Source: Smithella sp. M82
GTDB lineage: Bacteria; Desulfobacterota; Syntrophia; Syntrophales; Smithellaceae
DNA length: 64,000 bases
Direction: 5' to 3'
Assembly (NCBI GenBank): GCA_001683985.1
Contig: MAEO01000189.1
Coordinates: 6,163 to 70,162 of the forward strand
Position numbers and translations under genes: made by a program. Each line of letters opens with the position of its first letter. Position 1 is the first letter of the stretch. Of the stretch, positions 1 through 64,000 are shown piece after piece. Below the pieces are notes generated by a model, which worked only from the letters and a program-made list of their open reading frames with translations, ran no database searches and had not been told where the DNA came from.

Positions 1-1382
1 CACGGATTCGGCCAGCGCAGGCGGCAAAACGGCGTCGCGCCCCATGCGGGCGCGTGGATTGAAACAAACGCCGTGCGTAAAAACTCGATCTGTTTTAAAG
101 TCGCGCCCCATGCGGGCGCGTGGATTGAAACTGGGAATGTCTTTCTGAATCCGCCTTATAGCCAGGTCGCGCCCCATGCGGGCGCGTGGATTGAAACTCC
201 ATTGATGTTGGAGCTTACATGACCGATTTTGTCGCGCCCCATGCGGGCGCGTGGATTGAAACTTACGACACACATTTATTGCAAAAAAAGGCGAACGTCG
301 CGCCCCATGCGGGCGCGTGGATTGAAACATACATGTTGATTAATATCCAGCAATTCGCTTTCGTCGCGCCCCATGCGGGCGCGTGGATTGAAACTTTATT
401 TATTCTTGCCATAAAATTTCCTCCCTTGTCGCGCCCCATGCGGGCGCGTGGATTGAAACCCCACGTGTGTGGGGAACATTTAATACAGCATGTTGTCGCG
501 CCCCATGCGGGCGCGTGGATTGAAACTCGTCGTAACACGCAACATATCAGCTATGTTGCGTGTCGCGCCCCATGCGGGCGCGTGGATTGAAACCACGGAA
601 GGAATATTATCAGCGAGTGGAAACCTAGTCGCGCCCCATGCGGGCGCGTGGATTGAAACATTGTAGCTGCCGCCCATAATGTTCTGATGGACGGTCGCGC
701 CCCATGCGGGCGCGTGGATTGAAACTCGCCCGTCAGGGCAGGGACAAGCCGTCTGCTTTGTCGCGCCCCATGCGGGCGCGTGGATTGAAACCCTGCAAAC
801 TGTGGGGAATCTACATCTGCGGAAAGTCGCGCCCCATGCGGGCGCGTGGATTGAAACAAAATAAGCCTGACAAATGGTTGAAATGTAGCGCGTCGCGCCC
901 CATGCGGGCGCGTGGATTGAAACAGGGCTAAAGAGCGCGTCCTGCGCGATAAAGAAAGTCGCGCCCCATGCGGGCGCGTGGATTGAAACAGATAGTAAAT
1001 CTATTTGTTTCGGCGGAAGATAAGTCGCGCCCCATGCGGGCGCGTGGATTGAAACCAGAAATGAGACATTAACAGCAGGAGAAGGGGCGTCGCGCCCCAT
1101 GCGGGCGCGTGGATTGAAACATTGACACTGCTCACAATGATGTGGCTGCTGGAGGTCGCGCCCCATGCGGGCGCGTGGATTGAAACCCATTGATGTAATT
1201 CACAATAAGTTTAAGGTTGCGTCGCGCCCCATGCGGGCGCGTGGATTGAAACAATCCATGGCAGTAAGGATTACGGATTAGAAGTGTCGCGCCCCATGCG
1301 GGCGCGTGGATTGAAACATCGAGGAGATTTTGAATTTTACTGTTTCCCATGTCGCGCCCCATGCGGGCGCGTGGATTGAAAC
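1..1382 (+). CRISPR. Type I-C-like CRISPR array (leader side truncated)
   Basis: Twenty-one identical 32-bp repeats begin GTCGCGCC and end ATTGAAAC, starting at 34, 100, 166, 231, 297, 363, 428, 495, 562, 628, 694, 760, 826, 892, 958, 1024, 1089, 1155, 1221, 1286 and 1351. They separate 20 complete spacers of 33-35 nt; bases 1-33 are the end of another spacer. The repeat, with its GCGCC/GGCGC stem and GAAAC tail, matches the type I-C (Dvulg) class known from Desulfovibrio. In that class the leader lies 5' of the GTCGC end, so the newest spacers and cas genes should lie left of the window. All repeats are identical, including the last, so the array shows no decay. The short open frames reading through it are not genes. 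Confidence 0.98.
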
Positions 1383-1403
1383 AAGAAGCGAATCTCAAAA
1401 AAA

Positions 1404-1493
1404 ATGTTCCCCACACACGTGGGGATGAACCGGATGCCGATACTGAAAAGGGTATACCTGCTGAATGTTCCCCACACACGTATTGATGTGCCG
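1404..1493 (+). CRISPR. Type I-E-like CRISPR remnant (two repeats, one spacer)
   Basis: A 29-bp repeat at 1404-1432 (ATGTTCCCCACACACGTGGG then GATGAACCG) is followed by a 32-nt spacer (1433-1464) and a second 29-bp copy at 1465-1493. The second copy keeps the first 17 bases but has several changes afterwards, as terminal repeats of a trailer end usually do. The 29+32 spacing and the GTTCCCC...GGGGATGAACCG pattern are those of type I-E arrays. Only 21 bp (1383-1403) separate it from the last I-C repeat, which is too short for a full 32-nt spacer, so the I-E array looks cut off on its left. Confidence 0.85.
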
Positions 1494-1534
1494 TTCAAAG
1501 TCAAACTGATATTTCTAATTTTTTTTTAAATTCC

Positions 1535-1563
1535 TTGACACTAAAAATCATACTGCTTATACT
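1535..1563 (+). promoter_or_regulatory. Sigma-70-type promoter for the radical SAM cluster
   Basis: TTGACA at 1535-1540, a 17-bp spacer and TATACT at 1558-1563 make a near-consensus promoter in an AT-rich stretch just past the CRISPR remnant. It faces the gene starting at 1677, leaving a leader of roughly 105 nt. Confidence 0.6.
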
Positions 1564-1676
1564 TCAAAACCTTGACGAATACACTGTTATCGAAGATTTA
1601 AGAAACAAAAGTTTTTATTCTCAAACATTAAAATAGCATAGCATATTCGCTTCCATGTTACTTTTATTCAGGTTAT

Positions 1677-3176
1677 ATGAAAATAGCTTTTGCCTCTATT
1701 GCGTATGAGTCTCTGGCAATATCGATATTGTCGGCCATCGCCAAAAAAGAAGGACACTCCGTAAAATTATTGCATACCCCTACCCTGTTTAAAGACGGCC
1801 TAACCAGAGAATTCAAAAGACTGGCAAGACTTTTTAGCAATGATAAAGAACTATATAAACAACTCAAGGCATATCAGCCCGATTTAATCGCGTTTTCCGT
1901 GGTAACATTTGATTACCAGCGAGCGCTATACTATGCTGAAAATTTTAAAAAGATTTGCCCCCATACAAAGATCGTTTTCGGCGGCATACATGTCTCTTCC
2001 GTCCCGGAAGTAGTTATTGTCAATGAGTTCATAGACTATATAGTCGTTGGTGAAGGAGAAATCGCCTTCATTGAAATTATCAAACATATTGAAAAAGGGG
2101 ATTCTTCCGATCCTATTGTAAATACCTGGTATAGATCCAAAGACAACACCATTATTAAAGGCCGCCAGATAGGCTTTATTCAAGATCTGGATTCTCTTCC
2201 TCATTTTGACAATGAAATCTGGAAGGATGTGTTTCCCGTAAAATCATATTACCTGACAATGACCTCCAGGGGATGTCCCTACAATTGTTCCTACTGTTTC
2301 AATCATTACTTCAGAAATCTTCCGGCAGAAAAGTCAAATTATATCAGACGGAGAAGCGTTAAACATGTAATTGAAGAGTTAATCTTTTATAAAGAAAAAT
2401 ACAAAATTGAACTAATCGAATTCTGGGATGATGTTTTTATTCTTGATAAAAAATGGCTGAAAGAATTTTTGGAAGCTTACAAAAAAGAAATTCTTATTCC
2501 CTTCAAATGCTACATACATGTTAATTTGTTTGACGAAGATATCGCGATACAATTGAAAGATGCCGGCTGTAAATGGGTGGATTTTGGAATTCAACATATT
2601 AATGAAGAATACCGTAATAAATATTTAAAGCGTAATGAAACAAACGCAGAGATAAGAAAAGCCCTTCAGATTTTGAAAAAACATAGAATTGTTTCCTTTG
2701 CCGATTATATTGTCGGAATGCCCGGAGACACTATAGAGCATTACGAAGAGGCAAGGTTATTCTTTATTGAAAACACACCGGATATAATCGAACCGTACTG
2801 GATGACTTATCATCCTAAAACAGAAATTATCAAAAAAGGATTCGAACATGAGGTTCTTAATGATGAAAAACTGGATTTAATAAATCACGGTTATAATCCT
2901 CACAGTTACTTTGAGATGTCTTCGGCTTCCAATGATTTTCACAATGAATATTATTTTATCCTCAAGGTCCTTCCCGCTGTGCCTGTTTTTCTTAGAAAAA
3001 GACTGACTTACAACTTAGTCAAAAAGATACCTTACTTCATCAAGCTGCCGGTTTTTATTTATTCTATTTTTTATTTGGCTGTAAAACATAGAAGTCCGCG
3101 AATAAAACTTTTTATAACATTATATTTGAAACAAATGATGTGGATATTGAAGTCCAGGATTTTTTCTAATAAATAA
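1677..3176 (+). CDS. B12-binding-type radical SAM protein (first of three)
   Basis: A 499-residue protein with a Rossmann-like cobalamin-binding-type N-terminal domain (about 1-140, including GGIHVSSVPE and GEGE) and a radical SAM core. The iron-sulfur motif is GCPYNCSYC near residues 199-207 (CxxxCxxC). Such enzymes cleave S-adenosylmethionine, and in the B12 branch often methylate or rearrange unactivated carbons in lipids, pigments or antibiotics. The B12 base-off motif DxHxxG is not seen, so cobalamin use is uncertain. The C-terminus is basic and hydrophobic, which may mean membrane association. It starts a three-gene tandem with 3235 and 4735 and lies behind the promoter at 1535. The substrate cannot be told from sequence. 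Confidence 0.85.
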   Translation: MKIAFASIAYESLAISILSAIAKKEGHSVKLLHTPTLFKDGLTREFKRLARLFSNDKELYKQLKAYQPDLIAFSVVTFDYQRALYYAENFKKICPHTKIVFGGIHVSSVPEVVIVNEFIDYIVVGEGEIAFIEIIKHIEKGDSSDPIVNTWYRSKDNTIIKGRQIGFIQDLDSLPHFDNEIWKDVFPVKSYYLTMTSRGCPYNCSYCFNHYFRNLPAEKSNYIRRRSVKHVIEELIFYKEKYKIELIEFWDDVFILDKKWLKEFLEAYKKEILIPFKCYIHVNLFDEDIAIQLKDAGCKWVDFGIQHINEEYRNKYLKRNETNAEIRKALQILKKHRIVSFADYIVGMPGDTIEHYEEARLFFIENTPDIIEPYWMTYHPKTEIIKKGFEHEVLNDEKLDLINHGYNPHSYFEMSSASNDFHNEYYFILKVLPAVPVFLRKRLTYNLVKKIPYFIKLPVFIYSIFYLAVKHRSPRIKLFITLYLKQMMWILKSRIFSNK

Positions 3177-3234
3177 ATACAATAAGGCGGATTTAATCAC
3201 GCCTGTTTTGCAGACTGTCGGAAGGTATATTTAA

Positions 3235-4722
3235 ATGAAAGCTTTGCTGATTAATCCGTTGATACCCGATACTTTCTGGAATTTTCGGCATGTTATGAAG
3301 TTTATCCGCAAAAAGGCGGCTCACGTTCCTCTGGGGCTTCTGACGGTTGCAGCCATGTTTCCTGAGGACTGGGATATTAAGGTCGTGGATATGAACACTG
3401 AAAGCCTTTCGAAGGAAATGATTGAGTGGGCTGATCTGGTCTTCATCGGGGCCATGATGGTTCAAAAAGAATCAGTGCGGCAGATTATCGTCAGATGCCG
3501 CACTCTGGGAAAAGCAGTAGTCGGTGGTGGTCCGCTTTTTACAAGCTGTCCGGAAGATTTTGATGATGTCGATTATCTTGTGCTCAATGAGGCAGAGATA
3601 ACCCTTCCCATGTTTCTGCATGATCTGGCCAGTGGAAGCCCTCGTCGAATCTATACCACTGAAGAAAAGCCTGACATTACCATAACTCCACTTCCCCGAT
3701 GGGATCTCATAGATATAAATATCTACGCTTCCATGTCAGTTCAGTATTCCAGAGGATGTCCTTACGATTGTGAGTTTTGCGATATAACCAATCTTTACGG
3801 ACGATATCCCCGTGTGAAATCGAATGAGCAAATGATTCGGGAGTTTGACAAACTCTATGAAATAGGTTGGCGCGGAAGTCTCTTTATTGTGGATGACAAT
3901 TTTATCGGAAATAAATCGAAGGTCAAAACGCTTCTGCGGGAACTCAAATCATGGCAGGAGACAAAAAATTTTCCATTTATGCTTTATACGGAAGCTTCAG
4001 TAAATCTTGCGCAGGATGAAGAGCTCATGAAACTCATGACGGAAGCAGGTTTTGATGCTGTTTTTCTTGGATTGGAAACACCCGAAGAAAAATGTTTCGC
4101 AGAAAGCAGTAAAAATCAGAATCTTTCGATAGATCTGGTTGAAGCTGTCAAAACGATACAGCGCAACGGAATGGAGGTTATGGGCGGTTTTATAATAGGC
4201 TTTGATAACGATCCTCCGGACATTTTCGAGCGCCAGATTAAGTTCATTCAAAATAGCGGTGTCGTGCGAGCCATGATCGGATTGCTCAATGCACCCCCAG
4301 GTACCCGCCTTTACCGGCGCCTTAAGGAGGAAAGGCGTCTTCTCGATGATTGTACCGGCGATAACTGCGACGGAACCATGAATTTCACTCCCAAAATGGA
4401 CCCACGGACGGTGAAAGAAGGATACAACAAAGTTATTGATTACATATATTCCCCGAAAGCATACTATGCAAGAATTTTGGAATTTTTAGGAACATACAAA
4501 CCCGTAAGACGTCGACCGATGACGTTACTGGGAATAATTGCTTTTTTCAATTCAGTTCTTTATGTAGGAATTATCGAAAAATGGAGCAACAGCATCTATT
4601 TCTGGAAACTGCTGTTTAAAACGATGATTTTTTATCGTCGCTCACTAAGGGAGGCGGTAATGCTTATGATGTTCGGGTATCATTTCCGCAAGTTGTTAAT
4701 AAAAAGAACAAACGTGACTTAA
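3235..4722 (+). CDS. B12-binding-type radical SAM protein, DUF4070-like
   Basis: A 495-residue protein. The N-terminus (MKALLINPLIPDTFWNF) and GGGPLFTSCPEDF are typical of the B12-binding radical SAM group with a C-terminal DUF4070 domain. The cluster motif is RGCPYDCEFC near residue 173. The DUF4070 group includes the hopanoid 2-methylase HpnP, but many members have other or unknown roles, and no hopanoid genes are nearby, so HpnP is not claimed. The start has a GGAAGG-type ribosome site just upstream, and the gap to the preceding gene is 58 bp, so co-transcription is likely. Confidence 0.83.
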   Translation: MKALLINPLIPDTFWNFRHVMKFIRKKAAHVPLGLLTVAAMFPEDWDIKVVDMNTESLSKEMIEWADLVFIGAMMVQKESVRQIIVRCRTLGKAVVGGGPLFTSCPEDFDDVDYLVLNEAEITLPMFLHDLASGSPRRIYTTEEKPDITITPLPRWDLIDINIYASMSVQYSRGCPYDCEFCDITNLYGRYPRVKSNEQMIREFDKLYEIGWRGSLFIVDDNFIGNKSKVKTLLRELKSWQETKNFPFMLYTEASVNLAQDEELMKLMTEAGFDAVFLGLETPEEKCFAESSKNQNLSIDLVEAVKTIQRNGMEVMGGFIIGFDNDPPDIFERQIKFIQNSGVVRAMIGLLNAPPGTRLYRRLKEERRLLDDCTGDNCDGTMNFTPKMDPRTVKEGYNKVIDYIYSPKAYYARILEFLGTYKPVRRRPMTLLGIIAFFNSVLYVGIIEKWSNSIYFWKLLFKTMIFYRRSLREAVMLMMFGYHFRKLLIKRTNVT

Positions 4723-4734
4723 AAAATTTTCACT

Positions 4735-6117
4735 ATGAAAGTATTACTGGTAAATCCTATCACTCGCAATGTTTCTCTTTCCTCGCCGGATCTGGGATTA
4801 GGCTATCTGGCCGGGGCTCTGCAGAAAAAAAATCATCAAGTCGATGTGCTGGATTGTGTAAATCTTAAACTGACTTTTAAAAAATTCGAGGATTATATTG
4901 CCGGGCTTGATTTCGATGTTGTCGGATTCAGAGTGTTTTCTACAGATTTGCCTTCAGTTAAGAAATCTTTGTCGCTGGTTAAAAAGAGACATCCCGATGT
5001 CAAAATTATTCTCGGTGGAGCTCATCCTTCTGCTTTTCCGGAACAAACGTTGCAATATTTTGAAGAAGCCGACTTTGCCGTTAGGGGTGAAGCGGAAATA
5101 GGACTGATAGATTTGATAAACAATTTATCGGGTTTGGATACAATCCCCAAAGAGAGTATTCCCGGTTTAATCTGGAGAAACAACGGTGAAATAAAAAGCA
5201 ACCCTCAAATTTTCCCGGAAAATTTGGATTCACTGGGACATCCTGACTGGAAATTAATAAATCCCTATAATTATCCTTTTCAGACATCCTACCTTACAGA
5301 ATCGAAAATTGTAGCTCCTCTTATTATGACGAGAGGATGTCCTTATCAATGCTCGTTCTGTTCTTGCCGTTCGGTTACCGGGCATAAAATAAGATCGCAT
5401 AGCGTTTCTTATATGATAGAAGAGATAAAGTTCTTAAAGGATAACTTTGGAATAAGGGAAGTTTGTTTCATTGACGATAATTTTCTGGTTTTTAAGAATA
5501 TGGTTAATGATTTGTGTGAACAATTGATTAAACAGAAGATTAATATAAAGTGGTCTTGTTTGGGTATTCGCCTGGATTTGATCAATAAAGACATATTGAC
5601 CTTGATGGAAAAGTCCGGCTGTTACTTATTAACTGTAGGAATAGAGTCAGGGTCTCAAAGAATTCTCGATCATATGAAAAAAAGATTGACTCTTGATCTT
5701 ATCAGGAGAAAAATAAATATTATTAATACCGAAACTAATATCAAAGTTATCGGCAATTTTATTTTGGGTTATCCTTTGGAAAAAGAGGAAGATATTTATA
5801 AGACCATTCAGTTGGCAAAAAGTCTGCCTCTCTCCGGCGCTAATTTTTTCCCTTTTCATCCGGCTCCCGGGACGGAGATATTTGACGAATTGCAGGAGAA
5901 AAAAGAATTAAAAGACATCGACTGGGATTTGATGGGACAGGATCGAAGACCATATATCCCTGAAGGCATTTCTAAACAAAAATTTTCATGGTTGTTTGTT
6001 TATGCATTTTTAAGTTTTTATATGCGTCCCTGGATTATATTTAATGTTATTCTTGCGACTCGTTCTTTTGAGAGATTCAAATACATCTTGCGCAGACTTT
6101 TCACATTTATTAAATGA
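4735..6117 (+). CDS. B12-binding-type radical SAM protein (third of three)
   Basis: A 460-residue protein with an N-terminal B12-type domain (MKVLLVNPITRNVSLSSPDLGLGYLAGAL by position 30; GGAHPSAFPE near 100; VRGEAE) and a radical SAM core with RGCPYQCSFC near residue 200. The later segment with VGIESGSQRILDHMKKRLT is the usual Elp3/MiaB-type fold. It starts 12 bp after the previous stop, so it is part of the same operon. The tail is basic and aromatic, as in its two neighbours. The three are distant paralogues, not recent duplicates. Reaction and substrate are unknown. Confidence 0.83.
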   Translation: MKVLLVNPITRNVSLSSPDLGLGYLAGALQKKNHQVDVLDCVNLKLTFKKFEDYIAGLDFDVVGFRVFSTDLPSVKKSLSLVKKRHPDVKIILGGAHPSAFPEQTLQYFEEADFAVRGEAEIGLIDLINNLSGLDTIPKESIPGLIWRNNGEIKSNPQIFPENLDSLGHPDWKLINPYNYPFQTSYLTESKIVAPLIMTRGCPYQCSFCSCRSVTGHKIRSHSVSYMIEEIKFLKDNFGIREVCFIDDNFLVFKNMVNDLCEQLIKQKINIKWSCLGIRLDLINKDILTLMEKSGCYLLTVGIESGSQRILDHMKKRLTLDLIRRKINIINTETNIKVIGNFILGYPLEKEEDIYKTIQLAKSLPLSGANFFPFHPAPGTEIFDELQEKKELKDIDWDLMGQDRRPYIPEGISKQKFSWLFVYAFLSFYMRPWIIFNVILATRSFERFKYILRRLFTFIK

Positions 6118-6529
6118 TTTTAAGATTTTAATAACTTGGTCGTAGATGAACCAGACGGGTACTTTCCTCTGAAAATACACATCTAAGTTATTGTTTATAT
6201 TGTTATTTAAAAACTATCCTCATCAAATCCCCCTCAATCCCCCTTTTCTAAAGGGGGAAGTTCCTCATCAAATCCCCCTCAATCCCTTTTCTAAAGGGGG
6301 AAGTTCCCCTCTTGGGCAAAGAGGGGTTAGGGGAGATTTTCATGCTCCTTTGTGACGGATACCGTCATGTGGGTTTCACCTGTATAATGTTTGTTCTTTT
6401 AGACAAATACGGCATTGTGATTCAAAATAAAAAAGTTGATGAACTCTAATTTAATGTTTGGTATGATTTCAGAACAATTAAAACTTGAAGTATAATTTAC
6501 TATTATTCAAAAGGGTTTATGTTGGAAAA
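6118..6529. other. Non-coding gap with GC-rich repeats
   Basis: No credible gene lies here. It holds the palindromic repeat cluster listed at 6218-6340 and AT-rich flanks. A TATAAT box at 6491-6496 may belong to the promoter of the next gene, but no convincing -35 was found. Confidence 0.6.
6218..6340. repeat. Tandem C-run/G-run palindromic repeats
   Basis: Two copies of a unit beginning CCTCATCAAATCCCCCTCAA and ending AAAGGGGGAAGTT occur at 6218-6262 (45 nt) and 6263-6305 (43 nt, two C fewer). A third, inverted relative follows at 6306-6340 (CCCCTCTT...AAGAGGGG, then GGGGAGATTTT). Each unit can fold through its CCCCCTTTT/AAAGGGGG arms. Elements of this look are common intergenic repeats in many bacteria. 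Confidence 0.8.
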
Positions 6530-7585
6530 ATGAAAAAGAAGCGTGCTACCAAATATAAGGATAATACCGGTATCACTGATAATCTCAGCCGTTGCATTCA
6601 AGCTGATAATGTTCGGCCGAATGCTGAAGAAAAATATTCGATGGTGGTAGAAAATGCGCCGGACGGTATCGCAATTATACAGGATAAGGTTATCAAGTTT
6701 GCCAATAAAAGCCAGGCGGAAATGTCCGGATATATAGTCGAGGAACTGATTGGCAGATCGATATTGGAACTTATTCCTACTGATTTTGTTTCTGTGATAA
6801 ATGAAAAACTTTCTCTGCATGAGCAGGGCAAAGATATCCCCGCAATATTTTGTACAAAGCTGTCATGCAAGGATGGGACGATCAAAGAAACAGAAATTTC
6901 CACGAAGCTTATCCGTTATGAAAACAAACCGGCGTCATTAGCTATAATCAGGGACATTACCGAACGCAAACAGGAAGAGGAAAAAATTAATCAAACGATT
7001 AACAGTCTTAGAAGAGCGGTGGACACAACTGTTCAGGTTTTGGTATCCGCTATGGAATCCAGAGAACCATACATGAACAGTCATCAGTCTCGGGCTGCAA
7101 ATCTGGCCTGCGCCATTGCCACGGAAATGGGGTTGGATCAGGAAAAGATTGAGGGAATTCGCATGGCCGGTGTTATACATGATATAGGAAAGTTAACAGT
7201 GCCAGTGGAGGTATTGGCCAAGCCCACAAAGCTTTCGGAATTGGGATATTCTCTTGTTAAAGAGCACGCCCGAAGCGGATATGAAATACTTAAGAATGTA
7301 GGATCTCCATGGCCGCTGGCGCAAATTGTTCATCAGCATCACGAACGAATGAACGGGTCCGGTTATCCCAGAAAACTAAAAGGAGATGAAATCCTTATGG
7401 AAGCACGTATTCTGGCTGTAGCGGATGTGGTAGAGGCTATGGCCTCCCATAGGCCATATCGTTCGGCTTCGAGTATTAATGTAGCTCTTGAAGAGATCGA
7501 AAAAAATAAAGGAATTCTTTATGACAGTGCTGTCGCTGATGCCTGTTTGAGATTATTTAGGGAAAAAGGTTATCAGCTTACGTAG
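6530..7585 (+). CDS. PAS / HD-GYP protein (probable cyclic-di-GMP phosphodiesterase)
   Basis: A 351-residue protein when read from the ATG at 6530 (a GGA lies 4-6 bases upstream; an upstream TTG frame at 6485 is less likely). A PAS domain (about 30-145, MVVENAPDGIAIIQDKVIKF to IIRDITERKQEE) is followed by a coiled link and an HD-GYP domain (about 165-345). The catalytic signatures are present: HDIGK, HHERMNGSGYP and the later VADVVEAMASHRPYR. HD-GYP enzymes hydrolyse the second messenger cyclic di-GMP to pGpG or GMP, so this is likely a sensor-linked phosphodiesterase. No membrane segment is seen. It stands alone between the repeats and tRNA-Thr. Confidence 0.88.
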   Translation: MKKKRATKYKDNTGITDNLSRCIQADNVRPNAEEKYSMVVENAPDGIAIIQDKVIKFANKSQAEMSGYIVEELIGRSILELIPTDFVSVINEKLSLHEQGKDIPAIFCTKLSCKDGTIKETEISTKLIRYENKPASLAIIRDITERKQEEEKINQTINSLRRAVDTTVQVLVSAMESREPYMNSHQSRAANLACAIATEMGLDQEKIEGIRMAGVIHDIGKLTVPVEVLAKPTKLSELGYSLVKEHARSGYEILKNVGSPWPLAQIVHQHHERMNGSGYPRKLKGDEILMEARILAVADVVEAMASHRPYRSASSINVALEEIEKNKGILYDSAVADACLRLFREKGYQLT

Positions 7586-7710
7586 CACGGAAACAATTAT
7601 AAATATAAACTTTTTTCAAACATAAATTTCTACAGTACACTGCTTGCCATATTATAAAAACTTTATAGATTGTTTCATCTGGGCGGATATTAATATATGT
7701 TAGTTTTTTC

Positions 7711-7786
<76 letters not shown>

Positions 7787-7885
7787 ATCCATTCTAAATC
7801 AATGTCTAAAAACGGGTTTCGATATTTATCTTAAGGGTTGTTCCTTGTCAAGTTTTTAAGCAAATTGCCACTTATAGGAATTGTT

Positions 7886-9010
7886 ATGATAATTTTTGTT
7901 TTGATCTTTATATGTCTTTACGGAGGGATTAATTTTTATGCCTTTTCCCGTGTAAAGAAGGTTTTGCATCTTTCTGTCAAAGCAAAAATTATTATTAAAA
8001 TTTTGCTTGTTTTATTGGTTTTGGCTCCTGTAATCATACGATTGGCAGAGAGTCGCCATTTAGAAACATTAGCGCGGTCGATTGCCTATATTGGTTATCT
8101 ATGGATGGCTTTTGTTTTTTTATTTTTCTTTCTGGACTTAGCTCTTAATTTAAGCAGGAACATATGTAAGTTTTTTTTCAAACGAGCAAGAAGTATTGCT
8201 GTTAGAAATATTGTCTTCGGTTTATCTGTATTTCTTTCTGTTGTTTTTGTTATTTATGGATTTTATGATGCCCAAAGAATTCGGGTAAAAAGGATAGAAA
8301 TTCAAACAGATAAGTTATTGCTCAATAATGGCAAGATCCGGATTGTCCAAATATCCGACGTTCATATTGGATTAATTATTCGTAACAATCGTCTGCAGAG
8401 GATTATTGATTGTGTAAAAGAAGCTGATCCCGATATTCTGGTTTCCACCGGAGATTTGGTGGATGATGAGCTCAACAATGTGATGCCGCAGAGCAGATTA
8501 TTTGCTGACATTAAACCTAAATACGGTAAATATGCAGTTACCGGCAATCATGAATACTATGCCGGCATCGGGAATTCTCTGGAGTTTACAAAAAACGCCG
8601 GATTCGAAATCTTGCGTGATGAAGTGAGACAGGCAGCAGGAATTGCTATAGCTGGTATAGATGACGTAACAGGAAGAAAAATGGGCATAATCAAAGATCA
8701 TCTTCCTTCAGTCAATTTATTACATCTAACACAAAGTAATAAATTTATTTTATTATTAAAACATCAGCCAATTGTTAATGATAATGAAAACTTTAACTTA
8801 CAGCTTTCCGGTCATACGCATGGCGGTCAACTTTTCCCTTTTATGTTAATAACGCGCTTGTTTTTTTCTAAAAATTATGGCTATTATAATTTAGGTGAGT
8901 ACAAGTCGCTTTATGTTACAAGAGGCGCCGGCACATGGGGACCGCCGGTTCGTATTTTGGCGCCTCCGGAAATTACAATCATTGATTTAATTGGTAAGAA
9001 AATCGATTAA
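7886..9010 (+). CDS. Membrane-anchored metallophosphoesterase (YkuE-like)
   Basis: A 374-residue protein from the ATG at 7886, which has AGGAA 5 bases upstream. A TTG at 7838 in the same frame would add 16 residues. Three or four membrane helices fill the first 130 residues. A calcineurin-type phosphoesterase domain follows with the metal motifs ISDVHIG, STGDLVDD, TGNHEYY, KHQP and SGHTHGGQ. Relatives of YkuE and of the UDP-2,3-diacylglucosamine hydrolase LpxG share this layout, so the substrate may be a membrane phosphodiester, but that is inferred. It is a single-gene unit. Confidence 0.87.
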   Translation: MIIFVLIFICLYGGINFYAFSRVKKVLHLSVKAKIIIKILLVLLVLAPVIIRLAESRHLETLARSIAYIGYLWMAFVFLFFFLDLALNLSRNICKFFFKRARSIAVRNIVFGLSVFLSVVFVIYGFYDAQRIRVKRIEIQTDKLLLNNGKIRIVQISDVHIGLIIRNNRLQRIIDCVKEADPDILVSTGDLVDDELNNVMPQSRLFADIKPKYGKYAVTGNHEYYAGIGNSLEFTKNAGFEILRDEVRQAAGIAIAGIDDVTGRKMGIIKDHLPSVNLLHLTQSNKFILLLKHQPIVNDNENFNLQLSGHTHGGQLFPFMLITRLFFSKNYGYYNLGEYKSLYVTRGAGTWGPPVRILAPPEITIIDLIGKKID

Positions 9011-9130
9011 ATTAATTTGATTGCCGTAATTTATATCTATCTGGTGAACAAGATAAAATCATCAGTATATTTGTCGCAAGCATACTGAAAAAGTATTTTC
9101 TATTTGCCTTAATAAAATACTGTTTTCCCC

Positions 9131-9159
9131 TTGACAAGGGTAAAAATCTTAGATAAGAT
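9131..9159 (+). promoter_or_regulatory. Sigma-70-type promoter before the 9297 gene
   Basis: TTGACA at 9131-9136 and TAAGAT at 9154-9159 are separated by 17 bp, in an AT-rich gap, and point to the outer-membrane protein gene at 9297 with a leader near 130 nt. Confidence 0.5.
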
Positions 9160-9296
9160 TATTCACATTTTTAAAAAATATGATAGCCATGTCACATTTC
9201 CGGCACAGTACCGCATATTATGTATCAAAAAGAGTTGTACCGAATATTGTAGCATTATAAGGGAACGCCAAAACTCGTAAATGTTTCAACCGGAGA

Positions 9297-10556
9297 ATGA
9301 TGAATAGTAAAATATTTATTAATTTTTTAACAGTTGTATTTTTTACGTGTATATTATTTATTACTTTTCCCGCTATAGCACAGATTCCCATTAAAGGAAC
9401 ACAGCTTGCTTTCAATAAATTTAATGCGGAAAACGCAGACGCAGCTCTTGATGATATATCTCCTGAAAACCTTCAAAAGAACGTAAAAGAAACAAAGAAA
9501 GATGATGCGCCTAAACTTATTCCGCAGGAAGTAATAAAACCAAAGAAAAATGACTCTTCTCAAAATGTTCTGCAGGAAGTAGTAAAACCAAAACAGGATG
9601 ATTCGCCTTTAACTCTTCAGCAGGAAGTGCAGGAACTTAAGCGGGAAGTGCAAAGAATGCGGGATGAAAATGAAGCCCGCAAGCGATTGGAAGTTCCTGA
9701 AGAAGAGAAAAGTAAATCGGTAGAAGATATTCTTTCCGCCGTCAGCCGTCAATATATATTATTGAAGAAGGGGACCATTGGATTAGGATACACTTTCGGC
9801 TATTCATACTATTCCGGTGATGTCATTACCGACAGGGTTGAACAAAGAAGTAATCACAATCTCACCAACAACATTGATGTTGAATATGCGATACTAAATA
9901 ATCTGACTATAAATGGAAATTTCCCGTTTGCTTATAAATATAACAAGGTAGGTACATCTCAAAGCCAGGAAGCGACCGATATTGGTGATATATCTCTTGG
10001 AGTGCAATGGCAGCCGATTAAGGCCGGAGGTAAATTTCCGACAACGATATTGAGTGCGGGAGTTACGTTTCCTACCGGAACCAGTCCCTACGAAATCGAT
10101 CCGAGTAATTCGTTGTCTACAGGAAATGGGTACTATTCATTTAGCGGTGGAGTTTCTTTAAGTAAGACTTTGGATCCGCTTGTTGCCTTCGGCAACCTGA
10201 CTTACAGTTATGGTCTCGAGCAAGACGGCTTGTCTCAATACTGGAAAACTATGGGTGCTACGCTGACTAAAGTTGATCCCGGCAGCGCTATCGGTTTTGC
10301 CCTGGGATTTGGTTACGCGCTTTCTTATCAGGCATCACTTAACTTAAGCACTCAATTCACTTACTCTTTCGGCAGCAGGTATTTTTTTCAAGATGTTGGA
10401 GTTTATGATCCCGGCAGTTCCGTATCTTCTTCATTTAACGTAGGAACCGGGTGGCGTGTAACTCCAACGAGATCTGTCTATTTTACACTGGGTATTGGAT
10501 TGACCATCAACGATCCTGACTTTGCCTTTGCTATTAGGGTGCCGTTTGAATTTTAA
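9297..10556 (+). CDS. Exported coiled-coil plus outer-membrane beta-barrel protein
   Basis: A 419-residue protein of no named family that I recognise. It begins with a signal peptide (hydrophobic 8-28, cleavage probably after FPAIA). Residues 50-115 are charged and carry imperfect repeats of about 20 residues around the words QEVIKPKK, QEVVKPKQ and QQEVQELK. A short coiled coil (about 108-140) follows. From about 150 to the end the pattern of alternating polar and aromatic residues, with FPTGTSPYE and a last residue Phe (RVPFEF), is that of an outer-membrane barrel. The C-terminal Phe is the usual Bam-complex signal. It may act as a channel or surface sensor; this is inference. Confidence 0.75.
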   Translation: MMNSKIFINFLTVVFFTCILFITFPAIAQIPIKGTQLAFNKFNAENADAALDDISPENLQKNVKETKKDDAPKLIPQEVIKPKKNDSSQNVLQEVVKPKQDDSPLTLQQEVQELKREVQRMRDENEARKRLEVPEEEKSKSVEDILSAVSRQYILLKKGTIGLGYTFGYSYYSGDVITDRVEQRSNHNLTNNIDVEYAILNNLTINGNFPFAYKYNKVGTSQSQEATDIGDISLGVQWQPIKAGGKFPTTILSAGVTFPTGTSPYEIDPSNSLSTGNGYYSFSGGVSLSKTLDPLVAFGNLTYSYGLEQDGLSQYWKTMGATLTKVDPGSAIGFALGFGYALSYQASLNLSTQFTYSFGSRYFFQDVGVYDPGSSVSSSFNVGTGWRVTPTRSVYFTLGIGLTINDPDFAFAIRVPFEF

Positions 10557-10808
10557 CGTCTTTTAATTAGAGATATGAGGTATAATTAAGCAGAATAAGA
10601 CAAAAAGTTTACAGATACAAAGCAGATGCTCTGTAACCATTTATTAATAAATGGAGAATACTAAACTCAGAGGGAAACAGATTATAAACAATTACATGTT
10701 TGATATTGGTTGCTTTCTTTTTCGTTTCAAGTAAGGAGAAGAAAGTTTTTCGCTGAAGACGAGAAAATTTATTTTCTTATTTTCTTATAATCAAACTCTG
10801 CGGGGGCA

Positions 10809-12782
10809 ATGATAATGAAAAAGATTTTAGAATTTAAGAAGTTTGTCGTTCATCTGTCATTATCAGGATTTTTCTGTTTTCGAAGGAGAAGATTTAAACT
10901 GCCTGAGTTATTTCGTTTGCGGATCATGCTTTGTTTTGTCATATGCATGGCAACGGCCATAAGCCGATTTGTCAATCCGCCAAAGGCGGAAGGTGCGTTC
11001 CACGAACAACTGGCAGTTGACACCCGTGCCATTTCTCTTGCCAACAATGTTACAGCGGATCCTCCGGGCATCATGTCGATTCACTATAATCCTGCGGGGT
11101 TGTCGCTTTTAGGCAACGGCAATTATATCAGTCTGGGAGCTGTTCTGCCGATCATCAACAAGAGGTCAAAGTTCAGCAAAGATCCTAATTATGAAGGTTT
11201 TCATGATCTTAATGGGAACTTAATAAAAGATCCGCTTTGGGGCACTCAGGATGGTCCCGATCGACTTAGCGGTAACTCCTGGAGCGGTACGCATGGCAGC
11301 AATACCTCCGGCCGGATGTACATCCCTGTTCTGGATGCAGAGTTAGATTTCTTAATGGCTCCTATATTAGGCTTATCCCATCGAGCTCCTGATTCGAAAT
11401 GGACATTTGCTTACAGCGCTTATGTTCCCTTTGGCGTCGGACAAAATAACGGAGATGCTGGCGATCCGCAACGATGGGGCGGACAGTATTCATTTTGGCA
11501 ACACTTGACATATATTGGACCCGGAGTGAGCTATCAGGCAACCAAAGATCTCGCTATCGGCGCTTCTTTTGGAATAGGGCAGTCGTCAACGGGCGCTGGT
11601 CTAGATCTCCGGGCGCCGAATGCCATAGTGAATCTTACCAAAACCCTGGGAGATGCAACTCAAGGTATGGAAAATATGCTTTTTGATCTTACGATTCCTA
11701 TGCCTCTATTCGGTGGAGGATTAGGTCCATATGATAAGATAGCAAATTTTTCTTTTAATGTAGCGGATGATTTTGCCCCGTCGTTTAATTTAGGTGTGCT
11801 TTGGTCGCCGTTTGACTGGCTTTCTGTAGGTATATCTTACCAAAGTCCTATCAAAAGTCACATGAAGGGGAAATATCAATTTTCTTATAGTGATCAGTGG
11901 CAGAATATGGTTGAATGGTGTGGATCATCTGCTTTGATGGAGATTGTATCCATGGCGCTTGATTTGCCTCATCAGCGCGTTTCCGAGCAAACCGGAACAG
12001 TTACGATGGACTTGGAATTACCACAGACTGTCAATTGGGGAATTAAGATCAAACCAATAAGAAGGCTATCTCTTCTTGCCGATTTGCATTGGGCAGACTG
12101 GTCGTGTTTTAAAGAGAACCATCTTATTTTTGATCAGAAAATTCAGCTGCTCCAGTTAGCCAAGTATATGGGGTATAACGGCGGAGATTCTACTATGACA
12201 CTGGAACGTAACTGGAAGGATACCTGGAATTGGGGGGTGGGTGCGGAATACCAGGCTCTGGACTGGCTTGCACTTCGGGTCGGATATGAAAATAGAGTTT
12301 CCTCTGTTCCTGATGAATATTATGATGTTCTATATCCACTTCCCTCATTGGATTTTTATGGAGCAGGGGTAGGAATCAAAGGATCGGGTTTGGGCATCAA
12401 AATGATGAGAGATATAGATATCGATCTCTCTGTAGGTTATCTGGTTAATAAATCGTATAAAATCTGTAACAACACCAGCAGCAACTTTAATTCCACCGTT
12501 CTCGGCAGCGGAATTAATAATCCCTATGCTGGATTGAATTTCGAACAGGAAACATACGCTTACCTGGGGTCTTTCAAGGCCACGATGCCTCTGGAAGTTG
12601 TTACCACGGTCGTTTCCAGGGGGATCGATCTATTGAATCCATTTAGCAGTAAAAAATCAGCTTCTGCCAAAAACAGCCTGAAAACTTCGGAAGACTTTTT
12701 GGCAGATTTACCTTCTTCGACGACACCCGTAAATAATTTACGATTTGATGGTCAATCCTATTATATAGAAAATAGTGATTAA
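10809..12782 (+). CDS. FadL/OmpP1/TodX-family outer-membrane transporter
   Basis: A 657-residue protein. The start region (MIMKKILEFKK...) includes an unusually long N-terminus before the hydrophobic segment LRIMLCFVICMATAIS (about 37-53), so an internal start is possible. The mature part opens with ADPPGIMSIHYNPAGLSLLG, the FadL-family N-terminal hatch pattern, and continues with barrel strands such as LAIGASFGIG and LSVGISYQSPIK. FadL proteins carry long-chain fatty acids or other hydrophobic compounds across the outer membrane by lateral diffusion. That would suit an organism living on fatty acids or hydrocarbons. It is larger than Escherichia coli FadL (about 450 residues) because of long loops and a C-terminal tail. 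Confidence 0.85.
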   Translation: MIMKKILEFKKFVVHLSLSGFFCFRRRRFKLPELFRLRIMLCFVICMATAISRFVNPPKAEGAFHEQLAVDTRAISLANNVTADPPGIMSIHYNPAGLSLLGNGNYISLGAVLPIINKRSKFSKDPNYEGFHDLNGNLIKDPLWGTQDGPDRLSGNSWSGTHGSNTSGRMYIPVLDAELDFLMAPILGLSHRAPDSKWTFAYSAYVPFGVGQNNGDAGDPQRWGGQYSFWQHLTYIGPGVSYQATKDLAIGASFGIGQSSTGAGLDLRAPNAIVNLTKTLGDATQGMENMLFDLTIPMPLFGGGLGPYDKIANFSFNVADDFAPSFNLGVLWSPFDWLSVGISYQSPIKSHMKGKYQFSYSDQWQNMVEWCGSSALMEIVSMALDLPHQRVSEQTGTVTMDLELPQTVNWGIKIKPIRRLSLLADLHWADWSCFKENHLIFDQKIQLLQLAKYMGYNGGDSTMTLERNWKDTWNWGVGAEYQALDWLALRVGYENRVSSVPDEYYDVLYPLPSLDFYGAGVGIKGSGLGIKMMRDIDIDLSVGYLVNKSYKICNNTSSNFNSTVLGSGINNPYAGLNFEQETYAYLGSFKATMPLEVVTTVVSRGIDLLNPFSSKKSASAKNSLKTSEDFLADLPSSTTPVNNLRFDGQSYYIENSD

Positions 12783-12810
12783 AAGGATATTCTAAAAATT
12801 ATTTTTTGAT

Positions 12811-12851
12811 AAATCCTCCCGACAATAAACATGGCTGAGAGGATTTTTTTT
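12811..12851 (+). terminator. Rho-independent terminator after the FadL-like gene
   Basis: AAATCCTC (12811-12818) pairs with GAGGATTT (12839-12846), followed by a T run to 12851. It lies between two convergent genes. Confidence 0.7.
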
Positions 12852-12865
12852 GATCATGCACCCTA

Positions 12866-14764
12866 TCACGGACTGGATGGTTTATGCCCATCAGCCATGA
12901 ATTGGAGTTCATATTCTTTTTGCCGGATATCATCTTTCATGGTTTGCAGATGGTCTTTTTTTAGCTTGTAATAATCACTTATATTCTTCTTATAGATATT
13001 ATAAATAACTCTACCGGCGTTCGGATCCAGATTGACATACAGAGTAAACACATTCAGCAGAACCTCCGGATTTTTTACATCATTAAAGCGCGATGGACCA
13101 AGATCAATCAGGCTGATTTCAGGTGGAAGAGTAGAAATCAGTGATTTGTGAATCAGTACAGCGGCATTTTTTTCAAAAAATAAAAGCGCCCATTCGTTGC
13201 TTCTCAGAAAGTCAAAAATCAAGGGAAGTTCCCGGTAATGGATTATGGCAATCTTGAAAGGATACTTTTTATTGAAGCTCCGCAAAATTTCTTTAGTTAC
13301 GGGGATGCCGGCAAAAGCCCAATAATCGGGAGCAACCTGTTTACTATAAGGGACCATGCGCGGATCAATGAAAACCTTGTAGTCCGGATAAAGATTCCAC
13401 AAAAGATAACCGCCGATGACATAGTCGTTAAATATCGGCCCTTCCAAACGGTATTTCTTCAAGAAAGATACTTCTTTTACCGGTATGAAACTATCGAGAC
13501 CGGCACCGAACCATTTGTTATCCGTATTGTATCTGAAGGTGAAGTAAGAAATGTTGATAAAAAAGAAAATGAAAAGAAATAGAGATAAAATTGTTGTCCT
13601 TTCTGTAATCTTCTTGGGTTTCCAGCGATGAATCAGATAAAAGAATGAAAAAAAGAAACCAAAGGGGAAAAGATAACTTGCCCTGGTTGCCCTCATACTT
13701 GCCCAGTATAAGACAATATTGGTAATCAGCAAAGTAAAATCACAGGTTCTTTTTTTGATTAATTCATAAAGAAGAAGGCAGCCGATGAAAAGCATCATTA
13801 TGGTCATGATCCAGGCAGTTTGGCCCAGCTTAAAGAAAGAAATATCTATTTTCTTTAAGTACGGCCAGAGGCTTACATAGGCCTGGATAAATTTGCTGGA
13901 TAAACCGTAAGTATCAGAAGTTATAGCGTTAGAAATGCTCAACAGATAATGAATGCCGTAAGGATTCAGCAACGTTGCAGCCAGGGAAAGAACACTCGCA
14001 ACTCCGAGGTTGACCAGTTCTTTAATACTGAACGATTCTTCAGATAGAAAAATTTTATTTAAAAGTTCACCCATGAAAAAACAGGCGAACAAACCAAATC
14101 CTAAAATAAAGCCGCCATGCAAATTAGCCCAGAGGGCGAAGATTAATGGATAAAGATAAAAAAGAAACGTCTTGCGGGTCAGTTTGACATAAAAGAAGAT
14201 AAATAACATCCAGCAGAAAAAAAGAGCCGAAAACAACTCGGGTTTGTAATAACTGCAGGAGAGTGAGCAGGCGATGCCAATGGCGGCAATTATGGTGATG
14301 CTCGTTACATCAAGCTGCCGGTGAATCAGACGGAGAAAAAAATAAAATGAAAAAAAGATTCCCAGGAATATCAACCACTGGAATATCCACAGTCCCAACC
14401 CTCCCATGAAGCTGTAAATCAAATAAATAAGAATGCTTCCCAGAAAAGTATTATAAATCCAGGTCGGATCGGCAGGTGTCCAGGAAAAAATCGAGTGATC
14501 TATGGTGAGGGTATGGTGGGTTAGATAATGCTTGCCGAGTGTCATTTGCCACCATAAGTCGTAATCTAGCCTGTCTACAGGATATCTCAACAAAATGAGA
14601 ATTGGTAAAAGTGCTATCAATATCCACTTTAAGAAGCAGAAAGAAGCAAGTTTTTCTGAAAAGCTAAAAATGGAGGATATTATTGAGGAACGATTGTTCT
14701 GAGTATTAATCGTGCCGCTGACTGATTGGATAGCTCTTGTTGCATCATTCTTGCTTTTGCTCAT
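12866..14764 (-). CDS. Polytopic membrane protein, GT-C-like (unknown role)
   Basis: About 632 residues with 10-12 predicted membrane helices between 45 and 410, then a soluble C-terminal part of about 200 residues. The first loop (YDLWWQMTLGKHYLTHHT, SWTPADPTWIYNTF) resembles the DxWWH...W pattern of GT-C-type membrane glycosyltransferases or polysaccharide-related membrane proteins. The C-terminal part has NDYVIGGYLLWNLYPDYKVFIDPR, seen in similar uncharacterised proteins. The start could be the ATG at 14770 or the one at 14764; the latter has the better-placed AGAAGA. Function is not known; lipid-linked sugar transfer to a cell-surface product is one possibility. Confidence 0.7.
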   Translation of the reverse strand: MSKSKNDATRAIQSVSGTINTQNNRSSIISSIFSFSEKLASFCFLKWILIALLPILILLRYPVDRLDYDLWWQMTLGKHYLTHHTLTIDHSIFSWTPADPTWIYNTFLGSILIYLIYSFMGGLGLWIFQWLIFLGIFFSFYFFLRLIHRQLDVTSITIIAAIGIACSLSCSYYKPELFSALFFCWMLFIFFYVKLTRKTFLFYLYPLIFALWANLHGGFILGFGLFACFFMGELLNKIFLSEESFSIKELVNLGVASVLSLAATLLNPYGIHYLLSISNAITSDTYGLSSKFIQAYVSLWPYLKKIDISFFKLGQTAWIMTIMMLFIGCLLLYELIKKRTCDFTLLITNIVLYWASMRATRASYLFPFGFFFSFFYLIHRWKPKKITERTTILSLFLFIFFFINISYFTFRYNTDNKWFGAGLDSFIPVKEVSFLKKYRLEGPIFNDYVIGGYLLWNLYPDYKVFIDPRMVPYSKQVAPDYWAFAGIPVTKEILRSFNKKYPFKIAIIHYRELPLIFDFLRSNEWALLFFEKNAAVLIHKSLISTLPPEISLIDLGPSRFNDVKNPEVLLNVFTLYVNLDPNAGRVIYNIYKKNISDYYKLKKDHLQTMKDDIRQKEYELQFMADGHKPSSP

Positions 14765-14889
14765 AAGCATTCTTCTCTTATTTTTTAATAAATGTCAAAC
14801 GCTCACCAAATTCAATTATAGAGCAGGGAATAATATATTTGGTTTGTTCGGGTGTCTGGTTCACAGATTAATACTGTTAAAATTTTTTC

Positions 14890-14918
14890 TTGACAAATAC
14901 CTTTATGTTGATTATATC
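14890..14918 (+). promoter_or_regulatory. Promoter of the aromatic operon leader
   Basis: TTGACA at 14890-14895, a 17-bp spacer and TATATC at 14913-14918 stand about 27 bp before the leader ORF at 14945. The position suits a promoter for an attenuated leader transcript. Confidence 0.55.
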
Positions 14919-14944
14919 GCCAAGAAAAGAAGGATAAGTTTTTC

Positions 14945-15043
14945 ATGATGGATAGAAAACCTACTGCAAACAACAATATTTATTTTTATTGGTTTTATAC
15001 CTATTTTGCATTGGTCTGTCCATTGCTGAGGATGACATGTTAG
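14945..15043 (+). CDS. Aromatic leader peptide (32 aa) of the aro operon
   Basis: A small ORF (ATG ATG ... TAG), preceded by AGGA at 14931-14934. Codons 12-21 encode IYFYWFYTYF: four Tyr, three Phe and one Trp among the nine residues 13-21. Such runs of cognate codons are the hallmark of attenuation leaders (trpL, pheL). Here all three aromatic amino acids would be sensed together, which fits an operon for the common shikimate pathway plus the Phe and Tyr branches. After the run come codons for ALVCPLLRMTC; bases 15020-15028 in that part can pair with the 5' arm of the downstream terminator. The ORF is too short to be a normal protein gene, and its role is inferred from codon content and position. 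Confidence 0.8.
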   Translation: MMDRKPTANNNIYFYWFYTYFALVCPLLRMTC

Positions 15044-15058
15044 GTTAACGATAAACCA

Positions 15059-15107
15059 AAAACAGCCATGGGCAGATCGAAAAACTCCCATGGCTGTTTT
15101 ATTTTTT
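15059..15107 (+). terminator. Attenuator hairpin of the aro operon
   Basis: AAAACAGCCATGGG (15059-15072) pairs perfectly with CCCATGGCTGTTTT (15087-15100) over 14 bp and is followed by ATTTTTT, an intrinsic terminator 16 bp after the leader stop. A competing antiterminator is visible: CCATTGCTG (15020-15028, inside the leader ORF) can pair with CAGCCATGG (15063-15071) at 8 of 9 positions. A ribosome stalled on the aromatic codons would leave 15020-15028 free and so disrupt the terminator. Confidence 0.8.
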
Positions 15108-15146
15108 AGGCCATGGCAGCAAAAGCCCTGGCCTTTTTTAATTTTC
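15108..15146 (+). terminator. Second terminator-like hairpin before aroF
   Basis: AGGCC..GGC (from 15108) pairs with GCC..GGCCT (to 15134) around an AGCAAAA loop, with a small internal mismatch, and is followed by TTTTTAATTTT. It follows the attenuator directly and ends just before the aroF ribosome site (GGGAGGGAG, 15148-15155). It may back up the attenuator. Confidence 0.55.
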
Positions 15147-15159
15147 GGGAGGGAGAATA

Positions 15160-16170
15160 ATGATTATTGTAATGAAAAGTCACGCTACGGAAAAGCAAAT
15201 TGAGGATGTGATTCGCTGGATTGAATCAGTCGGATATAAAGCGTATCCTTCAGTCGGTGTTGAAAGGACAATTATCGGAGCGGTCGGTGATAATCGCGAT
15301 AAGGCAATCCTTAAGTACGCAGAATCTTTACCAGGAGTGGAGAAAACCATGCCAATTTTAAAACCTTACAAACTGGCCAGTCGTGAATCGCATGAGGGCA
15401 ATACCGTAGTCTCTGTCGGTTCTATTAAGATCGGAGGTCCGGAATTCGTTGTAATGGCCGGTCCCTGTGCGATTGAAAGCGAAGAACAATTATTGGAAAG
15501 CGCCTATATTGCCAAAAAAGGAGGCGCCCAAATTCTTAGAGGCGGCGCATACAAACCGCGCACTTCTCCATATAGCTTTCAGGGCATGGAAAAAGAAGGC
15601 TTAAAATTATTGAATCAGGTGAGTACGCAGACAAATTTGCCGACCGTCACTGAAGTGGTTAACCCCGCTGATGTTGATCTTGTAGAATCTTATGCCGACA
15701 TGCTGCAAATCGGTGCGCGTAATATTCAGAATTTTGCTCTGCTTAAAGAAGTCGGCCGTTCAAAAAAGCCTGTGCTTTTGAAAAGAGGAATGATGACGAC
15801 CATTGAAGAACTGCTGATGTCTGCGGAATATATACTTTCGTCGGGTAATCCTAACGTAGTCCTTTGCGAACGCGGTATCAGAACTTTTGAGACGGCCACA
15901 AGAAACACTTTGGATATAAGCGCTGTTCCGGTATTGAAAAGTTTGACGCATCTGCCGGTTATTGTTGATCCCAGTCATGCTGCCGGTCATTGGAGGTATG
16001 TAATTCCGTTGTCCTGTGCCGCGGTTGCTGTCGGTGCTGATGGTCTTATCGTTGAAGTTCACCCTGAACCGGAAAAAGCACTCTCCGATGGAGCGCAGTC
16101 GCTGAAGCCGGAGAAGTTTTATCAGCTAATGGATGAATTAAGAGCAATTTCTGCAGCGATGAAACATTAA
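15160..16170 (+). CDS. aroF: 3-deoxy-7-phosphoheptulonate (DAHP) synthase
   Basis: A 336-residue enzyme joining phosphoenolpyruvate and erythrose 4-phosphate, the first step of the shikimate pathway. Residues 1-70 form the ferredoxin-like regulatory domain (MIIVMKSHATEKQIEDVIRW...) known from the Thermotoga-type enzyme, where it binds Tyr or Phe for feedback inhibition. The barrel follows with VVMAGPCAIES, LRGGAYKPRTSPYSFQG, the metal-site Cys-Glu region VLCERGIRTFE and the DPSHAAGH motif. It is the first structural gene behind the aromatic attenuator, so both transcription (leader) and activity (domain) may respond to aromatic amino acids. Confidence 0.96.
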   Translation: MIIVMKSHATEKQIEDVIRWIESVGYKAYPSVGVERTIIGAVGDNRDKAILKYAESLPGVEKTMPILKPYKLASRESHEGNTVVSVGSIKIGGPEFVVMAGPCAIESEEQLLESAYIAKKGGAQILRGGAYKPRTSPYSFQGMEKEGLKLLNQVSTQTNLPTVTEVVNPADVDLVESYADMLQIGARNIQNFALLKEVGRSKKPVLLKRGMMTTIEELLMSAEYILSSGNPNVVLCERGIRTFETATRNTLDISAVPVLKSLTHLPVIVDPSHAAGHWRYVIPLSCAAVAVGADGLIVEVHPEPEKALSDGAQSLKPEKFYQLMDELRAISAAMKH

Positions 16171-16307
16171 TCAGACGAATTGGCTGACATCTGTTCCGGC
16201 CCCAATTGGCGTTACTGATTTTTACAAAAGCCTGATTGAATTGTAGTTTTTAATTTCGTGTTTTATGATAATAAAAGTTTGAAAAATATAAATAAGGGAA
16301 CGAATAT

Positions 16308-17402
16308 ATGCGGTCAATAAAAGTTAATCTTGATAAGAAATCCAGATCATCTTACGAAATTCGTATCGGTAAAAATATAATCGATAGAATGGCGCTCATT
16401 ATTGCAAAGAATCATAAAGCCGAGCATTACGTAGTAATTACCGATGATTGTGTTGGCAGTCTTTACGGCAAGAAGTTCCTTGCCGGTTTGGAAGATGTCG
16501 GATTAAATGTAAATTTAATAGAATTTCCTGCAGGTGAAGCTTCCAAAAACATCAGTACCGTTATGGATATTGCAGGGGAATTATTGAAATTAGGGGCGGA
16601 TAGGGAAACTTTTCTTCTTGCTTTGGGCGGTGGAGTTGTGGGCGATGTTACCGGTTTTATTGCCTCTGTGTTTATGCGTTCTGTCCCTTATATTCAGATT
16701 CCCACAACGCTGGTTGCTCAGGTGGACAGCAGTATAGGTGGAAAAACAGCTGTCGATCTTCAATACGGGAAAAATCTGCTGGGAACGTTTTATCAGCCAT
16801 GCGCTGTTTTTACGGATTTAAGTTTTTTAGAAACATTGCCGGAAAAGGAATTTAATAACGGCCTTGCGGAAATTATCAAATACGGAATTATTGATGATGA
16901 AAAAATGTTTCAAACCATGGAAAACCACATGGAAACGATAAAGTTGAAAGAGTCAAAGCTTTTGCTGAATATAGTGGAATCATGTTGCCGTATTAAAAAA
17001 TCAATTGTTGAAATTGATGAGAAAGATCAGGGCTTGCGGCATATTCTTAACTTTGGTCATACATGGGGACACGCACTGGAAACAATATCCGGATACTCAA
17101 TAACACATGGCGAAGGTGTAGCGCTGGGAATGATCGCGGCGGCGCGTCTTTCTGAAAAAATGGGCTATCTTGAAAACAATCAGGCAAGACGCATAGAGAC
17201 GCTTCTCCGTAAGGCTGGTTTGCCCTGGAAAATACCGGAGGTTTTTTCTGCTGATGATATTATCGATGCTTTGCGAATGGATAAAAAGAAAAAAGGTGAC
17301 ATTGTGCGTTTTGTTTTGTTAAAAAAAATAGGAATGCCTTTTATTGTTGGAAGTGTTAATCTTGAAATGATTACTGCAGTAATTGAGGAGATGAAAGAAT
17401 GA
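16308..17402 (+). CDS. aroB: 3-dehydroquinate synthase
   Basis: A 364-residue NAD- and metal-dependent enzyme turning DAHP into 3-dehydroquinate. Visible family motifs are FPAGEASKN, the glycine-rich LALGGGVVGDVTGFIASVF, IPTTLVAQVDSSIGGKTAVD and the metal ligands around NFGHTWGHALE and ITHGEGVALGM. A GGGA site lies before the ATG. The 137-bp gap after aroF is the largest inside the operon and might hold a minor internal promoter, but none is clear. The stop overlaps the start of pheA by 4 bp. Confidence 0.97.
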   Translation: MRSIKVNLDKKSRSSYEIRIGKNIIDRMALIIAKNHKAEHYVVITDDCVGSLYGKKFLAGLEDVGLNVNLIEFPAGEASKNISTVMDIAGELLKLGADRETFLLALGGGVVGDVTGFIASVFMRSVPYIQIPTTLVAQVDSSIGGKTAVDLQYGKNLLGTFYQPCAVFTDLSFLETLPEKEFNNGLAEIIKYGIIDDEKMFQTMENHMETIKLKESKLLLNIVESCCRIKKSIVEIDEKDQGLRHILNFGHTWGHALETISGYSITHGEGVALGMIAAARLSEKMGYLENNQARRIETLLRKAGLPWKIPEVFSADDIIDALRMDKKKKGDIVRFVLLKKIGMPFIVGSVNLEMITAVIEEMKE

Positions 17403-18475
17403 AATTACTGGAAGAGTTAAGGGAAAATATGAAAGAAAAAGATAAGGATATTATCCGTTTGTTGAATGAACGGGCGCAAATATCCGTCCAGATAGGCAAG
17501 GTTAAAGGTGAAGGCGGCATTGACGTTTACGATCCTGCGCAAGAGGCAAAGGTTTACAGATATTTGCAGGAATTAAATTCCGGTCCTCTACCGGGTGAGG
17601 CTGTAACATCGATTTTTCGGGAAATTATTTCCGCGTCGCGCAGTCTGCAGAAACCGACCACAGTTGCTTTTTTTGGCGCGGAAGCATCTTTTACTCACCA
17701 AGCGGCACGTTTGAATTTTGGTGAGTCCAGCCATTATTTCCCGCAGCCGAGAATTGATCGGGTGTTTGATGAGGTGGAAAAAGGTTCTGTAGATTGGGGT
17801 GTTGTTCCAGTGGAGAACTCTCTGGAAGGATCGGTGAATATTACGCTTGACCGTCTGATCACAACATCACTGAAAATCAGAGCAGAAATATTTTTACGGA
17901 TCAGCCAGTGTCTTATTTCTTCATCCGAAAGTATGAAAAATATCAAAAATATTTATTCTCATGCTCAGCCATTGGCACAATGCCAAATATGGCTGAAAAC
18001 CAATCTGCCTAATTGCATACTGGGCGAAACAGAAAGTACAACGGCGGCGGTTCAAATGGTTAGAGGTAAAAAAAATGAAGCGGCAATAGGCAGTGTGCTT
18101 GCCGCCCATATTTACGGATTGAATATATTAGCTGAAGGTATAGAAGATAATTCTTCCAACACGACAAGATTTTTGGTCATAGGAAGAGGAGAAAATCCGG
18201 CTACAGGCAACGATAAGACCTCGTTGATTTTTGCCACACCCCATTCACCGGGTTCTCTTCATCGCGCGCTTTCTTCCTTTGCCCGGCGAAAAATCAATCT
18301 GGCAAAAATAGAATCGCACCCTATAAAAGAAAAATTATGGGAATACAGTTTTTTTGTAGATATTGTGGGTCATGCAACAGATAAGCATGTGATAAGCTGC
18401 CTGGAAGAACTGAAAGGAAAAACAACTTTTCTTAAGATATTGGGATCTTACCCGAAGATGGAAGGTATATTATGA
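17399..18475 (+). CDS. pheA: Bifunctional chorismate mutase / prephenate dehydratase (P-protein)
   Basis: A 358-residue protein with an AroQ-type chorismate mutase (about 1-85, LREnmKEKDKDIIRLLNERAQISVQIGKVK), a prephenate dehydratase domain (about 90-265, FFGAEASFTHQAA, VPVENSLEGSVNITLD, the Thr-Arg-Phe site NTTRFLVIG) and an ACT domain (about 275-355, TSLIFATPHSPGSLHRALSSFARRKINLAKIESHP). The ESHP element is the Phe-binding feedback signature. It commits chorismate to phenylalanine. It overlaps aroB and the next gene by 4 bp each, so translation is probably coupled. Confidence 0.96.
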   Translation: MKLLEELRENMKEKDKDIIRLLNERAQISVQIGKVKGEGGIDVYDPAQEAKVYRYLQELNSGPLPGEAVTSIFREIISASRSLQKPTTVAFFGAEASFTHQAARLNFGESSHYFPQPRIDRVFDEVEKGSVDWGVVPVENSLEGSVNITLDRLITTSLKIRAEIFLRISQCLISSSESMKNIKNIYSHAQPLAQCQIWLKTNLPNCILGETESTTAAVQMVRGKKNEAAIGSVLAAHIYGLNILAEGIEDNSSNTTRFLVIGRGENPATGNDKTSLIFATPHSPGSLHRALSSFARRKINLAKIESHPIKEKLWEYSFFVDIVGHATDKHVISCLEELKGKTTFLKILGSYPKMEGIL

Positions 18476-20037
18476 TTTGTGTTCCCATCACAGCCAGAAC
18501 AAAAAAAGAAGCTTTGCATACCATAGAAAGAAGCTGTCAGTTTGCCGACTTTATCGAATTGAGGATGGATTTAATTGATAGCGGAAATCTTGATGAATTT
18601 ATTTCTGCAGCACGCAAAACTTCCGATTCGGTTAAGATAATTGTTACTTGTAGAAAAAAAGAGGAAGCCGCTCCTGCCGGAAGAGCCTTTCCTGCAAAAA
18701 ATGCTGCGAGAAATATAGAAGAAAAGATTGCCTTGCTCAAAGAAGCAATCGAGCTGGGCGCTGATTTTGTGGATATTGAACTTGCGAAAGGGCGTGCGAT
18801 AATTAAAGAGATTCAGTCTTTTTCCGAAAAACACGGGGGAAAAACAAAAATTATTATTTCTTACCATAACCTAAAAGAAACTCCGCCGTTGACTGAATTA
18901 AAGAAAATATTTCGTAAATGTGCAAGATTCAAACCGGCCGTTGTAAAAGTAGTCACTACAGCGAAAACTATTGAAGATAATCTGATAATGTTAAATTTAA
19001 TTGCTTACGCAAAAGAATGTTCTCAAAAAATAATTTCTTTGTGCATGGGAGATAAAGGCGGTATCAGTCGCGCAATAGCGCCTTTTCTGGGGAATTATCT
19101 GAGTTTCGCCGCATTCAAACAAGAAGGACAGTCTGCGCCGGGACAGTTTACTGTTGGTGGGATGAAACAAATTAATGAGTTGTTCAAAGACAAAGAAACT
19201 CTGCCTTCAATGGCTGTTTTATCTGCAAAAAAATCTCAACCGAGAAATTATGTCCTGCTTGGCAATCCTGTAGGGAAAAGCCTGTCGCCGCTCATGCATA
19301 ATGCGGCTTTAAAAAAAATGGGTATTGAAGAAAACTATATCGCTTTTTGCGTCAATGATTTGAGAGGCGCAGTACAAGGAATGAGAGCAATGAATATTCG
19401 TGGCGCCAGTGTTACCATTCCTTTTAAGGTTGCGGTTATGGAATATCTTGACGATGTTGACGATGACGCGCTGAAAATCGGAGCCGTGAACACGATTATC
19501 AATAATAAAGGCCGGCTTACCGGTTATAATACCGATTGTTTGGGACTTATTCTTACACTTCAGGAGGCCATGCCTATTAAAAATAATACTTTTGTAATCA
19601 TTGGCGCAGGCGGAACAGCGCGGGCGGCGGCTCATGGAATTATAAAAGAAGGAGGAATCCCGGTAATAGTTAATCGTACGTTGGAAAAGGGAGAAATCCT
19701 TTCCCGCAAATTGAACTGTCCTTTTTATTCAATAGCTGAAATCGGCAAGATTAAGGCTGATTGCCTGGTCAATACAACGCCGGTAGGAATGTATCCTGAG
19801 GATAAATCACCGGTTAAAGCTGCGGTGCTGAATAATTATAAATGTGTGATGGATGTCATCTACAATCCTTTGAAAACAAGATTACTTAAAGACGCGGAAG
19901 AACAGGGCTGTCGTATTATTTCGGGTTTGGATATGTTTGTAAATCAGGGAGCCCTGCAATTACAGCTGTGGACGGGAAAAGAGCCGCCACGGGCGCTGAT
20001 GAAAAAAATATTATTGGAAAGGTTGGCTTCAGGTTGA
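18472..20037 (+). CDS. aroDE: Fused 3-dehydroquinate dehydratase / shikimate dehydrogenase
   Basis: A 521-residue two-domain enzyme for steps three and four of the shikimate pathway. The N-terminal part (about 1-225) is a type I dehydroquinase: FIELRMDLID, the EMD-like base strand, IISYHNLKETP with the catalytic His, and VVKVVTTAKT with the Schiff-base Lys. The C-terminal part (about 255-520) is shikimate dehydrogenase: LLGNPVGKSLSPLMHNAAL, GASVTIPFK, NTDCLG, the NADP loop IIGAGGTARAAAHGI and DVIYNPLKT. The same D-E order occurs in plants and some bacteria such as chlamydiae. It starts 4 bp inside pheA. Confidence 0.96.
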   Translation: MICVPITARTKKEALHTIERSCQFADFIELRMDLIDSGNLDEFISAARKTSDSVKIIVTCRKKEEAAPAGRAFPAKNAARNIEEKIALLKEAIELGADFVDIELAKGRAIIKEIQSFSEKHGGKTKIIISYHNLKETPPLTELKKIFRKCARFKPAVVKVVTTAKTIEDNLIMLNLIAYAKECSQKIISLCMGDKGGISRAIAPFLGNYLSFAAFKQEGQSAPGQFTVGGMKQINELFKDKETLPSMAVLSAKKSQPRNYVLLGNPVGKSLSPLMHNAALKKMGIEENYIAFCVNDLRGAVQGMRAMNIRGASVTIPFKVAVMEYLDDVDDDALKIGAVNTIINNKGRLTGYNTDCLGLILTLQEAMPIKNNTFVIIGAGGTARAAAHGIIKEGGIPVIVNRTLEKGEILSRKLNCPFYSIAEIGKIKADCLVNTTPVGMYPEDKSPVKAAVLNNYKCVMDVIYNPLKTRLLKDAEEQGCRIISGLDMFVNQGALQLQLWTGKEPPRALMKKILLERLASG

Positions 20038-21290
20038 ATAATAAAGACGATCATTTTGAAGAAGTGTCCGCAACTGTTCATGTCCCCGGTTCCAAGAGCT
20101 TAAGCCAGCGGGCGCTGGTTGCTGCGGCTCTGGCGCGGGGTAATTCTGTAATAAGCAATGTCCTTATATCTCAGGATACGAGTTATTTAATCGGCGGGCT
20201 GAAGGAGTTGGGTGCAAAGATCGTTTCCACTGAAAACGGGTTCGACGTTTGCGGCACGGCGGGCAAATTAGCAAACGAAGGCCGGGGATTATTTTTGGGA
20301 AATAACGGCACAGCGTTGCGATTTCTTACGGCGCTGGTCTGTCTGGGCAGTGGTAAGTATGTTTTAACCGGAGAAAAGCGTCTTTGTGAAAGGCCGGTAG
20401 GCGCTCTGGCGGATGCATTAAAAGAAATGGGCGTTGATATTCATACCCGTAACAATTGTCCGCCTGTTCAAATAAACGCCGACGGTCTGAGCGGAGGAAA
20501 AATAACCCTTAGGGATATTGAAAGCTCACAATACGTGTCGGCATTGCTTTTGTGCGCTCCTTACACAAAGAAAGGTATAAACTTGACTTTGCAGGGGGGC
20601 ATTGTTTCCACTCCTTATATCGATCTGACTGTTGCCGTGATGAAAGATTTTGGAGCAGAAATTACCCAAACAGGAAAGTTTGAATATCACGTTACTGCCG
20701 GCAGAATTTATCAGGGACGCAAATATTTCGTCGAGGGAGATGCTTCCAGCGCCTCTTACTTTTTTCTGGCTGCAGCTCTTTTAAAAAGGACAATCAGAAT
20801 TGTGGGAATAACCCGGCAAAGCAGGCAGGGAGATATACGCCTGCTGAATGTTTTTGAGAAACTGGGTTGCAAGGTAAAATCGGGAGAAAATTGGGTGGAT
20901 ATTTCCGGCAATAATCTGGCGGAAGGTGATTTTACTTTCGATCTGAACGATATGCCGGATATGGTGCCTACCTTGGCTGTATTGGCGGCTTTTCGCAAAG
21001 GCCGGACGGTTATCAGCAATGTGTCGCATTTAAGAATAAAAGAAAGCAACCGGCTGGCTGCTCTGGTTGCAGAATTGAACCGTACCGGTATTGAAGCAGC
21101 GGAAATGCCTGATGGGATTGTAATTCAGGGTGGGACAATGCATCCGGCGACAATTGAAACATATAACGACCATCGTATGGCCATGAGTTTCGGCATTGCC
21201 GGCCTCGCCGCAAGTGGAGTCGTAATCGGCGATAAAAAATGTGTTGAAAAATCGTTCCCCGCTTTCTGGGAGGAAGTAAGGAAAATATGA
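20034..21290 (+). CDS. aroA: 3-phosphoshikimate 1-carboxyvinyltransferase (EPSP synthase)
   Basis: About 418 residues, transferring an enolpyruvyl group from PEP to shikimate 3-phosphate. The chosen start is TTG at 20034, which overlaps the aroDE stop (TTGA) and has GGAAAGG at 20016-20022; a frame open from 19968 would overlap aroDE by 70 bp and adds non-homologous residues. Motifs: VPGSKSLSQRALVAAALA, GNNGTALRFLTAL, LCERPVGALADAL, EGDASSASYFF, the loop DMPDMVPTLAVLAA and the late NDHRMAMSF. It ends overlapping aroK by 4 bp. Confidence 0.95.
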   Translation: MNNKDDHFEEVSATVHVPGSKSLSQRALVAAALARGNSVISNVLISQDTSYLIGGLKELGAKIVSTENGFDVCGTAGKLANEGRGLFLGNNGTALRFLTALVCLGSGKYVLTGEKRLCERPVGALADALKEMGVDIHTRNNCPPVQINADGLSGGKITLRDIESSQYVSALLLCAPYTKKGINLTLQGGIVSTPYIDLTVAVMKDFGAEITQTGKFEYHVTAGRIYQGRKYFVEGDASSASYFFLAAALLKRTIRIVGITRQSRQGDIRLLNVFEKLGCKVKSGENWVDISGNNLAEGDFTFDLNDMPDMVPTLAVLAAFRKGRTVISNVSHLRIKESNRLAALVAELNRTGIEAAEMPDGIVIQGGTMHPATIETYNDHRMAMSFGIAGLAASGVVIGDKKCVEKSFPAFWEEVRKI

Positions 21291-21865
21291 ATGTTGTCTT
21301 AATCGGTTACCGGGCAACGGGAAAATCCACCGTAGGCAGAATTCTTTCCGATAAGCTGAAAATTGCTTTTTGTGATACGGATTCGCTGGTGGAAAGCAAA
21401 ATGGCGATGCCGATTAGAGAGATTGTTGCGCTTCATGGTTGGGATTTTTTCCGCCTTAAAGAAAAAGAAACAATTAAAAATCTGACACAAAAAGAATCGG
21501 GAATTATTGCCGCAGGTGGCGGGGTAGTTTTGGATCAGGAAAATGTGAATCTATTAAAGCGGAGAGGAGTAATAATCTGGCTTAATGCTCCTGTGGATGA
21601 TATTGTTGACCGACTTAACAAAGATGCTCAAAATGAAGCTATAAGACCGCAGTTTACAAGTGGAAATATTTCCGAGGAAACTGTTGTCATAATGAACCAA
21701 AGGCTTCGTCTGTATGAGAATGCCGCTGATTATAAAGTGAATACGACAGGCAAGAAAGCTATACAGGTTGCCGAAGAAATTTATCAATATTTGCGTAAAT
21801 CCGGGAACTTATCTAAAATTAATAAAAGTAAAAAAACTAACGCTAAAAAATTAAAATCATGCTAA
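21287..21865 (+). CDS. aroK: Shikimate kinase
   Basis: A 192-residue P-loop kinase phosphorylating shikimate with ATP. Visible are the Walker A GYRATGKSTVGRIL, the DTDSLVE metal/substrate segment, the GWDFFRLKEKETI region, GIIAAGGGVVLD and the lid arginine region EAIRPQF. The last 20 residues are Lys-rich and not part of the usual fold. The ATG overlaps the aroA stop, so it is translationally coupled. Confidence 0.95.
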   Translation: MNVVLIGYRATGKSTVGRILSDKLKIAFCDTDSLVESKMAMPIREIVALHGWDFFRLKEKETIKNLTQKESGIIAAGGGVVLDQENVNLLKRRGVIIWLNAPVDDIVDRLNKDAQNEAIRPQFTSGNISEETVVIMNQRLRLYENAADYKVNTTGKKAIQVAEEIYQYLRKSGNLSKINKSKKTNAKKLKSC

Positions 21866-21927
21866 TAAAATATTTATTCATTTCCCGCTGGATTGGGGAA
21901 TCATGATATATTTTACAGGAGTGTTTT

Positions 21928-23004
21928 ATGTCCGGTAATACCATCGGCAGTGTTTTTCGAGTAACCACGTGGGGAGAATCACACGGGACAGCTCTGGGAG
22001 CGGTTGTGGATGGCTGTCCTGCAGGGTTGTTTTTGAATGAATCCGATATTCAGCAGGCGCTTGACAGAAGAAAACCTTCAACATCCCTTTCCTCCACGAC
22101 AAGAAAAGAAGGCGACAAAGTCGAAATCATCTCCGGTGTTTTTGAGGGCAAAACAACGGGCGCTCCTGTTTCGTTAATCATCAAAAACCTTGATGCGAAA
22201 TCGTCTTCCTACAATGAATTAAAAGATGTATTCCGTCCGGGGCAGGGAGATTTTACCTATCAGCAGAAATACGGAATCCGCGACTGGCGGGGCGGAGGAC
22301 GAGCCTCGGGCAGAGAGACGGCGGTACGTGTTGCTGCCGGAGCCATAGCCGCGAAGATGATCGCCCAATCGGGCATTGATGTTGTTGCTTATACGTACGC
22401 TATCGGTTCAATTGCGATTAACCGCAGCAGAATGCCTGCCGATAAAAATTTGAAAATATTTGTGCGTGAAAATTCGCTTTTTTGTCCTGATTCAAATGCT
22501 GCAGTACGAATGGAGAAAAAGATTGCAGCAGTTCGCAAAAAGGGCGATTCGCTGGGGGGAATAGTGGAAATTATAGTTAACGGTTGTCCTGCAGGTCTGG
22601 GAGAGCCGGTGTTCGATAAGATGGACGCCGAGCTGGCCAAAGCTCTGATGAGTATCGGTTCGGTGAAAGCCGTGGAAATCGGCGACGGTCTGGCGATGGC
22701 CGGTTTGCAGGGTTCTCAAACCAATGACCAGATGAATAAAAGGGGCTTCAAGACGAATCATGCCGGAGGAATATTAGCAGGTATAACAAATGGCGAAAAA
22801 ATTGTGTTGCGGGCTTATTGTAAGCCTATTCCGTCGATCGCAAAACCGCAGCAGACGATAGATTCGAAAGGCAAAGAACGAATCATCGAAATTCAGGGAA
22901 GACACGATATTTGCGTACTGCCCAGGATTATTCCGGTTTGCGAAGCGATGGTGAACATTGTTTTGGCCGATCATCTGCTCAGACAGAAGGCGATACATGG
23001 ATGA
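21928..23004 (+). CDS. aroC: Chorismate synthase
   Basis: A 358-residue FMN-dependent enzyme making chorismate from EPSP. Typical segments are GSVFRVTTWGESHGTALGAVVDGCPAG, RRKPSTSLSSTTRKEGDKVEI near 50-70, the RPGQGDFTYQQKYGIRDWRGGGRASGRETAVRVAAGA region, and NHAGGILAGITNG, SRGRHD-like IQGRHDICVLPRIIPVCEAM. TACAGGAG precedes the ATG. It ends by sharing ATGA with the next gene. Confidence 0.97.
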   Translation: MSGNTIGSVFRVTTWGESHGTALGAVVDGCPAGLFLNESDIQQALDRRKPSTSLSSTTRKEGDKVEIISGVFEGKTTGAPVSLIIKNLDAKSSSYNELKDVFRPGQGDFTYQQKYGIRDWRGGGRASGRETAVRVAAGAIAAKMIAQSGIDVVAYTYAIGSIAINRSRMPADKNLKIFVRENSLFCPDSNAAVRMEKKIAAVRKKGDSLGGIVEIIVNGCPAGLGEPVFDKMDAELAKALMSIGSVKAVEIGDGLAMAGLQGSQTNDQMNKRGFKTNHAGGILAGITNGEKIVLRAYCKPIPSIAKPQQTIDSKGKERIIEIQGRHDICVLPRIIPVCEAMVNIVLADHLLRQKAIHG

Positions 23005-23786
23005 AAACTAGAATAGGGATAATCGGCGGCACAAACGGCATGGGAAAGTGGTTTGCCGGATTGCTCAGAAAAGAAAGCTGCACCGTTTATGTTTGCGGCA
23101 GAAAAACCAAGCTACAAATCAACGATCTGGCCAGGCTCTGTGATGTTATCGTTGTGGCCGTGCCTATTTCCTCCACTGCCAATATAATCAGGCAGGTTGG
23201 ACCGCTGCTGACAAAGGAAAAACTTCTGATGGATTTAACGTCGTTCAAGAAAGAACCGGTAAAACTGATGCTGGCTAATTCCCGGTCGGAAGTTGTCGGC
23301 TGTCATCCTCTTTTCGGACCAAAATTGAAAGATGCCTCCGGTCAAAATGTTATTTTGTGTCCGGCGCGCGGTAAAAGGTGGTTGAAATGGCTCAAAACTA
23401 TATTTAAAAAAAATAGAATGGCGGTCTGGGAAGAAACCCCGGAAAAACACGATAAGATGATGGCTGTTATTCAGGCGCTCAATCACTTTAACACGATTAC
23501 TCTGGGAATGGCGCTGGCACGAACAAACATTACTCCTGTGGAAATAAATAAGTTCTCGACGCCAATTTTCCGGACAAAGCTGGACATTATCAGGAAGGTT
23601 TTCACGGAAAGCCCTGAATTGTATCTTGATATCATCAGAGGCAATCCTCAAACAGAAAAAATGCTGGATATTTACGAAAAGGCACTCAAAGACATTCGCT
23701 CAAAAATTAAAACCGATAGCAGAGTTAAATCCAGAAAAGCAATTAAGAAAGCGGCGGAAAGATTATATGGAAGCAAAAATCAATAA
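23001..23786 (+). CDS. tyrA: Prephenate dehydrogenase
   Basis: A 261-residue protein starting at the ATG at 23001 that overlaps the aroC stop. The N-terminal Rossmann fold (RIGIIGGTNGMGKWFAGLL) and VIVVAVPISST, LLMDLTSFKKEPV and the GCHPLFGP motif identify the TyrA family, which oxidises prephenate to 4-hydroxyphenylpyruvate for tyrosine. No ACT domain is attached, so feedback control, if any, is elsewhere. The Rossmann motif is GGTNGMG, slightly changed from GxGxxG, as in several TyrA proteins. It ends 20 bp inside the sirtuin gene. Confidence 0.9.
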   Translation: MKTRIGIIGGTNGMGKWFAGLLRKESCTVYVCGRKTKLQINDLARLCDVIVVAVPISSTANIIRQVGPLLTKEKLLMDLTSFKKEPVKLMLANSRSEVVGCHPLFGPKLKDASGQNVILCPARGKRWLKWLKTIFKKNRMAVWEETPEKHDKMMAVIQALNHFNTITLGMALARTNITPVEINKFSTPIFRTKLDIIRKVFTESPELYLDIIRGNPQTEKMLDIYEKALKDIRSKIKTDSRVKSRKAIKKAAERLYGSKNQ

Positions 23787-24534
23787 AGTTGCGGAAATGA
23801 TCGCGGCATCCAAAAAATTGGTTGTTTTTACGGGGGCAGGTATCAGTACGGAATCCGGAATACCGGATTTTCGCGGTCCGGATGGACTCTGGACCAAAGT
23901 CGATCCCAATGATTTTACAATTGACAGATTTCTTAGCTCGGGTGAAACGCGGAAAAAAGTCTGGTATTGCCTTGTTGAAGGCGGACTAATGATCAATGCC
24001 CGGCCCAATCAAGCGCATTTGGCGATAGCAGAGTTGGAGAAAATGAACAAATTAAGTTCGGTTATTACGCAGAACATTGACAACCTTCACCAGCGGGCGG
24101 GAAACGATCCGAAAAAGGTTTACGAACTGCACGGAAATATGCAATGGCTGAATTGCCTTGACTGCGGTGAACGCTATGATTTGGAAATAATGAGACGAAA
24201 GCATCCGTCACCCGATCACTTTCCTGTATGCGAAAAATGCAAAGGTCTTCTCAAGCCAGGTGTTGTTTTCTTTGGCGAGATGCTTCCCCAGGATACATTG
24301 AGGATGGCCGAACATGAATCCGAAAAATGCGATTTGTTTATTGTCATCGGGTCTTCGCTGATTGTCTATCCCGCTGCTTACATACCGCTTTATGCCAAAC
24401 AGTCCGGTGCGAAAATAGTGATCATTAATATGGGACAAACAGGTCAGGATGAAATAGCGGATGTGTTTATAAATGCTCCGGCGGGAGATACAATGTTAAG
24501 AATAATAGCCAGATTAAAAGAAATAATGAAGTGA
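23767..24534 (+). CDS. cobB: Sir2-family NAD-dependent protein deacylase
   Basis: About 255 residues from the ATG at 23767 (the frame is open further upstream inside tyrA). Signature segments are FTGAGISTESGIPDFRGPDGLW, TQNIDNLHQRAG with the catalytic His in ELHGNMQWLNC, a zinc site of four Cys (CLDCGE and CEKCKG), and VVFFGEMLP and GSSLIVYPAA. Sirtuins remove acyl groups from lysines using NAD. Being last in the aro operon may be accidental, though it would be co-expressed. Its stop codon lies in the left end of a MITE-like element. Confidence 0.93.
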   Translation: MEAKINKVAEMIAASKKLVVFTGAGISTESGIPDFRGPDGLWTKVDPNDFTIDRFLSSGETRKKVWYCLVEGGLMINARPNQAHLAIAELEKMNKLSSVITQNIDNLHQRAGNDPKKVYELHGNMQWLNCLDCGERYDLEIMRRKHPSPDHFPVCEKCKGLLKPGVVFFGEMLPQDTLRMAEHESEKCDLFIVIGSSLIVYPAAYIPLYAKQSGAKIVIINMGQTGQDEIADVFINAPAGDTMLRIIARLKEIMK

Positions 24535-24638
24535 TGCCGATTCTAAATCAAGGCGCTATCTTTGTTGGCAGCGAAGCCCGGCGCATGCCGGGCCTCCTCT
24601 TCGCCGCCGCAATATCATCATTGATTTAGGATTGGCAT
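24534..24638. repeat. MITE-like inverted-repeat element, copy 1
   Basis: Ends ATGCCGATTCTAAATCAA and TTGATTTAGGATTGGCAT pair at 16 of 18 positions. Inside is the perfect core GCCCGGCGCATGCCGGGC-type hairpin (24576-24593). A second copy with the same ends and core is at 39816-39931. About 105 bp long and without coding capacity. Confidence 0.8.
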
Positions 24639-24661
24639 AAATCTTTTGGTTAATTAGAACA

Positions 24662-25435
24662 ATGTGTCTTATATTATTGGCTTATAATGTTCATCCGTCA
24701 TATCGGTTAATTCTTGCTGCCAACCGTGATGAGTTTTATGAGCGTCCATCGCTTCCCGCGGACTTTTGGAAAGATCAAAAAAATGTGCTTGCCGGACGAG
24801 ACATAAAAGAAGGTGGCACGTGGTTGGGTATTACGAAAGAAGGGAAATTCGCTGCCGTTACTAATTATCGTGATCCATCCACTTTTAAAAGCAAAGCTCT
24901 TTCGCGCGGAAGACTAGTCAGCCGCTATCTTATTGGCAAGCATAACGCCGGCGAATATTTGGAAGACGTTTCCTTGCAAGCAGGGAAGTACAATAGTTTC
25001 AATCTGCTGATAGGTGATGATAAAAATATTTTCGTTTTTTCCAGTCGTGGAGAAACAAAAAAATTGAAGGCTGGAATATATGGATTGAGTAATCATTTGT
25101 TGAATTCACCATGGCCGAAAGTATCCAGAGGAAAACGTCTTTTGAAAACTGCGCTGGATAAAAAAGGAGATGAATTGGAGGAAGCTTTATTTGTCTTGCT
25201 GGCGGATCGCCGCATCGCTCCGGACAACAAGCTGCCTACAACAGGTGTCGGCCTGAAATGGGAGCGGACACTATCGTCCATATTTGTTACAAGTCCAGTC
25301 TATGGGACACGTTCTTCCACGATTTTACTTATCGGTAAAAACAGGCGCGTAAGATTTGTGGAAAAGGTTTTTGATGGTCAGAAGGAGCCCTGGATTACAA
25401 GCAGTTTTTCTTTTAAACTGGAGAAGGCAATTTAA
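24662..25435 (+). CDS. NRDE/TANGO2-family protein
   Basis: A 257-residue protein with the family's N-terminal MCLILLAYNVHP...ANRDEFYERP and GRDIKEGGTWLGITKEGKFAAVTNYRD. The Cys at position 2 would be a nucleophile of an N-terminal-nucleophile fold if Met is removed. The human relative TANGO2 is linked to haem and lipid handling, but the bacterial role is unsettled. Two bases separate it from the Nudix gene, so the two are co-transcribed. Confidence 0.9.
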   Translation: MCLILLAYNVHPSYRLILAANRDEFYERPSLPADFWKDQKNVLAGRDIKEGGTWLGITKEGKFAAVTNYRDPSTFKSKALSRGRLVSRYLIGKHNAGEYLEDVSLQAGKYNSFNLLIGDDKNIFVFSSRGETKKLKAGIYGLSNHLLNSPWPKVSRGKRLLKTALDKKGDELEEALFVLLADRRIAPDNKLPTTGVGLKWERTLSSIFVTSPVYGTRSSTILLIGKNRRVRFVEKVFDGQKEPWITSSFSFKLEKAI

Positions 25436-25436
25436 T

Positions 25437-25874
25437 ATGAATTCTAAATCAGGCAACGTTTATCCGATAGCGCCGGGAGTCGGAGTCGGAGTGATAACAA
25501 TTAAAGATGAAAAAGTATTGTTGGTAAAGCGTGGAGCAGAACCAGGCAAGGAACTTTGGGCAATCCCCGGAGGTACTTTGAAACTTGGTGAAACTATGCA
25601 GGAATGCGCTGCTCGGGAAATTCTCGAAGAAACAGGCATAACTATAAAAGTCAGGGATTGCATCTATGTATTTGATTTCATCGAGCGTGACAGTAAAAGA
25701 AAAATTAAATATCATTATGTCATTGTTGATTTTTCCGCTGATTATGTTGCAGGTGAACCCAGAGGGGCTGATGATGCTCTTGATGCAGGCTGGTTCTCTC
25801 GAAAGGATTTACGGGAATTGCCGGTAGCAATAAATACAATTAATGCGTTGAAATCGGCGGGATTTTTAAAGTGA
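25437..25874 (+). CDS. Nudix hydrolase
   Basis: A 145-residue protein starting at the ATG at 25437. The Nudix box is complete (GGTLKLGETMQECAAREILEETGI, GX5EX7REUXEEXGU). Nudix enzymes cleave nucleoside diphosphates linked to another group; sequence similarity suggests the ADP-ribose or 8-oxo-dGTP type, but the substrate is not settled. It follows the TANGO2-like gene by one base. Confidence 0.9.
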   Translation: MNSKSGNVYPIAPGVGVGVITIKDEKVLLVKRGAEPGKELWAIPGGTLKLGETMQECAAREILEETGITIKVRDCIYVFDFIERDSKRKIKYHYVIVDFSADYVAGEPRGADDALDAGWFSRKDLRELPVAINTINALKSAGFLK

Positions 25875-25892
25875 CATAAAAATAATCTGTTT

Positions 25893-25991
25893 TGTCATTT
25901 CAACTGCAGCCTATAGTTCAGCTATGCTGGGGAGAAATCCTTATCAATTATTTTATGAGATTTCTCGTCGCTTACTTTCCTGGAAATGACA
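25893..25991. repeat. Nested inverted-repeat element
   Basis: TGTCATTTC (25893-25901) pairs with GAAATGACA (25983-25991), and inside it GAGAAATC (25932-25939) pairs with GATTTCTC (25959-25966). It fills the gap between the Nudix and HDAC-like genes. Confidence 0.45.
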
Positions 25992-26013
25992 GGTAAGATA
26001 AAAGGAGGATTAT

Positions 26014-26760
26014 ATGAGAGTTGTTTATCACGAAGATTATAACGAAGTTTATTCTTCTGATCCCGCTTCCGCTCCCGGCAGAATTCAAGCCGTGGAAATG
26101 GCCCTGCGTGGTAAAGTGACTTTTGTGGAACCTTCTGCGGCAACAAAAGAAGATATACTTAAAGTACACACTCCCGAGCATGTAAGGTCGGTTGAACAGG
26201 AAGGCATCTATGATATTGCTGCGCTGGCTGCAGGAGGAGCGATTAAAGCAGCACAAATAGGATTGACAGAACCATGCTTTGCCGTTATTCGTCCTCCCGG
26301 ACATCACGCTTCTGCAGGTAGCGCCTGGGGGTTCTGCTATTTCAATAATATGGCAATAGCGCTGGAAAAGCTGAAAAGAGAAGGTAAAATTGAAAAGGCT
26401 TTTATCCTGGATTTCGATCTGCATTTCGGGGACGGCAATGTCAATACTCTTGAAAGCAGGGGATATGTGACGATCTTCAATCCTGCCTCGTCCAATCGCA
26501 ATGAATATTTGAAAAAAGTGCAGGATGCTCTTGCTGAAACTGATGCTGATATGATTGCCGTATCTGCCGGTTTTGATAATCACGAAGCTGATTGGGGCGG
26601 CCTGTTAAAAACCGAAGATTATAAATATATGGGCAAACTGGTCAAAGAAACCTCAAAACGCAACAATGGCGGTTGCTTCGGTATTTTGGAAGGCGGCTAT
26701 AACCACAATGTCTTAGGCAAAAACGTTCTGGCATTTGTCCAGGGATTGGAAACAAAATAA
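26014..26760 (+). CDS. Histone deacetylase-superfamily protein
   Basis: A 248-residue member of the arginase/deacetylase fold. Motifs include VIRPPGHHASAGSAWGFCYFNNMAIA (active-site His pair), DFDLHFGDG with the zinc Asp and His, a second Asp in SAGFDNHEADWGG, and the C-terminal LEGGYN. Relatives are acetoin-utilisation AcuC, acetylpolyamine amidohydrolases and class II-like HDACs. It is shorter than most (330-370 residues) but has all catalytic residues, so it is probably active on some acetylated amine. AAAGGAGG precedes the ATG. Confidence 0.9.
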   Translation: MRVVYHEDYNEVYSSDPASAPGRIQAVEMALRGKVTFVEPSAATKEDILKVHTPEHVRSVEQEGIYDIAALAAGGAIKAAQIGLTEPCFAVIRPPGHHASAGSAWGFCYFNNMAIALEKLKREGKIEKAFILDFDLHFGDGNVNTLESRGYVTIFNPASSNRNEYLKKVQDALAETDADMIAVSAGFDNHEADWGGLLKTEDYKYMGKLVKETSKRNNGGCFGILEGGYNHNVLGKNVLAFVQGLETK

Positions 26761-26944
26761 TATTTGTTATGAGATTTCTTCGTGATCAACGTGAGGTATT
26801 GAAACGTCTGGTAATCCGATTAACGTGGATAGATTCGCGAGATTATAATCCGCCTTATCTGTGGTCGAAGGGGATAAGCCAGTATTGTGATTTCAAAGGT
26901 TCTGGATCCTATCGGCGTAAAGAGACTGAGTGAAGTGTATATTA

Positions 26945-28324
26945 TTATTTGCCTATGCAGAAGCCGGAAAAAATCTTGTCTAATATTTCATCATTTATCT
27001 TTTTACCGGTTATTTCATCAAGGTTATCCAGAGCTTCACGCAGATCGAAAGCGGCGAACTCGACAGACATGCCCTTAGCGATACTTTCTTCTGCGTTTTG
27101 AATATTTTTTAAGGCTTTTTCTATTGCCAGTTTATGACGCAGATTGGTAATCATAACATTGCCTGCAGATTCATCTTTGCTGCCGACAGATAAATCTATA
27201 ATTATGTTTTTCAATTCTTCCAATCCGTTGCCCAGTTTTGCAGAGATTTCCACAATTTTTGTTTCCACAGGAAATAATGTTTTAAGGGCTTTTGTTTCCC
27301 ATTTCCTGGGTAAATCAATTTTGTTGATTGCGGCGATAATTTTTCCCGTTTTATTTTTATCAATAATAATTTTGTCTTCACCTGTCAGTGGTTTGCTTGC
27401 GTCCAGCATTACAATAATGACATCTGCGTTAGCCAGACTTTCCCACACCAGAGATATTCCCTCTTTTTCAATCAGGTTTTGCGGTTCTCTTATTCCTGCG
27501 GTATCAATTAAATGAACGGGAATGCCGCTGATATTGATTGTATCCGTGATCAAGTCACGTGTCGTTCCGGGAATATCGGTAACAATAGCTTTTTTCCTGC
27601 CGGTCAGGGAATTGAGTAAGCTTGATTTTCCGACATTCGGCTTGCCGGTAATTGTAACGTTTACACCTTCGGAATAAGCTCTTGCCGTACCGTATGACGA
27701 GAGAAGCAGTTGCAGTCGTTCCAACACCTGATTAATTTGCGGTGGCGCTTCCGTGATTTTTTCCTCGGATATGTCTTCGGTGAAATCAATGGCGGTTTCC
27801 AGCAAGGCCAGTGCTTCAATCAAAAGCAGACGTAGGTCTTCCAATTCTCTGGAAAGTGATCCCTTTAACTGAGAAAGTCCCATGGCATAGGCTTTTGCCG
27901 ATTTTGTGCTAATCATTGCCGAGAGAGCTTCCGCCTGTGATAAGTCCAGGCGATTATTTAAGAAGGCGCGCTGGGAGAATTCTCCGCGATGCGCCAGACG
28001 GCATCCCAATTCATGCAGCTGTGTGAGTATGGATTGTATAATGATGGGATTGCCATGACAGTTGATTTCTATAACATCTTCTCCCGTAAAAGAATGGGGT
28101 TTGCGCATATAAGAGATTAATACTTCGTCAAGGATAGTCTTGCCATCCGCGGAAACTATATCGCCGTGGTATAAATGATGACTTTCCCAGGGACAGATTC
28201 CTTTGGAGGGCTGAAAAATACGATTGGCAATTTCGAGAGCTTCAGGCCCGCTTATTCGGATTATTCCAACTCCGGACAGACCCAAAGGAGTCGCGGATGC
28301 TGCTATGGTATCTTGGCGAAGCAT
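26945..28324 (-). CDS. mnmE: tRNA uridine-5-carboxymethylaminomethyl modification GTPase
   Basis: About 459 residues starting at [15 protein letters not shown] (28324, with GGGGAAG upstream); the frame is open 16 codons further. It has the folate-binding N-domain, the G domain (about 215-380) with [29 protein letters not shown] and NKID, and the C-terminal conserved Cys in FCIGK. With MnmG it modifies the wobble uridine of several tRNAs. It is last in the rpmH-rnpA-yidD-yidC-jag-mnmE series, an order conserved near many replication origins. Confidence 0.96.
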
Positions 28325-28380
28325 AGTAAGACACTTCCCCTTTAACGTTGTGATTCTCAAATTAAGCCGCAAAGCGTAGG

Positions 28381-28437
28381 GTAATGAGACTCAAACTTCG
28401 AAAGCGTGCAGATTGAAGTTTGTCGGTCGAATTATAC
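28381..28437. repeat. Structured intergenic element, copy A
   Basis: GTAATGAGACTCAAA and CGAATTAT frame a stem CAAACTTC (28392-28399) / GAAGTTTG (28415-28422). The same words with a different but still paired stem occur at 40862-40938. It lies in the jag-mnmE gap. Confidence 0.45.
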
Positions 28438-28459
28438 CATATAAACGGGGAATAATATC

Positions 28460-29335
28460 TTAGCTTGCCGGTTTATCTCTTTCCACAGCTTGCTTTGGGT
28501 TTAACCCCCGTGGTTTTTTTTCTCTGCTATGCCTGGAATTACCTGTTTTTGCGGGAAGAATCACAATTTTTCTAAATTTGCCCTCGCCGCGGCTTTGTGT
28601 GATCAACGATTCATCTTCCTGCAGTACCAGATGAATAAGGCGTCGGTCATGAGCGTTCATATGGCCTATTGATACAGGTTTCATTGTTTTTTTTACTTTT
28701 TCCCTGATTCTTTCCGCCAAACCAAGCAGGAATTCCTCTCTTCTCTTTCGGTACTCTCCCGAATCGATCATGATCATTTTATGGACGTTATTAAGTTTAT
28801 TGATTGCTTTATTCAATATATACTGAAGGGCATCAATATTTTGTCCGCGTTTACCAATGAGCAATCCGCTATTATCACCTTCAATATTGAGAATTATTTT
28901 TTCCGTTGTTTCATTGACAGTTACACGGCAATCCAACGGTATTCTCTGCAAAATGCCATCTAATAGCTCCTTTGCCTTTAATGCCAGCGTAGGGTTGGAA
29001 GTTGAATCGGAAACAACAGTAGGTTCAACCTGCTTTTTTGGTTTGTCCGTCACAATCTTTCTTTCAGATGGACTTTCTTTTTCAGTCTTCCCCTGCGTTT
29101 CTATTTTTAATTCTTGTTTGTCTTCCTTGTTGTCCGTAAATGAAAAATCAATATTTAGGGAAAGAAGTGAAGCTCTTATTTTGGCCTTTTTGGAAAATAT
29201 ACCCCAAAAGCCTCCACTTTCCTCTGAAATAATTTCAATATTTAATTTTTCCCGTGGTACGCCAAATTCGCGGCAAGCTTTTTCTATAGCTTCATCAATT
29301 GATTTTTCTTCTATTTCTATAGTTTTTGAATTCAT
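28460..29335 (-). CDS. jag: Jag/KhpB RNA-binding protein
   Basis: About 291 residues, read from MNSKTIEIEEKSIDEAIEKA (ATG at 29335, GAGG seven bases upstream; an open frame into yidC is less likely). It has the Jag N-domain (about 1-55, with GFWGIFSKKAKIRAS), a charged linker, a KH domain (LLIGKRGQNIDALQYILNKA) and a C-terminal R3H domain (HMNAHDRRLIHLVLQ). It binds RNA and, in Gram-positives, affects cell elongation; the role in Deltaproteobacteria is not established. It is the usual neighbour of yidC. Confidence 0.94.
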   Translation of the reverse strand: MNSKTIEIEEKSIDEAIEKACREFGVPREKLNIEIISEESGGFWGIFSKKAKIRASLLSLNIDFSFTDNKEDKQELKIETQGKTEKESPSERKIVTDKPKKQVEPTVVSDSTSNPTLALKAKELLDGILQRIPLDCRVTVNETTEKIILNIEGDNSGLLIGKRGQNIDALQYILNKAINKLNNVHKMIMIDSGEYRKRREEFLLGLAERIREKVKKTMKPVSIGHMNAHDRRLIHLVLQEDESLITQSRGEGKFRKIVILPAKTGNSRHSREKKPRGLNPKQAVERDKPAS

Positions 29336-29357
29336 TTTAAAACCTCGAGTAATTATA

Positions 29358-31058
29358 TCAGTCAGCAAATTTTTTATTAATATAAATTTGCTGACCGATG
29401 CTTAATACATTATTTATTAACCAGTAAATAACCAATCCTGCCGGGAAATTCAGAAATATAAATGTAAATACAATAGGCATGATCAACATCATTTTTGCCA
29501 TCATGGGATCACCAGTAGCAGGTGTCATTTTCTGTTGAATAAATTGCGTTGCACCCATGACAATCGGTGTAATGTAATAAGGGTCTTTAGCCGATAAGTC
29601 CTGAATCCACCAGAAGAACGGCGAATGACGCAGTTCAATGGCATAAAGAAGTGTATTATACAGGCCGATAAAAACCGGTATCTGAATCAGCATTGGCAGA
29701 CAACCGCTAAGAGGGTTTACCTTATGAGCTCGATAAAGAGCCATGGTTTCCTGACCGATTTTAGCCTGATCATTTTTGTATTTTTCTTTTAACTCCATTA
29801 ATTTAGGCTGAAGCTTCTGCATTTCTTTCATGGATTTGTAACTTATGGTGCCGAGCGGCCAGAAAATGAGTTTGATCAGAATTGTCAGTATGACAATGGC
29901 AATACCGTAATTACCGACAAACTGATACAAAAATTTAATGAAAATCAGTAAACCGATGGAAAGCCATTTCAATCCAGGTATAAATGAATCAAACTCGATA
30001 GCTTCTTCCAGCGAGATACCCAGTTTTTTGAGAAGAGTGTAATCTTTGGGACCAATAAATAGAGAATATTTCAAAGAGTCCGACTGATTCGGCGGAATTA
30101 TGCTTTTTGCTCCTCTGATTTCTACAGAGACCATGTTGTTTTTATCTTTGGACATGTTGATAGTGGTCAGGGACGGATCTTGCGGTATGACAACTGCCAT
30201 AAAATATTTTTTTTCAAATCCGCCCCAGGAAACATCAGGACCAAGACTTAAATCCGTTGATATATCAGAAACTTTTTTACGCTTGACAGATTTGGAAACA
30301 TACGCGACTGGTCCCTCATTACTATAGTTGTCTTTTTCTTTTTTCGGGTCGGCATATTCATACCAGTTAAGATGAGGTATCTCGATTATCGGTGAGTTAG
30401 TGAAATTGGATACTTTTACGTCCAGTCCAATTGAGTAGTTATCGGGATTGAAAGTAAAAATCTTTTCTATCTTAAGTCCGTCAAAATTCCGCGAAAAAAC
30501 CAAACTGTTTTTTTCTTTGGAACTTTTCATATCCAGGTTGGTTGCGTCAACATCATATATCGAATCAGTTGTAATTTCAGAGGTTAACTGTGGGAAAGTA
30601 ATAGCCAGCGGATAAGGGCTTGATTCGTTGATTGCTACAAGTTCTATTGGCTCATTACTTTTTTCTTTTGGGGACTGTTTCGTTCCGGTTATGAAACTTT
30701 TAATTGCGGGGTAAATATCACTAACGCATTTTGAACATTCTTGTTGATATTTTTTAAGCTTGAACGATTTTAAGGCAGCGCCTTTTGTAGAAAATATCGC
30801 CGTATAATTATCAGTTTCTACCTTAATATCTTTAGGTGAAGCTTCTTTTTTTACGATTGCCGGTTGGACTGCAGGCCTTGACATTGTTGCCATTGCCGTA
30901 GTAACAGGCGCTTTCACAGAGATATCTTTGCTGATTTGTTTTGATTCTTGAGCCGTGGTTGCTTGCTGCTTTTGAGCCGGTGGTTTGATAAAAAATAACT
31001 GATATATTAGAAGCACGGCAAGTGACAGGACTACGGCCAAAATTGTCCTTTTATCCAT
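29358..31058 (-). CDS. yidC: Membrane protein insertase YidC
   Basis: A 566-residue inner-membrane insertase. The N-terminal signal-anchor helix (about 6-24, ILAVVLSLAVLLIYQLFF) is followed by a large periplasmic domain of about 330 residues typical of Gram-negative YidC, and then five helices with PLGTISYKSMKEMQKLQPKLMELKEKYKND and the hydrophilic-groove region. It acts alone or with SecYEG to insert proteins such as F0 subunits. TGGAGG precedes the ATG. Confidence 0.97.
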   Translation of the reverse strand: MDKRTILAVVLSLAVLLIYQLFFIKPPAQKQQATTAQESKQISKDISVKAPVTTAMATMSRPAVQPAIVKKEASPKDIKVETDNYTAIFSTKGAALKSFKLKKYQQECSKCVSDIYPAIKSFITGTKQSPKEKSNEPIELVAINESSPYPLAITFPQLTSEITTDSIYDVDATNLDMKSSKEKNSLVFSRNFDGLKIEKIFTFNPDNYSIGLDVKVSNFTNSPIIEIPHLNWYEYADPKKEKDNYSNEGPVAYVSKSVKRKKVSDISTDLSLGPDVSWGGFEKKYFMAVVIPQDPSLTTINMSKDKNNMVSVEIRGAKSIIPPNQSDSLKYSLFIGPKDYTLLKKLGISLEEAIEFDSFIPGLKWLSIGLLIFIKFLYQFVGNYGIAIVILTILIKLIFWPLGTISYKSMKEMQKLQPKLMELKEKYKNDQAKIGQETMALYRAHKVNPLSGCLPMLIQIPVFIGLYNTLLYAIELRHSPFFWWIQDLSAKDPYYITPIVMGATQFIQQKMTPATGDPMMAKMMLIMPIVFTFIFLNFPAGLVIYWLINNVLSIGQQIYINKKFAD

Positions 31059-31078
31059 TAAAAACCTCCAGTTTTATT

Positions 31079-31306
31079 TTACTTGACGGGATCATAACCG
31101 CCGGGATGCAGGGGGTGGCAGCGAAGAATCCTTTTTATGCCCATGAATGTTCCTTTTGCCGGTCCATGTAATTTAATTGCCGAGATGGTGTATTCGGAAC
31201 ATGATGGATAGAAGCGACAACATGGAGCAAAAAAGAAGGGTGACACACAGATTTGGTATAAACGAATTATAGTAATAAGAGATTTTAGTAAAATTGTCCT
31301 GAGCAT
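31079..31306 (-). CDS. yidD: Membrane protein insertion efficiency factor YidD
   Basis: A 75-residue protein with the family Cys and Pro pattern ([27 protein letters not shown] and [13 protein letters not shown]). It lies between rnpA and yidC, three bases after the former, in the classic order. Confidence 0.95.
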
Positions 31307-31309
31307 AAA

Positions 31310-31657
31310 TTATATACCAGCTTTCCGCGTGAAAAGTTCCGTCAATTCTTTGCATGCTTCGAAATAAGTAAGGGGCGGCGTATTTCTTTTTACCATGATT
31401 ACAACGTCGTGACCGGCGGGAAACAAATTCTTGTTGAGGCGAAAAAACTCTCTGATCAATCGTTTTATTCTGTTTCTTTTTACGGCATTTCCCGCTTTTT
31501 TGGTTACGGTAAGTCCCAGCCTTCTAACCCCTTGAGAATTGCTGCATGTTATGGCTGTAAAGTGTTGAGAACTTCTCCACATCCCCTGTCGGTAAATAGT
31601 TCTATATCTGCTTTGAGTATTGATCCTTTCCGATTTTCGGTAAGATTGTTCTTTCAT
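31310..31657 (-). CDS. rnpA: Ribonuclease P protein component
   Basis: About 115 residues from MKEQSYRKSERI (31657; another ATG at 31669 is possible). The RNR signature is AVKRNRIKRLIREFFR. It binds RNase P RNA for tRNA 5' maturation. The partner RNA gene is only about 300 bp away on the other strand, which is not the rule in most bacteria. Confidence 0.95.
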   Translation of the reverse strand: MKEQSYRKSERINTQSRYRTIYRQGMWRSSQHFTAITCSNSQGVRRLGLTVTKKAGNAVKRNRIKRLIREFFRLNKNLFPAGHDVVIMVKRNTPPLTYFEACKELTELFTRKAGI

Positions 31658-31695
31658 GCATGCTGACAACGTTCACTGCGTTCACTGAAAGTAAA

Positions 31696-31833
31696 TTACA
31701 CGGTTAAACGTTTTCTTCCTTTAGCCCTTCTGCGGCTTAAAACCTGTCTTCCGGATTTTGAAGCCATGCGAACAAGAAACCCATGGGTCTTCTTTCTTTT
31801 TGTATTTGTTTTGTTTGTTAAAGTTTTTTTCAT
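31696..31833 (-). CDS. rpmH: 50S ribosomal protein L34
   Basis: A 45-residue basic protein ([20 protein letters not shown]... [20 protein letters not shown]). It carries the L34 core THGFLVRM and GRxVLxRRRxKGRxRL. AAAGGA stands seven bases before the ATG. First gene of the minus-strand series toward mnmE. Confidence 0.97.
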
Positions 31834-31862
31834 GGTTAATCCTTTAAAAGTGATGAAACGAT

Positions 31863-31892
31863 TTATAAATCACAGTAGTATTTATTTGTCAA
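31863..31892 (-). promoter_or_regulatory. Promoter of rpmH
   Basis: On the minus strand TTGACA (31892-31887), an 18-bp spacer and TTATAA (31868-31863) stand 29 bp before the rpmH start. Confidence 0.55.
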
Positions 31893-31928
31893 GGTTAAAT
31901 TGGCAAATGCAAATTTATAAAGCATATC

Positions 31929-31957
31929 TTGAAAGAAATATAAATCGAGTGTAGAAT
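31929..31957 (+). promoter_or_regulatory. Promoter of the RNase P RNA gene
   Basis: TTGAAA (31929-31934), a 17-bp spacer and TAGAAT (31952-31957) would start transcription near 31964, a few bases before the RNA's P1 helix. Confidence 0.6.
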
Positions 31958-31969
31958 AAAACAAAGGCC

Positions 31970-32338
31970 GGAGAAGATCAGATGATCGCCGGTAGAATTT
32001 ATCTACTGGAGGAAAGTCCGGGCTCCACAGGGCAGGATGGTCGCTAACAGCGACTGGGGGCGACCTTAAGGAAAGTGCCACAGAAAAAATACCGCCTGGC
32101 GAAAGCCTGGGTAAGGGTGAAAAGGCGAGGTAAGAGCTCACCGCTTTCCTGGTGACAGGAAAGGCATGGTAAACCCCATTCGGAGCAAGACCAAATAGGA
32201 GAACGTTAAGGGTGGCCCGTCCAATGTTCTCGGGTAGTGTCGCTAGAGACGGCGGGCAATCGTCGTCCCAGATGAATGATCATCACCGCGCACAGGGTAA
32301 CCTAAGCGTGGGACAAAACTCGGCTTATGATCTTCTCC
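31970..32338 (+). ncRNA. rnpB: RNase P RNA, bacterial class A
   Basis: The ends GGAGAAGATCA (31970-31980) and TGATCTTCTCC (32328-32338) pair as helix P1. Inside are the universal blocks GAGGAAAGTCCGGGCTCC and ACAGGGCAG near 32008-32037 and the 3' block ACAGGGTAACCTAAGC near 32292. Its length of about 370 nt and features suit class A. It is the catalytic RNA that trims tRNA precursors. Confidence 0.95.
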
Positions 32339-32389
32339 AGTGCCTTTTACTATAACGTGAAAATGTTTGGTCATAATTTCTATTAGGTA

Positions 32390-32632
32390 TTACAGTCGTT
32401 TACCTTTGTCTTTGGCATCCTTGTAAATCCTCCACATACACAATCCTATGGCAACGAAGAAAGAACACAGCATAAAATTAGGAGTAGTTCCCAGAATTTC
32501 GTCTACAAGGTAACCAATAAATAAGAAAAGGAAGGAAGATAAAACTATCGCAAAACCCCAAGCTGATAACATCAAAATTCCGCTTAATTTATTGAATTGT
32601 TTTCGTTTATCCCTGGGGTTTTTTCCCACCAT
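32390..32632 (-). CDS. atpZ: AtpZ/AtpI-type small membrane protein
   Basis: An 80-residue protein with two membrane helices (about 22-42 and 50-68) after a basic start (GKNPRDKRKQFNKLSG). It fits the AtpZ family found before F0F1 ATP synthase genes, thought to form a magnesium or calcium channel or help c-ring assembly. Here no atpB follows. No strong ribosome site is visible before its ATG. Confidence 0.65.
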   Translation of the reverse strand: MVGKNPRDKRKQFNKLSGILMLSAWGFAIVLSSFLFLFIGYLVDEILGTTPNFMLCSFFVAIGLCMWRIYKDAKDKGKRL

Positions 32633-32719
32633 ATTTTTATTTCTTTGTTTTAATGTAAAAAATAAAAGTCAAACTGTTTTTAAATAATAACATTTACGCC
32701 TGCTTTTGTGTGAAAAGCT

Positions 32720-32914
32720 TTAATCTAACTGAATATAATTTATAAATTGTCTGGCGAGATCAATGCCGCGGTCTGTAAAGAGGCCAATTAGTAAAACGTA
32801 TAGAATAAAAATGATAATTAATTCGCGGTTACGTATTTTTTTATATTTTCTTTTTATTATCCAAAGAACAATACAACCGATAATCAAAGCCATCAGATGC
32901 GGGAAGCAGTTCAT
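32720..32914 (-). CDS. Small two-helix membrane protein (unknown)
   Basis: A 64-residue protein with helices at about 5-22 and 31-47 and a polar tail. A strong AAGGAGGG site lies seven bases before the ATG, which supports it as real. I do not recognise a family. It is transcribed toward atpZ and may be expressed with it. Confidence 0.6.
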   Translation of the reverse strand: MNCFPHLMALIIGCIVLWIIKRKYKKIRNRELIIIFILYVLLIGLFTDRGIDLARQFINYIQLD

Positions 32915-33031
32915 TTTGCCCTCCTTCTCTTTAAAATAAAAATATTAAAGAGAATACAAACTGTTATAGTCTTATAGTCGATTTGAGTTATTATATATTG
33001 TATTTCATTAAAATCCATTTTATTTTTTTTG

Positions 33032-33065
33032 AAAAAAAAAAGGCCGAATCTCGATTCGGCCTTTT
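33032..33065 (-). terminator. Terminator after the Cache protein gene
   Basis: AAAAGGCCGAATC and GATTCGGCCTTTT (33038-33065) pair perfectly and on the minus strand are followed by a run of ten T. It ends the atpE-Cache transcript. Confidence 0.85.
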
Positions 33066-33085
33066 GGTTGATTTATTAAATTAAA

Positions 33086-34390
33086 TTATTTGTCATCATC
33101 GTCGTCGAAGTCACCGCCTTCGGATCCTTCGGGAATCTTCGCCTCTAACGAACGGCTGATTCCACGAACCAGAAGCAACATAATGAAAAACAAAATAATC
33201 ATGGAAGCGATCAGAATAAAGATGACCGTCGCCGTCCATGCTTTAGCTTCCTTTTCAATTTCCTTGGATACTTTCATTGCTTCATAGTTGTATTTCTCAA
33301 CATCCAATCCCAGTCCTACCCATCCAAAGCCGGCCGGCTCGGGAAGATTGGATGCATAAAACTTGATTGGCGCGTAAGCTACGAACTTCGTAATTCCACC
33401 AAATTTGTACATTAATATTCCTGATTTTCCCGTTGCAGCTTCCTTGGCAATATTGAATAGGTTTGGATCCATAAACCCAAGTTGGGACATATTTAACGCT
33501 TCCGTGCCTTTCTTGGCCATTTCCGAAGCATTCTGAGCAGTCATAGTCGTCACAGTCGTTCCATTGGGATTGAGTCCGACAATATGATAATCAGCCGGAT
33601 GAGAAACGATATAACCGCGATTGTCTACCATATACGCGTAATTTCCTGTGGCCGCATTTGTCTCCACTACTCTTTCCGCTTGCGTAGGAACAAGTTGATC
33701 GGTAAATGCAGCCAGATGTCCATAATCCAGAGCCAAAGTAATTACACCGGCAAACCCATCTTTATTGAAGACCGGTGTCGCAAAACGGACAATTCCTTCA
33801 AATCTTTGCCCTTTATCAAACGCTGCCTTATCCACATAAAAACCTGTTACGGGGGAAACATAAATTTCACCTTTGTTTAGATTTTTTGTCTTAGAGAAGT
33901 AATCTTCAGATTTATATGTTGTATTGGCCGGATTACTGACATTTACCCTCTTATTCGCCGGCACTGCCTGACCGTCAACGATTTTAATTTGTTCGTTGCC
34001 GCTTCTGTCAATCAGAGCCATTTCTTTGTACAGAGGGACCAATACCTGCTGCACTTTGCCGTCACGTTTTACCCAGAGCAGTTTTTTATTTTCAGCGACA
34101 AACTGTTTGTAGACAGATTCCGTTGAGGGAATGATGGTTGCAACTTGTAAATCTTTTTTGCATTCAGCCAGGAACTTAGCAATTTCGTTTGCCGTATTGA
34201 CGGCTCTTGCCTTCATATCTTCCTGGGATTTATTATCGAGAACGTTAACAGTCCTCTCTTTTACAGTAACCCCCAGCTTAAACATGCCGTTGGCAATTAA
34301 GAAAGCCATTAATGATAAGGGGATTACGATAAGCAGGAAGAACACGCTTCCAATACTAAAAGACCGCTTATCTTTATTAGTTTTTGACAT
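33086..34390 (-). CDS. Membrane-bound double-Cache protein without output domain
   Basis: A 434-residue protein. A first helix (about 12-30) is followed by a large periplasmic double-Cache sensor region (about 40-375; LIDRSGNEQIKI, YVSPVTGFYVDKAAFDKG, VDNRGYIVSHPADYHIVG), then a second helix (about 390-415) and an acidic tail GGDFDDDDDK. Cache domains bind small molecules such as amino acids or carboxylates. No kinase, HAMP, cyclase or methyl-accepting domain follows, so the signal may pass to a partner. It begins 46 bp after atpE in the same direction. Confidence 0.8.
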   Translation of the reverse strand: MSKTNKDKRSFSIGSVFFLLIVIPLSLMAFLIANGMFKLGVTVKERTVNVLDNKSQEDMKARAVNTANEIAKFLAECKKDLQVATIIPSTESVYKQFVAENKKLLWVKRDGKVQQVLVPLYKEMALIDRSGNEQIKIVDGQAVPANKRVNVSNPANTTYKSEDYFSKTKNLNKGEIYVSPVTGFYVDKAAFDKGQRFEGIVRFATPVFNKDGFAGVITLALDYGHLAAFTDQLVPTQAERVVETNAATGNYAYMVDNRGYIVSHPADYHIVGLNPNGTTVTTMTAQNASEMAKKGTEALNMSQLGFMDPNLFNIAKEAATGKSGILMYKFGGITKFVAYAPIKFYASNLPEPAGFGWVGLGLDVEKYNYEAMKVSKEIEKEAKAWTATVIFILIASMIILFFIMLLLVRGISRSLEAKIPEGSEGGDFDDDDDK

Positions 34391-34436
34391 TACTTTTCCC
34401 CCTAACCTTTGTTATTTTGTGTTAAAAAGTTTTTTA

Positions 34437-34811
34437 TTAACCCAAAAAATAACGCATGTAAGGGTTGGCATAGAGAAGAACCAGAGAAACAACCAGCGCG
34501 TAAATCGCGATGGACTCAGCCATGGCCATACCAACTAGCATGGTCATCATGATTTTTCCCTGAACACCCGGATTTCTTCCCACAGCGCTGCAAGCTCCAC
34601 TGGCCGCTGTTCCAATACCCAAACCTGCGCCGACGGCTCCAATACCAATTGCCAAACCTGCGGCAATCATCGCCCCCACTGCAAACATAGCTTTGGAAGA
34701 AAGATCGCCGGAAGGAATAGCCTCTGCCGCGAAGACAACCGGAGTTGCCATGAGCAGAACTACCGCTGATGTAGATGCTGTCAAGATTTTTTTACCGAAT
34801 TTGCGTAACAT
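34437..34811 (-). CDS. atpE: F0F1 ATP synthase subunit c with N-terminal presequence
   Basis: A 124-residue protein, longer than the usual 70-90. Residues 1-30 look like a signal peptide (VVLLMATPVVFA-AEA). The c-hairpin follows: GAVGAGLGIGTAASGACSAVGRNP and MAMAESIAIYALVVSLVLLYANPY. The ion-binding Glu with Ser after it (AES) is present, but the Gln that helps coordinate sodium in Na+-type c subunits is replaced by Ile, which points to protons. It is not next to other F0 genes here. AAGGAG precedes the ATG. Confidence 0.93.
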   Translation of the reverse strand: MLRKFGKKILTASTSAVVLLMATPVVFAAEAIPSGDLSSKAMFAVGAMIAAGLAIGIGAVGAGLGIGTAASGACSAVGRNPGVQGKIMMTMLVGMAMAESIAIYALVVSLVLLYANPYMRYFLG

Positions 34812-35352
34812 TGTTATCTCCTTTCATAATAAATTGTTTATTATTATTTCGTACTTTCATAACATAAATAATTATTCATGGGAAAGAGAAATAATTTAAA
34901 CTTTAGTTGATTAAAAAATATGCATGGCTTATGCCATGTTTTTAATATGAATAAAATATTTCAATATAATATATTTTAAAAAGCATGGATGTGGGGTAAA
35001 TATTAATCTAATCTATTGAGATTGTTTCAATTCACAATATAAAAGGCAAGGAAAGAATTCATAAAAAATATTCGTGAGTTTTTTTATAAACTGGAAATCA
35101 GAATATTTTAGAAACGGATTTAATATTTTATTAAATAAATTATTATAAAACATTAAAATATATTTGCTGATAATGATCTTTATATGCAGACATTAGATCT
35201 TTATATGCAGACATTTGTTTAATCAGTTTGATTCTTACTGTTGATTTATCAGCAGTCATTGAATTTGCTTCTTATATTTCTATTGAAAATTTTTACCAAG
35301 GTCGTTAGTATAAAATCAAATAAAAGACCACTTTTTACATTAAAGGATGATC
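34812..35352. other. AT-rich gap between divergent units
   Basis: No gene seen. It contains a hairpin CATGGC-TTAT-GCCATG followed by TTTTTAAT (about 34923-34945), which could stop transcripts in either direction, and a tandem pair of 21-nt units at 35175-35216. Promoters for atpE and for the small gene at 35353 should lie here, but none is close to consensus. Confidence 0.6.
35175..35216. repeat. Tandem 21-nt repeat
   Basis: Two units of GATCTTTATATGCAGACATT plus A or T follow each other at 35175-35195 and 35196-35216, differing only at the last base. They lie 137 bp before the two-component operon and could be regulator sites. Confidence 0.7.
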
Positions 35353-35532
35353 ATGCAGGAACTTTTAACGGCAGTTACTTATCCCATCGTATGGCTAATT
35401 TGTTCTTATGCTTTAAAAATTGAAAGCGGTTCGGCAAAACTTCTAATTTCACTTACAGCAGCAATTTTGGTTTATGTCTTAGTAGGGATTAAACTCTCTC
35501 ATAAAGCAAGTAAAAAGGACAATGAAGATTAG
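35353..35532 (+). CDS. Small membrane protein before the sensor kinase
   Basis: A 59-residue protein from the ATG at 35353 (AAAGG seven bases upstream; the ATG at 35347 is too close to it). Two hydrophobic stretches (about 5-21 and 30-45) and a charged tail ASKKDNED. It ends exactly where the GTG start of the kinase begins, so the two are translated together. No family recognised; it may be an accessory of the kinase. Confidence 0.6.
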   Translation: MQELLTAVTYPIVWLICSYALKIESGSAKLLISLTAAILVYVLVGIKLSHKASKKDNED

Positions 35533-38139
35533 GTGACATTATTTAGTAGAATTAGTAATCTTTTCCGTAGGGTTATTGATGTGCGCATTTGGTTATCGAG
35601 CGCGGCCGTAATTATTCTGATCCTGTTGCTTGTCCTGACGGTTAATTATGCTCGGGAAAAAGATATGGCGGAGTTATTTAGCCGGCAGCAACTTGCCAAT
35701 GTAAAGAATACTGCAACAAGATTGTCGGAGATTTTTTCACAGGTTGAGAAAAATATTGCTTTATTTTCTCATTTTGATTTTCAGTTAGAAAAAACTCCGG
35801 AAGAAGTTGACAGTTATTATAAAATATTATCTTCCGGTTGGGAAAACGCTTTCAATTCCATTGTCCTGCTTGATGCCACAGGTAAAGTAAAAAGTTTTTA
35901 TCCCCGTGAGAACTTACCCGGAATAAATTTGTCAGATCATTTTAAAATTATAAAAAAAGAACAAAAACAATATTTAAGCGTAGCTGTGCCGGGAAAGTTG
36001 CGTGTTGCCGATTTTAAACAAAAAACAGGTCGGTATCTGATAATAGGTTATCCTCTTCAGCATCAAAGTGGTGAATTCGGAGGGGCTTGGATAGTCATTT
36101 TTTCTTTGGCGGTCGTTGTTAATAAATACGAAGAGCAAGCCGGATATAATGAAATGGGAGAAGTATGGTTAATAGATGAAAATCAACAAATAATTATTCA
36201 CGATAATCCTGCATTTATAGGAGAAAACATAAAAAGCCTGTTCAAAAACGGTAAAGGGACGCAAATAGATTTTTCAGCAGGTCAAGGCGGTTACTTTGAA
36301 GCGATGGTTCGTCAGAATGATACCAAACAGCAGCGCAGCGTGATTGCTTTTTATCCTTTACAGGCAGGGTATAAAAGATGGATTCTCTTTGTTGCAACTC
36401 CATACAGTCAGGTAATTTCACCAGTTCGTAAAACTTTTGTTTATACGCTTTTCGGTTCGTTTTTACTCATTCTGGTAGTTATAATTGCCGGTATTTCTTT
36501 TGCCTATAAAGAGGGTAAAAGACTGCGTATTAAAGAAGGAGAAAAAAGATTAAAAGAGCGGGAAGACTGGCAGGAAAAACTGCTGCGGGAAAAGAAAATC
36601 ATGGAAGGTATTATAGAAGGCTCGCCAATTCCCAGCTTTGTCATTAATAATGAACACAAAGTTATTTTGTGGAATCAGGCGTGTACTGAACTTACCGGTT
36701 ATTCAGCTGAAGATATGCTTGGCACCGATAATCAATACAAACCGTTTTATTCAACACCAAGACCTGTTATTGCGGATTTAATTATCGACAACAAGAGAGA
36801 AGATTTGAGTAAATATTACAGCACGAAACAAATAAAAAAATCTGACAATGTATTAGGGGCTTATGAAGTAATTGATTATTTTCAAAATCTTGGCGGTTGC
36901 AGTCGTTTTCTGTATTTTTTGGCGGCTCCTATTTATAATGAAAAAGGAGAAATTGTAGCAGCCATTGAAACGCTTCAGGATATTTCACGTGAAAGAGAAA
37001 TGACAAAAAGCTTAAGTGAATATGCCGAAACAATGCAGAATGAATTGATTGAAAACATCGAATTGCGACGGCGTATTGAGGATTTATATAATTATCTTCA
37101 AACAATCATTACAAGTTTGCCGGATAAAATTTATGAAATGGATGAAAACGGCATCATTAACTATATGAGCAGTGGTCTAAAGAAAGGAGAGACCCAAATC
37201 CGTGATTTCAAGGGAAAATATTTTATAGATTTTGTTGCCCCCGGATACGAAGAAATCGTTTTGTCCAAATGGCAAGATGCAAAAAAAGGCATTTATGACT
37301 CCTATGAAATTGAAGCAACCGGTGAAGATGGCCGCAAACACAACCTCTTGATTACGACTTCTCCGCTCATCGGCACCAATCATTATATTCTGGTTCAACG
37401 CGATATCACCGAATTTAAAAATCTGGAGAAGCAGCTTTATGAAAGTCAAAAACTGTCAGCTTTGGGACAGTTATCGGCGGGCATAGCCCATGAGATACGC
37501 AACCCTCTTTCTTCAATCAAAATGAGTTTGCAGATACTGGCCAAGCGCATGACTCCTGAAGGAAATGATTTAAAAAGGTTTAAAATTGCGGAAAAAGAAG
37601 TGGAACATCTGGAAATGCTGGTCAATGATATCCTGGCTTTTGCCAAGCCGGTGGAACCGAAGAAAAATCCGGTGGATATTTCCAAGGTTTTGGAACAGGC
37701 CATCGCGATGTCGGAAAAAGGAATATCCGATAAGAAGATTGAGGTGCAGACAAAATATGACAATGTTCCTCACGTTACAGTGGATGCGGCGATGATAACG
37801 GACGCATTCATTAATATAATCCGCAATGCTGTGGAAGCCATAGAAAATAACGGTAAAATTACGGTTTCGCTGCGCTACGCTTATGAGACGCGTCAGTCGA
37901 TTGTCGTGGAAATTACGGATAACGGCAGTGGCATCAATGAGGAAGATATGCCGCATATATTTAATCCTTTCTTTACGCGAAAAAATTATGGTACAGGTTT
38001 GGGACTTTCTCTGGTAAAGAAAATAATTGATATTCATCAGGGGACGATAGATATTTTCAGCAAAAAGAATGAGGGGACAAAAGCGCTTATTATTTTACCT
38101 CTGGTAACTGAAAGCACACTGTCACACATTACAAATTAA
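35533..38139 (+). CDS. Membrane sensor histidine kinase (Cache-PAS-PAS-HisKA-HATPase)
   Basis: An 868-residue kinase starting with GTG directly after the previous stop. Helix 1 is near 20-40, a periplasmic double-Cache region near 45-295 and helix 2 near 300-325. Two PAS domains follow (about 355-490 with SPIPSFVINNEHKVILWNQACTELTGYSAEDML, and 510-640). The HisKA box is LSAGIAHEIRNPLSSIKMSL and the ATPase has DNGSGINEEDMPHIFNPFFTRK and GTGLGLSLVKKII. It phosphorylates the NtrC-type regulator encoded 18 bp downstream. Signal unknown; the Cache domain suggests a small periplasmic ligand. Confidence 0.93.
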   Translation: MTLFSRISNLFRRVIDVRIWLSSAAVIILILLLVLTVNYAREKDMAELFSRQQLANVKNTATRLSEIFSQVEKNIALFSHFDFQLEKTPEEVDSYYKILSSGWENAFNSIVLLDATGKVKSFYPRENLPGINLSDHFKIIKKEQKQYLSVAVPGKLRVADFKQKTGRYLIIGYPLQHQSGEFGGAWIVIFSLAVVVNKYEEQAGYNEMGEVWLIDENQQIIIHDNPAFIGENIKSLFKNGKGTQIDFSAGQGGYFEAMVRQNDTKQQRSVIAFYPLQAGYKRWILFVATPYSQVISPVRKTFVYTLFGSFLLILVVIIAGISFAYKEGKRLRIKEGEKRLKEREDWQEKLLREKKIMEGIIEGSPIPSFVINNEHKVILWNQACTELTGYSAEDMLGTDNQYKPFYSTPRPVIADLIIDNKREDLSKYYSTKQIKKSDNVLGAYEVIDYFQNLGGCSRFLYFLAAPIYNEKGEIVAAIETLQDISREREMTKSLSEYAETMQNELIENIELRRRIEDLYNYLQTIITSLPDKIYEMDENGIINYMSSGLKKGETQIRDFKGKYFIDFVAPGYEEIVLSKWQDAKKGIYDSYEIEATGEDGRKHNLLITTSPLIGTNHYILVQRDITEFKNLEKQLYESQKLSALGQLSAGIAHEIRNPLSSIKMSLQILAKRMTPEGNDLKRFKIAEKEVEHLEMLVNDILAFAKPVEPKKNPVDISKVLEQAIAMSEKGISDKKIEVQTKYDNVPHVTVDAAMITDAFINIIRNAVEAIENNGKITVSLRYAYETRQSIVVEITDNGSGINEEDMPHIFNPFFTRKNYGTGLGLSLVKKIIDIHQGTIDIFSKKNEGTKALIILPLVTESTLSHITN

Positions 38140-38157
38140 TGAATAGGGTAACATTAT

Positions 38158-39540
38158 ATGCCGAGTATTCTTGTTATTGACGATGACGCTTCCATCGCGG
38201 AAACACTGGATCTGTATCTGACGGAAGAAGGCTACAAAGTCCGTACGGCGCTGACCGGCACTGACGGTTTGAATAAATACGTGCAGGAGCAGGCGGATGT
38301 TGTAATTCTGGATATCCGTCTGCCGGATGTTGACGGATTTACCGTTCTTGAAGATCTCAAAGAAGAAAACGAAAACGTTAAAGTCATTATGATAACCGCT
38401 TTCCATGACATGGAAACTACCATCAACGCGATGAAAAGAGGCGCTTTTGATTATATTCACAAACCGGTTAATGTTGACGAACTCGACCTGGCAATTAAAA
38501 AAGCAATGAAAACACTGGAGATGGAAAAAAAGATCGATGGCCTTCTGATGGAACCGTCAAGAACTTTCCGCGTCGGAGACATTATTGGTACCGGCAACGA
38601 AATGCGGGAAATTTTTAAAACCATAGGAATTGTTTCCCAGAGTCGCACTACCGTTCTGATTCAGGGTGAGAGCGGTACGGGTAAGGAATTAATTGCCAAA
38701 GTAATACATAACAATACTTCGCCTGATGAACCTTTTATCGCCGTTAACTGTTCGGCGATTGTCGAAACTCTGCTGGAGTCGGAACTATTCGGCCATGAAA
38801 AAGGTTCGTTCACCGGAGCCGTTGCCAGAAAACTGGGCAAATTCGAACTGGCGAGATACGGCTCTGTGTTTTTGGATGAAATAAGCGAAATGTCCGTCAA
38901 TCTTCAGGCGAAACTTCTGCGCGTTTTACAGGAGATGGAATTCGACAGAGTGGGCGGAAAAGATAAGGTTAAAGTCAACGCCCGTATTATGGCCGCGACC
39001 AATAAGGATTTAAAGACTCTGGTTAATGAAGGGAAATTTCGCGACGATTTATATTACCGCCTCAATATAGTATCCATTAACCTGCCGCCGCTGCGTGCGC
39101 GCCGTCAGGATATTCCGCAGCTGATTGATTATCTGCTGGCCAAGATTAATCTGGATTTGCATAAGAAGATTATCGGAGTTTCCGGTGAAGTAATGGAAAT
39201 CTTCATGAATTATAACTGGCCGGGCAACGTCCGCGAGCTGGAAAATCTGCTGGTGCGAGCTTGCGTTGTCGCTCAGGGACAAGTTTTGGGTGTTAATGAT
39301 TTTCCCGAACTGAGCAATGAAGATAATTCCAAATTATCAGATGATTTAACAGCAGGTTTATTCAAATCGTCTGAGCCGGAGAAGTTTCTGACTCTTGATG
39401 AGGTTGAAGAACGCTACATTCGAAAAGTCATCAAAGAGACAGATAAAAACAAAGGTGAGATTTGCGATATATTGGGAGTATCGCGTCCTACGTTGGAGAG
39501 AAAACTTGAGAAATACGGCATCACCTTTGAACGCGAGTAG
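38158..39540 (+). CDS. NtrC-family sigma-54-dependent response regulator
   Basis: A 460-residue protein: receiver (1-120, acidic pocket DDD at 8-10 and phospho-Asp 52 in ILDIRLPD), an AAA+ domain (about 145-380) with Walker A GESGTGKE, GSFTGA in the sigma-54-contact loop (Ser for Ala in the usual GAFTGA), Walker B SVFLDEISEM, and a Fis-type helix-turn-helix (EICDILGVSRPTLERKLEKYGI). It would open sigma-54 promoters when phosphorylated. No target site was identified near it. Confidence 0.94.
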   Translation: MPSILVIDDDASIAETLDLYLTEEGYKVRTALTGTDGLNKYVQEQADVVILDIRLPDVDGFTVLEDLKEENENVKVIMITAFHDMETTINAMKRGAFDYIHKPVNVDELDLAIKKAMKTLEMEKKIDGLLMEPSRTFRVGDIIGTGNEMREIFKTIGIVSQSRTTVLIQGESGTGKELIAKVIHNNTSPDEPFIAVNCSAIVETLLESELFGHEKGSFTGAVARKLGKFELARYGSVFLDEISEMSVNLQAKLLRVLQEMEFDRVGGKDKVKVNARIMAATNKDLKTLVNEGKFRDDLYYRLNIVSINLPPLRARRQDIPQLIDYLLAKINLDLHKKIIGVSGEVMEIFMNYNWPGNVRELENLLVRACVVAQGQVLGVNDFPELSNEDNSKLSDDLTAGLFKSSEPEKFLTLDEVEERYIRKVIKETDKNKGEICDILGVSRPTLERKLEKYGITFERE

Positions 39541-39687
39541 GTGGGCTGTTGACCGGGGGCGCATTCCCGCAGGGAGACGCAATTATTTAATAGGCGCTTT
39601 CCTTGCCGGTAAAGCCGCAGGTTTTACAAAGCACTCCCCGTATGCGCCGGGCTTTGCCTCTGCGGAGTAAACGGCGGAATCCGGTAA

Positions 39688-39816
39688 TTACGGTTAGGTG
39701 AATTTAAAGATGTTTACCGGTATCGTAGCGGAGAATATCGTTTGTTTTATTCAGTTGATGAAAAACAAATATTGATTTTCATAATGGACTTGGTGAAAAG
39801 GAAAGATGCCTATTAA
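39688..39816 (+). pseudogene. RelE/ParE-type toxin remnant
   Basis: An open frame without a start codon encodes about 42 residues, GEFKDVYRYRSGEYRLFYSV... to KRKDAY, matching the C-terminal half of RelE/ParE toxins (GxxxxxYRxRxGxYRLxY...RKDxY). The N-terminal half is missing upstream, where stops occur and no homologous sequence was seen. Its stop codon lies at the edge of a MITE-like element. Confidence 0.65.
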
Positions 39817-39931
39817 TACCAATTCTAAATCAAAGCGCTATTTTTGTTGTCGTCGTTGTCGGCATCTTGCCCGGCGCATGCCGGGCCTCCGCCTAGCCGC
39901 CTCAATATCATCTTTGATTTAGAATTGGTAT
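39816..39931. repeat. MITE-like inverted-repeat element, copy 2
   Basis: Perfect 19-bp ends ATACCAATTCTAAATCAAA (39816-39834) and its reverse complement (39913-39931). Inside is the same GC-rich palindromic core as copy 1 (39869-39886). About 116 bp, non-coding, 30 bp before engB. Confidence 0.85.
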
Positions 39932-39960
39932 AATGCCATCACTAAGGATTATTTATAAAC

Positions 39961-40569
39961 ATGAAAATTGTCAGCGCAGAATTTATTAAAAGCGCCGTTT
40001 GGCCGCCGCAGTATCCGAAGGCTTCGATGCCGGAGATAGCGTTTGTCGGGCGCTCCAACGTCGGGAAATCTTCCTTGATTAACACACTTGTTGGGCGTAA
40101 AAATCTGGCGAAAACCAGCAATACTCCGGGTAGGACACAGTTGATCAATTTTTTTACGATTAACGAGAGAATATCTTTTGTTGATTTGCCCGGCTACGGT
40201 TTTGCCAAAGTTTCCCGTTTGGTAAAAAAAGACTGGGGGGACATGATTGAAGCGTATCTGTGCGAGAGGCAGTCTCTTTGCCTGGTAGTTTTTATTCTGG
40301 ACATCCGGCGTGATCCGAATAAAGATGACTTGTCTTTGCGCGACTGGCTTCAACACTATCGCATACCTTATTTATATATTCTGACCAAAACCGACAAATT
40401 ATCCGACAATCAGGCGATTGCTCGCAGGCACGCCATTGAAAAAGCTTTGAAGACAACAGATGGTAATAAACCGATTTTGTTTTCTGCAAAAACTCAAAAG
40501 GGCAAAGATGAAATTTGGCAATTCATTGAAGATCATTTAAGATATCTGCTAAGATATCTGCCTCAATGA
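39961..40569 (+). CDS. engB: Ribosome biogenesis GTPase EngB (YsxC/YihA)
   Basis: A 202-residue TRAFAC GTPase with GRSNVGKSSLINTLVGR (P-loop), NTPGRTQ (switch I), FVDLPGYGFAKVS (G3) and TKTDKLS (G4), and SAKTQKG (G5). It helps assemble the large ribosomal subunit. It stands alone here. Confidence 0.96.
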   Translation: MKIVSAEFIKSAVWPPQYPKASMPEIAFVGRSNVGKSSLINTLVGRKNLAKTSNTPGRTQLINFFTINERISFVDLPGYGFAKVSRLVKKDWGDMIEAYLCERQSLCLVVFILDIRRDPNKDDLSLRDWLQHYRIPYLYILTKTDKLSDNQAIARRHAIEKALKTTDGNKPILFSAKTQKGKDEIWQFIEDHLRYLLRYLPQ

Positions 40570-41039
40570 TTCAAATCTGTAAAATCAAATAAGGTTTTTA
40601 GAAAAATTTTAAGATAACAAAAAAGAATTTATTTCGTTAATTTATGAACGCCGGTCAGTGAACGATAGTCATTTTTTAACTTTATTATATCAATAAGTTA
40701 GCAACAAAAAACGAGCGAACAAGGCTAATTTTCTTGACAGGGTAAGCAAATTATGTTAGCCGAATAGCGCTTATTTAAAGAGGTTTTTTGACAACATTAT
40801 TAATAAGATTTGCTGAAAACGAATCCCGACTTGCAGAGGGATGCAGTTTGAAGCACAAGTAGTAATGAGACTCAAAATTTAGAAATAAATAACCTAAAGG
40901 TCGCTATTAGGTGAACTGAATTTTGTAAGCCGAATTATCCAATCTCGAAATATTTGGATTGGAAATTATCCCGCGTAGCGGAGGGTACTATAGTACCCGT
41001 GGAGAGATTCTTTGATATAGAATAACGAGGTGTAATCAG
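40570..41039. other. Long structured leader region before the HdrA fusion gene
   Basis: No gene. Holds a TTGACA (40734-40739) without a good -10, element copy B (40862-40938), an inverted pair CCAATC/GATTGG (40939-40944/40957-40962) and a perfect 16-bp palindrome GGGTACTATAGTACCC (40983-40998). The last is 41 bp before the start codon and may be an operator or RNA hairpin. Confidence 0.55.
40862..40938. repeat. Structured intergenic element, copy B
   Basis: Same frame as copy A at 28381: GTAATGAGACTCAAA at the left and CGAATTAT at the right. The stem is CAAAATTTAG (40873-40882) / CTGAATTTTG (40916-40925) with one G-T pair. A second stem ACCTAA/TTAGGT (40892-40897/40907-40912) lies inside. 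The stem sequence differs from copy A but still pairs. Confidence 0.45.
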
Positions 41040-44000
41040 GTGCTAAAAGATAACGAAAAAATTGGTGCGGTAATGGTTGTTGGTTCGGGAATTGCCGGTA
41101 TTCAGGCATCTCTTGATTTAGCCAACTCCGGAATGAAAGTATATCTGGTCGAAAACGGGATCAGCATCGGCGGCGTCATGGCGCAGTTGGACAAGACCTT
41201 TCCTACAAATGACTGTTCAGCCTGTATATTGTCTCCCAAACTGGTTGAAGTCGGCCGCCATCCCAATGTTGAAATCAAGACCCAGCGAACAGTTGATTCG
41301 GTCGAAGGCGAGCCCGGAAAATTCAAAGTTAAAATGACATCCGCTCCGCGGTACGTCAATCTTGATAAATGTACAGGTTGCGGCGACTGCGCCAAAGTCT
41401 GTCCTGTAACAGTCAAAGATGAATTCAACGGCAATTTAAGCGAAAGAAAAGCGATCTATCGTCATTTCCCGCAGGCCATTCCCAGCGGTTTCGCGATTGA
41501 CAAACTGGGAACTTCTCCTTGTAAAGCCCACTGTCCCACACACATCAGCGTTCAGGGGTATGTGGCGTTGATTGCTAAAGGAAAATTCAAAGAAGCCCTC
41601 AAGCTGATCAAGCAGGATAATCCTTTCCCCATAGTTTGCGGTCGTGTCTGTAACCATCCCTGCGAGACGGCCTGTATGCGCGGTAAAGTGGATGATCCTA
41701 TTGATATTATGCACCTCAAACAATTTGTTGCTGATCTGGATCTAAACAGCGATACCCGCTATATCCCCGAAAAAAAAGAAAGCAAGGGCAAAAAAGTCGC
41801 CGTTGTCGGCGCCGGTCCTTCAGGGCTGACCTGCGCGTATTATCTGGCCATTGAAGGCTACGATGTCGATGTTTTCGAGGCTCTGCCTGTTGCCGGCGGC
41901 TGGCTGGCCGTTGGTATTCCCGAATACCGCCTGCCCAAGAATGTTCTGAAGGCGGAAATCAAAGTCATTGAAGAACTCGGTGTAAAAATTCACCTTAATA
42001 AGAGGGTCGGCAAAGATATTTCTTTCGATAAATTGAAATCTGATTACAGCGCTATTTTCATCGGCTGCGGTACGATGAAGAGCAGCAAGCTCAACATTCC
42101 CGGTGAAGAAATGCAGGGCGTGGTTCACGGCGTTGATTACCTCATGAAGGTAAACCTGGGCGAAAAAGTCAGACTGGGCGACAAGGTTGCCGTCATCGGT
42201 GGCGGTAACGTTGCGATGGATGCTGTTCGCACAGCCGTTAGAACAGGGTCGAAAGAAGTCTTCATTCTCTATCGTCGTACCCGTGCGGAAATGCCTGCAT
42301 CTCCGGAGGAAATCGAAGAGGCCATTGAAGAAGGAATTGAAATGAAATTCCTCGTTGCCCCGAAACGTATTGTAGGCAAGGATGGCAAAGTAACCGGTGT
42401 CGAATGCACGCGCATGGAACTGGGTGAGCCGGATGCCAGCGGACGTCGCCGTCCCGTGGAAATCAAAGGCTCCGAATTTATCGTCGAATGCGACGCCATT
42501 GTTCCCGCCATCGGTCAGGAAGCCGACTTGTCTTTCATCACCAAGGAAAGCGGCGTTTCTATCAATAAATGGAATAATGTGGATTTCGATAAAGTAACAT
42601 TTGCAACCAATGTTCCCGGTATTTTCACCGGTGGTGACGTTTCTACCGGTCCCCAGACGGTTGTCAAGGCTGTATATTCCGGCAAGGAAGCGGCCAAATC
42701 CATCGATCGTTATCTGCGCGGCGAGGATATGAAAGCCGGCCGGGAAAAAGACTGGACCAAGGATTTGGCGGACAAAGCGGATGTCTCCGATGTGGCTAAG
42801 GTTCCGCGTGAAAAATATCCGCTGATGAAACCGGAAGACCGCAAAACCAATTTCAAGGAAGTCGGCCTGGGGTTCAGTGAGGCACAGGCAATTGCCGAAG
42901 CGAGCCGCTGTCTTTCCTGTGGGATCTGCTCCGAATGTTATCAGTGCGTGGAGGCCTGTATTGCGAAGGCCATCGATCACGATATGAAAGTGGAAGAGGA
43001 AACCATTGAAGTCGGCGCCATTATCGCGTCGCCCGGTTTCGAGCTGTTTGACCCGCGTCTGCGCGGCGAATACGGTTACGGCATTTACAAAAATGTTGTT
43101 TCGGCGATTCAGTTTGAAAGAATTCTATCCGCGTCCGGTCCTTTCTTCGGTCATGTTCAGAGAATTTCCGACGGCAAAGAGCCGAAAAAAATCGCTTTTA
43201 TTCAGTGCGTCGGATCGCGCGATGTTTCCTGCGGCAACAGTTGGTGCTCTTCCGTTTGCTGTATGTACGCCACCAAGGAAGCGATCATCGGTAAGGAACA
43301 TGCCAAAGGACTGGAACCCACCATTTTCTACATGGATATCCGTGCGCACGGCAAAGATTTCGACCGGTTTGTTAATCGCGCCAAAGATGAATACGGCATC
43401 CGTTACATCCGCTCCATGCCTTCATCAATCAAAGAATTGCAGCAAAGCAATAATCTGCTGATTACCTATGTCAATCAGGATGGTACTCTTGCCGAAGAAG
43501 AATTTGATATGGTGGTTCTGTCGATCGGCCTGATGCCTCCCCAGGAAGCCAAACAACTGGCAGCCAACCTCGGTATTGAACTGGAAGAACACGGCTTCTG
43601 CAAGACTTCGCTGGAAAATCCGGTGCAGACGTCGCGCCCCGGCGTGTTTGTCTGCGGCGCCTTCGGCGGTCCCAAGGATATTCCGGAAACCGTTATGGAA
43701 GCCTCCGCCGCCGCAGCCTGTGCGGAAGGACTGCTTGCCTCCCGTCGCGGTACCATGATTACGCCGGTTCAGAATCCGGAAGAAAAAGATATGCGCGGTC
43801 AGCCGGTGCGCACCGGCGTATTTGTCTGTCATTGCGGTATCAACATCGGCGGTGTTGTAGATGTTCCCGCCGTCCGCGATTACGCGGCCACATTACCGAC
43901 GGTTGTCTATGCCGCCGACAATCTCTTTACCTGTTCACAGGACACGGCCGTAAAGATGAAAGAAGTCATCGAAGAACAGAATCTGACCCGCGTCGTTGTT

Positions 44001-45473
44001 GCCTCCTGTTCGCCCAGAACTCATGAAGGGCTGTTCCAGGAAAACTGCGAAAAGGCCGGTTTGAACAGATACCTGTTTGAGATGGCCAATATCCGCGATC
44101 AGGATTCCTGGGTGCATATGCACGAACCGGAAGCGGCGACCGCGAAAGCTAAAGACCTGCTGAGAATGGCTGTAGCCAAGGCTCAGTATCTCAAACCATT
44201 GAAGCCTGGTCAGCTGCCCGTAAATCATCAAGCCTTGATTATCGGCGGCGGTTTGGCCGGTATGACTGCGGCCCTGTCACTGGCCGATCAGGGATTCGCA
44301 TCATTCGTTGTAGAGAAAGAAGATCGCCTGGGTGGAAATTACAATCATCTTTACAAAACACTCGAGGGGCTTGATACAAGAGCGCATTTGAAGAACCTGC
44401 TGGATAAAATATACAAGAATCCTTTAATCACGGTGGTCACATCCGCTGAGATCAAGAAGATTGAAGGTTATATCGGCAACTACAAAACGACTGTTCAATC
44501 CAAAGACGGTGAAAAGGTTTTCGAGCACGGTGTGGTCATTGTTGCCATCGGCGCCTACGAAAACAAACCGAAAGAATATCTCTACGGTCAGAACGCGGCA
44601 GTGAAAACGCAAAGAGAACTGGAAACCATGATTTACGAGAAGGATGCCAAGCTGGCGGCTGTGAAAAATGTGGTCATGATTCAGTGTGTGGGGAGCCGCG
44701 ACAAGGAAAGACCATATTGCAGCCGTTACTGCTGTTCCGAAGCGATCAAAAACGCGCTTGAACTAAAAGCGGCCGATCCGTCACGCGACATTACCATTAT
44801 TTACCGCGATATCCGTACCTTTGCCTTTAAAGAGGATTATTATAAAAAAGCGCGTGAATTGAATGTCAAGTTCATTTCTTATGAAGAAGACCGCAAACCG
44901 GAAGTAGTTGCTTCCGGCGACAGGGTGGAGGTCAGGGTATTTGATCCGATTCTCAATGAAGACGTAAATGTGCCTGCCGATCTATTGGCGTTAAGTGTCG
45001 GTGTTGTGCCGAATCCGGAAAATGTCACCATCGGCAATATGCTGAAAGTCTCAACCAATCAGGACGGTTTTTTTCTGGAAGCCCACGTCAAATTGCGTCC
45101 GGTTGATTTCGCGACGGACGGTGTGTTCATGTGCGGCATGGCGCATTCGCCCAAGTTCAGCGACGAATCCATCACCCAGGCCAACGCCGCGGTATCTCGC
45201 GCCTGTATGATTCTGACGCTGGATTACATCCAGGCGGAAGGCAAGACCGCTTACGTCAACAAGGAACGCTGCTCGGCCTGCGGACTCTGCGAAATCAATT
45301 GTCCCTACAGCGCGATTCAGGTGAATGTCGCGGAAGGGTGCGCCGAAGTCAACGCGGTGCTTTGCAAGGGTTGCGGCGTATGCACGGCGTCCTGCCGCAT
45401 GAATGCCGTGGACCTCAACGGTTTCAATAACGAAGAAGTTCTGGCGCAGATATATAACATAAACGAAGGCTGA
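41040..45473 (+). CDS. Giant HdrA-GltD-HdrA fusion flavoprotein
   Basis: A 1,477-residue protein with a GTG start after GAGG. Order: (1) HdrA N-part (1-150) with [25 protein letters not shown] and a ferredoxin motif [12 protein letters not shown]; (2) a GltD/NfnB-like module (about 155-565) with [42 protein letters not shown] (NAD(P)H site) and [13 protein letters not shown]; (3) the rest of the first HdrA (about 615-920) with [17 protein letters not shown]; (4) a second HdrA (about 930-1477) with [25 protein letters not shown], and two ferredoxin sites [12 protein letters not shown] and [11 protein letters not shown]. HdrA carries the bifurcating FAD of heterodisulfide-reductase complexes. 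The inserted module should give a direct NAD(P)H site. It heads an operon with FlxD-, FlxC-, HdrCB- and FlxBA-like genes, so it likely forms the centre of an electron-bifurcating complex. Confidence 0.92.
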
Positions 45474-45508
45474 CGGTTAAAGCCGTCCGGCCGCTGGAAG
45501 GAGAATAT

Positions 45509-45949
45509 ATGGCTGAAAATTTAGCAAACAAAGATTGGGAGCCGAAATTCGTTGCCATCGTCTGCAACTGGTGTACTTACGCGGGAGCCGATTTGGCAGG
45601 AATCAGCAGAATTCAGTATCCGCCGAATGTCCGAATCATCCGCGTTCCCTGCACGGGAAGAATCAATCCTTTTTATATCGTAAAAGCCCTGCAGACCGGA
45701 GCCGACGGCGTTCTGGTTTCGGGCTGACACCCGGGTGAATGCCACTATACCTCAGGAAATCTGGTGGCGCGGCGCAAGTTTGCGACGTTAAAAAGTTTCC
45801 TGAACTACATCGGCGTGGAAGGTGACAGAACCATATTTACCTGGGTTTCCGCTTCCGAAGGTGACAGATGGGCGCAGGTTATCAAAGGAGCTACGGAGAA
45901 AATAAGGGCGCTGGGACCGGCAAATAAGTTGGTAAAAAAGATTGGCTAA
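45509..45949 (+). CDS. MvhD/FlxD-type subunit, selenocysteine-containing (UGA at 45725)
   Basis: An ORF of 146 codons if the in-frame TGA at 45725-45727 is read as selenocysteine (residue 73). Before it the frame gives [18 protein letters not shown] and GADGVLVSG; after it, in the same frame, [11 protein letters not shown] and a normal MvhD ending ([21 protein letters not shown]). In the paralogue at 54129 the same position is Cys in GGCHPGDCHY. This is a known site for selenocysteine in VhuD-type proteins of methanogens. MvhD binds a [2Fe-2S] cluster and passes electrons to HdrA. A pipeline that stops at TGA would split it in two, with a false GTG start at 45764. AAGGAG precedes the ATG, 35 bp after the HdrA fusion. 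Confidence 0.9.
45741..45768 (+). promoter_or_regulatory. Candidate bacterial SECIS hairpin
   Basis: GCCAC (45741-45745) pairs with GTGGC (45764-45768) around an 18-nt loop, 13 nt past the UGA and within the coding region, the place where SelB-binding hairpins lie in bacteria. The loop can fold further in more than one way (for example CAG/CTG), so the exact SECIS form is not settled. Confidence 0.4.
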
Positions 45950-45985
45950 ACTTTTGCAATAAAAATAAACGGGGAAACAATAACT

Positions 45986-46996
45986 GTGGAAAACATCGAG
46001 ACAAAATTGCGGGAAGAAGCGAGCAGGTTGCTTCTGGAGAAAAAAGTTGATGTAATTATCGGTTATGAAAAAGGCACGCTGCCTCTAACGGCAACGCCTT
46101 GTTTCATCACCAAGCCGGAAGAGACGGAAAAACTTGTATGGAACAATTTCTGCACGCAGAATCTGGCCAAGTACGTTCATGACCTGATTACTCAGCATAA
46201 AAACTCCCAGAAAAGAGTCAAACCGGAAGACCGGAAGAAAAAAATCATCGGGGTCGTGGCGCGCGGCTGCACCACCCGTTCTCTGATCATTCATCTTCAG
46301 GAAAGACAGTGCGGACGTGATGAAGTTTACATTATCGGTGTTCCCTGCGATGGTTATGTGGACGGCAAAGGGCTGAAAGCGGCCATCAGCGGCGCGGATA
46401 TCGTGGACGGATCCATTGACGGCGGCCAGATCAAGATGAAAACATCTGATGGTGATAAAACTGTTGATCTTAAAGATGTGCTGGCGGATTGCTGCAAGAC
46501 CTGCCGTTTCAATAATCCGATTATTTCCGATGTCATGATCGGTTCTCCTGCTCCGGCGATGAATCCCGACGCGGAATATGAAGACGTCAGGGAATTTGAA
46601 GGCAAATCCACAGAAGAACGCTGGGCATATTTTACAAAGGAAATGGATAAGTGCATACGCTGTTATGCCTGCCGTCAGGCCTGTCCTTCCTGCTACTGTC
46701 CGATATGTTTTGTGGAACAGAGCCAGCCGCAGTGGGTCGGCATCGGTGAAGATCCGTCCGACACCCAGGTATTCCAGTTGATGCGCCTGTACCACATGGT
46801 CGGACGTTGTGTCGATTGCGGTTCGTGCGTTTCCGTATGCCCGATGGGCGTGGATCTGCGCAAGTTCCTCAAGAAGATCGACAAGGATTGCTTTGAATTT
46901 TTCGGCAACCGCGCCGGTTCCAGCATGGAAGATATGCCGCCGCTGGGCAAATTCGATGAACATCACGACAAGGGAGACTTTGTCTACAACCCATAA
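45986..46996 (+). CDS. FlxC-like iron-sulfur subunit, copy 1
   Basis: A 336-residue protein starting at a GTG (45986). The N-terminal 180 residues resemble the beta-subunit fold of F420 hydrogenase/FdhB-like proteins (VARGCTTRSLIIHLQERQC, IIGVPCDG, CCKTCRF). The C-terminal part has two [4Fe-4S] ferredoxin sites, CIRCYACRQACPSCYC and CVDCGSCVSVCPMG. In FlxABCD sets one such protein links FlxB to MvhD; the FlxC name is by position and composition only. Lies 36 bp after the selenoprotein gene. Confidence 0.78.
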   Translation: MENIETKLREEASRLLLEKKVDVIIGYEKGTLPLTATPCFITKPEETEKLVWNNFCTQNLAKYVHDLITQHKNSQKRVKPEDRKKKIIGVVARGCTTRSLIIHLQERQCGRDEVYIIGVPCDGYVDGKGLKAAISGADIVDGSIDGGQIKMKTSDGDKTVDLKDVLADCCKTCRFNNPIISDVMIGSPAPAMNPDAEYEDVREFEGKSTEERWAYFTKEMDKCIRCYACRQACPSCYCPICFVEQSQPQWVGIGEDPSDTQVFQLMRLYHMVGRCVDCGSCVSVCPMGVDLRKFLKKIDKDCFEFFGNRAGSSMEDMPPLGKFDEHHDKGDFVYNP

Positions 46997-47020
46997 TTAG
47001 TTTGAGATAATGGAGTTTAC

Positions 47021-47557
47021 ATGGAAACTTTTCTGGAAGAAGTAAACAAAAAAATCAACGGTGTTCCCATTCAGCGCTGCTATCATTGCCGCAAATGCAC
47101 GGCGGGTTGTCCCATGACAAAGCACATGGAGTACAACCCCAACAAAATCATCAAAATGATACAAAACGGTCAGCGCGACAAGGTGCTCAACAGTTCAACG
47201 ATCTGGCTTTGCCTGTCCTGCGAAACCTGCATTACCCGCTGTCCCAACCAGGTCGATATTGCCGGCATGATGGATGTTTTAAGACAAATGGCCATCGAAT
47301 CCGGCGTTGCGGCGCGGGAAGCGAATGTTTTAAAATTCCATGAGGCATTCCTGGCTGGAATAAAATTTGGCGGACGCATCAACGAACCGATGATGATGGC
47401 GCACTACAAGCTCAAGTCCGGAGATTTGTTCTCCGACGCACTGCTGGGTCTGGATATGTTTATGAAAGGGAAGCTGGCTTTGTTGTCGCCCCGCACGAAA
47501 GACATGAAATCGGTTAGAAATATTTTTGAAAAAACAAAAACTGATAAAGAGGTTTAA
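47021..47557 (+). CDS. hdrC: Heterodisulfide reductase subunit C
   Basis: A 178-residue protein with two ferredoxin motifs, CYHCRKCTAGCPM and CLSCETCITRCPN, followed by a helical tail, the HdrC layout. It passes electrons from HdrA to HdrB. Lies between the FlxC-like gene and hdrB, 24 and 17 bp away. Confidence 0.93.
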   Translation: METFLEEVNKKINGVPIQRCYHCRKCTAGCPMTKHMEYNPNKIIKMIQNGQRDKVLNSSTIWLCLSCETCITRCPNQVDIAGMMDVLRQMAIESGVAAREANVLKFHEAFLAGIKFGGRINEPMMMAHYKLKSGDLFSDALLGLDMFMKGKLALLSPRTKDMKSVRNIFEKTKTDKEV

Positions 47558-47574
47558 GGTTAAGGAGGCTGCTC

Positions 47575-48423
47575 TTGAAAGTTTCATATTATCCGGGCTG
47601 CTCGCTGCACGCGACGGGGAAAGAGTATGATCAGTCGATGAGGGCCGTCAGTCGGGCCCTCGACATCGAACTCAAAGAAATTGATGACTGGTGTTGCTGC
47701 GGCGCGTCGTCCGCGCACAATACAAATTTTGATTTGTCCATTGCCCTGCCGGCGCGGAATCTGATTGCCGCAGAAAAAGATGCGATGGATGTCATGGTAC
47801 CCTGTGCCGCCTGTTTCAACCGTTTTAAAACAGCCGAGCACCATTTAAAAGCCGATAAGGACCTCAAGGCGAGAATTGAAGGCATTATCGGCGCCAAGTA
47901 TCAGGGCGGCATTGCCATCCGCAATCCCATCGACATTATTTTCAACGATATCGGCATCGACGCGTTGGCCAAAAAAGTGGTTAAACCTCTGACCGGATTG
48001 CGGCCGGTTTCCTATTACGGGTGTCTGCTCTTAAGGCCACCTGAGGTTTGTCAGTTCGAAAATTATGAAAATCCGTTCATGCTGGATAAAATGATGAGAG
48101 CCATCGGCGCCGATGTCAAGAACTGGTCGTACAAGACCGATTGCTGCGGTGGTTCATTGGCCATCAGTAAAACCGCGATTGTGGTGGAAATGTGTGACCG
48201 GTTGATGAATGGCGCCCGTGAAGCGGATGCGAACTGCGTCGTCACGGCGTGTCCACTGTGTATGGCCAATCTGGATATGCGTCCCAGCGAAGGAAAGAAA
48301 CTGCCTGTATTTTATTTCACGGAATTGATGTCGCTGGCGATGGATCTTCCCGGATCGAAAGATACGTTCAAGTCGCATATTTTTGATCCCCGGCCGCTAT
48401 TGAAGCAATTGGGATTGGTTTGA
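47575..48423 (+). CDS. hdrB: Heterodisulfide reductase subunit B
   Basis: A 282-residue protein starting at a TTG with AAGGAGG five to six bases before it. It has both cysteine-rich (CCG) domains: WCCCGASSAH and CAACFNRF in the first, YYGCLLLRP, TDCCGGSLA and CPLCMANLDMR in the second. Such pairs hold the non-cubane clusters that reduce CoM-S-S-CoB in methanogens. Bacteria lack those cofactors, so the disulfide or thiol-type substrate here is unknown. Confidence 0.93.
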   Translation: MKVSYYPGCSLHATGKEYDQSMRAVSRALDIELKEIDDWCCCGASSAHNTNFDLSIALPARNLIAAEKDAMDVMVPCAACFNRFKTAEHHLKADKDLKARIEGIIGAKYQGGIAIRNPIDIIFNDIGIDALAKKVVKPLTGLRPVSYYGCLLLRPPEVCQFENYENPFMLDKMMRAIGADVKNWSYKTDCCGGSLAISKTAIVVEMCDRLMNGAREADANCVVTACPLCMANLDMRPSEGKKLPVFYFTELMSLAMDLPGSKDTFKSHIFDPRPLLKQLGLV

Positions 48424-48473
48424 TTAATTTTGTGCATGTTTTGTAAACAAACAGTTGGAGAAAATTCTTAATT

Positions 48474-49496
48474 ATGGAAAAACGTTTAATAAAAAAAGAT
48501 GCGCTGGCGGGTATTGCCAAAAAGATGGCCGAAAAGCTCCATGTCTGGGCGCCGGTTAAAAAGGAGGACAACGTTCTTTTTGCGCCGCTTAAGAAAGATG
48601 ATGAACCCTTTTTCGCTTACTTGAATTCCCAAAATGCACCAAAAAATGTTTTCTTTCCACACACGGAAACTATGATGAAATATACCCGTACTCCCAAGGG
48701 GATGGTTTTTTCATCTGAAGAAAATAAAGCTGATGAAGCGGTCTTATTCGGAGTTCGTCCCTGTGACGCCCATAGCTTCGTCCTGTTGGACAAGCTTTTT
48801 GATCAGGAAAAATACAAAGATGGTTATTATATCTCTAAAAGACAGAACACGACCGTTATTTCCCTGGCCTGCGTCAAGCCGCCATATATCAGTTGTTTCT
48901 GTACCTCTGTTGACGGCGAACCTGTTTCCTCGGATGGCGCGGATATTCTGCTCACGGATATCGGATCAGACTGTCTGGTTGAATTCATAACTCCCAAGGG
49001 AGAATTGCTGGCCCCTTATTTCGGCGATACGAAAGCCGATGCTGCCGCGGATGCAAAGAAAAACGAAATTGCGGCAAAAGCCAAAGAAGCGATTAAATCC
49101 AAAATTCCCGCTCATGAAATCAAGCCGATTCTGGATAAGAATTTCGACAATCCCTTCTGGAACACGATTCACGGCAAATGCCTGGCCTGCGGGACGTGCA
49201 CTTTTTTATGTCCCACCTGTCATTGCTTTGATATCAGCGATGAAGTAAAAGGCAGTGACGGTGTTCGCATCCGTTCGTGGGACTCCTGCATGTTTCCTTT
49301 GTTTACCAAGGAAACATCGGGTCATAATCCGCGCTCTTCGCAGAAGGAAAGATGGCGTCAACGCACAATGCATAAGTTCAAATATTACGTGGACATGTTC
49401 AATGCCATTGCCTGTGTCGGTTGCGGTCGTTGTGTCAGGTCTTGTCCCGTGAATATTGATATAAGAAAAATTGTTGAAGATATTTCAAAATTATAA
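48474..49496 (+). CDS. FlxB-like (4Fe-4S dicluster) subunit, copy 1
   Basis: A 340-residue protein of the sulfhydrogenase/FlxB type. The N-part has FGVRPCDAHSFVLLDKLF; the C-part has two ferredoxin sites, CLACGTCTFLCPTC and CVGCGRCVRSCPV. It would link the NAD(P)H-oxidising FlxA to the rest of the complex. Paralogue of 55449. Confidence 0.88.
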   Translation: MEKRLIKKDALAGIAKKMAEKLHVWAPVKKEDNVLFAPLKKDDEPFFAYLNSQNAPKNVFFPHTETMMKYTRTPKGMVFSSEENKADEAVLFGVRPCDAHSFVLLDKLFDQEKYKDGYYISKRQNTTVISLACVKPPYISCFCTSVDGEPVSSDGADILLTDIGSDCLVEFITPKGELLAPYFGDTKADAAADAKKNEIAAKAKEAIKSKIPAHEIKPILDKNFDNPFWNTIHGKCLACGTCTFLCPTCHCFDISDEVKGSDGVRIRSWDSCMFPLFTKETSGHNPRSSQKERWRQRTMHKFKYYVDMFNAIACVGCGRCVRSCPVNIDIRKIVEDISKL

Positions 49497-49510
49497 TTAG
49501 GGAGTTAGTA

Positions 49511-50350
49511 ATGCAAAACCCATATATACCTTATCCTGTTGTGGTGGATAAAATCATTACTGAAGTCGACACCAAAGACATCAAAACTTTTCGCTTTAAA
49601 TTTGTGAATCCGGAGGATGAGCAGAAATATGCCTACATACCGGGCCAGTTCGGCGAACTTTCCATTTATGGAAAAGGTGAGTCGCCCATTGGTATTGCGT
49701 CATCTCCGACACAAAAAGGTTATGTAGAGTTCACGGTTCAAAAGGCCGGTGTGGTTACTACGGCGCTTCATGAAATGGAAGAAGGTGCTGTCATGGGCAT
49801 TCGCGGGCCGCTGGGTAATTCCTGGCCGCTGGATTTTTTGGCCGGTAAAAATATCGTTATCGTCGGCGGCGGTTTTGCTTTTACCACTCTGCGTTCGCTG
49901 ATAAATTACATGATTTTTGAAGACAACCGCAAACGGTTCGGTAACATAACGATTATTTACGGCGCCAGAACTCCCGGTCTGCTCCTTTACAAGGATGAAT
50001 TGGCCGAATGGGGCAAAAGAACCGATTTGAATTTGAACGTCACTGTTGATAAAGGTGATGCTGACTGGAAGGGAAGAGAGGGGTTTGTTCCCACTGTCTG
50101 TAAAGAAGTCGCTCCCGGTAAGGAGAACGCCGTAGCAGTTATTTGTGGACCTCCAATTATGATTCGCTTTACTTTGCCGGTATTTTTTGATTTGGGATTT
50201 TCCAAAGAAAACATTCTTACTTCTCTGGAGATGAGGATGAAATGCGGAATCGGTAAATGCGGTCGCTGCAACGTAGGCAGTAAATATGTTTGCAAAGACG
50301 GTCCGGTATTTTCACTGGCGGAATTGGATAAACTGACACCGGAATATTAA
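49511..50350 (+). CDS. FlxA-like FAD/NAD(P)H oxidoreductase subunit, copy 1
   Basis: A 279-residue protein of the ferredoxin-NADP reductase-like/sulfhydrogenase gamma fold. Visible are the FAD site (GQFGELSIYGKGESPIGIASSP), the nucleotide region VIVGGGFAFTTLRSLINY-type (GGGFAFTTLRSLINYMIF), and a C-terminal [2Fe-2S] site CGIGKCGRCNVGSKYVC. It should oxidise NADH or reduce NAD. 14 bp after FlxB-like; paralogue of 56524. Confidence 0.9.
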   Translation: MQNPYIPYPVVVDKIITEVDTKDIKTFRFKFVNPEDEQKYAYIPGQFGELSIYGKGESPIGIASSPTQKGYVEFTVQKAGVVTTALHEMEEGAVMGIRGPLGNSWPLDFLAGKNIVIVGGGFAFTTLRSLINYMIFEDNRKRFGNITIIYGARTPGLLLYKDELAEWGKRTDLNLNVTVDKGDADWKGREGFVPTVCKEVAPGKENAVAVICGPPIMIRFTLPVFFDLGFSKENILTSLEMRMKCGIGKCGRCNVGSKYVCKDGPVFSLAELDKLTPEY

Positions 50351-50533
50351 AAATATCCTCCGAGTCTTTTAAAATAATTTTTTAGGCAGCTTCTGGTATC
50401 CCTTATTTTTAAGACTTTCGAATTACTGTCCGGTAATGCTTTTGTCGGTTTGAATTTGCGTTTTCTTTTTATTGGCAAATCCAGAGGAAAACGGTCCTTG
50501 ATTTATTGATTCATAAATGACAGGAGATGTTGA

Positions 50534-51730
50534 ATGTCGCAAACAGTTATACCATATCTGGAAATGTCTCAGGCAATTGTGGATGCCGGCGGTGAGGCGC
50601 TGAAAAAATGTTACCAGTGCGGAACCTGCACAGGAACATGCCCCTGGACACCGATAACACATTTTAATATCCGTAAACTTATACGATTCGGACAGCTGGG
50701 GATAGATGGCATTGAAGAATATATGTGGGGATGTTCAACCTGCAAGTTCTGCGTTGATCGTTGTCCACGCGGTGTCGAAATTATAGATGTCGTAACTGCT
50801 ATCCGCAATGTTTACAGCGGTGGAGGAATGCTGCCGCAGAGTCTGCGGGCTTTTGTCGGTTCCCTTTCTGCGCGCGGCAATCCCTGGTCGGGCGATCAGG
50901 ACAAACGTAACGACTGGGCCAAGGACAAGTATCCTGTTTATACCAAAGACATGGATTATCTCTTTTTCACTTGCTGCACAGTGTGCTATGACCCCCGTAA
51001 TATTAAGTTGGCCAAGGCGGCCGCGGAAGTATTGAATTTAGCCGGCTTAAGTTGGGGGATTCCATCGGTAGATGTCAATTGCTGCGGGGAGAGTGTAAGG
51101 AAAGTCGGCGATCTGGAACTTTTTGAACGGCTCAAACAAAACAATCTGAATTATTTCAAAACCAATAATGTTGATAAAATTGTCGTCGTGTCGCCTCATT
51201 GTCTGGCTGCTTTCAAGAAAGAATATGGCGAAGACTATGATGTTATGCACTTAAGCCAACTAATTGCACGGCTGATAAAAGAGGGTAAACTGACGCCGAA
51301 AAAGGATTTTGGCGGCCTTAAAGTGACCTATCATGATCCTTGTTACCTGGGCAGGCACAGTGGTGTTTATGACGCGCCCCGCGATGTTCTCAAGGCCATT
51401 CCCGGCATTGATTTTGTGGAAATGGGCAGAAACCGCGAACAGAGCATGTGCTGCGGCGGGGGCGGGGGCGGATTATGGATGGAAAAACTCAAGGGTGAAC
51501 GCCTGAGCGACCTGAGAATTGAGGAAGCAATGGCGACCGGCGCAACTGTTCTGGCAACATCATGTCCTTATTGTATCACCATGTTTGAAGACAGCAGCCG
51601 GACGCTCAATGTTGATGAACAGATCAAAATAAAAGACGTGACGGAACTCTTTCTGGAGAGTCTGGGTGTCAATATGGATGAGTTAATGGCGGGCGCTTCC
51701 GACCTTAACTTCACCTGTAAAGCTGATTGA
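50534..51730 (+). CDS. HdrD-like protein (fused HdrC-HdrB type)
   Basis: A 398-residue protein. The N-terminus has two ferredoxin motifs, CYQCGTCTGTCPW and CSTCKFCVDRCPRG, and the rest has two CCG domains (FFTCCTVCYDP... NCCGESVRKVG and DPCYLGRHSG... MCCGGGGGGLWMEK, CPYCITMFED). This is the HdrD/TmcB-like layout that combines HdrC and HdrB in one chain. It stands between the two Flx sets, 183 bp from set 1 and 264 bp from set 2, and might serve the second, which lacks hdrBC. Confidence 0.9.
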   Translation: MSQTVIPYLEMSQAIVDAGGEALKKCYQCGTCTGTCPWTPITHFNIRKLIRFGQLGIDGIEEYMWGCSTCKFCVDRCPRGVEIIDVVTAIRNVYSGGGMLPQSLRAFVGSLSARGNPWSGDQDKRNDWAKDKYPVYTKDMDYLFFTCCTVCYDPRNIKLAKAAAEVLNLAGLSWGIPSVDVNCCGESVRKVGDLELFERLKQNNLNYFKTNNVDKIVVVSPHCLAAFKKEYGEDYDVMHLSQLIARLIKEGKLTPKKDFGGLKVTYHDPCYLGRHSGVYDAPRDVLKAIPGIDFVEMGRNREQSMCCGGGGGGLWMEKLKGERLSDLRIEEAMATGATVLATSCPYCITMFEDSSRTLNVDEQIKIKDVTELFLESLGVNMDELMAGASDLNFTCKAD

Positions 51731-51815
51731 AAAAGTTTGGGGAGTAAAAAAGAAACTTTTGAAGAAAATATTTCCTTGTCATATTGACGAAGGCCGGTAA
51801 AAAATGTGATAGAGA

Positions 51816-51980
51816 GCGATCTCCGATCGCGCCGCAATTCGGACTGCTCGGGGAGCAGTCCCTACTGGATGCTGCCGGAGTAAAACCGCGCATGCAGGGT
51901 CGGTATGACGGAAGAAGTACAGTTAGCGATCCACGCCCCGCTGGGGCGGTTTATCGGGGAGTAACTTTTTTGAAGTTACT
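51816..51980. promoter_or_regulatory. Row of hairpins before the second hdrA
   Basis: GCGATC-TCC-GATCGC (51816-51830), GGACTGCTC-GGG-GAGCAGTCC (51841-51861) and AGTAACTT-TTTTG-AAGTTACT (51960-51980). The last ends four bases before the AAGGAGAG site of hdrA at 51995. They may stabilise the message or split the two operons. Confidence 0.55.
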
Positions 51981-51994
51981 CAGAAGGAGAGTCT

Positions 51995-53944
51995 ATGAGC
52001 AGAATCGGTGTTTTTGTTTGCCACTGCGGTTTGAATATAGCCAAAACAATTCGAGTGAGTGAACTGGCGCAGTTTGCGTCTACTTTGCCTGATGTTGTGG
52101 TTGCCAAGGATTACAAATTCATGTGTTCCACGCCCGGGCAGGAAATGATTGCCGGCGACATTAAAGAGCATAAGCTGGATCGTATTATCGTAGCGGCCTG
52201 TTCTCCTCTGATGCATGAACAGACTTTCCGCAAAGTCGTTGAAAACGCCGGTCTTAATAAATATTTGGTAACCATTGTCAATATACGGGAGCAGGTTTCC
52301 TGGGTAACGCACGATATTGAAGAGGGAACGTCCAAAGCCAAGGCTCTGCTCAATGGCGCGGTTTACCGCGCGCGGTTACTTGCGCCGCTGACATCACGTT
52401 TCATTGACGTCAGTCCCGATGTGATGGTTATCGGCGGCGGTATTGCCGGAATTCAGGCTGCGCTGGAACTGGCTAATACAGGGAAGAAAGTTTATCTTGT
52501 TGAGAAAAACTCAACCATTGGCGGGCACATGGCGCAATTTGATAAAACGTTTCCCACGCTCGATTGTTCCGCCTGCATTCTGACTCCCAAGATGGATGCT
52601 GTCCTGCAACATAAAAACATCACCTTGATGACTTACTGCGAAGTGACTGAAGTTAAGGGCTATGTCGGCAATTTCGACATTACCGTCAAACAGAAGGCGC
52701 GTTATGTCGATCACGATAAATGCAACGCCTGTCTCGCCTGTACGGAAAAGTGTCCCGGTAAAGGCGTGTCCGAGTGGGATGAAGGTCTGGTGAAAAGAAA
52801 AGCCATTTACATTCCTTTTCCACAGGCCGTACCGCAGAAACCGGTTATCGACAGAGATGCCTGTACCTTTTTTATTAAGGGAAAATGCCGCTTGTGCGAA
52901 AAGGTTTGCGAACAAAAAGCCATTGATTTCGAGCAGCAGGATACTTTCTCGACCGTGAAAGTCGGTGCAGTAATCGTTGCCACCGGCTATGATTTGATGA
53001 ATACAAAACCGCTTGTACAGTATGGTTACGGCAAATATCCGGGTGTTTACAGCGCTCTGGAAGTGGAAAGGTTGTTTAATTCTGCCGGACCGACAAGCGG
53101 CAAAGTGACACTGCGCGACGGCAAGGAACCTCAGGCCATCGCCATCCTGCACTGTATCGGCAGCCGCGACAAAAACAATTATGAGCACTGTAGCCGGGTG
53201 TGCTGTATGTATTCGCTTAAGTTTGCCCATCTTTTCAAGGAAAAGACATCAGCGGATGTTTACCAGTTCTATATTGATATGCGGGCGCCCGGTAAGGGCT
53301 ATGAAGAGTTTTACAACCGCATTATAGAAGAAGATGTGAAATTTATTCGCGGCAAAGGCGCGCGCGTGGCCGAAAGCGCCGATGAGCCGGGACGTATGAT
53401 TGTGGAAGCGGAAGATACGCTTACCGGTAAGTTTATTAAGCTACCGGTGGATATGGTCGTACTATCGCCGGCAATGATTCCGCGATCTGATTCAAAAGAC
53501 ATCGCCAGACTATTTAATTTGAGCACAGACAAATACGGCTTTTTTATGGAGCGACATCCGAAACTGGCGCCGCTTTCTACCATGTCTGAAGGAATATTTA
53601 TTGCCGGAGTCTGCCAAAGTCCGAAGGACATTCCCGATACCGTAGCGCAAGCCAACGGTGCGGCGGCGGAAGCTTTGACAATCGTTGTGAAAGACAAAAT
53701 GGAACTGGAGGCAACCACGGCAATGGTCAATCCGGCATCGTGCTGCGCCTGCCAGAACTGCATACGTGTCTGTCCTTACGGTGCGCCGTTCTTTAACGAG
53801 CAGAAAGGCGTTTCGGAAATCAACGAAGCATTGTGCAAGGGTTGTGGACTTTGTGCATCGGTCTGTCCGGCTTCGGCAATCATCGCGCGGCACTTCACTA
53901 ACGACCAAGTTTTGGCCGAGATTGAAGGCCTAATGGAGTTCTGA
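51995..53944 (+). CDS. hdrA: Heterodisulfide reductase subunit A (standard length)
   Basis: A 649-residue protein with FVCHCGLNIAKTIRVSELA, the FAD site VIGGGIAGIQAALELA, CSACILTPKMDAV, three or more iron-sulfur sites (CNACLACTEKCPG; CRLCEKVC; CACQNCIRVCPYG and CKGCGLCASVCPAS at the C-terminus). This is the normal-length HdrA, lacking the GltD insert of the copy at 41040. It carries the bifurcating flavin and clusters of the complex. First gene of set 2. Confidence 0.95.
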   Translation: MSRIGVFVCHCGLNIAKTIRVSELAQFASTLPDVVVAKDYKFMCSTPGQEMIAGDIKEHKLDRIIVAACSPLMHEQTFRKVVENAGLNKYLVTIVNIREQVSWVTHDIEEGTSKAKALLNGAVYRARLLAPLTSRFIDVSPDVMVIGGGIAGIQAALELANTGKKVYLVEKNSTIGGHMAQFDKTFPTLDCSACILTPKMDAVLQHKNITLMTYCEVTEVKGYVGNFDITVKQKARYVDHDKCNACLACTEKCPGKGVSEWDEGLVKRKAIYIPFPQAVPQKPVIDRDACTFFIKGKCRLCEKVCEQKAIDFEQQDTFSTVKVGAVIVATGYDLMNTKPLVQYGYGKYPGVYSALEVERLFNSAGPTSGKVTLRDGKEPQAIAILHCIGSRDKNNYEHCSRVCCMYSLKFAHLFKEKTSADVYQFYIDMRAPGKGYEEFYNRIIEEDVKFIRGKGARVAESADEPGRMIVEAEDTLTGKFIKLPVDMVVLSPAMIPRSDSKDIARLFNLSTDKYGFFMERHPKLAPLSTMSEGIFIAGVCQSPKDIPDTVAQANGAAAEALTIVVKDKMELEATTAMVNPASCCACQNCIRVCPYGAPFFNEQKGVSEINEALCKGCGLCASVCPASAIIARHFTNDQVLAEIEGLMEF

Positions 53945-53945
53945 G

Positions 53946-54072
53946 TATGCTGTTGAAAAATACCCATCTGCTTTGTTGCACTGCGGTCTTACGTCGCTGC
54001 GGCGTATTAGAATATACGCCTCACTCCGAAGGCCTTGTGCGCCGCGCATCCGGGACATTTTTGAACAGCATA
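53946..54072. repeat. MITE-like element between hdrA and mvhD
   Basis: TATGCTGTTGAAAAATACCC (53946-53965) is closely mirrored by GGGACATTTTTGAACAGCAT (54052-54071), so the ends are inverted with few mismatches. A perfect inner hairpin GGCGTAT-TAGAAT-ATACGCC sits at 54001-54020. About 127 bp, splitting the operon without breaking a gene. Confidence 0.7.
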
Positions 54073-54128
54073 TGTTGATTTTTTGTGTCCCCCGCCGGCG
54101 GAGGATATAAGGTTAGAAAGGAAAGTTT

Positions 54129-54542
54129 ATGGAATTTGAACCGAAAATACTGGGCATTGCCTGTAACTGGTGTACCTATACGGGAGCGGATCTGGCCGGA
54201 ACGACCAGATTACAGTATCCTCAGAATTTACGGGTTGTTCGCGTCATGTGTTCCAGCCGCATCAATCCTTCATTTATCTTCCGTGCTTTTCAATTGGGAG
54301 CGGACGGTGTACTGGTCGGTGGTTGTCATCCGGGTGATTGTCATTACAATACAGGTAATCTCTATGCACGCAGAAGACTGGCCGTGACCAGAAAAATACT
54401 GGAATTTGCGGGCATCGAGCCGGGAAGATTTCGTGTAGAATGGATTTCCGCCTCGGAAGGCAATAAATTTGCCGAAGTAGTCAGAGAGTTCACCGAACAG
54501 GTGAAAAACCTGGGTCCCCAGACTAAATTTAAGATTAAATAA
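54129..54542 (+). CDS. MvhD/FlxD-type subunit (cysteine form)
   Basis: A 137-residue protein, FEPKILGIACNWCTYTGADLAG..., with GADGVLVGGCHPGDCHYNTGN. The Cys in GGCHPGDC is at the position of the selenocysteine in the paralogue at 45509. It binds a [2Fe-2S] cluster and donates to HdrA. AGAAAGGAAAG precedes the ATG. Confidence 0.94.
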   Translation: MEFEPKILGIACNWCTYTGADLAGTTRLQYPQNLRVVRVMCSSRINPSFIFRAFQLGADGVLVGGCHPGDCHYNTGNLYARRRLAVTRKILEFAGIEPGRFRVEWISASEGNKFAEVVREFTEQVKNLGPQTKFKIK

Positions 54543-54562
54543 CAGCCATTGCCGGAGAAGAT

Positions 54563-55429
54563 ATGAGCATCAATTTTAAGCAAATTGAAGACAAATTAAA
54601 AACCGAAGCAAGAAAGTTGCTGGAAGAAGGCAAGGTAAGCATCGTGCTGGCCTACGGGAAAGGTTACGACGAAAAAAAACCCATGCCCTATGTTGTCAGA
54701 AAAACTTCCGACATCGAGAATATCGTGTTCAACGAATATTGCACAGCCAACATGGCGCGTTATCTGGTTCGTTATCCGCGTGGGACCAAGATTGCCATTG
54801 CCGTCAAGCCGGCGGACAGCCGCGCGGTTGTACAACTGATTCAGGAAGAAAAAGTTAAACGTGAAGACCTCATTGTTCTGGGCATTCCGGTTTACGGAAT
54901 GAAAAATTTCAAGACCGGTGAAACCATCGACAGCAAAACAACCTGTGGGATTTATAATCCGGTGCTTTACGATATCTTGCTGGGTGAAGAAGTGCACGGA
55001 CAGCCGGTTGTTTCACCATATGATGTGCTTGTCGATTATGAAAAAATGGATAAAGACGGGCGTTGGACTTTCTGGAAAAAGGAACTGGATCGCTGCATCC
55101 GCTGTTACGCCTGCCGCAAAGCCTGTCCGATGTGTTACTGCGATCCCTGCTTTATCGATCAGAATAAACCCAAGTGGGGTGAAAAATCACCGGAGTCGCA
55201 GGGCAACCTGATGTATCATTTGACCAGATTCCATCATCTGGCCGGTCGTTGCATTGATTGCGGCGAATGTTCGCGTGCCTGCCCCGTGGATATCCCGCTT
55301 TATCTGTTCCACAAGAAAGTGGCGAAGGAATGCGAAGAGATGTTCGGTCAGGCTGCGGGCATGAAGATCGAAGACAAACCAGCGCTGGTTAATTTCCGCG
55401 TGGAAGATTCCGATAAGATTCTGGAGTAA
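54563..55429 (+). CDS. FlxC-like iron-sulfur subunit, copy 2
   Basis: A 288-residue paralogue of 45986. It shares the start (KLKTEARKLLEEGKVSIVLAYGKG) and the two ferredoxin sites CIRCYACRKACPMCYC and CIDCGECSRACPVD, but the middle part is about 50 residues shorter and has fewer Cys. The gene starts 20 bp after MvhD. Confidence 0.78.
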   Translation: MSINFKQIEDKLKTEARKLLEEGKVSIVLAYGKGYDEKKPMPYVVRKTSDIENIVFNEYCTANMARYLVRYPRGTKIAIAVKPADSRAVVQLIQEEKVKREDLIVLGIPVYGMKNFKTGETIDSKTTCGIYNPVLYDILLGEEVHGQPVVSPYDVLVDYEKMDKDGRWTFWKKELDRCIRCYACRKACPMCYCDPCFIDQNKPKWGEKSPESQGNLMYHLTRFHHLAGRCIDCGECSRACPVDIPLYLFHKKVAKECEEMFGQAAGMKIEDKPALVNFRVEDSDKILE

Positions 55430-55448
55430 AAATTAAAGGAGTTTTGTT

Positions 55449-56486
55449 GTGTTGAAGAAAACAGCAATTCAAAAAATATCAGATCTGGCCGCCGAACTGT
55501 TGGCGAAAGGAACGTTGATTGCGCCTGTTAAGGAGAGCGCAGGTTTTAATTTCCGCGAGATTTCCGATTCGGGGCAGGTGGATTTTAGTTTCTACAATAC
55601 GCTGATGAGTCCCAAGTCGGCTTTCTTTCCACAAACCGAAGATTTTGTACGTTATGATAAAAACAAATCCGTTCTTGATGCGCAATGTGTGGATTTGAAT
55701 TTAAAACCGATTTTTCTTTTCGGTGTCCGTCCCTGTGACGTAAAGAGCTTCGAGATAATGGACATTCATTTTTCCGGCACGGGCGCGGTTGATCCATACT
55801 GGAAAAAAAGGAGAGAAGCCACGACCATTTTCGGTTACGCTTTTGATCTGAAAACTCCGGCCGATTCGGCGGATTTCTATTCAACGTTGAATATCGGCGC
55901 GGCCGACCCGGAAGGCAGCGATATTTTCATGATGAAAAAGGGCGACGGTCTGCTATTAAAAGCAATTACGCCCAAAGGGGAAAATCTGCTTTCTTCATTG
56001 GGCTCACTTACGGAAGCTTCGGCGGATGAAATAAAATATTTCGACGACACCGTCGCCGCGGGACGTTCTTTCAAAACAAGATTTACCTGCGTAGATGATA
56101 AAGTCATTGCCAAAAAGCTGGAAGATCTTTTCCATAAAACGGAATTTTGGGAAAAAATTTCCGATGCGTGTTTAAGTTGCGGCGCCTGCACGTTCGTTTG
56201 TCCCACCTGCTATTGTTTTGATATTTGCGACGAGACACTTTTTGCCGCGGGTGTCCGCCGCCGTGTGTGGGATTCCTGCATGTTCACAGATTTCACCATG
56301 GAAGCCAGCGGTCATAATCCACGGACAAAAGTTTATCAGCGCCTGCGCCAGAAAATATGTCACAAATATTCTTTCCATATTAGAAAGTACGGCGTGATTT
56401 CCTGCGTCGGTTGCGGCCGGTGCACGCGCAGCTGCCCGGTGAACATCGACATTTTCTCGATTGTGGATCAGGCTTTGAAAGAATAG
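55449..56486 (+). CDS. FlxB-like (4Fe-4S dicluster) subunit, copy 2
   Basis: A 345-residue paralogue of 48474, starting with GTG. Motifs: FGVRPCDVKSFEIMD, CLSCGACTFVCPTC and CVGCGRCTRSCPV. Same expected role, moving electrons from FlxA to FlxC/FlxD. Confidence 0.88.
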   Translation: MLKKTAIQKISDLAAELLAKGTLIAPVKESAGFNFREISDSGQVDFSFYNTLMSPKSAFFPQTEDFVRYDKNKSVLDAQCVDLNLKPIFLFGVRPCDVKSFEIMDIHFSGTGAVDPYWKKRREATTIFGYAFDLKTPADSADFYSTLNIGAADPEGSDIFMMKKGDGLLLKAITPKGENLLSSLGSLTEASADEIKYFDDTVAAGRSFKTRFTCVDDKVIAKKLEDLFHKTEFWEKISDACLSCGACTFVCPTCYCFDICDETLFAAGVRRRVWDSCMFTDFTMEASGHNPRTKVYQRLRQKICHKYSFHIRKYGVISCVGCGRCTRSCPVNIDIFSIVDQALKE

Positions 56487-56523
56487 CTTTAAAAGTGAAA
56501 GAAATAATTATTTGAGGATCAAT

Positions 56524-57384
56524 ATGTGTTCGAATAATCCATACATTCCCATGCCGGTGGAAATCATCAAAATCATCGATGAAGTTGATACCCACGACAT
56601 CAAATCGTTTCGCTTGAAATTTCTGAATAAAGAAGATGAAGCGAAATTCAAATATCTGCCCGGGCAATTTTCCGAACTCTCTGTTTACGGCAAAGGCGAA
56701 TCCCCCATCGGTATCGCTTCTTCACCCACGGAAGAAGGTTATGTGGAATTCACCGTGCAGCGGGCGGGCGCCATCCAGCCGGGATTGGTCACGGCGGCCC
56801 TGCATGATATGGACGAAGGCGCGAAAATCGGCCTGCGTGGACCGCTGGGCAATTCCTGGCCGATTGAATTTCTGGAGAAGAAGAACATCGTGGTCGTGGG
56901 CGGAGGCTTTGCCTTCACTACTTTGCGTTCTTTAATCAATTACATGCTGCACAAGGACAACCGTTCCCGCTTCGGCGAAATTACGGTGATTTACGGCGCG
57001 AGAACCCCTGGTCTGCTTTTGTATAAGGACGAATTAGCCGCTTGGAAAAAAAGAGACGACATCAAAACCATCATCACCGTGGACAAGGGAGATGGAACCT
57101 GGAAGGGCAGGGAAGGCTTTGTTCCCGCCGTCTGTAAAGATGTTGCCCCATCTCCGAAAAATGCGGTAGCGGTTATTTGCGGTCCGCCGATTATGATAAA
57201 ATTTACGCTGCCTGTATTTTTTGATCTGGGATTTTCCAAGGGAAATATTTTTACATCGCTGGAAATGCGCATGAAATGCGGCATAGGCAAATGTGGTCGC
57301 TGCAATGTCGGCTATAAATATGTCTGCTCCGACGGTCCTGTATTTTCTCTGGCCGAACTTGATGAGTTGCCGAGAGATTTTTAG
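56524..57384 (+). CDS. FlxA-like FAD/NAD(P)H oxidoreductase subunit, copy 2
   Basis: About 286 residues from the ATG at 56524 (GAGG six bases before). Very similar to 49511, with GQFSELSVYGKGESPIGIASSP, GGGFAFTTLRSLINYML and the [2Fe-2S] site CGIGKCGRCNVGYKYVC. It has a four-residue insertion (AGAIQPGLVTAAL against AGVVTTAL). Last gene of set 2. Confidence 0.9.
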   Translation: MCSNNPYIPMPVEIIKIIDEVDTHDIKSFRLKFLNKEDEAKFKYLPGQFSELSVYGKGESPIGIASSPTEEGYVEFTVQRAGAIQPGLVTAALHDMDEGAKIGLRGPLGNSWPIEFLEKKNIVVVGGGFAFTTLRSLINYMLHKDNRSRFGEITVIYGARTPGLLLYKDELAAWKKRDDIKTIITVDKGDGTWKGREGFVPAVCKDVAPSPKNAVAVICGPPIMIKFTLPVFFDLGFSKGNIFTSLEMRMKCGIGKCGRCNVGYKYVCSDGPVFSLAELDELPRDF

Positions 57385-57688
57385 CCGGCGCTTTAAAATT
57401 TTTAAGAAAATACATTGAATAAGGCATTTCCTGTTTTCAAATCGTTCTGTCTTTTATGTTGGAACTATCTTTTTGTAGTGCATATTTTAAAAGCTAAAAA
57501 TGATTGAGGTAAAAATATCGTTTTTTCTACTAGCCCGACTTAGCGGGTTCGCCCTTATCAAGCACAGTTTTAATTTTTTTCACCATGTATTTTTAAGGAG
57601 TTAGAAATCTCTAAGTGTGAAAAACGCCTTGTAGTGAAGACCTACCCTCTTTTCAAGATTACCGTATCAGTGATAAGCTTCCTACATC
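57385..57688. other. Gap between the Flx set and the broken insertion sequence
   Basis: No gene. It should hold the left end of the insertion sequence, but no inverted partner was found, because the right end is missing. Confidence 0.4.
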
Positions 57689-58306
57689 ATGTTTCTTCGT
57701 TGCACGAATCGGGAAAAAGATGGCAAAGATCATCGTTACTGGAGCGTGGTGGAAAACCGCCGTGTATCTGGTGGCCGGGTTGTGCAGCGGCATGTGCTTT
57801 ATCTTGGTGAGATAAATGATTCTCGGCGCGAGTCATGGCGCAAGACAATAGAAGTTTTTGAGGATGGATATTCGTCAGCGAAGACGGTGGCATTGTTTCC
57901 AGAAGACCGCTCTGTTGAGATCGATGACGAGCAGGTGGTGCAGATTCGGCTCAAGGATGTGGAGCTGAGACATCCACGGCAGTGGGGTGCGTGCTGGCTG
58001 TATAAGCAACTGGGACTTGACGAGTTTTGGGCAAAAAGGTTGCCGCCGAGCCGAAGAGGGACGCGGTGGGACCTGATTGTCAAGGCTCTTTGTTGTTACC
58101 GCCTGATTGACCCTGGCAGTGAATGGCGTCTTCATCGGCACTGGTACGAGACCAGCGCCATGGCGGATTTTCTGGGTGCGGGTTTTGAACTGGTGGAGAT
58201 CCATAAACTCTACGGGTGTCTGGATCGGTTGATTGCACAGAAGCGGGCGCTGTTTGATCACCTGACGCAACGGTGGAAAGATATGTTTGAACTGGTCAAG
58301 ATCCTG
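57689..58306 (+). pseudogene. Truncated IS1634/IS4-type transposase
   Basis: About 206 codons of a transposase N-terminal half: MFLRCTNREKDGKDHRYWSV, GRVVQRHVLYLGEIND, DLIVKALCCYRLIDPGSEWRLHRHW, KLYGCLDRLIAQKRALFDHL. This layout is that of IS1634-type (IS4 group) transposases, usually 450-560 residues. Homology stops at LTQRWKDMFE, just before a 198-bp inverted-repeat element whose bases the frame then runs into until a stop at 58517-58519. The DDE catalytic core is therefore missing and the element is dead. Confidence 0.75.
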
Positions 58307-58504
58307 AAAAGGGGACAGGCTGCTTTTCTTTCCTTTCCCTTGCCTGCCTCCCCCGTATTGATTTCTTGCCTATCAAAACCGTATCTCCATACCCGTCCCT
58401 ATGGTCGGCAGCTTCAGGAGAAGGTCGCTCTCTATGAGTTCATCACAAAAATATCTTTCCCTTATGGACCTTCTGGTTTCTGGAAAAGTAGCCTGTCCCC
58501 TTTT
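58307..58504. mobile_element. 198-bp inverted-repeat element (REP/MITE type)
   Basis: The ends AAAAGGGGACAGGCTGCTTTTC (22 nt, split here as AAAAGGGGACAGGCT + GCTTTTC) at 58307-58328 and GAAAAGTAGCCTGTCCCC + TTTT at 58483-58504 are inverted copies with one mismatch in 22. The GGGGACAGGCTAC word is known from repeats mobilised by Y1/REP-type transposases in many genomes. Here it lies where the transposase reading frame is cut. Confidence 0.75.
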
Positions 58505-58508
58505 TTAA

Positions 58509-58751
58509 TTCTTTTTTAATAAAGACGGCGTAATTGATTTAAGAATAAAAGTAACAGGCACCACAAAAAACCCGGCCGTCCGGCTTACACAACCGCAGCT
58601 GGGTTCTTTGGGTAGCATCATAAAAGATGCGGCAGGCAGCGTAGCAATTGAGGCCGGCAAAAGCGCTGCCAAAGAAGCCGTCAAAAAAGTGCTTAATGAA
58701 GATCAGCAAAAAGTTTTAGAAGGAGTAGAGGGATTGTTTAATAAGAAATAA
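58509..58751 (+). pseudogene. C-terminal remnant of an AsmA-like protein
   Basis: An open frame without a start encodes about 80 residues, including NKDGVIDLRIKVTGTTKNPA, GSIIKDAAGSVAIEAGKSAA and VLEGVEGLFNKK. This matches the C-terminal ends of AsmA/DUF748-type envelope proteins (GxFDLRIKVTGTxxNPxVxL). The rest of the gene is absent upstream, replaced by the broken insertion sequence. Confidence 0.6.
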
Positions 58752-58768
58752 ACTTTCCCCCCTTGCTT

Positions 58769-59509
58769 CTATTTTACAGTATATCCGCGACCGTCAAGGC
58801 ATGCTGCCATAGCCCTTTGATAATCCGCCCGCATTTGCATGGCCTGATTGGCAGACAATCCCTGTGGAATTGCAGCAGTCGGGTCGTAATTTGTCTGGTC
58901 AACAGCCCACTTATGGCATTCATAACGATCATTGTCCTGTTGTGCCTGACTTTGGCCTTTACGGGGATAAATAAAAAGTCTATTTTTCATATCTTCACTT
59001 GATGCCGGAGGTGTCTCACTTACCTCACCCTGAGGCGGCTCAACAACAACATAACCTCCCGGTGTTGACGTATAATACGTTGCATTAGCGTAATAGTAAG
59101 GAATGCCGTGAAACCAGACAGTTGTGTAAAAGAGGGGTGAAAACGGAACAAACAGTCCAATGGGCGGGGCAACTACAACATATCGACTGCCGTGGTGGCG
59201 GTACCATACGCCGTGGTGATGATAGTAGCGTGAACGATCCCATATTACTACCCTGTGATCTCTGGGAAGGGTTCTGAATGATTCACCGCGAACCGGATAC
59301 GACCGATTATGACGATAACGGGAATCGACAAAGCTTTTTTGTGCGGCAGGCGGAGGCGCTTTTTTTACACCCTGTGCCGGTGCTCGTCCGTGTCCCTTGG
59401 ATCTTCCACGCTGCCATGGTTCGGCAAACCCGGAAATACCAATTGCCAAAATCATAATTATTGACAGCACGACGGCAAAATATTTTTTTAAATTAAGATT
59501 ATATATCAT
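58769..59509 (-). CDS. Exported Tyr/His-rich protein with YP-KGQS domain
   Basis: A 246-residue protein. Signal segment at about 9-29, then a Gly/Arg/Lys-rich part, a Tyr/His-rich stretch (RYYHHHGVWYRHHGSRYVVV), a hydrophobic-aromatic part (GLFVPFSPLFYTTVWFHGIPYYYANATYYTST) similar to DUF6515-type proteins, and a C-terminal domain YPRKGQSQAQQDNDRYECHK-WAVDQT...MAACLDGRGYTVK with two Cys. That domain is shared with the next gene. AAGGAGG before the ATG. Function unknown; periplasmic or outer-membrane. Confidence 0.7.
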   Translation of the reverse strand: MIYNLNLKKYFAVVLSIIMILAIGISGFAEPWQRGRSKGHGRAPAQGVKKAPPPAAQKSFVDSRYRHNRSYPVRGESFRTLPRDHRVVIWDRSRYYHHHGVWYRHHGSRYVVVAPPIGLFVPFSPLFYTTVWFHGIPYYYANATYYTSTPGGYVVVEPPQGEVSETPPASSEDMKNRLFIYPRKGQSQAQQDNDRYECHKWAVDQTNYDPTAAIPQGLSANQAMQMRADYQRAMAACLDGRGYTVK

Positions 59510-59530
59510 GACAGTAACCTCCTTTTTCAG

Positions 59531-60127
59531 CTATTTTACGGCATATCCACGGCCTTCCATACAGGCTGACATTGCCCGGCGAAATTGCAGAGCCATTTTT
59601 TCATTATGCAAATCCCGGCCTTTATTTCTATTCTGATAGGCTTCTTCCAATTGCCTTGCCGATTCTGCGCGTGTCGCATCGGAAACAGCTCCCGCCATGG
59701 CGCCGCCGGCAGCTCCGATTAAAGCTCCATCTCCGGCATGTCTCGGTCCGGCAATTAATGCTCCCAATACCGCACCCGCAATGGACATAACGACGGTATC
59801 GTGTCCCGGCGGCGGCATAGGGACAACCCTGACACGCTGTTCGGGAACAATAGATGAAACGCTTGGGTCAAAGCCGGTTTGATCTAATGCCCAATTATAG
59901 CATGCATAATGATCGCGCGATTGTTGTTCGGTTGACTGTCCTTTTTTCGGATAAAAATAAATTTGCGTAACGGCAGTGTCATTTTGTTGATTCTGAACCG
60001 GTTGCGCAATGACCTGTTCGTTTGGATAGTAGTAACAGGAATTTAATAAGAAAACCGATGCAAGAAGAAAGAATATCGACCAGTATGAAAGCGCCTGACT
60101 TGTATTTTTAATGATTTTAGCAGTCAT
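59531..60127 (-). CDS. Lipoprotein with YP-KGQS domain and glycine zipper
   Basis: A 198-residue protein. The N-terminus (FFLLASVFLLNSC) looks like a lipoprotein signal with Cys at about 31. Then YPKKGQSTEQQSRDHYACYN-WALDQTGFDP, a glycine-zipper segment (SIAGAVLGALIAGPRHAGDGALIGAAGGAMAGAVSDA) and the end MSACMEGRGYAVK. The zipper sits inside the same domain that its neighbour at 58769 has uninterrupted. The pair is separated by 21 bp and probably co-transcribed. Confidence 0.7.
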   Translation of the reverse strand: MTAKIIKNTSQALSYWSIFFLLASVFLLNSCYYYPNEQVIAQPVQNQQNDTAVTQIYFYPKKGQSTEQQSRDHYACYNWALDQTGFDPSVSSIVPEQRVRVVPMPPPGHDTVVMSIAGAVLGALIAGPRHAGDGALIGAAGGAMAGAVSDATRAESARQLEEAYQNRNKGRDLHNEKMALQFRRAMSACMEGRGYAVK

Positions 60128-60236
60128 AGTTTTTTTCCATTGTTTATAAGATTTTAATTCTTAACCGGAGATATTATAAAAATAACGCTTTCGTAAGTCA
60201 ATGTAATATAAATCCTTAAAATTTAATTAATCTAAG

Positions 60237-60280
60237 GCTGTGTCGCAATCCTCAAATTTGTGCCGGCATTACGACACAGC
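60237..60280. terminator. Hairpin between the lipoprotein and Spy-like genes
   Basis: GCTGTGTCG (60237-60245) pairs with CGACACAGC (60272-60280), followed by TTTTCC on the plus strand. On the minus strand no good T run follows, so its use as a terminator for the Spy-like gene is weak. Confidence 0.4.
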
Positions 60281-60310
60281 TTTTCCGAAGGAGGGAAAGG
60301 GGTTGTCAGT

Positions 60311-60808
60311 TTAAGGACAATATGTTGCCGGACCGTATCCGTCGCGGCCTCTCATTCCTCCGCGAGGTCTAAATCCAGGACCCCGCCCCCAATGAGAATT
60401 TGCCAGTTTTTCATTTTGTTCCGCTGTTAGAATCTTGCGAATTTCCAATCTCAGGGCCATTCTTTTATCTTGTATTTCATCGCGCAATGCCCGAACCTCT
60501 TTTTGAGCGGCGTAAATTTTATCCCTGTCCGGATTTGCCTTTGACCATAGCCTTCGCAGCTCTACCGACTTGTCAAATATTTTTTCTCTTAGCGGCCTTG
60601 TAGATTTCTGATTTTCATATACAAGGGCTTCGATTTTTGTTTTTTGCTCATCGGAAAGATTTAGGCTCCTTAATGTCGGGGTATTGCAGCAACTCTCACC
60701 ATTACGATAAGCCGGCCCTCTACCTCCATAAGCGCCGAAAGCGAACGCCGGTGCGGTTAAAATTATTCCCGCAAGAACAATCATTGATAGAAATATTAAT
60801 TTTCTCAT
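60311..60808 (-). CDS. Spy/CpxP/ZraP-family periplasmic protein
   Basis: About 165 residues from the ATG at 60808 (GAGGAA upstream; a TTG at 60814 is less likely). A signal peptide (about 1-22, cut near FAFA) precedes CCNTP and the family pattern LNLSDEQKTKIEALV and LTAEQNEKL, the two LTxxQ-like motifs, between them helix-rich charged sequence (VRALRDEIQDKRMALRLEIRK). The C-terminus is Gly/Arg-rich (GRGPGFRPRGGMRGRDG). Such proteins are zinc- and stress-linked periplasmic chaperones. It is divergent from a kinase/regulator pair with sigma-54 features, the same layout as zraP-zraSR. Confidence 0.85.
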   Translation of the reverse strand: MRKLIFLSMIVLAGIILTAPAFAFGAYGGRGPAYRNGESCCNTPTLRSLNLSDEQKTKIEALVYENQKSTRPLREKIFDKSVELRRLWSKANPDRDKIYAAQKEVRALRDEIQDKRMALRLEIRKILTAEQNEKLANSHWGRGPGFRPRGGMRGRDGYGPATYCP

Positions 60809-60946
60809 AATCAAATTCCTCTACATAAAGTTTTATTATTCAAAGTTATTCTTTTAACAATTCCGGGATAATTTGAATAATGTTAAAGTTTTTTATTATC
60901 AAACTACCAATATATTGATGACCAAACTCATTATTGTCTTTTTATT

Positions 60947-60962
60947 AGCAAGCTATATGCCA
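60947..60962 (-). promoter_or_regulatory. Sigma-54 promoter facing the Spy-like gene
   Basis: On the minus strand TGGCAT (60962-60957), five bases, then TTGCT (60951-60947) match the -24/-12 consensus TGGCAC-N5-TTGCA, with GG and GC ten bases apart. Transcription would start near 60936, about 130 bp before the Spy-like start. Confidence 0.7.
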
Positions 60963-61048
60963 GTTAAATTTATACTGGTTAACATATTGTTTTTAATAGG
61001 TAAATTAATAACAGATAAAAATATCATTTGTCTTTTAACCAGGTTAAG

Positions 61049-61088
61049 TGGATAATATGTATCCATTTAGGAGTATTCACATGAATAC
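61049..61088. promoter_or_regulatory. Candidate activator sites for the sigma-54 promoter
   Basis: Two inverted repeats, TGGATA-N5-TATCCA (61049-61065) and GTATTCACATGAATAC (61073-61088), lie about 90-130 bp upstream of the sigma-54 promoter, a usual distance for enhancer sites, and also just before the kinase gene. Confidence 0.4.
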
Positions 61089-61124
61089 AAAGTATCCGCC
61101 TGTTGGCGAAAATCCAAGGACTGG

Positions 61125-62843
61125 ATGATGAGGGCTAAGAAAAAAATCCGGTTTAATATCTCGTTTTGGCTGGTAGTAGGTGCAATCACCCTTATGGCGA
61201 TTGTTTCCGCAGTAATGACATTCACTTTTGTTCAGCAGAAAAGAGATCAGGCCGTTGAACTTCTGGTTGAGAAAGGCGCTACATTAATCAGGTCGTTCGA
61301 AACCGGCATGAATATTACTCAAGGTGTAGAGGCAGAAATTTTCAGACTGCAAAAACTACTAGTGGAGACAACCCAGCAACCAGACATAGATTATATAATT
61401 ATTACCGATCAGGATGGTAATATCATTGCCGATGGTGATCCTGCCCAAGTCGGAGATAAGTACGGTTTAGATTTAAATATTAAATCATTGTCCTTATCAA
61501 GAAAAATTAGATGGCGTCAGGTGACCAATTCCGGAGGAGCGGATACATTTGAGGTTTACCGCGGATTTTTCCCTTTTGGAAAAGATGTGGAAGAAAAAAC
61601 TTCCTTAAAAGGTGAAATCAACAGTAAAGAAAATAACAAATGGGTGATCTATATCGGCCTGAATATGGCAACGATAGAAAAAGCAACTAAAGAAGATAAC
61701 CGGGCTCATACCATCATTGTTTTAATTCTTTTATTAATTGGTTCTTCGGCAATCATTTCCCTTTACCTCGCACAGGCCTATCGTCTTACCCGTACATCTC
61801 TTTCCCGTGTTAAAATATTTTCAGAGGCGCTGGTGAAAAATATGCCCATTGGCCTGATTGCCCTGGATAATCAGGATAATATTATTGAGTGCAATGAAAA
61901 AGCGCAAGTTATGTTGGGAATTGCCTCCATTAACGCTTCAGGTAAAAAGAATATTAATCTGTTGCCTGATCAGTTGAAAAAAATGCTCGCAGAACTTTCT
62001 TCTACCGGAGGCTTTTTAGAACGTGATGTTAAACAGACTTTTGCTGACGGTAAGGAACAAATCTGGGAAACAGTTGCTGCGGAGCTTATCGATGAAGGAA
62101 CTTCGACAGGTAAAATTCTGCTGATACGGGATGTTACGGATATTCGTCAAATGGAAAATGAAATCACCAAGAGCCGGCACCTTAGTTCTATCGGTTCTCT
62201 GGCAGCGGGAGTTGCCCACGAAATCCGTAATCCGCTCAGCTCCATTAAAGGATTTGCGGTTTATTTCAAAGAAAAACTGTCCGGCAATAAAGAAGACGAG
62301 CAGACAGCTGATGTCATGGTTGCTGAAACAGAAAGACTCAATCGTGTAATAAGTCAGCTGATTGAATTTGCCAAACCCTTGGAGTTAAAAAAAGAATCGG
62401 CACATTTTTTAGATGTAGTCCGGCATGCAATAAAATTAATTGATGCTGACGCGAAAAAAAATAAAATCAGCATTGATGTTGATATTGCCGCTGATATACC
62501 TGTACTGGAAATTGATTCCGATAAAATCAAACAGGTTCTGCTCAACATTTTTCTAAATGCCCTTGAGGCAATGAAGGACGGAGGCAATTTGAGAATTAAA
62601 ACAGAACGCGGCGCGGACAATGTGACTGTAACCATTTCCGATACCGGAATAGGAATAGAAAAAACGGATTTGCCCCGAATATATGATCCGTATTTTACTT
62701 CAAAACCGGCGGGAACAGGTCTCGGGTTGGCGATAGTGCAGAAATTTATGGAAGCACACGGCGGCAGGATAAAAGTAGAAAGCGTTGCCGGAAAAGGCAC
62801 AAAAGTAATTCTGTGTTTTCCTTTAAATCACATTAAAAATTAA
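61125..62843 (+). CDS. ZraS-like membrane sensor histidine kinase
   Basis: A 572-residue kinase. Helix 1 near 10-32, a periplasmic region near 35-190 (about 155 residues with the single-Cache-like DYIIITDQDGNIIADGDPAQVG), helix 2 near 195-217, a PAS domain (about 235-345 with MPIGLIALDNQDNIIECNEKAQ), HisKA SLAAGVAHEIRNPLSSIKGF and a HATPase (DTGIGIEKTDLPRIYDPYFTSKPAGTGLGLAIV). It lies head-to-head with the Spy-like gene and 9 bp before the regulator. AAGGA lies just before the double ATG at 61125/61128. Confidence 0.93.
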   Translation: MMRAKKKIRFNISFWLVVGAITLMAIVSAVMTFTFVQQKRDQAVELLVEKGATLIRSFETGMNITQGVEAEIFRLQKLLVETTQQPDIDYIIITDQDGNIIADGDPAQVGDKYGLDLNIKSLSLSRKIRWRQVTNSGGADTFEVYRGFFPFGKDVEEKTSLKGEINSKENNKWVIYIGLNMATIEKATKEDNRAHTIIVLILLLIGSSAIISLYLAQAYRLTRTSLSRVKIFSEALVKNMPIGLIALDNQDNIIECNEKAQVMLGIASINASGKKNINLLPDQLKKMLAELSSTGGFLERDVKQTFADGKEQIWETVAAELIDEGTSTGKILLIRDVTDIRQMENEITKSRHLSSIGSLAAGVAHEIRNPLSSIKGFAVYFKEKLSGNKEDEQTADVMVAETERLNRVISQLIEFAKPLELKKESAHFLDVVRHAIKLIDADAKKNKISIDVDIAADIPVLEIDSDKIKQVLLNIFLNALEAMKDGGNLRIKTERGADNVTVTISDTGIGIEKTDLPRIYDPYFTSKPAGTGLGLAIVQKFMEAHGGRIKVESVAGKGTKVILCFPLNHIKN

Positions 62844-62852
62844 GGAATGTAC

Positions 62853-64000
62853 ATGAAAATCAATCAATCAATTTTAATTGTGGATGACGATTTTGCCCAT
62901 CGTACCATGCTCAGGAAACTGCTGGGAGGTTGGGGCTATGAAATATTCGAAGCCGATGACGGTTCGGTTGCAATTGAAAAAGTGCAGAAACGATCATTTG
63001 ATTTAATTTTGATGGATATCAGAATGCTTAATGTTTCCGGCATTGAAGCGCTGGAAAAAATCAAAATTATCAATCCGGCTATTCCCGTTATCATTATGAC
63101 TGCTTATGCTTCCGTTGATACAGCCGTTGCCGCGTTGAAGAAAGGAGCTTATGATTATCTGACCAAACCACTGGATTTCGATGAACTCAAAATTGCCATC
63201 AGTCATGCCACTGAACACAGCCGGCTCAAGAAAGAAAATGAGTATTTAAGAGAAAGACTGGACGAAAAATTCGACACGCAAAGAATGATCGGCCACAGTC
63301 CTTTGATGGTAAATCTTTTAGAAACCGTGGCGCAGGTTGCTGCAACGGAAGCCACGGTTTTGATTACCGGTGAATCAGGCGCCGGCAAGGAAATGATTGC
63401 CAATATTATCCATTACAACAGTCCTCGTAAAAATGCGCCGTTTGTAAAAATAAATTGTGCTGCTCTGACCGAATCGCTTTTGGAGTCAGAACTGTTCGGA
63501 CACGAAAAGGGGGCCTTTACCGGAGCGGATAGAAAAAGGGAAGGCAAATTCCGGCAGGCGGAAGGCGGCAGCATTTTTCTGGATGAAGTCAGTGAAATGT
63601 CGCCGGCGATGCAAGTAAAACTCTTGCGGGTTTTGCAGGAAAGGGAATTAACTCCCGTAGGCAGCGCTGAAGTGATTGCTGTCAATGTTCGTGTGATTGC
63701 CGCTTCCAATAAAGATTTGAAAAAAGAAATGGAACAAAAACGCTTTCGCGAGGATCTTTTTTACAGACTCAATGTTGTAACGTTGAATGTGCCCCCGTTG
63801 AGGGACAGGAAAGAAGATATTCCTCTTCTGGCTCAGCATTTTCTGGAAATATTTACTGCAAAAAATAAAAAAAGTATCAAAGGTTTCACACCGCAATCGC
63901 TGGAAAAGATTACACAATATAAATGGCCGGGTAATGTTCGTGAGTTGATGAATGCGGTGGAACGGGCTGTTGTCCTGTCCCGATCCGAATATATTGATGC
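62853..64000 (+). CDS. ZraR/NtrC-family sigma-54 response regulator (cut by window end)
   Basis: Open from the ATG at 62853 (AAGGA upstream) to the window edge: 382 codons so far. Receiver with DDD at 11-13 and phospho-Asp 55 (LILMDIRM), an AAA+ domain with GESGAGKE, the canonical GAFTGA loop, Walker B SIFLDEVSEM and the R-finger region RLNVVTLNVPPLRDRKED. The helix-turn-helix lies beyond the window. It should bind sites near 61049-61088 and activate the sigma-54 promoter of the Spy-like gene. Confidence 0.92.
   Translation, partial: MKINQSILIVDDDFAHRTMLRKLLGGWGYEIFEADDGSVAIEKVQKRSFDLILMDIRMLNVSGIEALEKIKIINPAIPVIIMTAYASVDTAVAALKKGAYDYLTKPLDFDELKIAISHATEHSRLKKENEYLRERLDEKFDTQRMIGHSPLMVNLLETVAQVAATEATVLITGESGAGKEMIANIIHYNSPRKNAPFVKINCAALTESLLESELFGHEKGAFTGADRKREGKFRQAEGGSIFLDEVSEMSPAMQVKLLRVLQERELTPVGSAEVIAVNVRVIAASNKDLKKEMEQKRFREDLFYRLNVVTLNVPPLRDRKEDIPLLAQHFLEIFTAKNKKSIKGFTPQSLEKITQYKWPGNVRELMNAVERAVVLSRSEYID

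Follow-up and report, generated by a model that had tools for sequence, protein, structure and literature searches.

A type I-C CRISPR spacer of Smithella sp. M82 opens with 20 nt of a type I-E CRISPR repeat, and its most economical source is probably a phage relative that carries, at the matching site or close to it, a solitary I-E repeat. We consider it likely that this spacer (CCCACGTGTGTGGGGAACATTTAATACAGCATGTT, 35 nt, positions 460–494, + strand) derives from a relative of the phage contig IMGVR_UViG_3300002220_000387, where the protospacer would span the boundary of a solitary I-E repeat, a candidate RNA anti-CRISPR (Racr). A solitary repeat on a phage accounts for the spacer no less well than does one CRISPR system sampling the array of another. 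The preliminary description of this DNA had proposed another CRISPR array as source, that of the cell itself, of a rival strain or of a phage or plasmid; that a phage could be the source stands, while another array is a live option but not the better one.

A type I-C spacer contains part of a type I-E repeat

The window, by which we mean the whole 64,000-nt stretch of DNA analysed here (C157:6163–70162 of the 2.74-Mb assembly), begins within a type I-C array, in its old, leader-distal end, which occupies positions 1–1382 (+ strand) and combines the 32-nt repeat GTCGCGCCCCATGCGGGCGCGTGGATTGAAAC with spacers of 33–36 nt. The whole array runs from C157:49 to C157:7544 and comprises about 112 repeats, at least 110 of them identical copies of 32 nt, with two N gaps. 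The end of another contig, C39, bears cas3-cas5-cas8c-cas7-cas4-cas1-cas2, then the leader and then the first I-C repeat; it shares an overlap of about 80 identical bases with the start of C157, which makes operon, leader and array contiguous. The Cas3 core, Cas5c, Csd1, Csd2, Cas4 and Cas1c all score over their NCBIfam cut-offs, Cas2 was assigned by position and sequence, and the HD part of Cas3 is present upstream. Both the cas3-cas5c-cas8c-cas7c-cas4-cas1c-cas2 operon adjoining the array and the repeat and spacer lengths, with a repeat ending in GATTGAAAC, identify an intact type I-C locus. Identical spacers recur within the array (11a and 12, 16 and 26, 83 and 87, 85 and 89a), some of them adjoining the N gaps, and are either duplications or scaffolding artefacts.

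The spacer at 460–494 is the seventh complete one in the window and number 96 of about 112 in the array, or later when counted from the leader, as the two scaffold gaps hide a few units. The 20 nt of its seed end (460–479, + strand) and bases 1–20 of the I-E repeat at 1404–1432 are exact reverse complements of each other; alignment confirmed this match to 1404–1423, on which the preliminary description had been built. The full inverted match pairs 459–481 with 1402–1424 (23 nt, 100%), the bases beyond the 20 being C459 from the I-C repeat and an AA/TT pair outside the I-E repeat. The last C of I-C repeats has been proposed to be PAM-derived (PMC8482600), and the joining of C459 to the match fits that proposal. 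The remaining 15 nt of the spacer (480–494, + strand) read TTAATACAGCATGTT, and their reverse complement, AACATGCTGTATTAA, would, in the source, lie on the 5′ side of the I-E repeat. None of 206 I-C spacers screened in relatives contains an I-E repeat.

A 19-nt core of the match, with up to three mismatches allowed, occurs at 459, 1406 and 1467 in the window and in none of 100 window shuffles, and the analytic chance of the match over all 110 spacers is about 1e-8. Shuffles and arithmetic together exclude a chance match, and chance was rejected as the cause of the 20 matching nucleotides. Coincidence of a more structured kind, in which a palindromic hairpin outside any CRISPR (GTTCCCCAC....GTGGGGAAC), for example a terminator, is identical by accident to 20 nt of the repeat, is scarcely credible. 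The core is indeed near-palindromic, and a source reading TTCCCCACGTGTGTGGGGAA would put the preferred TTC before the protospacer, but the identity covers 20 exact nucleotides including the loop and the ATGTT start, to which the same analytic chance applies. Moreover, IMG/VR holds no exact 20-nt copy other than that of the phage contig, and the full 35-nt spacer has no match in phage or plasmid records.

An orphan I-E remnant adjoins the I-C array

Behind the last I-C repeat, a 21-nt junction (1383–1403, + strand) leads to the 29-nt I-E repeat (1404–1432, + strand), ATGTTCCCCACACACGTGGGGATGAACCG, which contains a 7-bp hairpin (−12.8 kcal/mol). It is followed by the sole remaining I-E spacer (1433–1464, + strand, 32 nt), for which no viral match was found, and by a degenerate terminal repeat (1465–1493, + strand), ATGTTCCCCACACACGTATTGATGTGCCG. 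The junction is too short for a spacer and unlike the end of the I-E leader in a Smithella genome of the same genus (G015); it is probably a truncated spacer. The repeat at 1404 had been taken for an I-E CRISPR repeat, and this assignment holds: a 29-nt repeat with a spacer of about 32 nt and a degenerate terminal repeat make up an I-E array, and the identical 29-nt repeat forms regular arrays in G015, in the family and in other phyla.

No copy of the I-E repeat was found elsewhere in this assembly, a search of the assembly for Cas8e/Cse1 returned none, the assembly has only two Cas1 proteins (one of the I-C operon and one by the III-A array, neither of them an I-E Cas1), and no I-E leader was seen beside 1404–1493. 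Lacking Cas8e, I-E Cas1 and an I-E leader, the locus is an orphan remnant rather than a functional I-E system, and 1404–1493 is what is left, at the trailer end, of a lost I-E array. Elsewhere in the family, an I-C array of a second genus (G030:C35, about 49.3–51.6 kb) has its end fused to a lone I-E repeat, and two of the eight family I-C arrays with a readable trailer end in a fused I-E repeat. Such ends in two genera indicate that I-C and I-E have shared a locus of this kind. The fusions in G030 and in the window raise the question whether I-C has repeatedly taken the place of I-E at a single locus. Directly behind the remnant lie three consecutive genes (1677–6117, + strand), the first two of which match B12-binding radical SAM families, while the third has a repeated motif common to them.

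The remnant itself was rejected as the source of the spacer, with only 22 of the 35 nt matching and a different flank. It is also probably tolerated by the I-C spacer, since the match extends from the seed end without the PAM-distal 13 nt and is preceded by ATC, not by TTC, the usual PAM of I-C systems. The three bases that precede the match in the resident repeat had been reported as ATC; this is correct, and it is valid for the standard I-E repeat as well.

The search for the source leads to one phage contig

A search for the 35-nt spacer, or for its 15-nt flank joined to the I-E repeat, had been suggested as a check and located no source in the collections covered. The flank followed by the start of the I-E repeat, with up to three mismatches, is absent from 155 genomes of the order, and the exact junction is absent from 84,980 GTDB species genomes and from IMG/VR. 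No full-length protospacer of any I-C spacer was found from which a PAM could be read; a Porphyromonas phage match of I-C spacer 13 proved to be conserved replication-protein coding sequence and was unusable. The preliminary description had placed the protospacer across an I-E spacer–repeat junction: the 5′ edge of the repeat is indeed crossed, whereas the search did not show the other 15 nt to be an I-E spacer. An I-E leader–repeat junction was likewise rejected as source, as the G015 leader ends in ...GGTTAGAAGAAGT and not in AACATGCTGTATTAA. Two apparent parallels were discarded as well, a lone repeat in G015 being the first repeat behind an I-E leader at a contig end, and a pattern match in G431, at first sight another instance of an I-E repeat within a GATTGAAAC-type array, being an ordinary I-E array.

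A cellular I-E array, either the lineage's own, of which 1404–1493 would be the last piece, or that of another cell, is a rather unlikely source, though one to be weighed seriously. I-C adaptation would have crossed a spacer–repeat junction, and the array would have been lost later, so that the self-target disappeared and what was left has neither the right PAM nor a matching flank. The remnant with its identical repeat beside the same I-C array, the arrays that this repeat forms in a congeneric Smithella and in the family, and the G030 fusion, by which the two systems shared a locus, all speak for such a source. So do two precedents from E. coli, where self-derived spacers favour, among other places, the region upstream of a CRISPR array (review PMC10011333) and where spacers have been described against cas genes of a system that the genome lacks (PMC2886076). 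The absence of the junction from the order genomes and the GTDB species genomes argues only weakly against a cellular array, because these collections are without strain-level Smithella. A cellular array also leaves unexplained why the sole viral contig with the 20 nt matches another spacer of this genome, and a self-targeting spacer that works should kill the cell unless the array was lost at once.

The 20-nt stretch, ATGTTCCCCACACACGTGGG, is present in one contig among the 2.9 million of IMG/VR, IMGVR_UViG_3300002220_000387 (23,422 bp), which encodes a large terminase, a portal and a major head protein. Outside cellular genomes, the exact 20 nt occur at a single site, the solitary repeat of this contig (9273–9301), which is identical to window positions 1404–1432 at 29 of 29 nt. 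It is a single, intergenic, viral copy, right behind a phrog_1485 gene and before a small ORF, with no second repeat and no adjoining cas gene. No sigma-70-like site was found on its strand within 8700–9700, and the transcript of the upstream gene could include the repeat. The contig accounts for 20 of the 35 nt exactly; a full protospacer was not found in a member of this phage family. The phage flank 5′ of the repeat reads AACATGATTAGCTTAAT, against AACATGCTGTATTAA for the spacer, with an ungapped identity of 4/15. Among 389 I-E spacer ends, 0 to 6 resemble the spacer's flank as well as the phage does, depending on the scoring, and this likeness is weak: it is gapped, its p value is about 0.003–0.04 by scoring scheme and null, and the comparison was chosen after the likeness had been seen. 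A search with the phrog_1485 and portal proteins of the phage brought up only distant relatives (54% or less), none with such a repeat, and prophages like this phage are represented in the order by one distant capsid homologue.

Two further features of the phage deserve mention. The 61-codon ORF directly downstream of the solitary repeat (L016:4119–4304) is a candidate anti-CRISPR protein gene, as racr genes often adjoin acr genes. The terminase (L068:1979–4723) has 914 aa, and matches of its middle part to several unrelated PHROG families (primase, helicase loader) point to the insertion of an intein.

In a looser IMG/VR scan, solitary and few-copy I-E repeats were common on viral contigs. 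Solitary repeats, candidate Racrs, were seen on L077, L080, L082, L085, L086, L096, L098 and L102, and mini-arrays, candidate interviral arrays, on L070, L071, L072, L081, L084, L087 and L091. The mini-array at L071:8705 ends in a perfectly palindromic repeat, GTTCCCCACATGCGTGGGGAAC, a variant that would give TTC before a protospacer placed like that of spacer 460–494. An origin of the spacer in a phage or plasmid mini-array of two or more I-E repeats, instead of a solitary one, is very improbable. Several viral contigs do bear I-E mini-arrays of two to five repeats, but none of these has the exact 20 nt, and the sole exact match is solitary.

A type III-A spacer links the phage to the host

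The second CRISPR locus, on a contig assigned to this genome by binning (C192), is of type III-A, with Cas10 and Csm3–5 read from translations and a TIGR02710 CARF protein. One of its 25 readable spacers matches phage 3300002220_000387 at 25 of 26 nt (C192:7449–7474 against phage positions 1367–1392), a match that spans 26 of the 36 nt of the spacer. The match scores 44.1 bits, whereas neither 100 shuffled spacer sets nor 569 kb of other viral DNA gave more than 32.2 bits, and the 19-nt core of the match occurs in no other IMG/VR contig and, within the host genome, only in the spacer itself. The phage is the sole IMG/VR contig to match this part of the III-A spacer, and the match indicates that a related phage has met this host. 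Thus, two spacers of two systems in one genome point to one contig of 2.9 million. In addition, I-C spacer 1 (C157:81–114) and III-A spacer 18 (C192) have a 29-nt target in common, in opposite orientation, from which it follows that both systems sample the same invaders.

A model for the origin of the spacer

We propose that the I-C Cas4-Cas1-Cas2 proteins took the spacer from a tailed phage related to 3300002220_000387, whose family would carry an intergenic solitary copy of the I-E repeat of the host lineage. As a candidate Racr, this copy would be expected to sequester the Cas proteins of I-E systems. In the protospacer, the first 20 nt of the phage's I-E repeat would be joined to 15 nt of phage sequence upstream; the I-C complex would bind over the boundary of the repeat in the phage DNA, and its seed would fall within the hairpin. 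The I-C system would hereby hold the memory of a phage counter-defence element aimed at another subtype, one since lost from the genome. The model supposes a source phage with its repeat at the matching site, Racr activity of that repeat and immunity conferred by the spacer. Whether an I-C spacer targets the gene of a phage RNA anti-CRISPR in this full sense, so that a decoy against I-E became an I-C target and I-E has since been lost, seems to us evenly poised.

Several observations weigh against the phage relative as source. The exact 35 nt are in no phage, the III-A match covers 26 of 36 nt on a contig placed by binning, and the likeness of the flanks is weak. An I-E array formerly adjoined the I-C array, so that a cellular source was at hand. 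Finally, the standard I-E repeat, that of the phage included, puts ATC before the protospacer instead of the TTC usual for I-C.

Discussion

A Racr must imitate the repeat of the host and so cannot easily mutate away, which leaves the targeted part conserved. If the phage origin is true, a second CRISPR type that targets a Racr aims at one of the least changeable sites of the phage, and keeping several CRISPR types would have a concrete advantage. If the spacer came from a cellular array instead, it would be the fossil of one CRISPR system sampling another and perhaps helping to remove it. The spacer is a single case whose exact source is missing. Spacers of this kind may be under-counted, as spacer-mapping pipelines may discard matches in or near CRISPR repeats; one published analysis, for example, filters out spacer hits inside arrays (PMC8482600).

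Earlier reports describe spacers directed at cas genes (PMC2886076), Racrs in phages (PMC10651486) and mini-arrays in viruses (PMC6858448). Phage-borne solitary repeat units act as RNA anti-CRISPRs in tested cases, and 2,103 such units have been counted on viral sequences (Camara-Wilpert et al. 2023, PMC10651486). Like these, the phage contig has a single perfect host-type repeat between genes, without cas genes or a second repeat; unlike the tested ones, its repeat is a candidate, and no promoter-like site was seen on its strand. The present case also differs from these reports in the proposal that a spacer is directed at the solitary repeat. The literature covered in our partial search contains no report of host spacers against Racrs, including a candidate Racr of another subtype.

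The E. coli CRISPR3 array, described as an 'anti-CRISPR' (PMC2886076), resembles the I-C array in that its spacers match CRISPR-Cas parts absent from the genome. However, its targets are cas genes of the same subtype, whereas here the target is the repeat of another subtype and the array has a full set of cas genes and more than 100 spacers. A cellular array would be a natural source in the light of the E. coli adaptation hotspot upstream of a CRISPR array (PMC10011333), although those hotspots concern I-E adaptation on the E. coli chromosome, and capture of an array across subtypes is not shown there. As in the mini-CRISPR arrays of interviral conflict (PMC6858448), a host-type repeat is carried by a virus. 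Those mini-arrays contain spacers against other viruses, whereas phage 3300002220_000387 has one repeat and no spacer.
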